Part shown: positions 1-50,937 of the stretch, in pieces
Layout: the number at the start of each line of letters is the position of its first letter
Numbering within the stretch: position 1 is the first letter of the stretch
Assembly (NCBI GenBank): GCA_903930735.1
Contig: CAIYZT010000104.1
Coordinates: forward strand, 1 to 50,937
Direction of reading: 5' to 3'
DNA from: an uncultured Paracoccaceae bacterium
Lineage (GTDB): Bacteria > Pseudomonadota > Alphaproteobacteria > Rhodobacterales > Rhodobacteraceae
DNA: 50,937 bases
Notes under the pieces: model-generated
What the model was told of the DNA's origin: nothing
The model's input: the letters and a program-made list of their open reading frames with translations, nothing else
Database searches by the model: none
Program-made: the position numbers and the translations under genes

Positions 1-1670
1 ATCGCCTCTTCGTCATGCTCCACCACCAGCACCGTATTGCCGGCATCGCGCAGGTTTTTCAGCGTGGTCAAGAGCCGGTCATTGTCGCGTTGATGCAGGC
101 CGATCGAGGGCTCGTCGAGCACATAGAGCACCCCCGTCAACCCTGACCCGATCTGGCTGGCTAGCCGGATCCGCTGACTCTCGCCCCCTGAAAGCGTGCC
201 CGAAGCGCGCGACAAGGTCAGATAATTCAGGCCGACATTGACCAGAAACCCCAGTCGCTCGCGAATTTCTTTAAGGATGGCGCGGGCGATTTCATTCTGC
301 TGGCCGGTCAAAGTTTCAGGCACGGCGGTGATCCATGCCAACGCCTCCGATATGGACATCTGTACAACGTGCCCGGCATGCAAACCAGCGATTTTGACCG
401 CCAAAGCCTCCGGTTTCAGGCGAAAGCCGCCGCAGGATCCACAAGCGCGGTTGTTCTGAAACCGCTCCATATCTTCGCGGCTCCAAGCCGAATCCGTCTC
501 GCGGTAGCGGCGCTCCATGTTCGGGATCACGCCTTCGAAAACGCGGGAAACCTGATAGATCCGCCCGCCCTCGTCATAGCGAAAGCTGATCTCTTCGCCC
601 TTCGATCCGCGCAGGAACAGCTCCTTGACCGTCTCGGGCAGATCCTTCCATTTCGTTTTGCGATCAAAGCCATAGTGGTTCGACAGCGCCTCGATCGTCT
701 GGGTGAAATAGGGCGATTTGGACTTGGCCCAAGGAGCAAGCGCGCCTTGCAAAAGGGTCAGATTCTGGTCCGGCACCACGAGGCGCTCGTCAAAGAACAG
801 CTCCATCCCCAGACCGTCGCAGACCGGGCAGGCACCGTAGGGAGCGTTGAACGAGAACAGACGCGGCTCGATCTCGGCGATGGTAAAACCCGAGACCGGG
901 CAGGCGAATTTCTCGGAATAGGTGGTGCGCACGCCCTCGCCCTCGGCCGGCGCGGTTTCCAGAACGGCGATGCCATCGGCCAGGTTCAGCGCGGTGCGAA
1001 AGCTGTCGGCAAGCCGGGTCTCAATCCCCTCGCGGACCACGATCCGGTCGACCACCACGTCGATGTTGTGGCGAAACTTCTTGTCCAGCACCGGCGGCTC
1101 TTCCAATTCATGAAAGGTGCCGTTGACCTTTACCCGCTGAAAGCCCTGCTTGCGCAGCTCGATGAATTCCTTTTTGTACTCACCCTTGCGGTCGCGGATG
1201 ATGGGGGCGAGCAGGTAGGCGCGGGTGCCCTCCGCCATCGCCATCACGGCATCGACCATGTCCTGCACCTGCATTGCGGTGATCGGCAGGCCGGTGGTGG
1301 GCGAAAACGGCGTGCCGACGCGGGCAAAAAGCAGGCGCAAATAGTCGTAAATCTCGGTTACCGTGCCGACAGTAGAACGCGGGTTTTTCGAGGTGGTCTT
1401 TTGCTCGATCGAAATCGCAGGGGACAGGCCCGAGATGTGATCAACATCCGGCTTGCCCTGCATATCCAGAAACTGGCGCGCATAGGCAGACAGGCTTTCT
1501 ACATAACGCCGCTGCCCTTCGGCATAAATCGTGTCAAAAGCCAGCGAGGATTTGCCCGAGCCCGACAGCCCGGTGATCACCACCAACTGATCGCGCGGAA
1601 TATCGACATCGATATTTTTCAAATTATGCTCGCGCGCGCCGCGCACTTCGATGAACTTCTGTTCCGCCAT
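1..1670 (-). CDS. uvrA: Excinuclease ABC subunit A, N-terminal part (runs off left edge)
   Basis: DNA-damage recognition ATPase of UvrABC nucleotide excision repair. The visible part starts at the ATG at 1670 and gives about 556 residues of a protein usually near 950. Walker A GLSGSGKS lies at residues 34-41, CxxC zinc ligands at C281/C284 and C410/C413, and the ABC signature LSGGE at 493-497, followed by the Walker B region with [12 protein letters not shown]. The second ATPase half and the C-terminal zinc finger lie outside the window. A GTTC-N7-GTTC SOS box sits 64 bp upstream of the start, so LexA control is likely. The assignment is certain; only the missing C-terminus is unseen. Confidence 0.98.
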
Positions 1671-1733
1671 ATCCGCCCCCGTCGTTCTGGCTGTATGTAG
1701 AGGGTTGGCGCTGGATTTCCAACCCGATATTGT

Positions 1734-1748
1734 GAACGAAAGAAGAAC
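1734..1748 (-). promoter_or_regulatory. SOS box (LexA operator) upstream of uvrA
   Basis: On the minus strand this reads GTTC, seven bases (TTCTTTC), GTTC, an exact match to the direct-repeat LexA operator known from alphaproteobacteria. It lies 64 bp upstream of the uvrA ATG and just past the stop of the MFS gene, where an operator controlling uvrA separately from the upstream genes would be expected. Confidence 0.75.
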
Positions 1749-1751
1749 TTT

Positions 1752-2915
1752 TCAGGCGCGCGCCTGTGAGTGCAGCTCATGAAGGGCGATTCCAAGCGCG
1801 GAAAAAGCGATCAAAAATAGCACCAGACCGGCTGATCCCGCCCGCCCCATCAAAAGCGCCAGCAAGGGCGTGCCGCAGGTTGTGCCGAGATTGCCCAATT
1901 GCGCGATGGCCCCGGCGGCCTTGGCACGCGCCTCGGCACTGGGATTCAGCTGCGGGATTGAGGCAAAGGAAGCGCCCTGAACGATGCCCAAAGCCGCCGC
2001 AACCGTCAGCGCCGCCGCAGCCTCAAGCGCACCCTGCCCCCAAAGGAACCAAAGCGCGATGCTGCCGAGGATGGCGGCGGCAAAGCCCACCTGCACGAGA
2101 CGGATGGCGGGCAGTTTTGTCAGCAGCCAGACGCCCAGAGTCAGCGATACAGCGATGGAGACCAAAGGCATGGCGACAGCGGCAAAGGGACCCCAACCTG
2201 GGGTCAGCGCGCCTGGCAGCATCGTCAGCACCGCGACGTAAGTCATTGTATAGCAGACAAATCCCATGGCGGGGGCGGCAATGCGCGGCGAGGCATAGAT
2301 CGCCAGATGCTGCGTTAGCAACCCGCCCGCGCCCGCGGCGAGCGGCGGGGCAATATCCGAAGGCATAAGCCGCCAGAGGATTGCCGCGCAGGTCAGCATC
2401 CAAACCCCGTGCATCTGAAACAACCCCGCCAACCCATAGCCCGTGATGATCCCGGGGCCCAACCAGGCCAACAGCGCGTAGGTCAGGCCAAAGAACGAGG
2501 ACCAGAGCGTCATCGCGGCGCCAATCCTTGCGGGCGGGGCGGCGGCGGCGATGGCGGTGGGGCCGACGACGACAATGGCCAGATGGCTGGCCCCCTCCAG
2601 GACGCGGGCCAGCATCATCAGGGGGAATGGCGGTAGCAGCGATTGCAGCAGGCTGACGGCGGCCCCCAGAATCAGCGCCCAAAGAATCGCCGGGCGCGCG
2701 CCGATCCGTGTGACGAGCAGCCCGGCCGTGGTGCCAAAAACCAGCCCGACCAGCCCGACAATCGACACCATCAGCGCGAGACCCAAGCCGGCATGTCCCG
2801 CATACTCCGATCCAAGCGCTTGATAGCCAATGGAAATCTTTCCAAACTGCGCGGCGGCTCCAAGACCCGCAGCCCAGAGCATGAGGATCAGAAAATAGGG
2901 GCGCATGTCGTTCAT
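1752..2915 (-). CDS. MFS transporter
   Basis: A polytopic membrane protein of 387 residues with about twelve hydrophobic segments, typical of major facilitator superfamily transporters. A glycine-rich loop with TRIGARP follows the second segment, resembling the MFS motif A region. The substrate cannot be told. The start is the ATG at 2915 (MNDMRPYF), which has an AAAGGA-type ribosome site directly before it; the longer frame back to 3008 would run into the methyltransferase gene and adds a non-hydrophobic, atypical N-terminus. It is the last gene before uvrA in a minus-strand series behind lpdA and the methyltransferase. Confidence 0.85.
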   Translation of the reverse strand: MNDMRPYFLILMLWAAGLGAAAQFGKISIGYQALGSEYAGHAGLGLALMVSIVGLVGLVFGTTAGLLVTRIGARPAILWALILGAAVSLLQSLLPPFPLMMLARVLEGASHLAIVVVGPTAIAAAAPPARIGAAMTLWSSFFGLTYALLAWLGPGIITGYGLAGLFQMHGVWMLTCAAILWRLMPSDIAPPLAAGAGGLLTQHLAIYASPRIAAPAMGFVCYTMTYVAVLTMLPGALTPGWGPFAAVAMPLVSIAVSLTLGVWLLTKLPAIRLVQVGFAAAILGSIALWFLWGQGALEAAAALTVAAALGIVQGASFASIPQLNPSAEARAKAAGAIAQLGNLGTTCGTPLLALLMGRAGSAGLVLFLIAFSALGIALHELHSQARA

Positions 2916-2955
2916 TTCCTTTGGGTGCGACCAGGCGCGGGCACAGAATAGCGCG

Positions 2956-3522
2956 CTATTTCTGCTTTTGCCCCATGGCCCAGGCGACGATGGGAAAGGC
3001 CGGATCATTGGTCAAATCGTCGGTTTCGGGGTTATGCTCCGGCGGCCATTTCGGTTCGAGATTGCGCAGAGCGGCAGGGCGGTTGCCCCATTGCTCGGCC
3101 TTGATCGTCTCGGGGTCAAAGCCGCCATCAATCAGCAAATTGCGCAGGCCGCGCGCGGTCCAGCGGCTGCAATCATTGGGCGCGGCGTGGAAGGGGATGA
3201 AAAACGGCACCGCCAGCCAGAACCAACCGCCGTTTTTCAGCATCCTATAGACGTTGCGGGTGGCGGCGCCCGGCTGATCCAGATGCTCCCAAACCTGATT
3301 GGCGAGCACGATGTCAAACTTGCGCACTCGGCCCTGATCGTCCTGAACCGGGCCCTTGCAGATATCGGTTTTGGGGTAGCGAAAGCTCTCTAAATCCTTG
3401 AAATTGAACATCTTTCCCCACTCGCCCGAGATTTCGGCAGCCTCCAGCCCGGCCGGGGTCAATTCATGGATCCAAGCCTTGCTGCTGCGCGTCATCACCA
3501 CCCGGTTCAGCGACCAGCCCAT
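2956..3522 (-). CDS. Class I SAM-dependent methyltransferase
   Basis: A protein of 188 residues resembling small Methyltransf_11/25-type enzymes. FDIVLANQVWEHL near residue 70 matches the post-motif I/II segment of class I methyltransferases, and MLKNGGWFWLAVPF matches the strand before motif III. The classical N-terminal GxGxG loop is not obvious, so the N-terminal half is divergent; the substrate is unknown. The ATG at 3522 has a good AGGGG ribosome site overlapping the TAG stop of lpdA. The gap to lpdA is only 9 bp, so the two are almost certainly co-transcribed. Confidence 0.75.
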   Translation of the reverse strand: MGWSLNRVVMTRSSKAWIHELTPAGLEAAEISGEWGKMFNFKDLESFRYPKTDICKGPVQDDQGRVRKFDIVLANQVWEHLDQPGAATRNVYRMLKNGGWFWLAVPFFIPFHAAPNDCSRWTARGLRNLLIDGGFDPETIKAEQWGNRPAALRNLEPKWPPEHNPETDDLTNDPAFPIVAWAMGQKQK

Positions 3523-3531
3523 TTTGCGCCC

Positions 3532-4926
3532 CTAAAAGTGAATCGCGCGGCCATATGCGTCCAGCACCGATTCGTGCATCATCTCCGACAGGGTCGGATG
3601 CGGGAAAACGGTATTCATCAAGTCGGCTTCTGTCGTCTCGAGGGCGCGGCCGATCACGTAGCCCTGGATCAGCTCGGTCACCTCGGCGCCGATCATGTGG
3701 GCGCCCAAAAGCTCGCCGGTTTTAGCGTCGAAAATGGTTTTGACAAAGCCCTCGGCCTCGCCAAGCGCGATGGCTTTACCATTGCCGATAAAGGGAAAAC
3801 GGCCGACTTTGATGGCATGCCCGGCCTCAATCGCCTTGGCCTCGGTCAGCCCGACAGAGGCCACTTGCGGATAACAATAGGTGCAGCCAGCGATGGAGCC
3901 GGGTTTGATCGGATGCGGATGGCCGCCCGCGATCAATTCGGCCACCATCACGCCCTCGTGGCTGGCCTTATGGGCAAGCCAGGGCGCGCCGGCGATGTCG
4001 CCGATGGCGTAAAGGCCGGGGATTCCGGTGCGGCAGTATTCATCGGTGACGACATGGGTGCGGTCGATCTTGACGCCAAGCGCTTCAAGGCCGAGACCCT
4101 CAATATTGCCGACGATGCCGACGGCAGAGATCACCGTGTCGAAATCCATCGTCTCGATCTTGCCGTTAGATTCCAGATGGGCGGTCACGCCGATGCCGGG
4201 CTTGCGGTCCAGCTTTTTGACCGTGGTCTTCTCCAGAATCTTCATCCCCTGTTTGACAAAGGCCTTTTTGGCAAAGGCGGAAACCTCGGCATCTTCAACC
4301 GGCAGCACACGGTCCATGACCTCGCAAACCGTGGTATCCGCGCCGAGAGTGTTGAAAAAGCTGGAAAATTCGATGCCAATCGCGCCGGAGCCGATGACCA
4401 GTAGCCGCTTTGGCATGCGTTTGGGTTGCAGTGCGTGGCGGTAGGTCCAGACCAGATCGCCGTCAGCCTCAAGGCCCGGCAACTCGCGGGCACGGGCGCC
4501 GGTGGCGAGGATGATCGCTTTGGCGGTCAGATCCTCGGTGCCCTTGTCGGTTTTGACGGTGACGGTCCCGGCTTTGGGCAGGCTCGCGGCGCCCATGAAA
4601 ACCGTAACCTTGTTCTTTTTCATCAGATGGCCAATGCCGCCCGACAGCTGTTTGGCCACCCCGCGCGAGCGCGCCACGACCGCATTCAGATCGAAATTGA
4701 TGTTCTCGGCGGACAGCCCGAATTCCTTGGCGCGGTGCATCATGTGAAAGACTTCAGCGCTGCGCAGCAGGGCCTTGGTCGGGATGCAGCCCCAGTTGAG
4801 GCAGATGCCGCCGAGGTTTTCACGCTCGATGATGGCCACCTTCTGGCCCAGTTGCGCGGCACGGATTGCCGCCACATAGCCGCCGGGACCGGCCCCGATC
4901 ACGATCACATCAAAGCTTTGGCTCAC
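3532..4926 (-). CDS. lpdA: Dihydrolipoyl dehydrogenase (E3)
   Basis: Flavoprotein that reoxidises the dihydrolipoamide arms of 2-oxoacid dehydrogenase complexes and/or the glycine cleavage system with NAD+. Length is 464 residues, normal for E3. The FAD-binding GAGPGGY is at residues 11-17, the redox disulfide is C42/C47 in GGICLNWGCIPTK, an NAD-binding GSGAIGIEF segment is near the middle, and the catalytic His-Glu pair is H443/E448 in HPTLSE. The start is a GTG at 4926 with a GAGGGAG ribosome site upstream. No E1/E2 genes lie beside it. It is followed after 9 bp by the methyltransferase gene. Confidence 0.97.
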   Translation of the reverse strand: MSQSFDVIVIGAGPGGYVAAIRAAQLGQKVAIIERENLGGICLNWGCIPTKALLRSAEVFHMMHRAKEFGLSAENINFDLNAVVARSRGVAKQLSGGIGHLMKKNKVTVFMGAASLPKAGTVTVKTDKGTEDLTAKAIILATGARARELPGLEADGDLVWTYRHALQPKRMPKRLLVIGSGAIGIEFSSFFNTLGADTTVCEVMDRVLPVEDAEVSAFAKKAFVKQGMKILEKTTVKKLDRKPGIGVTAHLESNGKIETMDFDTVISAVGIVGNIEGLGLEALGVKIDRTHVVTDEYCRTGIPGLYAIGDIAGAPWLAHKASHEGVMVAELIAGGHPHPIKPGSIAGCTYCYPQVASVGLTEAKAIEAGHAIKVGRFPFIGNGKAIALGEAEGFVKTIFDAKTGELLGAHMIGAEVTELIQGYVIGRALETTEADLMNTVFPHPTLSEMMHESVLDAYGRAIHF

Positions 4927-5027
4927 CGTCTTCGCTCCCTCAAGAAAAGTAGTTTGGTATTAAACTATTCGGCAAACCCTGGCAACAAAGGCGGCGCCTT
5001 GGGCCTATGCAGCCTTTGCATAACGGG

Positions 5028-5591
5028 TTAACCGGCCAATTCGCGCAGGATCGAGCCATAGCCGCCGGCCTGCAAAAAGGCCGCCTCAGCGGCGGTGTTT
5101 TCGCGGCCAAGGGCGCTGTTGCGAAAGGCAAAGCGGCCGAACCGGCGGATAACCTCGCGGTGGGCCTTGGCGTGCAGCACCAGTGAGGCATCGAAAAGGC
5201 GGGTTGCGAACAGATCGACCGACCAGTCCTGATCGCCCATCGATTCCGAATGCTCGAACGGCAGGAAAAGGAAGGCGCGCAATTCGGGGGCGATTTGCAG
5301 ATCGAGGCAGGCCAGAACCGCCGTGCGGGCGGCGGCGCGGGCGCGATCATCGGTGGCAAAGGCGCGGGCATCGCCGCGAAACATGTTGCGCGGGAACTGG
5401 TCGGCAATGATCACATAGGCCAGCGCGCCGCGCGCGGTGGTCTGCCAATCGCGCAGCCCCCCCTCCCACAGCTCGCCCCAAAGCCCTTGAAATTGCGTGC
5501 GGATTTGTTCGTCGACCGCTGCGTCAACAGCGAACCAGCCCTTGGGGCCGAGGCCCTGCCAAAAGTCAAGAACGTCTTCGATTGCGGGCAT
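5028..5591 (-). CDS. DUF924 family protein
   Basis: A protein of 187 residues of the DUF924 family (TPR-like helical, function unknown). Family hallmarks are DVLDFW near the N-terminus, the ADQFPRNMFRG segment in the middle and FLFLPFEHSES further on. The start is taken as the ATG at 5591, because a strong GAGGAGG ribosome site lies just upstream; the frame extends to 5609 but those extra codons are the ribosome site itself. The gene lies 101 bp before lpdA on the same strand. A weak hairpin (AAGGC/GCCTT at 4988-5000) follows its stop. Confidence 0.88.
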   Translation of the reverse strand: MPAIEDVLDFWQGLGPKGWFAVDAAVDEQIRTQFQGLWGELWEGGLRDWQTTARGALAYVIIADQFPRNMFRGDARAFATDDRARAAARTAVLACLDLQIAPELRAFLFLPFEHSESMGDQDWSVDLFATRLFDASLVLHAKAHREVIRRFGRFAFRNSALGRENTAAEAAFLQAGGYGSILRELAG

Positions 5592-5655
5592 CAGCGCCTC
5601 CTCATCCATAGGGCAAACCTAGGCGGTTTAGCGGTGAATGCCAGAGCAAAAAGGC

Positions 5656-6903
5656 TCAAGGCGCGGCGGGTTTTGCTTGGCTGCGGCCCGCCTCATCGAC
5701 CGTGGCTTCGGTTGCGACCGCTGAAGCGGTCGGCGACAGGGTGCGCATCCGGCGGCGGAACAGGCGGGTGCGGCCGCGGCCCATGCGGTAGAGCGCGTAG
5801 ATCGCGGTGGCGGTGAACAGGAGCGCGATGAACAAAAAGAACCCGGAAGGGCCGACCAAGGACATCAGCCAACCGGTGATCAGCGGCCCGCCGATCGAGC
5901 CAACGCCGTAGATGAACAAGAGCCCGGCCGAGGCGCCGGCCATCTGCTCGGCCTCCAGATAATCGTTCACATAGGCGACCATCAGCGAATACAGCGGGTT
6001 GGCAATGCCGCCCGCCAGAAAGGCGACGCTGGCCAGAACCACCATGGTCATCGGCAAGACCATCGCCGCAAAGGTAACAATCGCCCCTGCCACCGACAGG
6101 ACCATGATCAGCGCCCGGCGGTCATAGCGGTCTGACACCCAGCCAATCGGATATTGCATCACCAGGCCGCCCAGATAGATCGCGCCGATAAAGATCGAGA
6201 TGTTACGCACCGAAAGCCCGATCTCCGAGCCCCAGACCGCCGCCATGCCGAAGAGGGCCGAGAAGATGCCGCCCAGCAGGAAGAGGCCAACGCAGCCCAG
6301 CGGCGAGATAGCGAAGAGCATGCGGATCGGCAGGGGAGTGATCCGGTCAAAACTTGGGGCGGGAACGGCAGTCAGCAGGATCGGCGTGAAGGCGATGGAA
6401 ACCAGCACCGAGGAAATCACAAAAAGGTCAAATCCGCCCGGATCGCGCAAGTTTAGCAGCGCCTGCGCCCCGATTATGCCGATCATCTGGCAGATCATAT
6501 AGGCCGACAGCGCCTGCCCGCGCGTCTCGTTGCTGGCCGAGGCGTTCAGCCAGCTTTCGGCGGTGATATAGACGCCGGCAAAGGAAAAGCCGATCACGAC
6601 ACGCATCACGGCCCAGGCCATCCAATCCGGCGCGACCGGGTACAAGACCAGGATTGCCGAGACCAGCGAGCCGAGCGCGGCGAAAACCCTGACATGGCCG
6701 ACGCGGCGGATCATCTCGGGCGCGGCGCGGCTGCCCAAAAGAAAGCCGACCGAATAGGCGGACATGACGTAAGACATCTCGACGGCGGTAAAACCCTCGA
6801 TCTTGCCGCGGATCCCGAGGAGCGATCCTTGGATACCATTGCCCAGCATCAAAAGCATCACACCCAGCAGCAAGGCCCATGAATTTCGCAAAACGCCTAG
6901 CAT
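5656..6903 (-). CDS. MFS transporter, YcaD-like
   Basis: A polytopic membrane protein of 415 residues. The N-terminal half reads like the YcaD-type branch of the major facilitator superfamily: a first segment with LLLGVMLLMLGNGIQGSLLGI, then a motif-A-like loop, and AESWLNASASNETRGQ in the fourth to fifth segment loop. A basic tail of about 40 residues follows the last segment. The substrate is unknown. The start is the ATG at 6903 with a GAGG ribosome site. It lies 64 bp upstream of the DUF924 gene on the same strand and may be its transcription partner. Confidence 0.87.
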   Translation of the reverse strand: MLGVLRNSWALLLGVMLLMLGNGIQGSLLGIRGKIEGFTAVEMSYVMSAYSVGFLLGSRAAPEMIRRVGHVRVFAALGSLVSAILVLYPVAPDWMAWAVMRVVIGFSFAGVYITAESWLNASASNETRGQALSAYMICQMIGIIGAQALLNLRDPGGFDLFVISSVLVSIAFTPILLTAVPAPSFDRITPLPIRMLFAISPLGCVGLFLLGGIFSALFGMAAVWGSEIGLSVRNISIFIGAIYLGGLVMQYPIGWVSDRYDRRALIMVLSVAGAIVTFAAMVLPMTMVVLASVAFLAGGIANPLYSLMVAYVNDYLEAEQMAGASAGLLFIYGVGSIGGPLITGWLMSLVGPSGFFLFIALLFTATAIYALYRMGRGRTRLFRRRMRTLSPTASAVATEATVDEAGRSQAKPAAP

Positions 6904-7063
6904 CAACGCCTCATCTTAGTGTCCGGGCTGCGGAAAGATCGGCAGAAACGCCCGCATGATCCAATATCGTTACAGCCCTATTACAGGCCATTTTCAGCAT
7001 TTACGGCGGATCGGGCCGGCGTTCTATCTGAATTGCGTACTGCCGCCACAGGATTGCGACAGA

Positions 7064-8095
7064 TCACGGGATCAGCAGCGACGCATCGCCGTAGCTGAAG
7101 AAACGGTAGCGCTGAGCGAGAGCATGGGCATAGATCCGCTCGGTCCGCTCTTTGCCCATCAGCGCTGAGACCAGCATCAGCAATGTCGATTTGGGCAGGT
7201 GGAAATTGGTCATCAGGGCGTCGGTGATCTGAAAGGAAAAACCGGGGTAGATGAAGATATCGGTCGGCCCCTGCCAAGGCACCAAGGTGCCGCTGCGGGC
7301 GGCGGTTTCGATCAGGCGCAGGGCCGTGGTGCCGACGGGGATAATGCGGCCGCCGGCTGATTTGGCGGCGTTGATTTGATCGGCGGCCTCGGGCGTCACC
7401 TCGCCCCATTCGGCATGCATCTTGTGGGTGGTCACGTCTTCGACCTTGACCGGCAAAAAGGTGCCGGCGCCGACATGCAGGGTGACTTCGGCGAAGAGGA
7501 CCCCGATGTTGGACAGCGCGCCCAACAGTTCAGTGTCGAAATGCAGGCTGGCGGTAGGGGCGGCGACGGCGCCGGAATGGCGGGCGAACACGGTTTGGTA
7601 GTCGTGATTATCCTGCACATCGGCCGGACGCTTGGCCGCGATATAGGGCGGCAAGGGCATGGCGCCGGCGCGGTTCAGCGCGGCGTCGAAATCATCGCCG
7701 GTCCGATTGAAGGTCAGGTGCAGGTCGGTCTCGGATTTGGCGCTGACCTCGGCTGACAGATCGGGCGAGAACTGGATCTGCTCGCCCAAGTTTACCTTGC
7801 GCAGAGGTTTGGCCAGCGCCCGCCAGCCCTGCGGCGCGGGCTCCAACAAGGTCACTTCGATCTTGGCCGAAGCCTCGCCGCGCTGACGCTGCCCGATCAG
7901 CCGGGCCGGGATCACGCGGGTGTTGTTCAGGACCAGCAGATCGCCGGGGCAGAATATGGACGTCAGATCCAAGACTTGACGATCGCTGATCGCATCCCCC
8001 TGCGCCAGCAGCAGCCGGGCAGAGCTGCGCGGGCTGGCGGGGCGCACCGCGATCAGTTCGGAAGGCAGCTCGAAGTCGAAATCGGAAAGCTTCAT
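7064..8095 (-). CDS. queA: S-adenosylmethionine:tRNA ribosyltransferase-isomerase QueA
   Basis: Converts 7-aminomethyl-7-deazaguanine in the wobble position of GUN tRNAs to epoxyqueuosine, using SAM as ribosyl donor. At 343 residues it has the family's usual length. It begins [11 protein letters not shown] and contains [38 protein letters not shown] and the C-terminal [16 protein letters not shown], all QueA signatures. Its ATG overlaps the TGA of the large YhdP-like gene (ATGA), so the two are translationally coupled. tgt, the preceding queuosine-pathway enzyme, is in the same window at about 36-37 kb. Confidence 0.98.
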
Positions 8096-11000
8096 GGCGC
8101 GGGGGCCTCTGGCACTGGGGCGGGCATACGAAAGATATCACGGAACATGCCGGGGGTCAGGATCGACAGCGGGTTGACCCCTACCTGCGGCGCGTCGGCA
8201 GTGCCGTTCAAGCGGTAGGTAAAGCCGAAAAACCCCTCGCCCTGGCGGGTCAAAAACGCGCCAATTCCGTTCAGCAAATAGATCGGAGAGATCACGCCCC
8301 CCATCCGCAAAATGCCGCCTGCGGTCTGATAGGTGCCCTCCATCGACACCCCCATCGAGGCCCCGACCGCCGAAGAGCGCAGCACCGTCACCTCGCCGGG
8401 AGCAAGCACAAAATCCGCCTCGGCCCGCGAAAACACGATGCCCGACCCGTTCAGCTGTTCCAGCAATCCGATCACCGAAATCGCATTCAAAAGGTCGGCC
8501 AGAACATTGTCATTCTTGACCCGCAAATCGGTAACTTCAGCGCTGCCATCATATATTCCATTTTGCGCCCGCGGTGTCAGACGCAGATCCAAACTGCCGC
8601 CGCGCGCGGAATCAAAGATGCCCGCCGCTTGCAAGGCCGCCCCTGCATCAATGGAAACCACCCGAATCGCGGTACCATTGGCCGAGGGCGCAACGCCGCC
8701 CGTGACCGGCACTGCGCCGCCCAGATCAGCGCTAAAGGTGCCGCGCGCGCCGCCGCTGCCGAGGGTAAAGTCTCCCCGGAAATCACTTAGGCTGATGCTA
8801 TCGGTCACCCGAAACTCGGACAGGCGCAGGGACAAAGGCGCGTTTGCCGCAACCCCGCCCGCGCCCGCGCTGCGCTGATCTGCGCCGGGAAAGGCGCGAA
8901 AATCAATGGAGCCCGAGGTGAAAGCAAAGGACAGCGGCGCCGTGCCGCTAATCTCGACCGCTCCGTCCAGCCAATCGCCCAAGGTCACATTGCCGAACTG
9001 CGCCAGGTCCAGCCGCCCGTCGCCGCGAAAGCGGACCGTGCCCTTGGCGGTCAAATCCGCGCTCGACAGCGCCAAAAGGCTGACGTAGGGCGGCACGGAC
9101 AGGCGCGCCTCAACCTCCAACCGCGCCTTGTTGCCTTTGGGCTTGCTCCAGCCCAGCTGCGGGATGGCCAGCGTGCTGCCTTGCAAATCCGAAGTCAGGC
9201 GCAGCTGCGGCGGCGCGCCTTTGGGAAGGGTGATGGTGATGTTGCCGCTCGAAGCGCCTTTGAGCATACCCGCGGGCAGGCCCAGATCAAAGATCTGCAC
9301 CGCGCGCTCGGACACTTCGGCCGTGCCGGTGATCTGACCAGGCCCGGCGCCCGCCGCAAAGGGCAGGGTAAAGACCGCGTCAAACGGCAGGCCGTCGAGG
9401 GTGCCGACCCCGCCCGCGGTCATGCCCGTCTTGTCGGCAGAAACGGTCAGATCGGGGATCACAATGCGCCGCCCGGGCACCAGAACCGAAGAGTCAAACC
9501 CTGCCACCCGCGCCGTAGCCGAAAAAGTCAGCGCCCCCGGCTTGACCCCTTTGGCCAGCGCGGTATGGATCTGGGCGCTGACCACAGCCTCGCCTGATCC
9601 CAGCGCCACCGGACGCTGCGCCTTGGTCAGATATTCAAACGGCTTTTGATCGATGACCGACAGCATCGCCTCGGCCGGGCCGCGCCCGCGCAGCGAGATA
9701 TCGGCAAAAACCGGCACCGCATAAATATCGGGCACCCGCATCGACGAGCCGGCTATGTCGATCACCCCGCCCTGCGGCGGCGTCAGGGTGCCGCTGGTCA
9801 ACACCACGGTATTCACCTTGCCGTCGATCACCGAATAGCCGGCTCCGCCGTCGATCAGCGGCATTTGGGGCATATAGCGGATCTGCGCACCAGCGAAATC
9901 ATAGTCCAGATGCAGCAGCGGCTCGGCGCCCGGGGTCAGCCGCAGCGCGCCGTTCAGATCGCTGATCACGCCGCTCATCAGGTTCTTGGCCACCCAAGCT
10001 CGGGTTTTGGGCACCAACCGCAGCGGCCATAGCTGAACCAGCCGCTGAACGGTCACCTCGTTCATGCGCATGTCCAGCGCCGCCGACCACCCCTGAGGCC
10101 CCACCTGAGCGGTTCCGTACAGCGAGAATTCCTGAGTGCCCTCCCCCAAGGTGAACTGGCCTATCTCAACCTTGAAGGGCTCGGCCGTCAGCCGCAGATC
10201 CAGCGCGCCATGGCTGAATTGCAAGGGGGCCACGAACAGTCCCTCAGGATCAATCGCTACATCGGTCAGCGAAAGCTGCGCCAAAAAAGCGGCCGGGTTT
10301 TGCCCGGTCAAAACGCCCTTTACCGTCTGGCCCGCTGCATCCAGTAGATAGACCTGGCCCCGCGCCCGCGCCCTTGCCGTCACGCTTTGCAAGCTCAGAT
10401 CGCTCAGCTGCAAACGGCCATCGGCGCGGTCATAGGACAGGGTCAATCCGGCCTTGGTAAAGGCGATCGGCGCGGCTTGCGGCCCCGGTTGCAACGCCCC
10501 CGCGCCAAGGGTCAGCTGCCCCTCCAGCGCAGAAATCCCGCTTCGCTGCAACTGGACCGAGAACTGCCCAGAGATCGGCGCATCCAAGGCGCCAAGCCAA
10601 GCCAGAACCGGATGCTGCGCCGCCAATTCGGGCGCCGGGATGTCGAAAACCTCGGCCCTTATGCGCGCCGTGCCTGTGCCCTTGTCCGAAACCACCGTCA
10701 TCAGCGCCCGCGCCGCCCCCAGATTCTGCCCGGCCAAGTCCAGAAACGAGATCGAAAGCTCGGCCGCGACCTGGGTTTTGCGGTTTTCCGCGACCAGCCG
10801 CCCATCGCCCAACTCCCAGCGTTTGCGCAGCCGCTGGTCATAGAGGCTGAGGCTCAGCGCGCTGAATTCAACCGCTTCAAGCCTGGAAAGCTCCGCCATC
10901 CCCAGCGCGGCTTCGATCCGGTCAAAGACCTCGCCCAGATTTTGCAGGGCGGGCGCGCTGCCCTGCCCCAGGAGCAGATCAATCCGCCCCGCCTCGTCTC

Positions 11001-11514
11001 GCCTCAGTTCCAGATGCGCGCCGGAAATTTGGAGCCGCCTCGGCAACAACTGCCCCTTGAGCATCGCCGCCGGATCAAAGACCATCCGCGCTTCGGGCAG
11101 CGCGAGCGCGGTGCCCGACTGCGCGCCCTGCAAAACCCGCAGATCCTGCAGCAAAAACACCGGCGCCCAATCCTCGCCCAGCATCAACTCGATCCCGCCG
11201 AGCGAGACCCGCGCGCCCGGCAGCACAGGTTCGCTCATCAGGTTCAGCCGCTCTTCGATCTCGGCGACGATCACGACAGGCAAGGACAAGGGCTTGATCT
11301 TGAGCGAGAATCCGGCCGCGATAATGGCAAAGGTGAGCAGGACCAGAAACAGACGCAACCCCAAGGCGCGGTCGCCGGGCGCGCGCGGGCGGGCGGCGGG
11401 TGGGCGGGCGGCGGGTGGGCCAGAGGCGGGCGGAAGCGGCGCCAAAGGCAGAGCCGGGTCTGGCAACGGCTGCCCCGCCTCCTGAGCCGCCTCCTCTTGC
11501 CCGTTGCCTGCCAT
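8092..11514 (-). CDS. Large YhdP/AsmA-like envelope protein (DUF3971, AsmA-like C-terminus)
   Basis: A protein of 1140 residues with a proline/alanine-rich cytoplasmic N-terminus (about residues 1-45), one membrane segment (about 50-70: [18 protein letters not shown]) and a very long beta-rich body full of [18 protein letters not shown]-like repeats. This matches the AsmA-like bridge proteins of the YhdP type (DUF3971 in the middle, AsmA-like C-terminus), which in E. coli help move phospholipid to the outer membrane. The C-terminus ([31 protein letters not shown], read in pieces) is typical of the family. It is coupled to queA by a 4-bp overlap. The N-terminal coding part contains a 15-bp tandem repeat giving PPAAR twice. 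The specific role here is inferred from the family. Confidence 0.85.
11387..11416. repeat. Two perfect 15-bp G-rich tandem copies
   Basis: The plus strand carries GGGCGGGCGGCGGGT twice in direct succession, inside the 5' end of the YhdP-like gene, where it encodes [10 protein letters not shown]. Runs of three Gs separated by one to three bases continue into the flanks, so the plus (template) strand fits the G3N1-7 quadruplex pattern more than once. Confidence 0.85.
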
Positions 11515-11697
11515 TCCCGCCCCTGTTTTCCGAGTTTTCGCCGTCTTGCCTTTAGAGCGGTTCCTGTCTTTATGGAATCAAAATTAGAAACCATGCGCGT
11601 TCGAATGCAGATTGCCTCTGCCCTGCCCTTTGCAATGCCCTTATAACAGCACCGGGGCAATCAGAACCCAAACACCCGACCGCCCAAGGAGCCGCCC

Positions 11698-12159
11698 ATG
11701 CTGACCATCGGCCAAACCGCCCCCCTACTGACCCTGCCCTGCGACGGCGGCGGATCCTGGTCCCTCGCCGCGCAGCGCCCCTCGCGGGTTTTGGTCACCT
11801 TTTACGCTCAGGACAGCACCCCCACTTGCACCAATCAATTGATGGATTTCAATGCCTTGCTGCCGGACCTTACCGCCGCTGGGGTAGTGTTGATCGGGAT
11901 TTCCAAAGACAAAGTCGCCGCGCATGACAGGTTCAAGGCCAAGATGGGGATCGGCTTTCCGTTGGGCTCGGATCAGGGCGGGCAGGTCATGGAGGACTGG
12001 CAGGCCTTTGGCGAAAAGCTGTTCTTTGGCAAGAGGGTCCAAGGGGTGCTGCGCCGAACGGTACTGATTGACGGCGCGGGCAAGGTGGCCGCGATCTGGA
12101 CTGTGGACCGGGTCAAGGGCCATGCGGCCGATGTTTTGGCCGCCGTCACACAGATGTAA
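11698..12159 (+). CDS. Peroxiredoxin, Bcp/PrxQ type
   Basis: Thiol peroxidase reducing hydrogen peroxide and organic hydroperoxides. The 153 residues form a single AhpC/TSA thioredoxin-like domain. The peroxidatic cysteine is C44 in the motif STPTCTNQ, matching the TPxCT signature of Bcp proteins. There is no second cysteine five residues on, so it is probably a 1-Cys type or resolves through another protein. The ATG at 11698 has an AAGGAG ribosome site. Its promoter must lie in the 183-bp divergent gap to the YhdP-like gene. It precedes the ferritin-like gene by 80 bp. Confidence 0.92.
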   Translation: MLTIGQTAPLLTLPCDGGGSWSLAAQRPSRVLVTFYAQDSTPTCTNQLMDFNALLPDLTAAGVVLIGISKDKVAAHDRFKAKMGIGFPLGSDQGGQVMEDWQAFGEKLFFGKRVQGVLRRTVLIDGAGKVAAIWTVDRVKGHAADVLAAVTQM

Positions 12160-12239
12160 CCTGCGCGTGAGCACCTTGCGCCGCTGACAAGCGGGCGCTA
12201 TCGGCAGGACAGGCCACGAAGGCTGGCAAAGGAGAGGCG

Positions 12240-13061
12240 ATGCAGACGCTTTCGCAGCGCGCGGTTGAGGTCTTGAACTGCGCCGACGGCCGCGCCAAGG
12301 CGGCGCTGAGCCTTTCCCATGCCGCCGATTGGCGCGCCTCTCGGACGGGTGGCACGCCGTTGCCCTTGGGCCTTTGCCCGCCGCCCCAGCATCCCGCGCG
12401 CCCCGCAAAGCCCGATCTTCTGGATCCCAAAGACGTGCCCCGCCGCCGCCCCGGCACCGCGCAGGGCCGCCTTGCCCTGCTGCACGCCCTCGCCCATATC
12501 GAGCTGAACGCCGTCGATCTGCATTGGGACATCATCGCCCGCTTTGCCGATCAGCCGATGCCGATGGGATTCTATGACGACTGGGTCAAGGCCGCTGCCG
12601 AAGAATCCAATCATTTCAACCTCGTCTGCGACTGTCTTGAAGCGGCGAGCAGCCATTACGGCGCCTTTGATGCGCATGCGGGCCTCTGGCGCGCGGCGCA
12701 AGACACCGCCACCGATCTGAAAGGCCGCCTCGCCGTCGTGCCCATGGTGCTGGAGGCGCGGGGCCTTGATGTCTCGCCACAGATGATCACGCTTTTCGAG
12801 GCGGCCGGCGATACCCAGGCCCTTGCGGCCCTAAAAGTGATTTATGCCGAAGAGGTCGCCCATGTCGCCTATGGCTCCAAATGGTTCAACTGGCTTTGCG
12901 GGCGTGACGGCGAGGACCCCAAAGAGATGTTCCACCAACTGGTCCGCCAGTATTTCCACGGCGCGCTAAAGCCGCCGTTCAACGAGGAAAAACGCGCCGA
13001 AGCCGGCATTCCGCCCGATTTCTATTGGCCCCTGGCCAACGAGCGCGCCGCTAAAGGCTGA
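12240..13061 (+). CDS. DUF455 ferritin-like domain protein
   Basis: A protein of 273 residues from the DUF455 family, a ferritin-like four-helix fold presumed to bind a di-iron centre. Candidate metal ligands are visible in four helices: HIELNAVDL (about residue 85), AAEESNHF (about 120), VLEARGLD (about 170) and AEEVAHVAYG (about 205), giving the paired E...ExxH pattern. The substrate is unknown; relatives include tRNA-hydroxylating MiaE-like enzymes, but that role is not established. The ATG at 12240 has an excellent AAAGGAGAGG ribosome site. It lies 80 bp downstream of the peroxiredoxin gene on the same strand, consistent with co-expression. Confidence 0.88.
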   Translation: MQTLSQRAVEVLNCADGRAKAALSLSHAADWRASRTGGTPLPLGLCPPPQHPARPAKPDLLDPKDVPRRRPGTAQGRLALLHALAHIELNAVDLHWDIIARFADQPMPMGFYDDWVKAAAEESNHFNLVCDCLEAASSHYGAFDAHAGLWRAAQDTATDLKGRLAVVPMVLEARGLDVSPQMITLFEAAGDTQALAALKVIYAEEVAHVAYGSKWFNWLCGRDGEDPKEMFHQLVRQYFHGALKPPFNEEKRAEAGIPPDFYWPLANERAAKG

Positions 13062-13063
13062 TC

Positions 13064-13087
13064 CCATCGGCGGGATCACGCCGATGG
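13064..13087 (+). terminator. Hairpin after the DUF455 gene (possible terminator)
   Basis: A perfect 9-bp stem, CCATCGGCG/CGCCGATGG, with a 6-base loop begins 2 bp after the stop codon. No U-run follows, so termination is plausible but not assured. Confidence 0.4.
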
Positions 13088-13131
13088 CGCGCTGATTGCC
13101 GCGCCGATCGTGACAGGTCCGGCCTTCAAGC

Positions 13132-13160
13132 TTGCCCTGAGCCCGGTCAGTTTGTAATCT
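13132..13160 (+). promoter_or_regulatory. Candidate sigma-70-type promoter for the M23 peptidase/bactofilin pair
   Basis: TTGCCC at 13132-13137 and TAATCT at 13155-13160 are separated by exactly 17 bp. Transcription would begin near 13167, giving a short leader before the TTG start at 13183. It lies downstream of a hairpin that could end the previous transcript. Confidence 0.45.
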
Positions 13161-13182
13161 GAAACCCCAGTGCTGGCGGCTC

Positions 13183-14559
13183 TTGCCTTTACCCTTTCAA
13201 TCGACCGGAACCGCAAATTTGCTCAGCCGTCTGAACAATCGGATCAATGCTGCACTCGAGCCGCACCTGCCGGAGCAGCGGCTGTTTCTGAAATCGGATA
13301 CCGAAACCCGGTTCATTCGCCTGCGCCCCTTGACCCAAGCCATTACCATTGGCGTCGCGTCAATGGCGCTGGGCTGGATGATCTTTGCTACCGCCCTAAT
13401 TATGCTCGATTCAATTTCGGCTGGCTCCTCGCGCGAACAAGTGCAGCGCCAGCAGACCCTTTATGAAGAGCGGCTGAACGCCCTGTCCATCGACCGCGAT
13501 CTGCGCGTCGAAGAGGCGGCGTCGGCGCAGATGCGGTTCAATGCGGCGCTGGGGCAGGTTTCCTTGATGCAGGCCAGGCTTTTGGCCGCCGAGGACAGCT
13601 GGCACGAGTTGCAAATCGGCATCGACGTGATCCAAGGCACCCTGCGGCGCACCATCAAAGAGCGCGATCAGGCGCTAGGCGCGGCGGAATTGGCGGCGGC
13701 GGAGTTGGAAAACCAAACCGGCACGGCGCGCACCGAAACCGGGCGAATGCGCGATACAGAGGTGACGCTGGAACTGATCACCGCCGCGCTGGACGACACC
13801 TCCAAGCAGCGCGATGTGGCGTTGGGTGCGGCCGACCGCGCTGCGATCCGCGCTGAGGACATCCTGCGTCAAAAGCGCGATCTGGAGGCCCGCAACAACC
13901 GCATCTTTACCCAGCTCGAAGAGGCGCTGACCATTTCGGTCGAACCCTTGGAGAATATGTTCAACGAGGCAGGGATGGACCCGGACGAGTTGCTACGCTC
14001 GGTGCGCGAAGGCTATGGCGGTCAGGGCGGCCCCATGTCGCCGATCGTTCTGTCGACCGCCGGGCAGCCCCCCTTTCCCGAAGAAGGCCGCGCCAACGCC
14101 ATCCTCGAAGGGCTGGACCGGATGAACATGTACCGCATCGCCGCCGAAAAGGTTCCTTTTGCGATGCCGGTCAAGGACAGTTTCCGCTGGACCTCGGGCT
14201 TTGGCAATCGCCAGGATCCCACAGGCTGGGGCACGCGGATGCATGAAGGCGCCGATATGGCCGGCGCTTACGGCACCGCAATCTATGCCACTGCTGACGG
14301 CGTGATCGAATTTGCCGGCTGGCAAAGCGGCTATGGCAGGTTGATCCGGATCCGCCACGCCTACGGTATCCAGACCCGCTACGCCCATCTTGCGCAGATC
14401 CGGGTAGAGGTTGGACAAAGGGTATCGCGCGGCGAGCGGATCGGTGATATGGGGAACTCTGGACGTTCTACCGGAACACATCTTCATTACGAGATCAGAC
14501 TTGGCGGCCGCGCCGTCAATCCAATGACCTTCATAAAGGCAGCTAACAATGTTTTCTAA
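13183..14559 (+). CDS. M23 family metallopeptidase with membrane anchor and coiled coil
   Basis: A peptidoglycan endopeptidase-type protein of about 458 residues. One membrane segment lies around residues 50-72, a long heptad-rich coiled coil around 85-265, and the M23 (LytM) zinc domain around 325-450. The zinc/catalytic residues are visible as H354 and D358 in HEGAD and H433/H435 in HLHYE, so the enzyme looks active. No ATG lies before the conserved part; the TTG at 13183 is used, with a weak ribosome site, so the exact start is uncertain. The 3' end overlaps the bactofilin gene by 11 bp, implying translational coupling. Peptidases of this type are known partners of bactofilins in shaping peptidoglycan. 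Confidence 0.92.
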   Translation: MPLPFQSTGTANLLSRLNNRINAALEPHLPEQRLFLKSDTETRFIRLRPLTQAITIGVASMALGWMIFATALIMLDSISAGSSREQVQRQQTLYEERLNALSIDRDLRVEEAASAQMRFNAALGQVSLMQARLLAAEDSWHELQIGIDVIQGTLRRTIKERDQALGAAELAAAELENQTGTARTETGRMRDTEVTLELITAALDDTSKQRDVALGAADRAAIRAEDILRQKRDLEARNNRIFTQLEEALTISVEPLENMFNEAGMDPDELLRSVREGYGGQGGPMSPIVLSTAGQPPFPEEGRANAILEGLDRMNMYRIAAEKVPFAMPVKDSFRWTSGFGNRQDPTGWGTRMHEGADMAGAYGTAIYATADGVIEFAGWQSGYGRLIRIRHAYGIQTRYAHLAQIRVEVGQRVSRGERIGDMGNSGRSTGTHLHYEIRLGGRAVNPMTFIKAANNVF

Positions 14560-15052
14560 GAGCCGCATCAACGAACCCGGCGCCGCAAAACCCGAGACGG
14601 AGAAGCCTAAATTGCCCGAAACGACCGCATCCAAACCGTCGATGGAATTTACCGCTTCGGCGCCCAAGGGCAAAGTGGCCGCGTCTATTCTGTCGGCTGA
14701 TTTGACCGTTGTCGGCAATCTGCGCACCACCGGAGATATTCAGGTCGAAGGCACCGTCGAAGGCGATATCCGCGCCCATCTGCTGACCGTTGGCGAAAGC
14801 GCCACCGTGCGCGGCGAGATTGTGGCCGATGATATCGTCGTGAATGGCCGGGTTGTTGGCCGGGTCCGTGGGCTGAAAGTGCGCCTGACCTCGACCGCGC
14901 GGGTCGAAGGCGACATCATCCACAAGACCATCGCGATTGAATCCGGCGCCCATTTCGAAGGATCGGTCCAACGGCAAGACGATCCCTTGAACAATGGCCG
15001 CAGCCCACTGCCGCCACAGATGAGCTTGGACGCTCCTGGCGAAGGCGTTTAA
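14549..15052 (+). CDS. Bactofilin (polymer-forming cytoskeletal protein)
   Basis: A protein of 167 residues with the bactofilin (DUF583) beta-helix at about residues 45-145 and disordered ends. The core reads SILSADLTVVGNLRTTGDI followed by repeats of the type VEGTVEGDI, VRGEIVADDI, VNGRVVGRV and ARVEGDI, one short strand per helical turn. Bactofilins self-assemble without nucleotide into filaments that localise cell-wall enzymes. The gene starts inside the 3' end of the M23 peptidase gene and is followed 26 bp later by a strong terminator, so the two form a compact operon. Confidence 0.93.
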   Translation: MFSKSRINEPGAAKPETEKPKLPETTASKPSMEFTASAPKGKVAASILSADLTVVGNLRTTGDIQVEGTVEGDIRAHLLTVGESATVRGEIVADDIVVNGRVVGRVRGLKVRLTSTARVEGDIIHKTIAIESGAHFEGSVQRQDDPLNNGRSPLPPQMSLDAPGEGV

Positions 15053-15078
15053 GCTTTTCGCACGGGCGTAGGGAATTG

Positions 15079-15116
15079 AAGGGCGAGCGCTGATCTTCGG
15101 CGCTCGCCCTTTTATT
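15079..15116 (+). terminator. Intrinsic terminator after the bactofilin gene
   Basis: A perfect 12-bp stem, AAGGGCGAGCGC/GCGCTCGCCCTT, with a 9-base loop and followed by TTATT. It starts 26 bp past the bactofilin stop and also lies at the 3' end of the convergent GNAT gene. Confidence 0.9.
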
Positions 15117-15119
15117 GGG

Positions 15120-15590
15120 TCAGATCAGCGCGCGAGACCAAAGATGCAGATCGCCATCCTCCGCATCATGCCTTGCGCCGGTTTGCGTGAAACCCGCCTT
15201 TTGCAGAGCCCGGGCTGAGGCCGGATTTTCCGCCCAGGTTTCGGCGCGGACAGTTTCAACCCCGCGCCCAGCCAATTTCAGCAGCAGCGCTTGCACCAAG
15301 CGGCTCGCATGACCGCGCCCGCGCCGCGCTGGCGCCACGCCGTAACCGATGTCCACCGCGCCCGATTGCACCGGTTTCATGACCGCGATGGAGGCGACGA
15401 TTTCGCCCTCCCCCACGGCTAGCCAGGCGCCCCAGCCTTGCGCCTCGATCAGACGCTGAGACCAGGGGATCAGCATATCCAGCACTTCTGGGCGCTCTAA
15501 CCCCCCTTCGGGTACAGCATAACCCCGCCAAGCCGCAGCGGTTTTCAGCGACTCGAAATCCTGCGGCCCGGCTGGGATCAGCAGGATCAC
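15120..15590 (-). CDS. GNAT family N-acetyltransferase
   Basis: A protein of 156 residues with one GNAT fold. The acetyl-CoA loop appears as ARRGRGHASRLVQALL (about residues 88-103, R/Q-x-x-G-x-G/A type), preceded by a strand with VDIGYGVAP and followed by ASARALQKAGFTQTG near the C-terminus. The overall pattern resembles RimJ/RimL-like enzymes acting on small molecules or protein N-termini; the substrate is unknown. It starts with GTG at 15590, overlapping the TGA of prfB by 4 bp, so it is translationally coupled to prfB. Confidence 0.88.
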   Translation of the reverse strand: MILLIPAGPQDFESLKTAAAWRGYAVPEGGLERPEVLDMLIPWSQRLIEAQGWGAWLAVGEGEIVASIAVMKPVQSGAVDIGYGVAPARRGRGHASRLVQALLLKLAGRGVETVRAETWAENPASARALQKAGFTQTGARHDAEDGDLHLWSRALI

Positions 15591-16714
15591 TCCTCGCCCC
15601 AGGTATCCTCGCGGCCCTTGCCCGAAACCCCCAAAGCCAGCGTTGCGGCCATGAATTTGTCCAGATCGCCGTCCAGAACCCCGCCGGTATCGCTGGTCTC
15701 AACCCCGGTGCGCAGATCCTTGACCATCTGATACGGCTGCAAGACATAGGACCGGATCTGGTTGCCCCAGCCCGCATCGCCCTTGCTTTCATGCGCCTCC
15801 AGAATGGCCGCGTTGCGCTTGTCCAGTTCCTGCTGATAAAGCCGCGATTTCAGCGCCTGCATCGCGATATCGCGGTTCTGGTGCTGCGATTTCAGGCTCG
15901 ATGTCACCACGATTCCAGAGGGGAAATGCGTGATGCGCACCGCGGAATCGGTCTTGTTGACGTGCTGACCGCCCGCGCCCGAGGACCGGTAAGTATCGAT
16001 GCGGATATCCTTATCCTGCACCTCGATCTCGATGTTGTCATCAACCACCGGATAGACCCAGACCGAGGAAAAGGACGTATGGCGCCGCGCCGCAGAATCG
16101 TAGGGCGAGATCCGCACCAGCCGGTGCACGCCCGATTCCGATTTCAGCCAGCCATAGGCATTATGCCCGGAAATCTTGTAAGAGACCGAGCGTATGCCAG
16201 CCTCCTCGCCCGCCGTTTCCGACTGCATTTCAACGCTATAGCCCTTTTTCTCGGCCCAGCGGACATACATCCGCGCCAAGATGCTGGCCCAATCGCAGCT
16301 TTCCGTGCCGCCCGCGCCGGCGTTAATCTCAAGGAAAGTGTCGTTGCCATCCGCCTCACCGTCCAGCAAAGCCTCCAGTTCTTTTTGGCGCGCGGTCGCC
16401 ACAAGCGCCTTCAGCGCGGCCTCGGCCTCGGTGACGATCTCGGCATCGCCCTCCATCTCGCCCAGCTCGATCAGATCGCAATTGTCTTTCAGCCCGCCCG
16501 CGATGAACCTGAAATTGCCCATCGCATCCATCAGCCCCTGACGGTCTTTCATCAGCTTTTGCGCCTTGGTCGGATCATTCCACAGGGCCGGATCCTCGAT
16601 CAGCGCCTCGAACTCTTCCAACCGGTGCGGCGCGGTTTCCCAATCCAGCCGCTGGCCCAAAAGCTTTAGCGACTTTTCGATCAGGTCGATATGGTTCTGC
16701 GTCTCAGCGCGCAT
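15587..16714 (-). CDS. prfB: Peptide chain release factor 2
   Basis: Class I release factor reading UAA and UGA. 375 residues. The peptidyl-tRNA hydrolysis motif GGQ is present in RSSGAGGQHVNKT, and the codon-recognition tripeptide region reads RISPYDSAARRHTSF, that is SPY where the textbook RF2 motif is SPF. The reading frame is continuous from the ATG at 16714, with no in-frame UGA and no programmed frameshift of the E. coli type. An AGGGGG ribosome site lies 8 bp upstream; the TTG one codon earlier is less likely. The downstream GNAT gene overlaps its stop. Confidence 0.97.
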   Translation of the reverse strand: MRAETQNHIDLIEKSLKLLGQRLDWETAPHRLEEFEALIEDPALWNDPTKAQKLMKDRQGLMDAMGNFRFIAGGLKDNCDLIELGEMEGDAEIVTEAEAALKALVATARQKELEALLDGEADGNDTFLEINAGAGGTESCDWASILARMYVRWAEKKGYSVEMQSETAGEEAGIRSVSYKISGHNAYGWLKSESGVHRLVRISPYDSAARRHTSFSSVWVYPVVDDNIEIEVQDKDIRIDTYRSSGAGGQHVNKTDSAVRITHFPSGIVVTSSLKSQHQNRDIAMQALKSRLYQQELDKRNAAILEAHESKGDAGWGNQIRSYVLQPYQMVKDLRTGVETSDTGGVLDGDLDKFMAATLALGVSGKGREDTWGEE

Positions 16715-16786
16715 CAAGCGCCCCCTTTTGGTTCGTCCGTCAGGTGCGGGGTGATAGCGAAAGCCAATGGCCTCGGCAAGCCGTAG

Positions 16787-19330
16787 CTAGTAAAGTCCAC
16801 CCACGCTCAGCGTGCCAAAATCGGCCTTTTTCGGAACCTTTTTCGTCGATCCATCCGAGGTCAAGACCGTATCGCCGCTGATCCCGCCGTCCACCTCGCC
16901 AGCCGCAAAGAGCGGCAGGTTCGATCCCATGGCGAAACCGCCGTCAATCAGCGCGGCCAGACCAAAGACCGGCTCCTCGCCTTCACGGAAGTATTCCTGC
17001 ACGACATTATCGCCCGACGTGCCATCAGCCAGCCGCGCGCCGGTAAAGCGGTCGATGCTCAGGAAGTACCCCCCCGGCGGCACAGCGAAGTTGGTGCCAC
17101 CGTATTTCTTGATCGCCTCGGTCATGAAGGCCTGAAACACCGGCACACAAAGCGTACCGCCAAAGGCGTTTTCACCCAGACTGCGCGGCTGGTCATAGCC
17201 GATGTAGCAGCCGGCCACGATGCTGGACGAATAGCCGATGAACCAGACGTCTTTCGCATCATTGGTGGTGCCGGTCTTGCCCGCAATCGGTACCGGCAAC
17301 CGAACCCCCGCGCCCGAGCCGCGCTGCACCACGCCTTGCAGCATCGAGGTCAGCTGATAGGCGGTCACCGCGTCCATCACCCGCTCGCGGTCCGCCGCGA
17401 TCCGGGGGCCGGCGCCATTGGCCCAAACCAGGTCGCCGCAATCCACGCAATTGCGCTGGTCATGGCGATACACCGTCTCGCCGTAGCGGTTCTGCACCCG
17501 GTCCACCAGGGTCGGCTCTACCCGCTCGCCGCCATTGGCGAACATGGCATAAGCCGCGACCATCTTGAACAAAGTGGTTTCCTGCGCGCCCAAGGCATTG
17601 GCAAGAAAGGGATTCATCTCGTCATAAACGCCAAAGCGCTCGGCATAGCCGGCGACGGTCTCCATGCCGATTTCCTCGGCGATCCGGATCGTCATCAGGT
17701 TCCGCGACTGCTCGATCCCGGTACGCATCGGCGTCGGGCCGTAGAATTTGTTGGAGGCATTCTTGGGCGTCCAGAGCCCCTGCGGGGTGTTGATCTCGAT
17801 CGGGGCGTCGACGACGATCGTGGCAGGGGTAAAGCCGGAATCTAGCGCCGCCGCGTAGACGAAAGGTTTGAAGGCCGAACCGGGCTGGCGCGTCGCTTGC
17901 GTCGCGCGGTTGAACACCGAATCCATATAGGAAAAGCCGCCCTGCATGGCAAAAACCCGGCCGGTATTCACGTCCATCGCCATGAACCCACCCTGCACCT
18001 CGGGCACCTGACGCAGGGACCAGCGCAGGAAACTGCCGTCCTCGTCCGAGGTAACAGCGCGGACCATGACGATATCGCCGACCTCAACCAGATCAGCGGG
18101 CACCTTGGCTTTTTTGCCGAGCGCGCCATCGGCACTGCGCTTGCGCGCCCAGGTCACATCTTCGGCGGGGACGGTGCCGGACTCGTCTTCGAACTCGATG
18201 CCGAGCGTGGCGGTCTCATCGCCCAGTTCCAGCACAACGGCCGCGCGCCAGCCCGCCACATCGCGGGCGAGGTTTTCTTCGGCCGCCAGCGCCGTGCGCC
18301 AATCGGCGAGCGCTTCGGCGGCCAGTTTGCGCCCGGTGCCGCGCCAGACGCCCTGCGCGCGGTCATATTTCTCAAGGCCCTCGCGCAGCGCAGAGGCTGC
18401 CATCGCCTGCAGATCAGGCTCCATCGTGGCGCGGATCGCCAGACCGCCGCCAAAGAATTCTTCCTCGCCAAAGCTGCCCGAAAGCTGGCGGCGGATCTCG
18501 TCGGTAAAATAGTCGCGCGGCGGCAGGGCATTGCGGAAAGCTTCGAAATCGCCGTTTTGCACCGAAAGCAGCGGCTTTTCCTTTTCCAAGGCATAGCTCG
18601 CCTGGTCCAGATAGCCGTTCTGAAACATCTCGCCCAAAACGTAATTGCGCCGCTCCAGCAGGCGTTCCTTGCCGCGCACGGGGTGAAATTCGCCCGGCGC
18701 CTTGGGCAAGGAGGCCAGCATCGCCGCCTCATGCGGTGCCAGCTCGTCCAGCGATTTGTTGAAATAGGTCTGCGCCGCCGCCGCCACGCCGTAAGAGTTT
18801 TGGCCGAGGAAAATCTCGTTCATGTAAAGCTCAAGGATCTTGTCCTTGCTCAAGGTCTCTTCCAGCCGCGTCGCCAGAATTATCTCTTTTATCTTGCGCT
18901 CGCCGGTCCGGTCGCCGGACAGCAAAAAGTTCTTCATCACCTGCTGGGTGATCGTCGAGGCGCCACGCACATTCTTGCCACGCGACAGAACCGCATCGCG
19001 AAAAGCGCCGATCATGCCGGCCACATCATAGCCCTTGTGGGTATAGAAATGCTTGTCCTCGGCGCTGATGAAGGCCTGTTTGACCATCTCCGGGATGTCA
19101 TCGATCGGTACGAACAACCGCCGTTCCTGCGCAAATTCGTCGATGATCCGCCCTTCGCCGTTGTAAATCCGGCTGATGGTGGGGGGCGTATATTGCGCCA
19201 GACGCTCATGGCTGGGCAGGTCATTGGCATACATCAAAAAGATGCCGCCGATGGTCAGGGCGGCAAACAGGATGCCCATCGTGACCATGGTGAACAGGCC
19301 GCCAAAGAATGATCCGACAAAACGCAGCAC
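16787..19330 (-). CDS. mrcA: Penicillin-binding protein 1A (bifunctional transglycosylase/transpeptidase)
   Basis: Class A PBP that polymerises and cross-links peptidoglycan. 847 residues from the GTG at 19330 (VLRFVGSFFGG): an N-terminal membrane anchor (about 10-33), the GT51 transglycosylase with its catalytic glutamate E91 in SAEDKHFYTH and RGASTITQQVMKN, then the transpeptidase with S485/K488 in GSAFKPF, SRN in EQSRNLM, and KTGT at K685. The frame stays open to a TTG at 19393, but that TTG is the -35 box of a near-consensus promoter, so the start must be further in. The amidase gene lies upstream on the same strand. Confidence 0.96.
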   Translation of the reverse strand: MLRFVGSFFGGLFTMVTMGILFAALTIGGIFLMYANDLPSHERLAQYTPPTISRIYNGEGRIIDEFAQERRLFVPIDDIPEMVKQAFISAEDKHFYTHKGYDVAGMIGAFRDAVLSRGKNVRGASTITQQVMKNFLLSGDRTGERKIKEIILATRLEETLSKDKILELYMNEIFLGQNSYGVAAAAQTYFNKSLDELAPHEAAMLASLPKAPGEFHPVRGKERLLERRNYVLGEMFQNGYLDQASYALEKEKPLLSVQNGDFEAFRNALPPRDYFTDEIRRQLSGSFGEEEFFGGGLAIRATMEPDLQAMAASALREGLEKYDRAQGVWRGTGRKLAAEALADWRTALAAEENLARDVAGWRAAVVLELGDETATLGIEFEDESGTVPAEDVTWARKRSADGALGKKAKVPADLVEVGDIVMVRAVTSDEDGSFLRWSLRQVPEVQGGFMAMDVNTGRVFAMQGGFSYMDSVFNRATQATRQPGSAFKPFVYAAALDSGFTPATIVVDAPIEINTPQGLWTPKNASNKFYGPTPMRTGIEQSRNLMTIRIAEEIGMETVAGYAERFGVYDEMNPFLANALGAQETTLFKMVAAYAMFANGGERVEPTLVDRVQNRYGETVYRHDQRNCVDCGDLVWANGAGPRIAADRERVMDAVTAYQLTSMLQGVVQRGSGAGVRLPVPIAGKTGTTNDAKDVWFIGYSSSIVAGCYIGYDQPRSLGENAFGGTLCVPVFQAFMTEAIKKYGGTNFAVPPGGYFLSIDRFTGARLADGTSGDNVVQEYFREGEEPVFGLAALIDGGFAMGSNLPLFAAGEVDGGISGDTVLTSDGSTKKVPKKADFGTLSVGGLY

Positions 19331-19364
19331 GCGCGGCCCCCATGCCCCTGGCAAACTTACCGCG

Positions 19365-19393
19365 TATATAGGCCGCGATCCGGGCAAGGTCAA
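19365..19393 (-). promoter_or_regulatory. Near-consensus promoter for the PBP1A gene
   Basis: On the minus strand, TTGACC (19393-19388), a 17-bp spacer and TATATA (19370-19365). Transcription would start near 19358, about 28 bases before the GTG at 19330. It lies in the 111-bp gap behind the amidase gene, so PBP1A can be expressed independently of it. Confidence 0.7.
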
Positions 19394-19441
19394 AACACCT
19401 TACGTGGCTTTGGGGCGCAATGGGCGCAGATTGGCAGAAAT

Positions 19442-20686
19442 TTATTCCTCTAGCTGCCCCAGCGCGGAAATGGCGGCATCCTGCGCCGCCCATTGCGCCA
19501 GGCCCGCGCCAAGCGCCTGCGCCATCGTCGCCCGCCAGACCGGATCCGCCAGCCGAGCACGGTCCGCTTCGGAGGACAAGAACCCAAGTTCCAGCAGGAC
19601 CGAAGGGATATCAGGCGATTTCAGCACCGAAAACCCGGCCTCTTGCAACGGGTCGGGGTGCATCGTGATCCCGGCGCCGGTGACCGCCTCTTGCAGCGCC
19701 TGCGCCAATCGCCCGGTGCGCGGCACGGTCTCGGTGCGCGCCATATCCATCAGTACCATGGCCACCAGATCGTCCTGCAACGTCAGGTCAATCCCCGCGA
19801 GCAGATCATCGCGGTCATGCCTTTCGGCCAGCGCGCGCCCGGCCTCATCGCTGGCCTCTTCAGCCAGAGTGTAAATCGTCGCCCCATTCGCCTCGCCCTC
19901 GGCCAAGGCATCGGCATGCAGCGACAAAAACACCCCCGCCCCCACCGCCCGCGCCAGGGTCGAGCGTTCTTCCAGCGGCACAAAACTGTCGGTCGCGCGC
20001 GTCAAAACCACCTCAAAGCCGCCACTGCGCAGCAAGACCTCTTTGAGTTCCCGCGCGAAGGTCAGCATCAAATCCGCCTCCTTCAGATCACCCTTCTGCG
20101 CCCCCGGATCAATGCCGCCATGCCCGGGGTCCAAGACCACCACCAAAGGCCCCGCGCCCCGCTCCGGGACCGCCGGCAGATCCTGAGCCTTAGGCAGCGC
20201 CCAATCGGCTGGCTCGGCCAGCGACGCCTTGGCCGCAAACTCCGCCAGCTCCGCCGGCTCGAGCCGCAGGGACAAGATCACCGCGCCTTCGGTCTGCATC
20301 TGCGCCGCGCGCACCAGCATCGGGCGGTCCAGTAGCAGGACCAGCCGCGACCATCCCGGCCGAAACGGCCCCGCCCGCAAGGTCACCACATGCTCCGACA
20401 GTTCCGGCAGATCCGCGAGCCCAGACCAATCTGCCTCTCGCATGTCCAGGATCAGCCTTGGCGGCGCATCCAGCACCCGCACCCGCCAAGGCACCGCCTG
20501 GCTCAGCGCAAACTCGGCCACCAAAGCCGCCCCCTCATCCGAGATCAGCGAAGCATCCGCATCCACCCGCGCCAACCCGGTCAGTTCCTGCGCAAAGGCG
20601 GCAGGAACAAAACCAATCAAAAGCGCCACCAAACCCGCCTTCAATGTGGCCCAAATATCCCCGCCGGAGGCTCCCATCCCCCTCAT
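19442..20686 (-). CDS. N-acetylmuramoyl-L-alanine amidase (AMIN + Amidase_3)
   Basis: Periplasmic zinc amidase that removes stem peptides from peptidoglycan, AmiC-like. 414 residues: a signal peptide (hydrophobic stretch with LVALLIGFVPAAFA, cleavage near residue 32), an AMIN targeting domain in about residues 35-135, a linker, and Amidase_3 from about residue 175, beginning VVVLDPGHGGIDPGA with the first zinc histidine. SLHADA carries another zinc ligand, and VLLELGFLS near the C-terminus contains the catalytic glutamate region. Its ATG overlaps the stop of the aminotransferase gene (ATGA). A second ATG at 20677 is equally possible. Confidence 0.94.
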   Translation of the reverse strand: MRGMGASGGDIWATLKAGLVALLIGFVPAAFAQELTGLARVDADASLISDEGAALVAEFALSQAVPWRVRVLDAPPRLILDMREADWSGLADLPELSEHVVTLRAGPFRPGWSRLVLLLDRPMLVRAAQMQTEGAVILSLRLEPAELAEFAAKASLAEPADWALPKAQDLPAVPERGAGPLVVVLDPGHGGIDPGAQKGDLKEADLMLTFARELKEVLLRSGGFEVVLTRATDSFVPLEERSTLARAVGAGVFLSLHADALAEGEANGATIYTLAEEASDEAGRALAERHDRDDLLAGIDLTLQDDLVAMVLMDMARTETVPRTGRLAQALQEAVTGAGITMHPDPLQEAGFSVLKSPDIPSVLLELGFLSSEADRARLADPVWRATMAQALGAGLAQWAAQDAAISALGQLEE

Positions 20687-21828
20687 CCGCGCCGGCCCAT
20701 GAATTCGTGCAACCGCGTCAAACCTTCCTCAATATCCGCCGTCCCCCGCGCATAAGAAAACCGCAAGCTCCGCGCCCCGCGTATGGGATCAAAATCCATT
20801 CCCGGGGCCAACGCGACCCCCACCCCGCGCAAGACCTCCTGCGCAAAACCCAGCGAATCCTGCGTCAGATCCGAGATATCGGCATAGACGTAGAACGCCC
20901 CGTCCGGCGGCGCGATGCGGGTAAAGCCCGCTTTCGGCAGCCCCTCCAGCATCAACTGCCGGTTCGCCGCATAGACCGTGCGGTTCGCCTCCATCTCTTC
21001 CTCGGCCTCCAAAGCCGCCAGCGCCGCCACTTGCGCCACATGCGGCGCGCAAATGAACAGATTCTGCGCTAGCCGCTCCACGGTGCGGACATGATCGGGC
21101 GGCACCACCATCCAGCCCACGCGCCAGCCGGTCATGCTGAAATACTTGGAAAAGGAGTTGATCACATAGGCCTGATCGCTGATTTCCAACGCCGAGACCG
21201 CGCGCGCGCCGTAATGCAGACCGTGATAAATCTCGTCCGAGATAAAACTGATCCCGCGCTCCTGCGCATGATCCATCAGCGCTTTCAACTCGGCACGGCC
21301 TAGCATCGTGCCCGCCGGATTGCCAGGCGAGGCCACGATCAGTCCCTGCAAATCCTGACATGCCAGATCCGACGTCACCGGCTGAAACCGGTTCTCGGCG
21401 CGGGTTTGAATACCGACCGGCACCAAGGACATCGCCTGCAGGATCGCGCGGTAGCTGGGGTATCCCGGCTCGCCCAAACCCACCCGCGCACCGGCATCAA
21501 AGAGCGCCGCAAAAGCCAAAAGAAACGCGCCAGAAGAGCCAGAGGTCACCACCACCCGGCCCGGATCCAGATCAATCCCATACCAGCGCCGGTACAAATC
21601 CGCGATCGCGCGGCGCAGTTCCGGCAGGCCCAGCGACACCGTATAGCCCAAGGACCCCGCCGCCATCGCCCGCCCCGCCGCCGCCAGCGCGCGCGCCGGC
21701 GCGGGCGTTCCGGGCTGGCCGACCTCCATATGGATCACCCGGCGCCCCTCCGCCTCGATTTTGCGGGCCGCCTCGACCATATCCATCACAATGAAGGGAT
21801 CGACCTGCCCGCGCCTTGAACTCTTCAT
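20683..21828 (-). CDS. PLP-dependent aminotransferase (class I/II)
   Basis: Fold type I aminotransferase of 381 residues, resembling the aspartate/aromatic aminotransferase group. ASPGNPAGTM carries the conserved Asn-Pro region, SDEIYHGLHYG the Asp and Tyr of the cofactor site, SFSKYFSMTGWRVGW the PLP-binding lysine, and SLRFSYAR the C-terminal substrate-binding arginine. The amino donor cannot be decided. The start is the ATG at 21828 (MKSSRRGQ) with an AGAGG ribosome site; a GTG 24 bp upstream is in frame but lacks one. It is divergent from the DsbA-like gene and coupled by overlap to the amidase gene. Confidence 0.93.
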   Translation of the reverse strand: MKSSRRGQVDPFIVMDMVEAARKIEAEGRRVIHMEVGQPGTPAPARALAAAGRAMAAGSLGYTVSLGLPELRRAIADLYRRWYGIDLDPGRVVVTSGSSGAFLLAFAALFDAGARVGLGEPGYPSYRAILQAMSLVPVGIQTRAENRFQPVTSDLACQDLQGLIVASPGNPAGTMLGRAELKALMDHAQERGISFISDEIYHGLHYGARAVSALEISDQAYVINSFSKYFSMTGWRVGWMVVPPDHVRTVERLAQNLFICAPHVAQVAALAALEAEEEMEANRTVYAANRQLMLEGLPKAGFTRIAPPDGAFYVYADISDLTQDSLGFAQEVLRGVGVALAPGMDFDPIRGARSLRFSYARGTADIEEGLTRLHEFMGRRG

Positions 21829-21906
21829 ACCGACCTCTATGCTGTGCGTCACAATGTCCTCGCCCGGCGCCGAAGGTCAAGCCCGGCCCCAACCTTCAGG
21901 TTCCCC

Positions 21907-22653
21907 ATGCGCGCTGCCTTTTCCGCTCTTTGCCTCTGCCTTAGCCTGACCGCGGCCGCCGGCGCCGAGGGCCTCACCGATATGACCGAGGCCGAAAAGG
22001 CCGCTTTTGGCGAGGCCGTCCGCGCCTATCTGCTGGAAAATCCCGAGGTCATTGCCGAGGCGATTACCGTCTTGCAAGACCGCCAGGCCGAGGCCGAGGC
22101 GCAAACGGACGATCAGATGGTGGAAGATAATGCCGGCGCAATTTTTGAAGACGGTTATTCCTGGGTCGGCGGCAATCCGGACGGTGATATCACCGTGGTC
22201 GAGTTTATGGACTACCGCTGCGGCTATTGCAAAAAGGCCCATGCCGAGGTCGAAGAGCTGGTGAAGGCCGATGGCAATATCCGCCTGATCTTCAAGGAAT
22301 TCCCCATTCTGGGCGAGGAATCGATCACCACCTCGCGCTTTGCCATCGCGGTGCAACAGCTGCACGGGCCCGAAGCCTACAAGTCCGTGCATGACGCGCT
22401 GATGACCCTGCGCGGCGCGCCGGATGATGCCACCCTCTCGCGTCTGGCCGCCGATCTGGGGCTGGAACCGACTGCCATCGTGGCGCGCATGGCCAGCGAC
22501 GAGGTGACCCAAGTTCTCGCCGCGAACCATGCCCTCGGGCAAGCGCTTTCGATCTCGGGCACGCCGACTTTTGTGATGGGCGGGCAGATGCTACGCGGTT
22601 ATGTGGAGCTGGAGGGGATGATGCAGATCATCGCCGACGAACGCGCGGGCTGA
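21907..22653 (+). CDS. DsbA family thiol oxidoreductase, ScsC/Com1-like
   Basis: Periplasmic thioredoxin-fold protein of 248 residues. A signal peptide occupies about residues 1-20 from the ATG at 21907. A helical ScsC-type N-terminal segment (about 25-65, AYLLENPEVIAEAITVLQ) is followed by the thioredoxin domain with the active site C105-G-Y-C108. A cis-proline loop reads SGTPTFVMGG, and LRGYVELEGM closes the protein. In this family the N-terminal segment mediates oligomerisation and disulfide isomerase/shuffling activity. The frame extends back to 21844 but the added residues are basic and precede the signal peptide, so they are not used. Confidence 0.92.
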   Translation: MRAAFSALCLCLSLTAAAGAEGLTDMTEAEKAAFGEAVRAYLLENPEVIAEAITVLQDRQAEAEAQTDDQMVEDNAGAIFEDGYSWVGGNPDGDITVVEFMDYRCGYCKKAHAEVEELVKADGNIRLIFKEFPILGEESITTSRFAIAVQQLHGPEAYKSVHDALMTLRGAPDDATLSRLAADLGLEPTAIVARMASDEVTQVLAANHALGQALSISGTPTFVMGGQMLRGYVELEGMMQIIADERAG

Positions 22654-22711
22654 TTGCGGATTTCGGGCTGCACGCAGAGCGCTCTTGGCGATCGGGCAGG
22701 CTTTCCGGTTG

Positions 22712-23146
22712 TTAGTCTTTGCTTGATCCGCGCCGCGCCCGTTCGCGGTCAGGCATCCCGTCATGGGGGCCGAGGGCCCGGTCGGGCGCGTCCGGCCACC
22801 AATCCTTGCGCCAGGCCTTGCGTTCCGGGTTGACGGGATAGACGATCTGGTTGCCCGCAATATCGGCATTTCCGACCACCAACAGGGTGACTTCGGCCTC
22901 GGAATTGTTCAAAAAGCTATGGGCCTGCCCGGTTCCGGCCGGAAAACCCACGGAATCGCCGGGTTTAAGCGCGTGCAGGGCGCCGTCCAACCAGACATCG
23001 GGCGTGCCGGTCAGGACATAGATAAACTCTTCCTCATGGCTTTCAGCATGGGGCAAAGAGGTCCGCTGCCCCGGCAAAAGGCGCATGTGATGGATGCCAA
23101 GGGTCTTGAGCCCCAGATGTTCGCCCAAGGCGGCGCCCAAGTGCAT
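22712..23146 (-). CDS. Cupin domain protein, 5' end doubtful
   Basis: At least 144 residues with a complete cupin core. The metal-binding motif 1 reads SLPHAESHEEEFIYVLTG and motif 2 reads PAGTGQAHSFLNN, giving probable ligands H, E and H. The tail, rich in W, D and R (DWWPDAPDRALGPHDG), resembles a group of uncharacterised alphaproteobacterial cupins. The ATG at 23146 lacks a good ribosome site. In-frame codons upstream of it (reading NFQDTDEP before MHLGAAL) look like family sequence and continue to a TAG at 23198, but contain no ATG, GTG or TTG. The gene may use an ATT or may have lost its 5' end. It follows ispG on the same strand. Confidence 0.75.
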   Translation of the reverse strand: MHLGAALGEHLGLKTLGIHHMRLLPGQRTSLPHAESHEEEFIYVLTGTPDVWLDGALHALKPGDSVGFPAGTGQAHSFLNNSEAEVTLLVVGNADIAGNQIVYPVNPERKAWRKDWWPDAPDRALGPHDGMPDRERARRGSSKD

Positions 23147-23223
23147 CGGCTCGTCGGTGTCTTGGAAATTCCCCGGATCCTGATTCTCAATCGCCGACTA
23201 ATGCAGGATTTTTTCGGGACGGC

Positions 23224-24369
23224 TCACAGGGCCGCCTGCGCCGCCAATGCCGCCTCGGCGGCCTCCTGCGCCTCGATCTCGGCGGCTTTGCGTTCGACCT
23301 GCTCGACAATGTGATCAACCATCTTGTCATTGCCCAGCTTGTGGCTTTGCTTGCCCGCCAGATACACCATCCCCGAGCCCGCCCCGCCGCCGGTAAACCC
23401 GATATCGGTCATCAAAGCTTCGCCCGGACCGTTCACGACGCAGCCGATGATCGACAGGCTCAGCGAGGTGGTGATATGGGCCAGCCGTTCTTCGAGGGAG
23501 GTGACCGTCTTGATCACGTCAAAGCCTTGCCGCGCGCAGGAGGGGCAAGAAATGATCGTCACGCCGCGGTGCCGAAGCCCGAGGGATTTGAGGATCTCAA
23601 AGCCGACCTTGACCTCTTCAACCGGGTCCGCCGACAAGGACACCCGGATCGTATCGCCAATCCCGAACCACAAGAGCGAACCCAGACCAATCGCCGATTT
23701 CACGGTGCCCGAGACAAGCCCCCCCGCCTCGGTGATGCCCAGATGGATCGGCGCGTCGGTGGCCCCGGCAAGCTGCTGATAGGCGGCGGCGGCCATGAAG
23801 ACATCCGAAGCTTTGACCGAGATTTTGAACTCGTGAAAATCATTGTCCTGCAGCAGCTTGATATGGTCCAAGCCCGATTCGACCATGGCATCGGGGCAAG
23901 GCTCGCCGTATTTGTCCAACAGGTGCCGCTCCAGCGAGCCGGCATTGACCCCGATACGGATAGAACAGCCGTGATCCTTTGCGGCCTTGACCACCTCGGC
24001 AACCCGTTTGGCATCGCCAATATTGCCCGGATTGATGCGCAGGCAGGCAGCGCCCGCCTCCGCCGCCTCGATGGCGCGTTTGTAGTGAAAATGGATATCG
24101 GCCACGATTGGCACGGGCGACTCGCGCACAATCTCGCGAAGCGCGCGGGTGCTTTCCTGATCTGGCGTCGAGACCCGCACGATGTCCGCCCCCGCAATCG
24201 CGCAGCGCTGGATCTGCTCGATGGTCGCCTTGATATCGGTGGTCAGGGTATTGGTCATGGTCTGCACCGAAATCGGCGCATCGCCGCCCACCAGCACCTT
24301 GCCAACGCGGATCTGGCGGCTGACCCGGCGGTCGATATTGCGCCAGGGACGGATCGGATTATGGGTCAT
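23224..24369 (-). CDS. ispG: 4-hydroxy-3-methylbut-2-enyl diphosphate synthase (ferredoxin/flavodoxin)
   Basis: The [4Fe-4S] enzyme converting MEcPP to HMBPP in the MEP isoprenoid pathway. 381 residues from the ATG at 24369 ([12 protein letters not shown]), which has a GAGG ribosome site; the frame runs 50 codons further upstream, but those residues are not family-like. It shows the TIM-barrel half with [14 protein letters not shown] and INPGNIGD and the C-terminal Fe-S half with [12 protein letters not shown] and [10 protein letters not shown] supplying the three cluster cysteines. It lies 79 bp downstream of the RodZ-like gene on the same strand. Confidence 0.97.
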
Positions 24370-24448
24370 GTCAAACCTCGTTGCTGCCCCTCCTAGATAG
24401 GGTTCAGCCGGGCCAAGGGCAATCGCCCGAATGCTTGAAAACTCTGCC

Positions 24449-25639
24449 TTAGGGTGCTGTCTGGGCCGAAGCCACGAATTTTGCCAGATCGGCGTCGGCG
24501 GTCGGATCGGCTTCGACATAGCTGGCCATCAGCGATGCGGCATCCAGGCTGACATTCTCGACCACCTGCGCGCCGGGGGCTGCCGGGCCGATGGTCTTGC
24601 CTCCGACCACGAAATAGACCGAGCCGGAATTGCCCGAGCGCAGGATCGGCGCCTGGGCCAGGGGCGGCACCGAATATGTCTCACCGGCGTCGAGGATCTT
24701 TTCAAAGATCACCGTGCCGTCCAGCGCCGAAACCCGCACCCACGAAGGACGAGCCGCCATGATCTCTACGCCATTGGCCTTGGCCAGAACCTGAATGTCA
24801 TCCACCGCATTAGCGCCGTCTGCCGTCAAAGGTTCGGCGCCTACATCATTTTGCGCCATCACGCCAGTCAAACGCGGGTCGATCGCCGATATCGGGCCAT
24901 CACGCGCGGTCATCACCGGCACGTCCAGCGCGTCAGACCGGTAAAGCTCCAAGGGATCGGCGGAAAATCCAGCGATATCGCTTGCATCCGCAAGTCCCGC
25001 AGGCGCCGAGCGCAGCGACGTCGCTTGCCCGTCGATATTGCCCAAAGGATCAATTTCGGCGACGACGGCCGGGGCCTCGTTCACCGGGGCCAACTGCACG
25101 CGCTGCACCTCTTGCAGCATCGACCAGCCGCCATAGCCGAGCCCGACCAACAGCGCGACCAGAACCGTGACCGAGCCAACGGCGCCCGGCTCTATCCGCG
25201 AAAAGGCGCTTTCGACTCGGGGCACAAAGCTGGCGTATGGATTGGCGAAAGGATCGCCGCCGATCGCCCCTTTGGCCCGCGCGCGCTGCGCCACCAACGA
25301 AGCGGTCGAGGCCGCCGCCGACATGCCATGCGCCACGGCAAAGCCGCTTTCGGTGCAGAACCGGGCAAAGGCATGCTCCGGCTCCATGCCCAGATAGCGC
25401 GCGTAGGAGCGCACATAGCCCGCGACAAAGCCCGGCGTTTCAAAGGCGCCGACATCGGCATTTTCAATGGCGGCAATGTAAGTGGCTTTAATTTTCAGCT
25501 CGCGCTGCACATCCAGAAGCGATTTGCCCAGCGTCGCCCGCTCGCCGCGCATCAGATCGCCCAAACGCAGATCAAAGTCGTCAAAGCCCTTGGACTTTGC
25601 AACTTCTGGCACAGTGGCCTTGCCCCACCGCCCTATCAT
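24449..25639 (-). CDS. RodZ-like HTH/DUF4115 membrane protein
   Basis: A protein of 396 residues with RodZ architecture: a cytoplasmic helix-turn-helix (HTH_25) at about residues 28-95 ([41 protein letters not shown]), one membrane segment at about 152-172, a variable periplasmic linker, and a C-terminal DUF4115 beta domain at about 300-375. RodZ links MreB to the cell-wall elongation machinery; the role here is inferred from domain order. The start is the ATG at 25639 ([10 protein letters not shown]), the usual start for this group; the 16 upstream in-frame codons are not family-like. Confidence 0.88.
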
Positions 25640-25754
25640 GCGAAATATCTCATTACTGCCCCAAGGGAATCGATAATGTCCCCACAAGATCTTTTACCGA
25701 TCCTATCGTAGATAACCACCCGCCCAGCAATGTTTTTTTGAGCCCACGCGGGGT

Positions 25755-26978
25755 TCAGGCCGATGCCTCGGCGCGATTCAGCGCACAGTGGCCCCAGAGC
25801 GCATCCATGGCTTTTATCAGCGCCTCGATCTCAGCCGGACCATGCAGCGGCGAGGGCGTAAAACGCAAACGCTCGGTGCCGCGCGGCACGGTCGGGAAAT
25901 TGATCGGCTGCGCGTAAATCCCGTGCGATTCCAACAGCATGTCGGACAGCATCTTGCAATGCACCGGGTTGCCGACATGGACGGGCACGATATGGCTGCC
26001 GTGATCGATGATCGGCAAGCCCAAGCCCTTGAGCCGCAGCTTCAAAATCCGGGCATTCAGCTGCTGGGCATCGCGCAAATCCTGGGCCGTTTTCAAAAAC
26101 CGCACCGAAGCGGCGGCCCCAGCGGCAACCGCAGGGGGCAGCGAGGTGGTGAAGATGAATCCGGGCGCATAAGAACGAATCGCGTCCACCATCCGGGTCG
26201 AAGCCGCGATGTAGCCGCCGAAAACACCGTAAGCCTTGGCGAGGGTGCCATTGATGATATCAATGCGGCCCATCTGGCCATCCCGCTCGGCGACGCCGGC
26301 CCCGCGCGGGCCATACATGCCGACGGCGTGTACCTCGTCACAATAAGTCAGCGCGCCAAACTCCTGCGCCAGATCGCAAATGCCCTTGATCGGACCAAAA
26401 TCGCCGTCCATCGAATAGACCGATTCAAAGGCGATCAACTTGGGCAGCGATGGATCATCCGCCGCCAAAAGCGCGCGCAGATGGTCCAGATCGTTGTGGC
26501 GGAAAATCCGTTTGGCCCCGCCATTGCGCCGCACACCTTCGATCATCGAGGCATGGTTCAGCGCGTCCGAATAGATGATCAAACCGGGCAGTAGCTTTGG
26601 CAGGGTCGAGAGCGTTGCGTCATTGGCGACGTAGGCCGAGGTGAAAACCAAAGCCGCCCCTTTGCCATGCAGATCGGCCAACTCGGCCTCCAGTTCCTTG
26701 TGATAGCGCGTCGTGCCCGAAATATTGCGCGTCCCGCCCGAACCCGCGCCCGCAGATGCCATGGCCTGCGCCATAGCCTCCAGCACCACCGGATGCTGCC
26801 CCATGCCCAGATAATCGTTGCCGCACCAGACGGTTATCTGCGCAGAAGTGCCATCCGGCCGCCGCCAGGTGGCTTGCGGAAAATTGCCGCGCTGACGTTC
26901 GATGTCGATAAAGGTGCGATAGCGCCCCTCGTCATGCAAACGGCTCAGAGCCAGGCCAAGGGCCGCATCATAGTTCAT
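25755..26978 (-). CDS. hemA: 5-aminolevulinate synthase
   Basis: PLP enzyme condensing glycine with succinyl-CoA to 5-aminolevulinate, the first step of tetrapyrrole synthesis by the C4 route typical of alphaproteobacteria. 407 residues from the ATG at 26978, the same length as Rhodobacter sphaeroides HemA, with a perfect GAGGAG ribosome site. It shows the substrate loop [23 protein letters not shown]-type sequence read in pieces, [11 protein letters not shown] and the PLP lysine K248 in NGTLAKAYG. The frame continues 43 codons further upstream but without family similarity. A small secreted-protein gene precedes it on the same strand. Confidence 0.97.
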
Positions 26979-27135
26979 CGTCGCTCCTCGTGGTGGCCGG
27001 TCCCGCTGGCGGCAGCGATCAAAGATCTGCCGAGAATTCGGTTCGTGATCTGGACCAATAACGCGCTGTGCGGAAGAGGGCAATTTGCCGCCCCCATCTC
27101 CGTCCAATTCGCCGGACCAAGGTCTGAGCCGAGCC

Positions 27136-27540
27136 TTAGTTTGGCGGGCTGATTTCCATGACGATCACGCAGTCCGAGGCACCTTTGCGCGCGGCGTTGC
27201 ACAGTTCCAAGGCCTTGGCCGCCGCCGAGGCCGCATCCGGCATCTCTGCCACTGCCGAGGCCGAGGGGCTGGGCATACCTCCGCGGATAAACCCATCCTC
27301 GGGCGACAGCGCGATGGCGGCAAATCCCTTGTCCGAGGGCACGAAAAGCTTCAGCGCCTGCTCTTGCGTCGCGACCAGCCGCAGGGTGGACAATTCGGTC
27401 TCTTCCAAAAACGGATGGACGTAAAAGGTCACCTTCGCGCCGTTGATCCGAGAAACCTCGGTCGGCACCTCGGCCAGGGCCGCGCCCGCCAAACCGATCA
27501 TCCCCGCGCTGAAAACCGCCGCCAATCCCAAAACACGCAT
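27136..27540 (-). CDS. Small secreted protein of unknown function
   Basis: A protein of 134 residues with a clear signal peptide ([10 protein letters not shown]...LAGAALA, cleavage near residue 24) and a short alpha/beta domain. The C-terminal part, [26 protein letters not shown] (read in pieces), has two cysteines nine residues apart and resembles the DUF4189-like pattern of small secreted proteins, but I cannot name the family with confidence. The start is the ATG at 27540 with an AAGGAG ribosome site; the open frame extends much further upstream, across the divergent peptidase promoter, without support. It lies 157 bp upstream of hemA on the same strand. Confidence 0.75.
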
Positions 27541-27661
27541 CTGCAAACTCCTTGCCGCTTTGCCCCTGATTACCCCAACGCGCGCGCACTGGACAGCCCC
27601 CCGACCTGCCCCTAGGCTTGAACCTGCCGCCCGCTGCCGCGGCACGACCCTAGGAGCCCAC

Positions 27662-29044
27662 ATGTCGCCGCAACCAAGCCTGGACGCCGTCCTGAACCGC
27701 ATCGACGCCGATCTGCCGCAGGCGCTGGAGCGGCTGATGGATCTGCTGCGCATCCCCTCGATTTCCACCGATGCGGCGTTCAAGGCGGATTGCGCGCGCG
27801 CCGCCGATTGGCTGGCCGCGGATCTGACCGCGCTGGGTTTTGAGGCGGCCTCGCGCCCGACGCCGGGCCATCCGATGGTGGTGGGGCATGGCGGGACGGG
27901 CGATAAACACCTCTTGTTTTACGGTCACTACGACGTGCAACCCGTTGATCCGCTGGTACTTTGGGACCGCGACCCCTTTGATCCGATCATCCAGGACACG
28001 CCCAAGGGCCGGGTGATCCGCGGCCGCGGCACCTCGGACGACAAGGGTCAGCTGATGACTTTCATCGAGGCGTGCCGCGCCTGGAAGGCCGTTCACGGCA
28101 CCCTGCCCGGCCGCGTGACGATCTTTCTGGAGGGCGAAGAGGAATCCGGGTCGCCCTCGTTGATCCCCTTCATGCAGCAGAACGCGGCCGAGCTGACAGC
28201 CGACATCGCCCTGATCTGTGACACCGGCCTGCACGAGGACACAATCCCCGCGATCACCACCATGCTGCGCGGGCTGGTAGCCGAAGAATTTACCATCCAC
28301 GCAGCCGACAAGGACCTGCATTCGGGCATGTATGGCGGTCTTGCGGCCAATCCGATCCGCGTTTTGTCGCGCGTTCTGGCCAACCTGCACGATGATCAAG
28401 GCCGCATCACCATTCCGGGTTTCTACGATCAGGTGACCGAACTGCCCGAGGCGATCCGCGCCCAGTGGCAGTCGCTGTCCTTTGATCATGCCAAGTTTCT
28501 GGGCGATGTCGGCCTGTCGGTACCCGCCGGCGAGCAGGACCGCACCCCGCTGGAGATGATCTGGTCGCGCCCGACCGCCGAGGTGAACGGGATCTGGGGC
28601 GGCTATACCGGCGATGGCTTTAAAACCGTGCTGCCAGCGCAGGCCCATGCCAAAATCTCGTTCCGGCTGGTCGGCGATCAAGACCCGGACCAGATTCGCG
28701 CCATTTTTCGGGCATGGGTCAAGGACCAGTTGCCCGCCGATTGCCGGGCGGAGTTTCACTTGGACGGCGGTGCGGGCGCCAGCGTGATGGCGATCTCCAA
28801 CCCCGCCTTCGAGGCCGCCCGCGCCGCCCTGACCGAAGAATGGGGCCTGCCCGCCGCCTATGTGGGCAGTGGCGGCTCGATCCCGATTGCGGGGCTGTTC
28901 AAATCGGTGCTGGGCATGGATGCGATGCTGATCGGCTTTGCGCGCGACGACGATCTGATCCATTCGCCCAATGAAAAATACGATCTGGAGTGTTTCCACA
29001 AAGGCATTCGGTCTTGGGCGCGAATTCTGGCGCGGCTGGCGTGA
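27662..29044 (+). CDS. M20 family dipeptidase
   Basis: Cytosolic di-zinc dipeptidase of 460 residues. The M20 metal-ligand motifs are in order: YGHYDVQPVDP (first histidine and catalytic Asp), GRGTSDDKGQ (bridging Asp), LEGEEESGSPSL (catalytic and zinc Glu), CDTGL (Asp), and the C-terminal HSPNEKYDLE (last histidine). A lid domain with HSGMYGGLAANP lies between. The start is the ATG at 27662 with a TAGGAG ribosome site 6 bp away. The closest known relatives are the M20 dipeptidases of broad substrate range. It overlaps the following GNAT gene by 4 bp. Confidence 0.95.
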   Translation: MSPQPSLDAVLNRIDADLPQALERLMDLLRIPSISTDAAFKADCARAADWLAADLTALGFEAASRPTPGHPMVVGHGGTGDKHLLFYGHYDVQPVDPLVLWDRDPFDPIIQDTPKGRVIRGRGTSDDKGQLMTFIEACRAWKAVHGTLPGRVTIFLEGEEESGSPSLIPFMQQNAAELTADIALICDTGLHEDTIPAITTMLRGLVAEEFTIHAADKDLHSGMYGGLAANPIRVLSRVLANLHDDQGRITIPGFYDQVTELPEAIRAQWQSLSFDHAKFLGDVGLSVPAGEQDRTPLEMIWSRPTAEVNGIWGGYTGDGFKTVLPAQAHAKISFRLVGDQDPDQIRAIFRAWVKDQLPADCRAEFHLDGGAGASVMAISNPAFEAARAALTEEWGLPAAYVGSGGSIPIAGLFKSVLGMDAMLIGFARDDDLIHSPNEKYDLECFHKGIRSWARILARLA

Positions 29045-29478
29045 TTATTCGGGACGCTACTGCTGCCGACAAGGCCCAATGGCACGGGCTATGGACGCAG
29101 TATCTGGCCTATTACAAGGTCGATCTGACCCCGGATGTCACCGACTACACTTGGGCGCGCCTGATGGACCCCGCCAGCCCGATGAAGGCGCGGCTGGCGG
29201 TCCTGCCGGACCGGATCGCGGGCTTTGCCATCCACCATCAACATTGCTCGTCTTGGGTATCAGGCGATGATTGCTATCTGGAGGATCTCTTCGTCGATCC
29301 CGCCGCCCGAAACCAAGGCATCGGCCGCGCCTTGATCGAGGATCTGCAAACGCTCGCGCGGGGGCGGGGCTGGCACCGGCTCTATTGGCATACCGATGCG
29401 AAAAACAGCGGCGCGCGGGCGCTTTACGACAGCTTTGTGCTGAGCGATGGGCATATCCGGTATCGGTTGACGCTGTAG
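29041..29478 (+). CDS. GNAT family N-acetyltransferase
   Basis: A protein of 145 residues starting at the GTG that overlaps the TGA of the M20 dipeptidase gene (GTGA), giving the N-terminus MIIRDATAADKAQW that is normal for the family. The acetyl-CoA loop is ARNQGIGRALIEDL (about residues 92-105), preceded by YLEDLFVDP, and TDAKNSGARALYDSF follows in the C-terminal helix. This pattern is typical of small-molecule (often polyamine- or amino-acid-type) acetyltransferases, but the substrate is not visible. Co-translation with the dipeptidase suggests a link to amino-acid or peptide metabolism. Confidence 0.92.
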   Translation: MIIRDATAADKAQWHGLWTQYLAYYKVDLTPDVTDYTWARLMDPASPMKARLAVLPDRIAGFAIHHQHCSSWVSGDDCYLEDLFVDPAARNQGIGRALIEDLQTLARGRGWHRLYWHTDAKNSGARALYDSFVLSDGHIRYRLTL

Positions 29479-29525
29479 CCACCGCTTTGGCAAATCTGAT
29501 TTCACGACCATCTGTAGGGGAAACG

Positions 29526-29602
29526 TGGCGCGGTGGACGGGGCTCGAACCCGCGACCCCCGGCGTGACAGGCCGGTACTCTAACCAACTGAGCTACCACC
29601 GC
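29526..29602 (-). tRNA. tRNA-Asp (GTC)
   Basis: 77 bases including an encoded CCA. The acceptor GCGGTGG pairs perfectly with CCACCGC, the discriminator is G, the anticodon stem CCGGC/GCCGG encloses CTGTCAC (anticodon GTC), and the T arm is GCGGG TTCGAGC CCCGT. It is a queuosine-type substrate (GUN anticodon) for the tgt/queA products found in the same window. Confidence 0.97.
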
Positions 29603-29726
29603 GCGAAGCAATCCAAAGCGCTAGCCTTGGCGTGTGGGGGTCTTACGCAAGGGGCCAAGCGGCGTCAAGCGGCGATGTGCGGAAATTGCGGCGGGCCGTT
29701 GGATCTGGCGGGGAAGGCTGGTCTTT

Positions 29727-30659
29727 TTATGGCGCGGGCGTGAACTCTGCCGCGTCCCCCGGCGGCAGTTGAAACCGCCCGTGCATCCAATCCCCGGCGC
29801 GCCAAGCCTCCTTGGCGGCCTCAATCCGCTCTTGGCTGGAGGCGACAAAATTCCACCAGATATGGCGCGGCCCGTCCATCGTGGCCCCGCCCAAAACCAT
29901 GATCCGCGCCCCCTGCCCCAGCGCGCGCACCGAAATCCGGTCGCCGGGCCGGAAAATCAGCATGGAGCCTGCGCCATGCTCTTGCCCGCCCTGCACCACC
30001 GCGCCCGAAAGCACATAAACGCCCCGATCTTCATGGTCATCGGGCAAAGGCAGCGCGGCACCGGGGGCCAGCGTCGCATCGGCATAAAAAGCCTCTTGCG
30101 GCAGGGCCAGATCGACCCTTTCCCCCCAGGCCTGTCCCAGGATCAGCCGCACCTGCTTGCCCTCGCCCTCCAGCAGCGGCAGGGCCGCGCCAGAGCGGTT
30201 GTGAAAGCTGGCCGGATCGTCTTCTTGCGCCTTCGGCAGGGCCATCCAGGTCTGCAAGCCATAGATGCTGTGCGGAGCGCGGCGGGCCTCGCCGTCGGTG
30301 CGCTCGGAATGGGTGATGCCCAGACCGGCGGTCATCAGATTAACCTCGCCCGGCGCGATCCAGGCATCGGTGCCCAGCGAATCGCGGTGATGGATGCGGC
30401 CCTTGATCATATAGGTCACCGTTGACAGCCCGATATGGGGATGGGGGCGCACATCCATCCCCTGGCCAGTCAGAAATTCCGCTGGGCCGAACTGATCGAA
30501 AAAGATGAAGGGGCCGACCATTTGCCGCTGCGCCGAGGGCAGCGCGCGGCGCACCTCAAAGCCGCCCAGATCCCGCGCGCGGGCCACGATGACGGTTTCA
30601 ATGGCATCCACAGCATCCCCAATCGGGATCGAAGGATCAAGAAGAGGGGACCAGCTCAT
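29727..30659 (-). CDS. Pirin family protein
   Basis: Bicupin iron-binding protein of 310 residues. The N-terminal cupin has the pirin signature with DQFGPAEF, VRPHPHIGLSTVTYMIKG and MTAGLGITHSERT, supplying three histidines and a glutamate as metal ligands; the C-terminal cupin domain ends with RHIWWNFVASSQERIEAAK. Bacterial pirins are variously described as quercetinases or redox-sensing regulators; the role here is open. The start is the ATG at 30659 with an AGGAG ribosome site. The frame happens to stay open upstream through the tRNA-Val gene, which cannot be coding. Confidence 0.93.
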   Translation of the reverse strand: MSWSPLLDPSIPIGDAVDAIETVIVARARDLGGFEVRRALPSAQRQMVGPFIFFDQFGPAEFLTGQGMDVRPHPHIGLSTVTYMIKGRIHHRDSLGTDAWIAPGEVNLMTAGLGITHSERTDGEARRAPHSIYGLQTWMALPKAQEDDPASFHNRSGAALPLLEGEGKQVRLILGQAWGERVDLALPQEAFYADATLAPGAALPLPDDHEDRGVYVLSGAVVQGGQEHGAGSMLIFRPGDRISVRALGQGARIMVLGGATMDGPRHIWWNFVASSQERIEAAKEAWRAGDWMHGRFQLPPGDAAEFTPAP

Positions 30660-30713
30660 GACGCGCTCCTGCGGTTTACAGGGCCAAAGATGGGCTCTTT
30701 TGGCACAGATGCA

Positions 30714-30749
30714 ATCCGCGTTCCCGCACAGGACCTGTGCAGCGCGGAT
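30714..30749. repeat. Nested inverted repeat between tRNA-Val(TAC) and pirin
   Basis: An outer 7-bp stem ATCCGCG/CGCGGAT encloses an inner 6-bp stem GCACAG/CTGTGC with a 3-base loop. It lies downstream of the tRNA and upstream of the pirin start, on the minus strand after a T5 run. It could be part of tRNA 3'-end processing or a pirin leader structure. Confidence 0.6.
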
Positions 30750-30768
30750 GGGACGAAAAACGGGGGAA

Positions 30769-30844
30769 TGGTGGGTCGTGACGGGCTCGAACCGCCGACA
30801 TTCTCGGTGTAAACGAGACGCTCTACCAACTGAGCTAACAACCC
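30769..30844 (-). tRNA. tRNA-Val (TAC)
   Basis: 76 bases including encoded CCA. The acceptor GGGTTGT pairs with ACGACCC (one U-G), the anticodon loop TTTACAC sits in a TCTCG/CGAGA stem (anticodon TAC), and the T arm is GGCGG TTCGAGC CCGTC. The discriminator is A. Confidence 0.97.
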
Positions 30845-30886
30845 GAAGCGATCGCCCGTCCTTGAACCGGCAATGCGTATGGCCGT

Positions 30887-31166
30887 TTACCGAGCCGGAG
30901 CCGCGGTTGCAAGCAAACTTTTGTCCGCCCGCAGAACCGCTTCGCGGCCACCCATAGTGTGGTAGACCACGCCCTGTTCGGCATGAAGCTGCGCAATCTG
31001 ATCCATCCCCAACCCCAATAGCTGACCGCGCAGATGGCTCATGGTCACGCCGTGGGTCATCGATCTCGCGCAGCGCCGCCAAACCGCGCAAGCCCAACAA
31101 AAGAGCCAAGACCACAAGGGCGCAGATTGCCGCGAATTTCAGGATTGGAAATACAAAACGCCGCAT
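30887..31166 (-). pseudogene. Small single-span membrane protein, apparent frameshift
   Basis: From the ATG at 31166 one frame gives a strongly hydrophobic N-terminus (MRRFVFPILKFAAICALVV, then LALLLGLRGLAALREID), a natural membrane anchor. At about 31061 the protein-like signal moves to the next frame, which begins with an ATG at 31060 and reads MTHGVTMSHLRGQLLGLG and AQLHAEQGVVYHTMGGREAV to a TAA at 30887. Joined, they would make a protein of about 92 residues. Either a one-base deletion (or two-base insertion) has broken the gene, or two tiny coupled genes exist. I recognise no family. It lies between the two tRNA-Val genes. Confidence 0.45.
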
Positions 31167-31241
31167 GATTTTCAGCGACCATATTGCCGAGTTCTTGGAA
31201 GGCCGGGGCAGTTGGAACCCGCCCCGCCAGACCCCGGAAAC

Positions 31242-31266
31242 AAAAAAGCCCCGGAATATCCGAGGC
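31242..31266 (-). terminator. Intrinsic terminator after tRNA-Val(CAC)
   Basis: On the minus strand an 8-bp stem GCCTCGGA/TCCGGGGC (one T-G pair) with a TAT loop is followed by six Ts. It begins 16 bases past the tRNA 3' end. Confidence 0.85.
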
Positions 31267-31282
31267 CTTCTTGCGCAATGAA

Positions 31283-31357
31283 TGGTGGGCGATAAGGGAT
31301 TTGAACCCCTGACATCATCGATGTGAACGATGCGCTCTACCGCTGAGCTAATCGCCC
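31283..31357 (-). tRNA. tRNA-Val (CAC)
   Basis: 75 bases including encoded CCA. The acceptor GGGCGAT pairs perfectly with ATCGCCC, the anticodon loop TTCACAT sits in a CATCG/CGATG stem (anticodon CAC), and the T arm is AGGGG TTCAAAT CCCTT. It has its own strong terminator. Confidence 0.97.
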
Positions 31358-31375
31358 GGAGAAACGCTTTTAGCC

Positions 31376-31768
31376 CTACTCGGAACCCTCTGCAAGCGCC
31401 TCTTTTTCCTCTTTTTTCTTCTGTGTGCCGCCGCGGCGCAGCTTGAGCACAAAGGCAACTTCCCCATCCGCGCCCGGCGTTGACCGTGCGATCCGGCCTT
31501 TGCCAAAATCCGGCAGGATCAACCCATCGCGCCGATCCAGCGCCGCGCCCATGGCCATCAGGGTAGCGCCGACGATTTCGCGCGCATCCTTTGGCTTGGC
31601 GCCGGTCGCTGTAACGACCTGCTCGATCAGATCTTTCAGGCGCAGCATCCCTGCCCCGGCCTTTTCGGACCCCTCGGGCACCTCGACGACGTTTTCATCT
31701 ACCACAGCCTGCGGCTTTGCGGCGCCGGGTTTCGGCTGGGCGGCGGCCTTTGCGGGGGTTTTTGCCAT
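31376..31768 (-). CDS. HU/IHF-like DNA-binding protein
   Basis: A protein of 130 residues: a disordered Ala/Lys/Pro-rich N-terminus (MAKTPAKAAAQPKPGA), an HU-like helical pair (about 43-80: LRLKDLIEQVVTATGAKPKD followed by AREIVGATLMAMGAAL), a beta hairpin start (GLILPDFGKGRIARS, like the LPGFG motif of HU) and a Lys/Glu-rich tail. The long DNA-binding arm of canonical HU seems shortened. It is probably nucleoid-associated; distant HU similarity is the only basis. The start is the ATG at 31768 with an AGG ribosome site; earlier in-frame codons lack support. Confidence 0.72.
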   Translation of the reverse strand: MAKTPAKAAAQPKPGAAKPQAVVDENVVEVPEGSEKAGAGMLRLKDLIEQVVTATGAKPKDAREIVGATLMAMGAALDRRDGLILPDFGKGRIARSTPGADGEVAFVLKLRRGGTQKKKEEKEALAEGSE

Positions 31769-31890
31769 CTGAATATGCCTTTCATCTGATTGGGACCGCT
31801 GAGCGCGGTGAAGCCCTTCTATAGCATGAGATTGTTGACGAAACAGAAGCAAACCCGACCCTTAGCGCGCTTTTTTCCAAATAAGAATCA

Positions 31891-31920
31891 TTGAGAGTCA
31901 AGTTTGAGGGATTTTGAGAG
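31891..31920. repeat. Three direct TTGAGRG repeats upstream of the HU-like gene
   Basis: TTGAGAG (31891), TTGAGGG (31904) and TTGAGAG (31914) lie in an AT-rich stretch, spaced 13 and 10 bp apart, roughly one helical turn each. The stretch is between the lon terminator and the HU-like gene, so it could be an operator for the latter. Function unknown. Confidence 0.45.
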
Positions 31921-31945
31921 GACATACCCAGCCCCGCCGCCAAAG

Positions 31946-31977
31946 CAAAAGGCGCGCCATGTGGGGCGCGCCTTTTG
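31946..31977 (-). terminator. Intrinsic terminator after lon
   Basis: A perfect 13-bp stem, CAAAAGGCGCGCC/GGCGCGCCTTTTG, with a 6-base loop begins 20 bp past the lon stop; on the minus strand the stem ends in TTTTG followed by CTTT. The symmetric A and T runs mean it could also work on the other strand. Confidence 0.85.
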
Positions 31978-31997
31978 TGGTCGGGATAAGCGCCTGT

Positions 31998-34409
31998 TCA
32001 ATGCGCCATTTGCGCGGGCGGCTCGTCATTGCGGCGCAGACGCGCCAATGCCGCCGCTTCTTCGGCCGCCTCGTCCCATTCGATGGGCTCGGGCTGACGG
32101 ACCAGCGCGATCTTCAACACCTCGCTGACATGCGAAACCGGGATGATCGTCAGCCCCTGCTTCACATTCTCCGGAATCTCGATCAGATCCTTGGCGTTTT
32201 CCTGCGGGATCAGCACCGTCGTGATCCCGCCCCGCAGCGCCGCAAGCAGCTTTTCTTTCAGCCCGCCGATCGGAAGCGCATTGCCGCGCAACGTCACCTC
32301 GCCGGTCATCGCCACATCGCGGCGCACCGGAATCCCGGTGATCACCGAGACGATCGAGGTCACCATCGCAAGACCCGCCGACGGCCCGTCCTTGGGCGTC
32401 GCACCTTCGGGCAGATGCAGGTGGATATCAATCGCCTCGAATTTCGTCGGTTTGACCCCAAGTTCCGGGCTGATCGAACGCACATAACTTGCCGCAGCAT
32501 CGATGGATTCCTTCATCACATCGCCAAGCTTGCCCGTGGTCTTCATCCGCCCCTTGCCGGGCAGTTTAAGCGCCTCGATATGCAGCAATTCACCGCCGAC
32601 CGAGGTCCAGGCAAGACCGGTCACGACCCCCACCTGATCTTCGGTTTCCGCCAGACCAAAGCGGTGCCGGCGCACGCCCAGATATTCCTCGACCACCGCC
32701 TCATCGACATCGACCCGCGTGGTCATTTTCTTGAGGATCTGGGTCACGGCCTTGCGCGCCAGCTTGGCAATTTCCCGCTCCAAATTCCGCACCCCGGCTT
32801 CGCGGGTATAGTAGCGGATCACATGGGTCAGGGCGGCATCTGACAGAGAAAACTCGTTCTTTTTCAGACCGTTAGCTGCAACCTGCTTGTCCAGCAAATG
32901 CCCCTTGGCGATCTCGCGCTTTTCATCCTCGGTGTAGCCGGCCAGCGGAATGATCTCCATCCGGTCCATCAGTGGCCCCGGCATGTTATAGCTGTTGGCC
33001 GTGGTGATGAACATCACGTTGGACAGATCGTATTCGACCTCCAAATAGTGATCAACAAAGCTGAAGTTCTGTTCGGGATCCAGCACCTCAAGCAGCGCAC
33101 TCGCCGGATCGCCGCGGAAATCCTGGCCCATCTTGTCAATTTCATCCAACAAGATCAATGGGTTGGTCGTTTTCGCCTTTTTCAGCGCCTGAATGATCTT
33201 GCCCGGCATGGAGCCGATGTAGGTACGCCGGTGACCGCGAATCTCGGACTCGTCGCGCACCCCACCCAGCGAGATTCGGATAAATTCACGCCCCGTGGCT
33301 TTGGCGACCGAGCGGCCAAGCGAGGTCTTGCCAACGCCAGGAGGGCCGACAAGGCACAGGATCGGCCCCTTCAACTTGGCCGAACGCGCCTGCACCGCCA
33401 GATATTCGACGATCCGCTCTTTGACTTTGTCCAGACCATAATGATCGGCGTCCAGCATCCTTTGCGCCGCAACCAGGTCCTTTTTCATCCGGCTCTGCAC
33501 GCCCCATGGCACGCCCAAAAGCCAATCGAGATAGTTGCGCACCACGGTCGCCTCGGCGCTCATCGGGCTCATCGATTTGAGCTTTTTCAGCTCGGCATCG
33601 GCTTTTTCGCGCGCCTCTTTCGACAATTTGGTGGCCTTGATCCGCGCTTCCAGCTCGGCCAACTCATTGCCGCCATCCTCGCCGTCGCCCAGCTCCTTCT
33701 GGATCGCCTTCATCTGCTCGTTCAGATAATATTCGCGCTGAGTCTTCTCCATCTGGGTCTTTACCCGGCTCTTGATCTTTTTCTCGACCTGCAGCACCGA
33801 CAATTCGCCCTGCATATGGCCGTAAACCTTTTCCAGCCGCTCGGCGATATCCAAGGTCTCCAGCAGCGCCTGCTTCGGCGCCACGTCAATGCCCAAATGC
33901 CCGGCAACCAGATCGGCCAGCCGCGCCGGCTCCACCGTTTCAGCCACGGCCGAAAGCGCCTCTTCGGGGATGTTCTTTTTCACCTTGGAATAACGCTCGA
34001 ATTCATCACTGACCGCCCGGATCAGCGCCACGGAGGCGGATTCGTCGCCGGTCGTTTCCAGCAGCTCTTCGGCATAAGCCTCAAAGAACGAAGCGTTTTT
34101 CACGAAATCCGTGATCCGCACCCGCGTCTTGCCCTCGACCAGCACCTTGACCGTGCCATCGGGCAATTTCAGCAGCTGCAGCACATTGGCAAGCACGCCA
34201 ACACGGTGAATGCCGTCCGTGCCCGGATCGTCAACGCCGGGGTCCATCTGCGCGGACAGCAGAATCTGCTTGTCCTCGCCCATCACCTCCTCCAGCGCCC
34301 GCACCGATTTCTCGCGGCCCACGAAAAGGGGCACGATCATATGCGGAAACACCACGATATCCCGAAGCGGCAGGACCGGGTAGCTGGTAGGGCCTTTTTT
34401 CTGTGTCAT
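31998..34409 (-). CDS. lon: ATP-dependent protease Lon
   Basis: Hexameric AAA+ protease degrading misfolded and regulatory proteins. 803 residues, the normal LonA length: an N-terminal LAN domain starting YPVLPLRDIVVFPHM, coiled coil (about 190-290), AAA+ module with Walker A GPPGVGKTS (K361) and ILLDEIDKMG as Walker B, and the protease domain with the catalytic dyad S677 (PKDGPSAG) and K720 (GGLKEKLL). The start is the ATG at 34409 (MTQKKGP). An ATG at 34484 is in frame but sits at the expected transcription start of the heat-shock-like promoter, so it is rejected. Confidence 0.98.
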   Translation of the reverse strand: MTQKKGPTSYPVLPLRDIVVFPHMIVPLFVGREKSVRALEEVMGEDKQILLSAQMDPGVDDPGTDGIHRVGVLANVLQLLKLPDGTVKVLVEGKTRVRITDFVKNASFFEAYAEELLETTGDESASVALIRAVSDEFERYSKVKKNIPEEALSAVAETVEPARLADLVAGHLGIDVAPKQALLETLDIAERLEKVYGHMQGELSVLQVEKKIKSRVKTQMEKTQREYYLNEQMKAIQKELGDGEDGGNELAELEARIKATKLSKEAREKADAELKKLKSMSPMSAEATVVRNYLDWLLGVPWGVQSRMKKDLVAAQRMLDADHYGLDKVKERIVEYLAVQARSAKLKGPILCLVGPPGVGKTSLGRSVAKATGREFIRISLGGVRDESEIRGHRRTYIGSMPGKIIQALKKAKTTNPLILLDEIDKMGQDFRGDPASALLEVLDPEQNFSFVDHYLEVEYDLSNVMFITTANSYNMPGPLMDRMEIIPLAGYTEDEKREIAKGHLLDKQVAANGLKKNEFSLSDAALTHVIRYYTREAGVRNLEREIAKLARKAVTQILKKMTTRVDVDEAVVEEYLGVRRHRFGLAETEDQVGVVTGLAWTSVGGELLHIEALKLPGKGRMKTTGKLGDVMKESIDAAASYVRSISPELGVKPTKFEAIDIHLHLPEGATPKDGPSAGLAMVTSIVSVITGIPVRRDVAMTGEVTLRGNALPIGGLKEKLLAALRGGITTVLIPQENAKDLIEIPENVKQGLTIIPVSHVSEVLKIALVRQPEPIEWDEAAEEAAALARLRRNDEPPAQMAH

Positions 34410-34487
34410 CTCGCTTTTCCTATCTGGCGAAAAGTCCCGCGCCCCGATCGTCGGCAGCCTATGGGTCTTTCCCTCTATGGACACTCT

Positions 34488-34515
34488 ATCTGGGGCGCGT
34501 GAGGGGGGCTGTCAA
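34488..34515 (-). promoter_or_regulatory. Heat-shock (RpoH/sigma-32)-like promoter of lon
   Basis: On the minus strand TTGACA (34515-34510) is followed after 14 bp by CCCCAGAT (34495-34488), close to the sigma-32 pattern CTTGAA-N11-16-CCCCATNT. The TTGACA would also serve a sigma-70-type -35, but no good TATAAT lies 17 bp away. Predicted leader about 70 bases. Confidence 0.55.
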
Positions 34516-34827
34516 CCACCCTGCCCCATCACATTTGCCCCAAATCATGCGCCCCCGGCGCGGCAGGGGCAAGGCAGGAACGCACAAAATTGCCGGGAAT
34601 ATGGTGACAGAATGTTTCCCGATGCACCCCGGCGCATCACCAGACGCCTCCCTCCCCTCTTGTGGGGGAAGCTTTGGGTGCGCCCCCCCCACCCGAACAC
34701 GTCTCACCCCCTGCCGCGTCCTGCACCTCGGTGGCCATGCTCGCGCCGATCACCATCACTGACGAATACTTGTCGTCGTATTTCAAGATCGCGGATATGC
34801 CGGATATCGAACCTTCGGAGCCGCCCT
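34516..34827. other. Intergenic region between lon promoter and the DUF4236 gene
   Basis: 312 bases between divergent genes. It must hold the promoter of the DUF4236 gene, but I see no convincing -35/-10 pair. It contains a run of eight Cs near 34683 and a small CCCC/GGGG inverted repeat near 34654. No convincing gene or RNA is seen. Confidence 0.5.
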
Positions 34828-36030
34828 ATGACACTTCGTTTCAGACAGACTTTCACTCTTTTTCCTGGGGTCCGCATCAATGTAGGGAAACGAGGAATTA
34901 GCACCAGTATTGGCGTCCCCGGTGCAACCGTAAACATTGGTGCGCAAGGCATTCGCGCCACAGTCGGAGCACCGGGAACGGGCCTGCCTTTCAGCACCCT
35001 TGTTGTTCCATTTGGCGGTTCAGTCGGGCCATCAAATGGACCGGGCAATCCGGCGCCCGGATATTCCCCCAGACCAATTGCAACACCTGCATTCGGAAAC
35101 AGCCCGGCCTCTGCAAAGGTTTACATGCCTAAATCCGGCATGAATGAGATTTCTAGCGCTTCTGTCGAGGTGCTTACCAGTTCCTCTTTGGTCCCTTTGC
35201 GCGACATGATTGCCAAAGCCCGTGAACAACAGACGCAGGTCAAAAATGATCTGAAGGATGCGCGAGATGATCAGTCGAAACAAAGAATGGAACTCAACCG
35301 CCGCAAGGGCAGCCTCTTTCGTTGGTTTTATCGGAAGTGCATTGCGGAGTTGGAGGTTGCGCTTCCTGTCACTGAAGCCGAGATACTGCGGCTATCTGAG
35401 TGGGAGGGGACTACCAAGATTGCCGTCGCCTTCGAAGCCGGGGACGCCGCTCAGCGGGCTTGTGCGGTTATGATTCGCTCCTTTGAAGGGCTAAAACAGT
35501 GCCAAAAGCGTTGGGACATAACTTCGCACCGTTCGACCAATCAGTTTGCCGAACGGACCGTCGCACACCGTGCAATTGACAGACAACCAGTCAGTTTGGA
35601 ATTTAGTTCAAACGACCTAATCCAATTCTCAGGGCGTGCCATGCGATTCGAGAACGTCAATGGCGACGACATTATGATTTACCCCGGCGTTGCAGTGATC
35701 CCGCGTGCGGATGGCGCTTTTGCTTTGGTGGACCTGCGAGAGTTGGAAACCGAAGCTAACATAACAGCGTTTCACGAAATGGAGGGCGCAGCCAGCGACT
35801 CAAAGGTAATTGGCAGCACTTGGGCCAAGACGAACAAGGACGGATCACCCGACAGGCGGTTCAAGGAAAACTTCCAAATACCAATCTGCCAGTACGGGCG
35901 AATTGCTTTCCGCTCGCAGTCGGGCGTCACCGAGGAATATATGTTTTCAAATTCTGACGCTGCATACGCTTTTGCAGCAGCAATGGAGGCGTATCAGAAA
36001 GCGCTCGCCGAGACAGAACTTCCCTCTTAG
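34828..36030 (+). CDS. DUF4236 domain protein with unrecognised C-terminal region
   Basis: A protein of 400 residues. Residues 1-60 are a DUF4236 domain (MTLRFRQTFTLFPGVRINVG, then GISTSIGVPGATVNIG and GTGLPFS), a short domain found at the N-terminus of many accessory proteins. A Ser/Pro-rich linker runs to about 105, a charged helical segment (about 115-165, probable coiled coil) follows, and the remaining 230 residues form a mixed domain (LIQFSGRAMRFENVNGDD, DLRELETEA) that I do not recognise. Codon use is visibly AT-richer than in its neighbours, suggesting recent acquisition. The start is the ATG at 34828 with a GGAG site; the longer frame from 34477 covers the intergenic region. No partner gene is adjacent. 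Confidence 0.8.
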   Translation: MTLRFRQTFTLFPGVRINVGKRGISTSIGVPGATVNIGAQGIRATVGAPGTGLPFSTLVVPFGGSVGPSNGPGNPAPGYSPRPIATPAFGNSPASAKVYMPKSGMNEISSASVEVLTSSSLVPLRDMIAKAREQQTQVKNDLKDARDDQSKQRMELNRRKGSLFRWFYRKCIAELEVALPVTEAEILRLSEWEGTTKIAVAFEAGDAAQRACAVMIRSFEGLKQCQKRWDITSHRSTNQFAERTVAHRAIDRQPVSLEFSSNDLIQFSGRAMRFENVNGDDIMIYPGVAVIPRADGAFALVDLRELETEANITAFHEMEGAASDSKVIGSTWAKTNKDGSPDRRFKENFQIPICQYGRIAFRSQSGVTEEYMFSNSDAAYAFAAAMEAYQKALAETELPS

Positions 36031-36099
36031 TATTTGCGCTGACGAAAACGTCAAATGATGGAAGTACAATAGACCTGAACCGTTTCTGCGACCCGTAGG

Positions 36100-36117
36100 G
36101 TGCGTGATTTCACGCAC
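36100..36117 (+). terminator. Hairpin downstream of the DUF4236 gene
   Basis: A perfect 7-bp stem GTGCGTG/CACGCAC with a 4-base loop ATTT, 70 bp past the stop. No U-run follows, so its role as terminator is tentative. Confidence 0.4.
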
Positions 36118-36193
36118 GGCCTTCTGCACGGTCAAAGTCCCCCAATCCTTTCTATCCGGTTAACGCCAACCCCCAGCCCCTTGATCCCAAACC

Positions 36194-36218
36194 AAAACGA
36201 AAAAGTCCAGATCTGGAC
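36194..36218 (-). terminator. Likely intrinsic terminator after tgt
   Basis: A perfect 14-bp palindrome GTCCAGATCTGGAC at 36205-36218 can fold as a 5-bp stem with a GATC loop and is followed on the minus strand by TTTTTCGTTTT. It begins 10 bp past the tgt stop. The short stem makes the strength uncertain. Confidence 0.65.
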
Positions 36219-36228
36219 GCCTGCCCCC

Positions 36229-37359
36229 TCACAAAACCTCGATATCCCCACGCGCCTGCATATCCCGGAAAACCCCGGCAAAAGCCGACAGCCGCCCCGC
36301 CGCGATCGCCTCTCTGAGGGACTGCATCAGCTCCTGAAAATAATGCAGGTTATGCCAGGTCAGCAGCATGCTCGCGATGATCTCCTGCGATTTGAAAACA
36401 TGGTGTAGATAGGCCCGCGAATAGCCCGTGCAGCAGGGGCATGTGCAATCCTCGTCCAAGGGGCGCGGGTCGTCCTGATGCCGCGCATTCTTGATGTTGA
36501 CCTGCCCCCAGCGCGTCCAGGCCTGCCCCGTCCGCCCAGACCGCGTGGGCAGCACGCAGTCCATCATATCCACCCCCCGCTCCACCGCGCCGACGATATC
36601 ATCCGGCTTGCCGACCCCCATCAGATAGCGCGGGCGATCCTCGGGCAGCAGCCCCGGCGCATAGTCCAGCACGCCGAACATCGCCTCCTGGCCCTCGCCC
36701 ACCGCCAGACCGCCAATCGCATAGCCGTCAAAGCCGATGCCCCGTAGCGCCGCCGCGGATTCCGCGCGCAGCTCGCGATTGACCCCGCCCTGCATGATCC
36801 CGAACAGCGCATGCCCCGGCCGGTCGCCAAAGGCATCGCGTGAGCGCTGCGCCCAGCGCATCGACATCCGCATCGATTTGGCCAAAGCCTCGTCGTTCGC
36901 GGGCAGCGCCGGGCATTCGTCGAAACACATCACGATATCGCTGCCGAGCAGCTTTTGGATCTCCATGCTCCGCTCCGGGGAAAGCATGTGTTTGGAGCCG
37001 TCGATATGCGAGGAAAACGTCACCCCCTCCTCGGTCATCTTGCGCAAGGACGACAGGCTCATAACCTGAAACCCGCCCGAATCCGTCAGGATCGGGCGCT
37101 CCCAGTTCATGAACCCATGCAAGCCCCCCAGCCCGGCAATCCTTTCGGCCCCCGGACGCAGCATCAGATGATAGGTGTTGCCAAGCAAGACATCGGCCCC
37201 GGTCGCCCGCACCGATTCCGGCAGCATCGCCTTCACCGTGGCCGCAGTGCCCACCGGCATGAAGGCCGGGGTGCGGATCTCGCCCCGGGGAGTGGAAATG
37301 ACTCCGGTCCGGGCCCTGCCGTCAGTGGCATGCAGCGTGAAGGATATCCCCGTGGCCAA
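36229..37359 (-). CDS. tgt: Queuine/preQ1 tRNA-ribosyltransferase
   Basis: Exchanges guanine-34 of GUN tRNAs for preQ1 (bacterial type), the entry step of tRNA queuosine formation; QueA at about 7-8 kb performs the next step. 376 residues, the usual length. Motifs are [11 protein letters not shown], the active-site [25 protein letters not shown], a catalytic-Asp region [13 protein letters not shown] and the zinc site with [16 protein letters not shown]. No ATG is available at the family start, so the TTG at 37359 is used; it follows 18 bp behind the methyltransferase stop. Confidence 0.96.
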
Positions 37360-37377
37360 GTGTGTTGCCGCCCCAGA

Positions 37378-38121
37378 TCAGAAATTTGGCTGCGGCTTAC
37401 CGCGATTGCGCAGATCTTTCCAGACCGCATCTTGCGGAGCGGGGCCGACCTGGGCAGATGCCAATTTCTTGATGACGTACATTTGCCGCATGACCCTGAT
37501 TTCGGCGATCTCGCTTGCCGAGCCCAGCAGCATGATTTGCTCGATCAGTAGATTGGTCATGGCGGGATGTTTGGTCCAGGGATCGCTTGCGTCCTGCCTG
37601 CTCTTGCCGTGGGCCCATGCCCAATCCTCGATGACATAAAGACCGCCGGGGCTAAGCCGGGGCCAAAGTATCTCGAAGGACTGTTTGGTCAGTCCATATT
37701 GATGCGATGCGTCATCGATCACAAGATCCAGAACCCCGCCCAAGTCCTCGTCCACAATCTTTGTCAATGCGGCCCGGTCTCCTTGCGAGGTGCCAAAATG
37801 CACATTCCGTCCCGGGGTGCGCTTCAGGTAGTCCATCAGCGGGGCCACCGGCTCGGCGTCAATTTCTACCGCCGACATCCTTTCAGGTTTGAAAATCTTG
37901 TCGATCAGGACAAAACTGCCTCCCTGAAAGACCCCCAATTCGATTATGCCGCGCGGTTTGATCTGATTTTCCATTTGCGCATAAGCGTTGAGGAAGGACT
38001 GGGTCTTGACCAGTGTAAAGGCCGCTGCATCCGAGCGGCGACGCTCCTTGCCTCCGGTGATGTCGATGACGAACCTCTCACCATCAACCGTCAGCTCGCC
38101 ATTCACAATCTCGTATTTCAT
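37378..38121 (-). CDS. Class I SAM-dependent methyltransferase (CmcI/Methyltransf_24-like)
   Basis: A protein of 247 residues. GIIELGVFQGGSFVLIDKIF (about residues 66-85) is the SAM-binding motif I, VEIDAEP follows as motif II, and LVIDDASHQYGLTKQSFEIL with LSPGGLYVIEDW matches the DDxSH/PGG pattern of CmcI-like and Methyltransf_24 enzymes, which often modify sugars or small molecules. The substrate is unknown. The start is the ATG at 38121 with a GGAAGGA site; the 25 upstream in-frame codons overlap a candidate promoter. It lies 18 bp upstream of tgt, probably in one transcript. Confidence 0.86.
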   Translation of the reverse strand: MKYEIVNGELTVDGERFVIDITGGKERRRSDAAAFTLVKTQSFLNAYAQMENQIKPRGIIELGVFQGGSFVLIDKIFKPERMSAVEIDAEPVAPLMDYLKRTPGRNVHFGTSQGDRAALTKIVDEDLGGVLDLVIDDASHQYGLTKQSFEILWPRLSPGGLYVIEDWAWAHGKSRQDASDPWTKHPAMTNLLIEQIMLLGSASEIAEIRVMRQMYVIKKLASAQVGPAPQDAVWKDLRNRGKPQPNF

Positions 38122-38167
38122 GCCATAGTCCTTCCCGATTTGAATCGCCGTCGCCCGCCGCAGCGGG

Positions 38168-38196
38168 TGTTTAGAATTACGCCACATCAGAGTCAA
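38168..38196 (-). promoter_or_regulatory. Candidate promoter for the methyltransferase-tgt unit
   Basis: On the minus strand TTGACT (38196-38191), 17 bp, TAAACA (38173-38168). The -35 box is good, the -10 box is weak. The predicted leader to the ATG at 38121 is about 40 bases. Confidence 0.4.
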
Positions 38197-38214
38197 CTTA
38201 ACGGCCGAGGCGGA

Positions 38215-38267
38215 AACGGCCAGTGTTTCCTGGGTCTGGTTCTACCCGATCCAATCATCTGGCCGTT
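38215..38267. repeat. Long inverted repeat between nrdJ and the methyltransferase gene
   Basis: Perfect 9-bp arms AACGGCCAG (38215-38223) and CTGGCCGTT (38259-38267) enclose 35 bases, inside which TGGGT and ACCC can form a second short stem. It lies downstream of the nrdJ stop and may end that transcript, although no U-run is obvious. Confidence 0.5.
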
Positions 38268-38307
38268 CGGCGTCGCACGGAAGACCGCCCGATTTTGCCC
38301 CGCATCC

Positions 38308-41300
38308 TCAGCTACACCCACTCGTCCCGCCGCAGGTGTTGCACTTCATGCAGGTCCCGTTGCGCACCAGCGTGTAGTTGCCGCATTCGCCGCAGGGATC
38401 GCCCTCGTAGCCTTGGATCTTGGCCTTCGCCCGCAAATCGATCCCGACCACGCCGCTGCTCAGCGCCGTCGCTGTTGTCATCGATCCACCGCCCAGCGCG
38501 GTTTCGGGCACCAGCATGTTCAGCGCCGTCACGGAATCGCCAGATGCCAGCGCCGTCGCCCCCATGGAAGCATGCATTCCGCCCTGAAACACCATCAGCT
38601 CCTGCGGCAACCGCTTGCGCAAATAGCCGGTGGAGGAGATGGAGCGCAGCAGCTCCACCGATTTGGAGGCCGCCATATCCGAAGGCTCGCCGATGTTGCG
38701 CTTGCCCTCTTCCTCGCCCCGGCCCAGATCGTCAAAGGCATGGCCGGTGGGCTTCACATGGGCAAGATCGGTGCGGTCCAGATAGGACACGGCCAGCTCG
38801 CGGAAGATATAGTCCAGGATCGAGGTCGCGTTCTTGATGCTGTCATTGCCCTGCACCATGCCTGCCGGTTCAAACCGGGTAAAGGTGAACGCATCGACAT
38901 ATTCCTCCAGCGGCACGCCGTATTGCAGGCCGACCGAGATCGCGATGGCGAAGTTGTTCATCATGGCGCGGAAACCCGCACCTTCCTTGTGCATGTCGAT
39001 GAAAATCTCGCCCAGACGCCCATCGCCGTATTCGCCGGTGCGCAGGTACACCTTGTGGCCGCCGACGATGGCCTTTTGGGTGTAGCCCTTGCGCCGCTCG
39101 GGCAGCTTTTCGCGGTTGGTGCGGATGATTTCCTTGATGATGATTTTTTCAACGATCTTCTCTGCAATCACCGCCGCCTTTTCCTGGGCGGAACCGCTGA
39201 TCATGATCTCTTCGGCTTCCTCGTCGTCCTCGATCAATGCCGAGGCCAGAGGCTGCGACAGTTTCGATCCGTCACGGTACAGCGCGTTCGCCTTGATCCC
39301 CAGTGAATGCGACAGCTCATAAGCCGCAAGCGTATCGAGGATCGAGGCCGCGTTCGGCATGTTGATCGTCTTGGAAATCGCGCCCGAGATAAAGGACTGC
39401 GCGGCGGCCATCATGTAGATATGGCTATCCACGCTGAGGAAACGCTTGCCGGTCTTGCCGCATGGATTGGCGCAATCAAAGACCGAGTAATGCTCTTTCT
39501 TCAGGAAGGGCGCACCTTCCAGCGTCATCGCGCCGCAAACATGGTCATTTGCCGCATCAATCTGCACCTTGGTAAAGCCGAGGTGGCGCAGCAGATCAAA
39601 GGTCGGATCCGCCAGCTTTTCGGCCGGGATGCCCAAGGTGCCCTTGCAGAAATCGGTCCCGATGGTCCACTGATTGAACACAAAGCGGATATCAAAGGCC
39701 GAGGGCAGCGCGGCGTCGATCTTTTCCAACTCGCGCGGACCAAAGCCGTGGCCGATCAGCGCAGTGGTGTTGATGCCGGGGCAGTTGCCGATAGAGCCAT
39801 GGCCAACGGCATAGGCCACGATTTCAGCCGATTGCGACGTGGAATAGCCCATCTTTTCCAAAGCAGCCGGAACAGACTGGTTGATGATCTTGAAATAGCC
39901 GCCGCCCGCCAGTTTCTTGAACTTGACCAGCGCGAAGTCCGGCTCGATCCCGGTCGTGTCGCAATCCATCACCAGGCCAATGGTGCCCGTGGGCGCGATC
40001 ACCGTGGTCTGCGCATTGCGGTAGCCATGCGCCTGCCCCAGCGTCAAAGCCTCGTCCCAGGCGCCGCGGGCCAGCGTGACCAGCGTCTTGTCCGGGCAAT
40101 TGGCCGCATCCAGCAGCACCGGATTGACGTTCAGCCCCTCATACATCCCCGTGCCCTGCGCCGCTGCGCGGTGGTTGCGGATCACGCGCAGCATGTGCTC
40201 TGCGTTACGCTCGTAGCCCGCAAAGGGCCCCAACTCGCGCGCCATCTCGGCCGAGGTCGCGTAGGAAACACCGGTCATCAGCGCAGTCAACGCGCCGCAC
40301 AGCGCCCGGCCTTCGCGGCTGTCATAGCCCAGACCCATATTCATCAGCAAACCGCCGATATTGGCATAGCCAAGGCCCAAGGTGCGAAAATCATAGGAAT
40401 TCTGCGCGATTTCCTTGGAGGGGAATTGCGCCATCATCACCGAAATTTCCAAGGTCACGGTCCAAAGGCGGGTCGCGTGAATATAGGCTTCGGCATCGAA
40501 CTTGCCGTTTGCAAAGAAGGTCAGCAGGTTCATCGAGGCCAGATTGCAGGCGGTATCATCAAGGAACATGTATTCCGAGCAGGGGTTGGACCCCCGGATC
40601 GCGCCGTCTTCGGGGCAGGTGTGCCAGGCATTGACGGTGTCGTGAAACTGGATGCCGGGGTCGGCGCAGGCCCAGGCCGCATGGCCGATCTGGTCCCACA
40701 GCTCGCGCGCCGAAACCGTCTTGGCCACTTTGCCATCGGTGCGGCGGATCAACTCCCAAGGCGCATCCTCGCGGACGGCTTTGAGGAAACTGTCGGTGAC
40801 GCGGACCGAATTGTTCGAGTTCTGGCCCGAGACGGTCATATAGGCCTCGGAATCCCAATCCACATCATAGGTGGGAAACTCGATCGAGGTGAAACCCTGC
40901 CTGGCATATTGCAGCACGCGGTTGGTATAGGTGTCGGGGATCATCGCCTTTTTCGCGGCGCGGATCGCCGCCTTCAGCGCCGGGTTCTTGGCCGGGTCCA
41001 CTGAGGATTCGGACGAGCCATTCCAGGTGCGGATCGCCGCAAAGATATCGTTCAGCCGCAACTCATGCGCTTTGGAGCCGGCAACCAGCGCCGCTACCTT
41101 TTGCTCTTCGATCACCTTCCAGTTCACGAAAGCCTCGACATCGGGGTGATCCATATCGCAGATCACCATCTTGGCCGCGCGCCGCGTGGTGCCGCCCGAT
41201 TTGATCGCGCCCGCTGCCCGGTCACCGATTTTCAGGAAACCCATCAGACCCGAAGATTTGCCGCCGCCGGACAGCTTTTCGCCCGCGCCGCGCAAGGATG

Positions 41301-42006
41301 AGAAATTGGTGCCAGTGCCCGAGCCGTATTTGAACAGGCGCGCCTCGCGGACCCAAAGATCCATGATGCCGCCCTCGCCCACCAGATCATCGCGCACCGA
41401 CTGGATGAAACAGGCATGCGGCTGGGGGTGTTCATAAGCGCTTTGCGATTTGGTAAGAACGCCGGTCATGTGATCGACATAGTAGTGGCCCTGCGCCGGG
41501 CCATCAACGCCGTAGGCCCAATGCAGGCCAGTGTTGAACCATTGCGGCGAATTGGGCGCGGCCATCTGGCGGGCCAGCATGAAACGCATCTCGTCATAAT
41601 AGGCGCGGGCATCGGCCTCGGTGGTGAAATAGCCCCCCTTCCAGCCCCAATAGGCCCAGGCGCCGGCAAGCCGGTCAAACACCTGCTTGGCGCTGGTCTC
41701 GCCGACAAGACGATCAGCCACGGGCAGCTTGGCCAAGGCGTCCTCATCAGGGACCGAGCGCCACAGGAATTCGGGCACGCCCTTTTCCTTGATCTTTTTC
41801 AAAGCGGCAGGAATCCCGGCCTTGCGAAAATACTTCTGCGCAAGCACGTCCGAGGCGACCTGGCTCCAACTGGCGGGCACTTCGACGGCCTCGTTGCGGA
41901 ACACGATTTTGCCGTCCGGATTGCGAATCTCCGAGGTGGTGACCGAAAAGTCCAGCGCCCCGTAGGCGCCGTTGGCTTCGGTGGTAAACTTGCGCTCGAT
42001 CTTCAT
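38308..42006 (-). CDS. nrdJ: Vitamin B12-dependent ribonucleotide reductase (class II)
   Basis: Adenosylcobalamin-dependent reductase making dNTPs with or without oxygen. 1232 residues, the normal size for the alphaproteobacterial NrdJ. Visible landmarks are the N-terminal [19 protein letters not shown], the HPQPHACFI segment with a redox cysteine, [14 protein letters not shown], the active-site loop [21 protein letters not shown] (read in pieces), [19 protein letters not shown] and the C-terminal zinc-ribbon-like tail CGECGNY...CMKCNTCGG. The ATG at 42006 has the family N-terminus MKIERKFT. Two NrdR-like palindromes lie about 215-245 bp upstream. Confidence 0.98.
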
Positions 42007-42444
42007 GGTTTCGTCCCATTATGCGGAGCGGCGGTCTTTAGCCGTCTGCCCCAGTCCCCTGTCCACGCCCCAGCGTCGCCCTATTGTCCTCGCCTGCCTG
42101 CCGCAGGTTGCGCACTCTTTTGGAGTGGTAGGATCCTCGGGTTTCGCCGCAAGAGGCCGCATCAATGCGCGGCTCTCTCACCGACCTGATCAACGTGCCG
42201 CAAATCCCGGACCATATCAACGAGTATTTCGTAATTACCCACTATATTTTGTGCTTGACCGGCATTGACCTTCTAGGGGTGGCGTCACGGAGACGTGAGG
42301 CTTTGCCGCATCGAGGGGTCAAACCAAGGCTCACAAGCCACTTCAACTATGCCCAAAAGGGCTGGATTTAGGGGCACTTGCCCCCAAATCCTCATCAAAT
42401 GCAACAATGCGCCGGCCTGGGTAAGGGCGGCCCAAAAAGGGGAA
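42007..42444. other. 438-bp intergenic region upstream of nrdJ
   Basis: It holds the NrdR-like boxes. A long imperfect hairpin lies at 42364-42391: GGATTT/AAATCC and GGGGC/GCCCC around a tetraloop ACTT with one A-C mismatch. A 12-bp palindrome GCCCAAAAGGGC lies near 42352. The hairpin is placed to end the DMT transporter transcript coming from the right. I see no cobalamin riboswitch core and no convincing gene. Confidence 0.55.
42220..42253 (-). promoter_or_regulatory. Pair of NrdR-box-like palindromes upstream of nrdJ
   Basis: On the minus strand CACAAAATATAGTG (42253-42240) resembles the NrdR consensus ACACAATATATTGT, and a second imperfect palindrome ACGAAATACTCGT (42232-42220) lies with centres about 20 bp apart, two helical turns. 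NrdR usually binds such tandem boxes before ribonucleotide reductase genes, commonly three turns apart, so the spacing is a caveat. Confidence 0.45.
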
Positions 42445-43323
42445 TCATGCCCGCCGATTGATGAGATAAATTCCGGCCCCCACAAGGCAGGCCGCCCCCA
42501 ATAGTCCAGGGGCCAAAGCCTCGTGAAAGAACAGATAGCCAAGGCCGATGGCAAAGACCGGGGTCAGAAAGGAAAAAGAGGCGACGGTGCCGGTTGGGTA
42601 GACCGACAAGAGCCAAAGCCAGGTGATGAATCCGCCCGCCACCACGACCGAGGCCTGAAAGATCAGCAAGACCCAATGGCCAGGCTCGATCTCGCGGATC
42701 AAGGGGCCAAAGAAGGGCGCGGCCAGCAGCAGAATCGGGGCCGATACCGTGACCATCCAGAAAAGCTGCGCCTCGGGGCCTGCCTCACGCATCCGGGTGG
42801 CGCGGGCGATAAAGGCCGTGCCGGCCCATCCCAGCGCGCCGCCGATGGCAAAAAGATCGCCATAGATATTGGCATGGCCCGAGGGGCTTTTGGACAGGAT
42901 CGCCCAAGCCGTGCCGCAAAAGGCCAGCATCAGGCCCGCCGCACGCATCGGCGTGATCTGCTCGTTCGGCAGGCCGAAATGCGCGATCACCGCCATCCAC
43001 AGCGGCATCGAATAGAACAGAACCGAGGCGCGTCCCACCGCCGTCAGATCCAGCGCCATGAAAAGGCACAGAAACTCGGCTGCAAAGACAATGCCCATCA
43101 GCACCCCCGGCCCCAGATCAGACCAACGCACCCGCCCCCAAAGCCCCCGATACCACAGCCAGCCCGCAACAAAGACAATGGCCAGCGCCGAGCGCAGCCC
43201 CGCTAAAAACACCGGCTGCAGCCCCGTGTTGACCTCTTTGATGATGATCTGATTGGCCGCTAGCAGCAGCGCCACCGCCATCAGCACCGACAGGCCCACC
43301 CCATCCATCCGGTCCTTGCGCAT
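42445..43323 (-). CDS. EamA/DMT-family transporter
   Basis: A protein of 292 residues with ten hydrophobic segments in two EamA repeats, typical of drug/metabolite transporters of the inner membrane. The first repeat contains NQIIIKEVNTGLQPVFLAGLR, and the second ends with LTPVFAIGLGYLFFHEALAP, the classical second-repeat signature. The substrate is unknown. The start is the ATG at 43323 with an AGGGG site 8 bp upstream; the ATG at 43308 with AAGGA is an alternative. It is divergent from fur. Confidence 0.88.
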   Translation of the reverse strand: MRKDRMDGVGLSVLMAVALLLAANQIIIKEVNTGLQPVFLAGLRSALAIVFVAGWLWYRGLWGRVRWSDLGPGVLMGIVFAAEFLCLFMALDLTAVGRASVLFYSMPLWMAVIAHFGLPNEQITPMRAAGLMLAFCGTAWAILSKSPSGHANIYGDLFAIGGALGWAGTAFIARATRMREAGPEAQLFWMVTVSAPILLLAAPFFGPLIREIEPGHWVLLIFQASVVVAGGFITWLWLLSVYPTGTVASFSFLTPVFAIGLGYLFFHEALAPGLLGAACLVGAGIYLINRRA

Positions 43324-43476
43324 CTGCTGATCCCCTGCCCGGGCCAAAGCGGCCCCTCGGCGCCAGCCTTTCACCCGCACCAAAGCCCCTGTCAATCCAG
43401 CAAAATCGCTGGCAGAAAAGCCTGACTTCCCCTAAAGCGGCCCAAACCAGCCGCGCGAAAGGGTCTCGGGGCCGCC

Positions 43477-43899
43477 ATGACTAATACCAATGCCCATAAC
43501 ATCGTCGCCCGCTGCGAGGCCCGCGGCCTGCGGATGACCGATCAGCGCCGGGTTCTGGCCCGCGTCATCGGCGATGCCGTGGACCATCCGGATGTCGAGG
43601 AAATCTATGCCCGCGCCTCGGCGCTCGATCCGCATATCTCGCTGGCGACGGTTTACCGCACGGTAAAGCTGTTCCAAGAGGCCGGGATTCTGGACAAGCT
43701 GGAATTTGGCGATGGCCGCGCGCGCTATGAAGACGCCGAGCGCGATCACCATGACCATCTGATTGATGTCTCGACCGGCAAGGTGATCGAATTCATTGAC
43801 CCCGAGATCGAGGCCCTGCAGGAAAAGATCGCCGAGCGGCTTGGCTTCAGGCTGATCGGGCATCGGCTGGAATTGCTTGGGCTTCCGACCCGCAAGTGA
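43477..43899 (+). CDS. fur: Fur family transcriptional regulator
   Basis: A metal-sensing repressor of 140 residues. The winged-helix part is residues 1-80 (RGLRMTDQRRVLARV and HPDVEEIYARASALDPHISLATVYRTVKLF), and the metal-binding region reads ERDHHDHLIDVSTGKVIEF, with sensory histidines. The C-terminal CxxC zinc site of E. coli Fur is absent, as in alphaproteobacterial Fur/Mur proteins, which often respond to manganese. Whether it senses iron or manganese cannot be decided. The following DMT transporter gene overlaps its stop by 4 bp (GTGA), so they are coupled. Confidence 0.93.
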   Translation: MTNTNAHNIVARCEARGLRMTDQRRVLARVIGDAVDHPDVEEIYARASALDPHISLATVYRTVKLFQEAGILDKLEFGDGRARYEDAERDHHDHLIDVSTGKVIEFIDPEIEALQEKIAERLGFRLIGHRLELLGLPTRK

Positions 43900-44795
43900 G
43901 CCATATCCCCGCCCCCCGCGCCTCCAGTGCCGACAATCTGCGCGGCATAGCGGTCATGTCCGGCTCGATGGCGATGTTCGCGATTGAGGATATGTTCCTG
44001 AAATTCGCCGCAAAAGACCTGCCGACCGGGCAGATCCTGTTCATTCCGGCTGTCTTCGCCTTTATTTTCTTCGCCTGTCTCGTGCGCCGCGAGGGCAAGC
44101 AAACCTTTACCCCCACAGCGCTGCACCCTTGGGTTCTGACGCGCAACGCCGGCGAGATGATCGGCACCATCGCCTATATCACCGCGCTGGCCTCGGTGCC
44201 GCTGGCCACGGTTTCGGCGGTCCTGCAAGCCATGCCGCTGGCCGTCACCCTCGGCGCCGCGCTGTTCTTGGGCGAAAATGTCGGATGGCGGCGCTGGAGC
44301 GCGATTGCGGTCGGTTTTGCCGGGGTCATTTTAGTGATCCGGCCGGGGATGGAGGGGTTTCGCCCGGCGGGTCTTTGGGTTTTGGTCACCGTCGCGGGCC
44401 TTGCGCTGCGCGATCTGGCATCGCGCAAGATCCCGGCCGAGATCACAAATTCACAGGTCTCGGCCTGGGGGATCGCTTCGGTGGCGGTGCTGGGCGCGGG
44501 GATGATGCCGTTTCAGACCATGGTCATCCCCGATCTTTGGCAATCGGCCATGCTGGCCGGCGCCTTGGTTTTCGGCACCGCTGGCTATTGGGCCATCACC
44601 ACAGCCACCCGGCTCGGCGATGTCTCCGTCGTCTCGCCCTTCCGCTATTCCCGCCTGATTTTCGCCATCCTGATCGGCACTTTGGTTTTCTCCGAAACCT
44701 TGGATCTGTACACAATCGCCGGGGCCGCGCTGATCATCGGATCCGGGCTTTATGCCTTTGCGCGCGAACGTTCGCGCCGTCTGGCCCAGATTTAG
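43896..44795 (+). CDS. EamA/DMT-family transporter
   Basis: Inner-membrane protein of 299 residues with ten hydrophobic segments in two EamA repeats. The first repeat carries EDMFLKFAAKDLPTGQILF and ALASVPLATVSAVLQAMPLAV, and the second SVVSPFRYSRLIFAILIGTLV, signatures of the branch that includes S-adenosylmethionine- and riboflavin-type carriers; the substrate here is unknown. It starts with the GTG that overlaps the fur stop codon, so its expression is tied to fur and it may be metal-responsive. Confidence 0.88.
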   Translation: MSHIPAPRASSADNLRGIAVMSGSMAMFAIEDMFLKFAAKDLPTGQILFIPAVFAFIFFACLVRREGKQTFTPTALHPWVLTRNAGEMIGTIAYITALASVPLATVSAVLQAMPLAVTLGAALFLGENVGWRRWSAIAVGFAGVILVIRPGMEGFRPAGLWVLVTVAGLALRDLASRKIPAEITNSQVSAWGIASVAVLGAGMMPFQTMVIPDLWQSAMLAGALVFGTAGYWAITTATRLGDVSVVSPFRYSRLIFAILIGTLVFSETLDLYTIAGAALIIGSGLYAFARERSRRLAQI

Positions 44796-44852
44796 GCGCA
44801 AAACCGGCCCCTTGGCCCCATGACCCTTTCTTCTGTCACAAACCCTCGCTAA

Positions 44853-46172
<1,320 letters not shown>

Positions 46173-46188
46173 TTTTTTGACCCTGCGG

Positions 46189-46214
46189 CAAAGGGCGCCT
46201 TCGGACGCCCTTTG
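46189..46214 (+). terminator. Hairpin between convergent eno and SDR genes
   Basis: A perfect 9-bp stem CAAAGGGCG/CGCCCTTTG with an 8-base loop ending directly at the SDR stop codon. It is symmetric and could serve both genes; the U-run on either strand is short, so efficiency is uncertain. Confidence 0.6.
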
Positions 46215-46988
46215 TCAGTCCAGCGCCACCTTGAACTCCTGCAAGGTATTGCCGCCGTCCACAGTGATCAGTTGTCCGGTGATATAACTCGCCTCTTCGC
46301 TGGCCAAAAACACCGCGACATGGCCGATCTCTTCGGGCCGCCCCGCGCGCCCAACCGGCGTATAGCGCCCCGCGATCACCTCTTTGGCCGACGAAGACGC
46401 GGTCTGGATCCAGCCCGGCCCGATGCAATTGACCGTGATCCCTTTGGCACCGTTTTCAATCGCCTGCACCCGCGCCATGCCCAACATCCCCGCCTTGGCC
46501 GCCGCATAGGCGCCCGAGCCCGCGATCCCGACCAAAGGCCCGGTGACCGAAGACATATGGATGATGCGCCCATAGCCGCGCTTGGCCATGCCGGGCAGCA
46601 CGGCGCGGCTAGTCATGAAGGCGGATTTGAGGCTGATTGCCAGATGGAAATCCCAAGATTCGTCGGTCATCTGGGCCAGAGTCGCGCGCTTTTGCGATTT
46701 GCCGCTTTGCGCCATCCCTGCGTTGTTTACCAGAATGTCGATCGGCCCCAGCGCCTTGGTCACCGCCGCAATCAGCGCCTTGATCTGCGCCGGATCGGTC
46801 AGATCAGCCTCCTGCGCAAAGCTGCCCTCAGCCCCGATCTCTGCCAGCCGGTCAAAAATCCGCGATGTGGTCGAAGTGACCGCAACCTTGGCCCCGCCCG
46901 CCTTGAGCAGCCGCGCGGTGGCAAAGCCGATCCCACCCTCTGATCCCGCGCCGGTGACCAACGCCACCTTTCCCTGCACACCTGCCAT
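46215..46988 (-). CDS. SDR family NAD(P)-dependent oxidoreductase
   Basis: Short-chain dehydrogenase of 257 residues, classical type. The cofactor loop is VTGAGSEGGIG (residues 11-21), NNAGMAQ is present at about 90, the catalytic Ser is in HMSSVTG, and the Tyr-Lys pair in YAAAKAGM. The C-terminus SYITGQLITVDGGNTLQEF is that of FabG-like reductases. The substrate is unknown; the FabG-like pattern fits a 3-oxoacyl or polyol substrate. The ATG at 46988 has a perfect AGGAGG ribosome site. It is divergent from the DUF985 cupin gene. Confidence 0.93.
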   Translation of the reverse strand: MAGVQGKVALVTGAGSEGGIGFATARLLKAGGAKVAVTSTTSRIFDRLAEIGAEGSFAQEADLTDPAQIKALIAAVTKALGPIDILVNNAGMAQSGKSQKRATLAQMTDESWDFHLAISLKSAFMTSRAVLPGMAKRGYGRIIHMSSVTGPLVGIAGSGAYAAAKAGMLGMARVQAIENGAKGITVNCIGPGWIQTASSSAKEVIAGRYTPVGRAGRPEEIGHVAVFLASEEASYITGQLITVDGGNTLQEFKVALD

Positions 46989-47068
46989 AAGTCCTCCTGC
47001 TCATGAACGCCGCCCTTGCAGCGCGCCCAGATGCTGGCATCATGGCGGCCGCGCAACAAGAGGGTTTC

Positions 47069-47503
47069 ATGCAAGCCGAGGCCATCATCGCTCACCTGAA
47101 TCTGGCGCCCCATCCCGAAGGCGGCTGGTACAGGCAAACCTGGGCCGGGCCCCAGATCGGCGGCCGAGCCTGCGGGACCGCGATTTATTTCCTGCTCAAA
47201 TCGGGCGAGAGCAGTCATTGGCACCGCGTCGATGCGGACGAGATCTGGCTTTACCACGCCGGCGCGCCGCTGAGGCTGTCGGTGGCAGCGACCGAAGCCG
47301 GGCCAGCGCGGCAGACGATTCTGGGGCCAGACTTGGCGGAAGGCCAGTTCCCGCAATCCATTGTGCCAAAGGGCGAATGGCAGGCGGCGCGGACCCTTGG
47401 GGATTATACCCTCGTCTCCTGCACCGTCTCGCCGGGGTTTCAGTTCGAGGGGTTCGAGATGGCACCGAAGGGCTTTGACATTTCGGCCCAAACCCAAGCC
47501 TGA
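47069..47503 (+). CDS. Cupin_5 (DUF985) family protein
   Basis: A protein of 144 residues of the DUF985/Cupin_5 family. Family marks are NLAPHPEGGWYRQTW at the N-terminus, TAIYFLLKSGESSHWHRVDADEIWLYHAG carrying the cupin histidines (read in pieces), GEWQAARTLGDYTLVSCTVSPGF and the closing FQFEGFEMAPKGFD. A small sugar or nucleotide-sugar role is often suspected in this family but unproven. The start is the ATG at 47069 with an AGAGGG ribosome site; two in-frame ATGs upstream (47003 and 47042) are poorer. Confidence 0.9.
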   Translation: MQAEAIIAHLNLAPHPEGGWYRQTWAGPQIGGRACGTAIYFLLKSGESSHWHRVDADEIWLYHAGAPLRLSVAATEAGPARQTILGPDLAEGQFPQSIVPKGEWQAARTLGDYTLVSCTVSPGFQFEGFEMAPKGFDISAQTQA

Positions 47504-47577
47504 AAAATCGCCGCCCTGTGCGCAGCGTGCCGCTTGGGGGATTGCAGCGCACCGCTGAACCCGGCAAAATCCCTACC

Positions 47578-48168
47578 ATGGACCACAAGACGCTTATCCA
47601 GTATTTGCCGCCCGAGTTGCGGGCACATCTGACCCAGAAGTCGAACCGCGCCGGGCTGGTTCATCTGGCGGGGCATCTGGGCGCTATTTGCCTGACCTCC
47701 ACGCTTATCCTGATGGCCCCGCCGCTATGGTGGCTCGCGCTGCCTTTGCAGGGGATATTGCTGGTCTTTCTCTTCACGCTTGAACATGAGACGACGCACA
47801 AGACCCCCTTTGCCAGTCCTTGGCTGAACGAAGTCATGGGGCGGATCTGCGGGCTCATCCTGATCCTGCCCTTCGAATGGTTCCGCTATTTCCACCTCGC
47901 ACATCACAAATACACCCATCAGCCGGGGCTTGATCCCGAATTGGACGGCCCGGCTTTAGAAACCCGTGCGCAGTGGGCTTGGCATGTGTCGGGCATTCCC
48001 TATTGGCGCGCGCAGATCCTTCTGATGGTGCGGCTTGCCTTTAACCGCCCGATTGAAAGCAGCTTTATCCCCAAAGCCGCCCTGCACGACATCGCCCGCG
48101 AGCAATTGCCGGTGACCGCGCCCGGCTATGTCGCCTTTAGCCGGGACTATCTGGCGCGGCGGCCATAA
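47578..48168 (+). CDS. Fatty acid desaturase, C-terminally truncated (possible pseudogene)
   Basis: A membrane protein of 196 residues with the first two histidine boxes of membrane desaturases: HETTH at about residue 76 and HLAHHKYTH at about 110. Hydrophobic pairs flank them as expected. Full-length relatives are about 300 or more residues and have a third box, HxxHH, which is absent here: the reading frame ends with AREQLPVTAPGYVAFSRDYL and a few more residues, then a stop, and no continuation is seen in other frames. The gene is therefore truncated and probably inactive, unless a very short variant. The start (ATG at 47578) has no strong ribosome site. Confidence 0.75.
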   Translation: MDHKTLIQYLPPELRAHLTQKSNRAGLVHLAGHLGAICLTSTLILMAPPLWWLALPLQGILLVFLFTLEHETTHKTPFASPWLNEVMGRICGLILILPFEWFRYFHLAHHKYTHQPGLDPELDGPALETRAQWAWHVSGIPYWRAQILLMVRLAFNRPIESSFIPKAALHDIAREQLPVTAPGYVAFSRDYLARRP

Positions 48169-48235
48169 GCTGGATTCTACCCGGCACAATTTTGCACTGG
48201 CACCCCACCGCGCGCGCGCCTAAGACAACCCCACC

Positions 48236-49165
48236 ATGGAACAAATCCCTCAATCCAAGAACGAAGACAGCCCTCTCGGCTTTGCCTATGCGCTAACCGC
48301 CTATTTTCTATGGGGCTTTTTGCCGATCTATATGAAAGCGCTGTCGCATATCCCGACGATTGAGGTGCTGGCGCACCGGGTCATCTGGTCAGTGCCGGTT
48401 TCGGTTCTGGTCCTGATCCTTTTGCGCCGCACCGAAGACCTAAGCGCCGCGTTGCGGTCTTGGCGGCTCTTGGGGATGGCGGCGATGACGGCGGCGCTGA
48501 TCTCGGTCAATTGGGGGGTCTATGTCTGGTCCATCCAAACCGGTCACGCGCTGGATGCGGCCTTGGGATATTACATTAACCCGCTGTTCTCGGTGTTTCT
48601 GGGTGCGGTTTTGCTGAAGGAAAAGCTGTCGGGCGCTCAAAAGGCGGCCATCGCGCTCGCGGCTTTGGCGGTAGTGATCCTGACGATTTCGGCGGGCCGC
48701 CTGCCCGTCGTGGCGCTCAGCCTGACGCTGACCTGGGGCCTTTACGCCTATCTCAAAAAGCGCCTTCCGCTGGGCCCCAATCAAGGTTTCGCGCTGGAGG
48801 TGCTGATCCTTGCACCCGCCGCGCTGGCCTATGCGGGCTGGCTGCATTGGCAGGGCACGGCGCTGTTCCTGAATGGCGCCCTGCAAGATGATCTGCTGAT
48901 GATCGGGCTCGGGCTGGTCACGGCGGGCCCGCTGATGGTCTATGCCAACGCGGCCAAGCTGTTGCGGTTATCGACCATCGGGATCCTGCAATACATCGCG
49001 CCGACCATGATCTTCTTGACCGCGGTATTTTGGTTTGACGAGCCCTTTGGTCAGGACCGCATGATCGCCTTTCCGATGATCTGGGCAGCGCTGGTGATCT
49101 ACACCGCCAGCCTGATCCAGCAATCGCGCGCCAAGGAACGGGCGCGCGCGATGGATCAGATCTGA
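48236..49165 (+). CDS. rarD: RarD protein (EamA/DMT-family transporter)
   Basis: A protein of 309 residues with ten membrane segments of the EamA fold, RarD type. The N-terminal pattern ALTAYFLWGFLPIYMKAL, EVLAHRVIWSVPV, ISVNWGVYVWSIQTGHALDA and LGYYINPLFSVFLG is diagnostic for RarD, and LGLVTAGPLMVYANAAKLLRL (read in pieces) with IGILQYIAPTMIFL marks the second half. The substrate is unknown. Its 3' end overlaps the convergent DUF1801 gene by 10 bp. Confidence 0.94.
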   Translation: MEQIPQSKNEDSPLGFAYALTAYFLWGFLPIYMKALSHIPTIEVLAHRVIWSVPVSVLVLILLRRTEDLSAALRSWRLLGMAAMTAALISVNWGVYVWSIQTGHALDAALGYYINPLFSVFLGAVLLKEKLSGAQKAAIALAALAVVILTISAGRLPVVALSLTLTWGLYAYLKKRLPLGPNQGFALEVLILAPAALAYAGWLHWQGTALFLNGALQDDLLMIGLGLVTAGPLMVYANAAKLLRLSTIGILQYIAPTMIFLTAVFWFDEPFGQDRMIAFPMIWAALVIYTASLIQQSRAKERARAMDQI

Positions 49166-49542
49166 ACCCGGGCGCGGATCAGCGCGGTCAGATCATCCGC
49201 AACCAAGTCCAAAGTCCGATTTGCAAAATCGACGACCCCGCGGTCTGCGGATTTCCAGACCACCAGACCCTTGGGAGTTGCGGGATGCGGGGGGGCATCG
49301 GCCAAAATCTTGGCGCCCCGGTGCAGCACCAGTTGAAACGCTGGCGCGGGATGCAGACGCAAGGTCAGACAATCACCCTGAATTTGCCCCGCATAATTGG
49401 GCTCGTTCCACTTGATGCCCACTTGCAACTGCGGACAGCTGGCGCGGATCAGGGCGCAAAGGGCCAGGGCCTCGTCCGGGCGCGGATGCGTCAGGGCGGC
49501 GAAATAGGCGTTGATGTCGTCAGAGGCGGGCGATGAAGTCAT
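49156..49542 (-). CDS. DUF1801 domain protein
   Basis: A protein of 128 residues with one DUF1801 domain (YdhG-like fold, function unknown). Family-like segments are LCALIRASCPQLQVGIKWNEPNYAG (read in pieces) near the middle, LTLRLHPAPAFQLVLHRGAK with the beta strands, and the tail DLVADDLTALIRARVQI. The start is the ATG at 49542, inside the last 23 bp of the glycosyltransferase gene, suggesting translational coupling to it. The 3' end overlaps rarD by 10 bp on the other strand. Confidence 0.86.
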   Translation of the reverse strand: MTSSPASDDINAYFAALTHPRPDEALALCALIRASCPQLQVGIKWNEPNYAGQIQGDCLTLRLHPAPAFQLVLHRGAKILADAPPHPATPKGLVVWKSADRGVVDFANRTLDLVADDLTALIRARVQI

Positions 49543-50937
49543 ATTTCAAGAGCCACATGAGGATTCTGTCGAGATTCTGGCGCTGCGCTGAGGTGGCAGC
49601 AGTGATCTGGGCCAGATCGGCACCGGTAGCGCCCTGCGCCGCAACGGATTGATAAATAGCCTCAATATCCTTGGGCGCGGCAAAAATGCGTTTGATCCCC
49701 AGATAGTCGCGCGCCACCAGCGTGTCGTTCACATTGGGCAATCCGCCGCGTGGAACGGCGACAAAGCGGACCCCTTCATGGTTGGTTTGCTCGGTCGGAT
49801 AGGCGGCAAAAAGCCGAGTGGGCGCTGGCGCAACCGGTAGGGCATCAGGGGCATAGCGGCGATGGCGTGCGGCGTTGACGGTGCGGCGGCGGTCCTGTTC
49901 GGCCCAAAGATCCTGCATCTGCGGGATGATCCGCGACCAATCATAGAGATCGCGCGCCCGCTTGGCCCCCGCCGCACCCATCTTGCGGCGCAGAACCGGG
50001 CTTTGCACCAAAGTCCGGATCTTGGCCTGCAATTCGGCCATATCAATCTCGGTCACCGCCGAGATCGAGGCGCAATACTGGTTGTAACTGTCCACATTGC
50101 CGTGATGGCGCAGCGCCTCTCCGGCGGTGTGGCGGGGCGGCAGGCTGCGGGTGGTGACGCGCAGGCCGACATCGGGGGTCACGGTCTCCTTCATCCCGTC
50201 CCAATCACTGACCAGCAGCGGCAGGCCGGCGGCCATCGCCTCGATCGGGGCCAGGCCAAAGGTTTCCTGAATATTCTCGATCAGGAACATAAAGACATCC
50301 GAGCCAGACAGCGTGGCCAGACGCTCTTCGGCCTTGGCGCCGTCGAGAATCACGAAATTCACATCCGGCATCATCTTGGCCGCGCCGTTTTCAAAAACGC
50401 GCCGGCCGTAAGCATTAGAAAACACGCCGCACAGCACCAGATGCAGGCGCTGCCCGCCGGTCAGGCCGGATTGGACGCGCTGCAGGGCGGTGTAGATCGG
50501 CAGGGGGTCGAATTTTTCATGCGGGGTCAGGCGGGCGATGGTGGCAAAGATCACATCATCCGCTGCCGCGCCAAGCCTTGCGCGCAGTTCTTGGCCAGCA
50601 GCCGCATCAGGCACAAAATCCGCGCAATGCACGCCCAGCGGGATCACTGGCAGCATCGGACGCGGCGGTGGGTTGGCGCCGAAATGGGCGCGTATATGCT
50701 GATCGGTCAGGTCAAACTGCACCTGAACCGAGGCTTGCACGGCGCGCGAGGTGCAAATAACCGCGTCCCAGTCCATCACCGGGGCAAAGCGCAGCTCGAA
50801 AAACCCGCGCATTACGGCAAGGGTCGAGGTGGTATGGGTAATGCCGCAAATCGACCAGGCCCCAGTGCCATAGGGCGCGCGGCGCCAGGCGTCGGTGATA
50901 TAGTTCGGGCTGGGGTAGAAAAACGTCGAAACCGGCG
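49520..50937 (-). CDS. Glycosyltransferase family 4-type, C-terminal part (runs off right edge)
   Basis: The frame is open to the edge of the window, with residues reading NYITDAWRRAPYGTGAWSICGITHT (in pieces) before the first ATG at 50812, so the true start lies outside. The GT-B C-terminal domain has the ExxxxxxxE motif in ETFGLAPIEAMAAGLPLLVSDW, preceded by LSGSDVFMFLIENIQ, and ATIARLTPHEKFD at the nucleotide-binding side. This fits UDP- or GDP-sugar-dependent retaining enzymes. After about residue 325 (counted from 50812) an extra 100-residue tail with no match I can name follows. The acceptor is unknown. Confidence 0.88.
   Translation of the reverse strand, partial: PVSTFFYPSPNYITDAWRRAPYGTGAWSICGITHTTSTLAVMRGFFELRFAPVMDWDAVICTSRAVQASVQVQFDLTDQHIRAHFGANPPPRPMLPVIPLGVHCADFVPDAAAGQELRARLGAAADDVIFATIARLTPHEKFDPLPIYTALQRVQSGLTGGQRLHLVLCGVFSNAYGRRVFENGAAKMMPDVNFVILDGAKAEERLATLSGSDVFMFLIENIQETFGLAPIEAMAAGLPLLVSDWDGMKETVTPDVGLRVTTRSLPPRHTAGEALRHHGNVDSYNQYCASISAVTEIDMAELQAKIRTLVQSPVLRRKMGAAGAKRARDLYDWSRIIPQMQDLWAEQDRRRTVNAARHRRYAPDALPVAPAPTRLFAAYPTEQTNHEGVRFVAVPRGGLPNVNDTLVARDYLGIKRIFAAPKDIEAIYQSVAAQGATGADLAQITAATSAQRQNLDRILMWLLKYDFIARL

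Follow-up and report, generated by a model that had tools for sequence, protein, structure and literature searches.

A DUF4236 gene inserted alone between lon and tgt belongs to a family carried by prophages, islands and plasmids

By sequence, the gene described here is a member of PHROG 17982, a family to which PHROG gives no function; its product aligns over residues 1–397 with profile positions 1–385 of 390 (E = 4e-150). The match is full length, and this copy differs in being chromosomal, with no prophage around it. The Pfam family DUF4236 (PF14020) shares only residues 3–55, or 14% of the protein (E = 5.8e-19; 68.8 bits against a curated cut-off of 27), and for many of the phage hits and of those within the order the match is confined to that part. 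An earlier note on this DNA, made by reading the sequence, had placed DUF4236 at the N terminus, as the profile does, and had found no family for the C-terminal two thirds. The latter holds for Pfam and NCBIfam, which return chance-level matches there, and fails for the PHROG profile, which spans the whole region, and less surely for the fold, which is predicted to be PH-like. The bacterial PH domains (PF08000 and related families) likely share a PH-type fold with residues 206–396 of the model. The PHb structure has a helical hairpin and forms rings, according to PMC2817789; compared with the PHb proteins as described there, the domain modelled here is about 200 residues long with insertions, its hairpin precedes the PH-like domain whereas theirs is C-terminal, and a ring would be hypothetical.

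By kind, the gene is prophage, satellite and plasmid cargo, and it is a new candidate within that class. With the defence hotspots of prophages and satellites (PMC9122126 and PMC9519451) its relatives share small, high-turnover cargo loci with defence neighbours at some of them. Rousset et al. described P2/P4 hotspots by the cos site and Vibrionaceae hotspots between cI and the integrase (PMC9122126), whereas DUF4236 genes lie beyond tail fibers, near integrases, or after P. DUF4236 is absent from the main texts of that paper and of Vassallo et al. (PMC9519451). We found no published function or test of a DUF4236 protein in the open-licence full-text literature; the single paper there that names DUF4236, PMC8049487, places it together with UmuC and YedK in an insertion interpreted as a Salmonella prophage remnant.

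The locus lies in a stretch of 50,937 nucleotides, referred to below as the window (Table 1). The gene is an intact open reading frame of 400 codons from an ATG to a TAG stop. The mechanically called frame is longer because it happens to stay open upstream to an ATG at 34477; we place the start at the methionine at 34828, where the aligned homologues begin (that of L059 begins three residues earlier) and which a GGAG precedes by 7 nt. The gene has 53.3% GC and 54.6% GC3, compared with 62.2 ± 2.2% (z = -4.0) and 75.3 ± 3.9% (z = -5.3) in the 37 other mechanically called window ORFs of at least 150 amino acids. Both values are lower than in each of those 37, making it the most AT-rich gene of the window; by eye it had been noted as AT-richer than both neighbors. 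The own genome holds a single copy and one DUF4236 match overall, with no second DUF4236 gene elsewhere. A promoter search returned 0 sites, and no T-run terminator was found on the + strand to the right of the gene. The hairpin structure noted on that side corresponds to one 18-nt inverted repeat with 8-bp arms, GTGCGTGATTTCACGCAC, which occurs once in the genome even with up to 2 mismatches allowed; the 113 nt from 36028 fold slightly better than shuffled sequences (z = -1.9; 5 of 200 shuffles as good). A 30-nt stretch containing the repeat (36088–36117) has a 97% copy elsewhere in another genome of the family (G035), and is perhaps a mobile or regulatory repeat.

Table 1. Features of the DUF4236 gene and its surroundings (window coordinates)
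Feature	Position	Strand	Basis
DUF4236 / coiled-coil hairpin / PH-like gene, PHROG 17982 family, 400 aa	34828..36030	+	ORF and profile match
GGAG, likely ribosome-binding site	34817..34820	+	read directly
DUF4236 domain, residues 3-55, predicted six-strand beta module	34834..34992	+	profile and model
Linker, residues 63-92, low confidence, probably disordered	35014..35103	+	model
Predicted helical hairpin, residues 119-195; hydrophobic in most distant relatives	35182..35412	+	model and hydropathy
C-terminal PH-like domain (predicted), residues 206-396	35443..36015	+	model, pLDDT 88 (alone, from residue 198)
Family signature STWAKTNKDGSPDRRFKEN, residues 330-348	35815..35871	+	alignment A3
Approximate inserted segment, unmatched here in sister genome G001	34621..36138	.	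DNA comparison
Inverted repeat GTGCGTGATTTCACGCAC near right edge of insert, single copy in genome	36100..36117	.	repeat search

Comparison with the sister genome (G001, the single other genome of the genus compared) delimits the foreign DNA. Homology on the lon side ends at 34620 and resumes on the tgt side at 36139, which defines a foreign piece of about 1.5 kb with one plausible gene. The gene had been described as lying between lon and tgt, and it does so alone, in a segment that the sister genome lacks. Neither another plausible gene among the ORFs nor, by reading, a recombinase-like ORF was found within the insert, around which only short or imperfect direct repeats were seen in the search for att sites or terminal repeats; the nearest tRNA is 3.3 kb distant. 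An intact prophage or island in the window is ruled out by this content of one plausible gene. For the leader of the gene (34621–34827) all matches were short, spread over 71 of 394 genomes with its own among them, and a 31-residue peptide read from it gave chance matches only. Just within the left edge, positions 34645–34680 resemble, by reading in several genomes, a repeat that is common between genes in this family. At the corresponding place the sister genome carries different DNA, including, by reading, an Rhs-core-like tail; that tail falls in L068:1-230 and L221:2390-2560, where two contigs overlap.

The interval was surveyed across the family by searching 120 genomes for each gene and entering by hand the 91 with both on one contig. 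In 87 of these lon and tgt are on one strand, and in 84 of the 87 they are separated by less than 20 kb. The gap is below 500 bp in 38 of the 84 genomes, 500 to 1200 bp in 11, 1200 to 3000 bp in 29 and at least 3000 bp in 6; the 46 intervals of at least 500 bp differ in gene content, and that of the window runs from 34410 to 36228. Of the 45 other intervals of at least 500 bp, 44 were examined (L069–L112) and none contained a relative of the DUF4236 gene among its ORFs (best chance match E = 0.12); these ORFs are greedy longest frames, some of them likely wrong-strand artefacts. A Pfam scan of 10 ORFs from lon-tgt intervals assigned families to 5, all of them unrelated, and none to the other 5. 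Because the interval varies in size and its occupants differ, we regard lon-tgt as a permissive spot, with the DUF4236 gene as one of many occupants. At this variable point of the chromosome, the insertion comprises one gene. That it is a housekeeping gene of the genus, present throughout at the same place, is ruled out by its absence from the sister genome and by the order-wide search, in which 389 of 390 genomes gave no full-length match with at most 4 first-look candidates scored in most of them.

The order-wide search returned a match in 21 of the 390 genomes, full length in the own genome only. In the other 20 the match spans 54 to 104 query residues, mostly DUF4236, and in two of them (G098 and G358) the matched part is a piece of the C-terminal region; since at most 4 first-look candidates were scored in most genomes, distant relatives with the same architecture could be missed in these counts. 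No match was found in the sister genome. The closest relatives, 70 to 73% identical, are on two Rhodobacteraceae contigs and one metagenome-assembled genome labeled only Proteobacteria (L001–L003), with shortened relatives in L009–L011. Five Enterobacterales genomes (L004–L008) encode proteins 63 to 65% identical, and proteins 59 to 65% identical are found in enterobacterial prophages close to attachment sites, in ssrA islands, on a conjugative plasmid and on many viral contigs, more distant ones reaching down to 24%. Among 5426 complete E. coli genomes, 121 have a close DNA relative of the enterobacterial form (query L005); the match spans 80% or more of the query in 120, and all 122 places are chromosomal. 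Distant full-length relatives are on plasmids of Xanthomonas, Azospirillum, Roseomonas, Cupriavidus and Pantoea. Although 2541 plasmid records match the window protein, only 11 do so over at least 80% of its length. Two plasmids carrying relatives are typed as conjugative.

The positions of these relatives point to mobile cargo. Each of the 5 E. coli regions examined has the gene between a tail-fiber assembly gene and host DNA, antisense to the late genes, with a DUF2971 gene intervening in 4; around one of these copies a complete lambdoid prophage is present at icd. Of 22 viral-contig loci, 16 have relatives of lambdoid J, Stf or Tfa in the available flank, some of them weak or short matches. 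A tyrosine integrase adjoins the gene in L017 and L007 and is one ORF away in L018; a serine recombinase adjoins it in L059 and, by reading, in L008, and is near it in L020. The copy in L133 immediately follows lambda replication protein P, and those in L005–L007 follow ssrA at a distance of about 290 nt. In L002, the metagenome-assembled genome labeled Proteobacteria, the gene has on either side an att-like exact repeat of 21 nt, 20 nt of which are the 3′ end of a tRNA-Glu. This minimal att-flanked unit of about 1.6 kb (L002:2548-4230, with tRNA-Glu(ttc) repeats) has the DUF4236 gene as the sole gene recognized and is without an integrase. L001 has the left repeat (20 nt, 95%) inside a 153-nt leader that is 87% identical to the leader of L002; a search without a positive control found further copies of the left end of L002 in 0 of 390 genomes. 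Broken copies occur in L009, L010 and L011 and in E. coli, where an IS3 element interrupts one (L240), which together with the mobile-element positions gives a gain-and-loss pattern of mobile cargo. The gene combines patchy presence with close relatives in mobile-element contexts, and the reading of the segment as a foreign piece is borne out by its outlying composition, by a full-length match confined to its own genome among 390 from the order, by its absence from the sister genome and by homologues on prophages, islands and plasmids.

The full-length architecture is conserved in close homologues, in which the whole 400 residues are conserved as a single unit. An AlphaFold2 model from 18 sequences (pLDDT 79.7, pTM 0.64) predicts an N-terminal module of six beta strands, a linker that is disordered over residues 63–92, helices at 119–161 and 169–195, and a C-terminal mixed domain. 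Structure searches with the helical hairpin matched generic coiled coils. Modeled alone, residues 198–400 reach a pLDDT of 88.1 and a pTM of 0.84, and Foldseek returned many PH-type domains among the best matches to them, all weak (best E = 0.013, none at or below 0.001); the top 20 also contain LolB, flagellar-rod and RnlA chains. When the top chains were compared again, all 50 rows listed were chains that we take to be of PH, PTB, FERM-F3 or GRAM type. The best Z in this comparison was 6.2, with an rmsd of 4.3 over 105 aligned residues, a level at which the match may reflect no more than a common arrangement. In sequence searches, residues 101–400 gave no match to any Pfam PH family up to E = 10, the only hit being a chance match to Hyr1 (E = 0.17); Pfam gave no PH match in the relatives' proteins, and a search of the PDB for relatives by sequence reached a best E of 0.43. 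From the models, the C-terminal domain is likely a PH superfold with large insertions, as yet unproven. Weak viral-structure matches to other DUF4236 proteins gave no functional clue.

The predicted domain carries a signature, T-W-x3-N-K-x-G-x2-D-x-R-F-x2-N (residues 331–348), whose residues T331, W332, N336, K337, G339, D342, R344, F345 and N348 do not vary among the 18 rows of A3, even in rows with as little as 21% identity. L028 was excluded from alignment because its given range has two stops. The hairpin region is strongly hydrophobic in the most distant relatives (L183, L185, L188 and L116; KD19 peak 2.2 to 2.6), which makes membrane association of the family plausible. The window protein has no strongly hydrophobic segment (KD19 1.15) and offers only an aromatic and basic loop, LFRWFYRK.

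Some relatives stand beside genes of known defense systems. We scanned 20 hand-picked neighbor proteins from 16 loci with PADLOC models; at E ≤ 1e-10, 8 of the 20, from 6 of the 16 loci, matched and 12 fell below that level. The copy on a Serratia plasmid stands beside Gabija genes gajA (1.1e-211) and gajB (7.2e-133), with an IS110 element between, and that in a Klebsiella indica ssrA island has a Lamassu-type LmuA neighbor (8.1e-24) with ABC-3C domains. The DUF2971 neighbor of the E. coli copies (L062:13461-14201) matches the PADLOC candidate PDC-S31 (E = 1.6e-16), the candidates PDC-M62A and PDC-M62B are beside a Pantoea relative of 30% identity, and PDC-S49 is also among the matched neighbors. 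The match in L065 is to a trypsin domain and holds at the domain level only. These matches are suggestive without amounting to an enrichment test, because the scan had no control set. The window protein itself matched 0 PADLOC families up to E = 10 in the 2023 library. Two unrelated copies are closely preceded by a gene for a trypsin-like or TPR-serine protease (L065:8335-9327 and L238:2956-4863), and a nuclease-type gene lies downstream of the copy in L238 and in L114. In the open-licence literature searched, the one paper to name DUF2971 is a genome reannotation.

The relatives ride phages, islands and plasmids and are sometimes beside anti-phage defense genes, so the product may be a small defense or exclusion factor. 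Our best explanation, to which we assign a probability of about 0.42, is that the window holds a horizontally acquired accessory gene from a family of phage, island and plasmid cargo that excludes a competing phage or plasmid by way of a scaffold at the membrane edge. From its context, we infer that the protein is most likely a membrane-associated phage-exclusion factor. We speculate that it would be a cytoplasmic or membrane-edge protein whose DUF4236 beta module and PH-like domain, spaced by the helical hairpin (which in distant relatives is hydrophobic and of membrane type), would build a scaffold that might close into a ring as other bacterial PH proteins do. Upon sensing part of an arriving phage or plasmid, or a disturbed membrane, such a scaffold would shut out the competing phage or plasmid, and the element that carries the gene would profit. 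More tentatively, the DUF4236, helical hairpin and PH-like architecture could define a new stand-alone superinfection-exclusion family, with a membrane-edge PH-type module that senses phage entry, spread among Alpha- and Gammaproteobacteria by prophages, ssrA and tRNA islands and plasmids, down to the 1.6-kb unit of L002, which would need a recombinase acting in trans to be mobilized.

Whatever its relatives do, the copy in the window might be a decaying relic, former mobile cargo now functionless in this genome; this would be compatible with either function in the relatives, and we consider it rather doubtful. Purifying selection acts on the gene in its relatives, with a dN/dS of 0.06 to 0.14 in 7 of 9 pairs (2 were not computable, and dS exceeds 1 in 4 of the 7). 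The branch of the window copy, at 0.39, is the longest of its group, compared with 0.04 to 0.18 for L001–L003, in a tree with several weak deep forks and with its long branches flagged. At 10 positions where 14 homologues are otherwise invariant the copy has a different residue, among them P322A, at which it differs also from 17 diverse homologues, and its leader is, by reading, unlike those of L001–L003, L009 and L011. With its fast branch and different leader it may be drifting, and the broken relatives add to the case for decay. Against decay, the frame is fully intact, a Shine-Dalgarno-like GGAG is present, the signature is kept and dN/dS relative to L003 is 0.08, although dS is saturated.

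Somewhat unlikely, in our view, is that the family is lysogenic-conversion cargo outside defense, an envelope- or DNA-damage-stress helper for the lysogen that perhaps acts with TerB-type membrane stress modules. The nearest called ORF upstream of the copy in L168 encodes a TerB protein (30.5 bits), and the relative in L182 (L182:5001-6680) has a C-terminal extension with a TerB match below the cut-off (19.5 bits compared with 24.4; E = 0.0012). An SRAP peptidase gene lies near L018 and, by reading, near L012 and L032; UmuC is annotated near L115 and read near L032; and a DinI-like pseudogene is near the copy in L064. In the presumed Salmonella prophage remnant mentioned above, DUF4236 is accompanied by UmuC and YedK. 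These SOS-type neighbors are about as frequent as defense neighbors, but they are frequent prophage cargo in general and joint action is not required to explain them, and the PADLOC matches in 6 of 16 loci weigh against this reading. Since both gene types occur, the neighbor context does not separate a defense from a stress role, and the earlier suggestion of a stand-alone defense or stress factor finds support there, of both kinds, and nowhere else.

A function internal to the phage, in virion assembly, packaging or lysogeny control, retained after the surrounding prophage decayed, is improbable. The full-length PHROG family would fit it, as would the relative in Microcystis phage Mea-Yong924-1 (37% identical in two pieces covering 66% of the query; relatives in two Microcystis phage records match in two pieces), which stands directly after the large terminase gene. 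Positions vary among phage types, however, and in the 5 E. coli regions the gene is read against the direction of the late genes; copies are also on the two conjugative-typed plasmids and in ssrA and tRNA islands, and no other plausible gene remains within the window insert. A toxin, as the earlier note had ventured, or an injected effector is very improbable: a small conserved N-terminal domain ahead of a long C-terminal part, the Rhs-like tail read at the same place in the sister genome and a VgrG-like gene read close to L004 would suit one, but the 400 residues are conserved as one unit among close homologues and we saw no adjacent immunity gene, secretion marker or catalytic motif.

DUF4236 proteins are common on plasmids and phages. 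If the full-length family is a defense or exclusion factor, a common annotation would start to gain a function, a PH-like module would be added to the parts of bacterial immunity, and the presence of a lone gene between two housekeeping genes would be explained. If the family is conversion cargo only, the locus would still be a clear case of single-gene traffic between alphaproteobacterial and gammaproteobacterial mobile elements.
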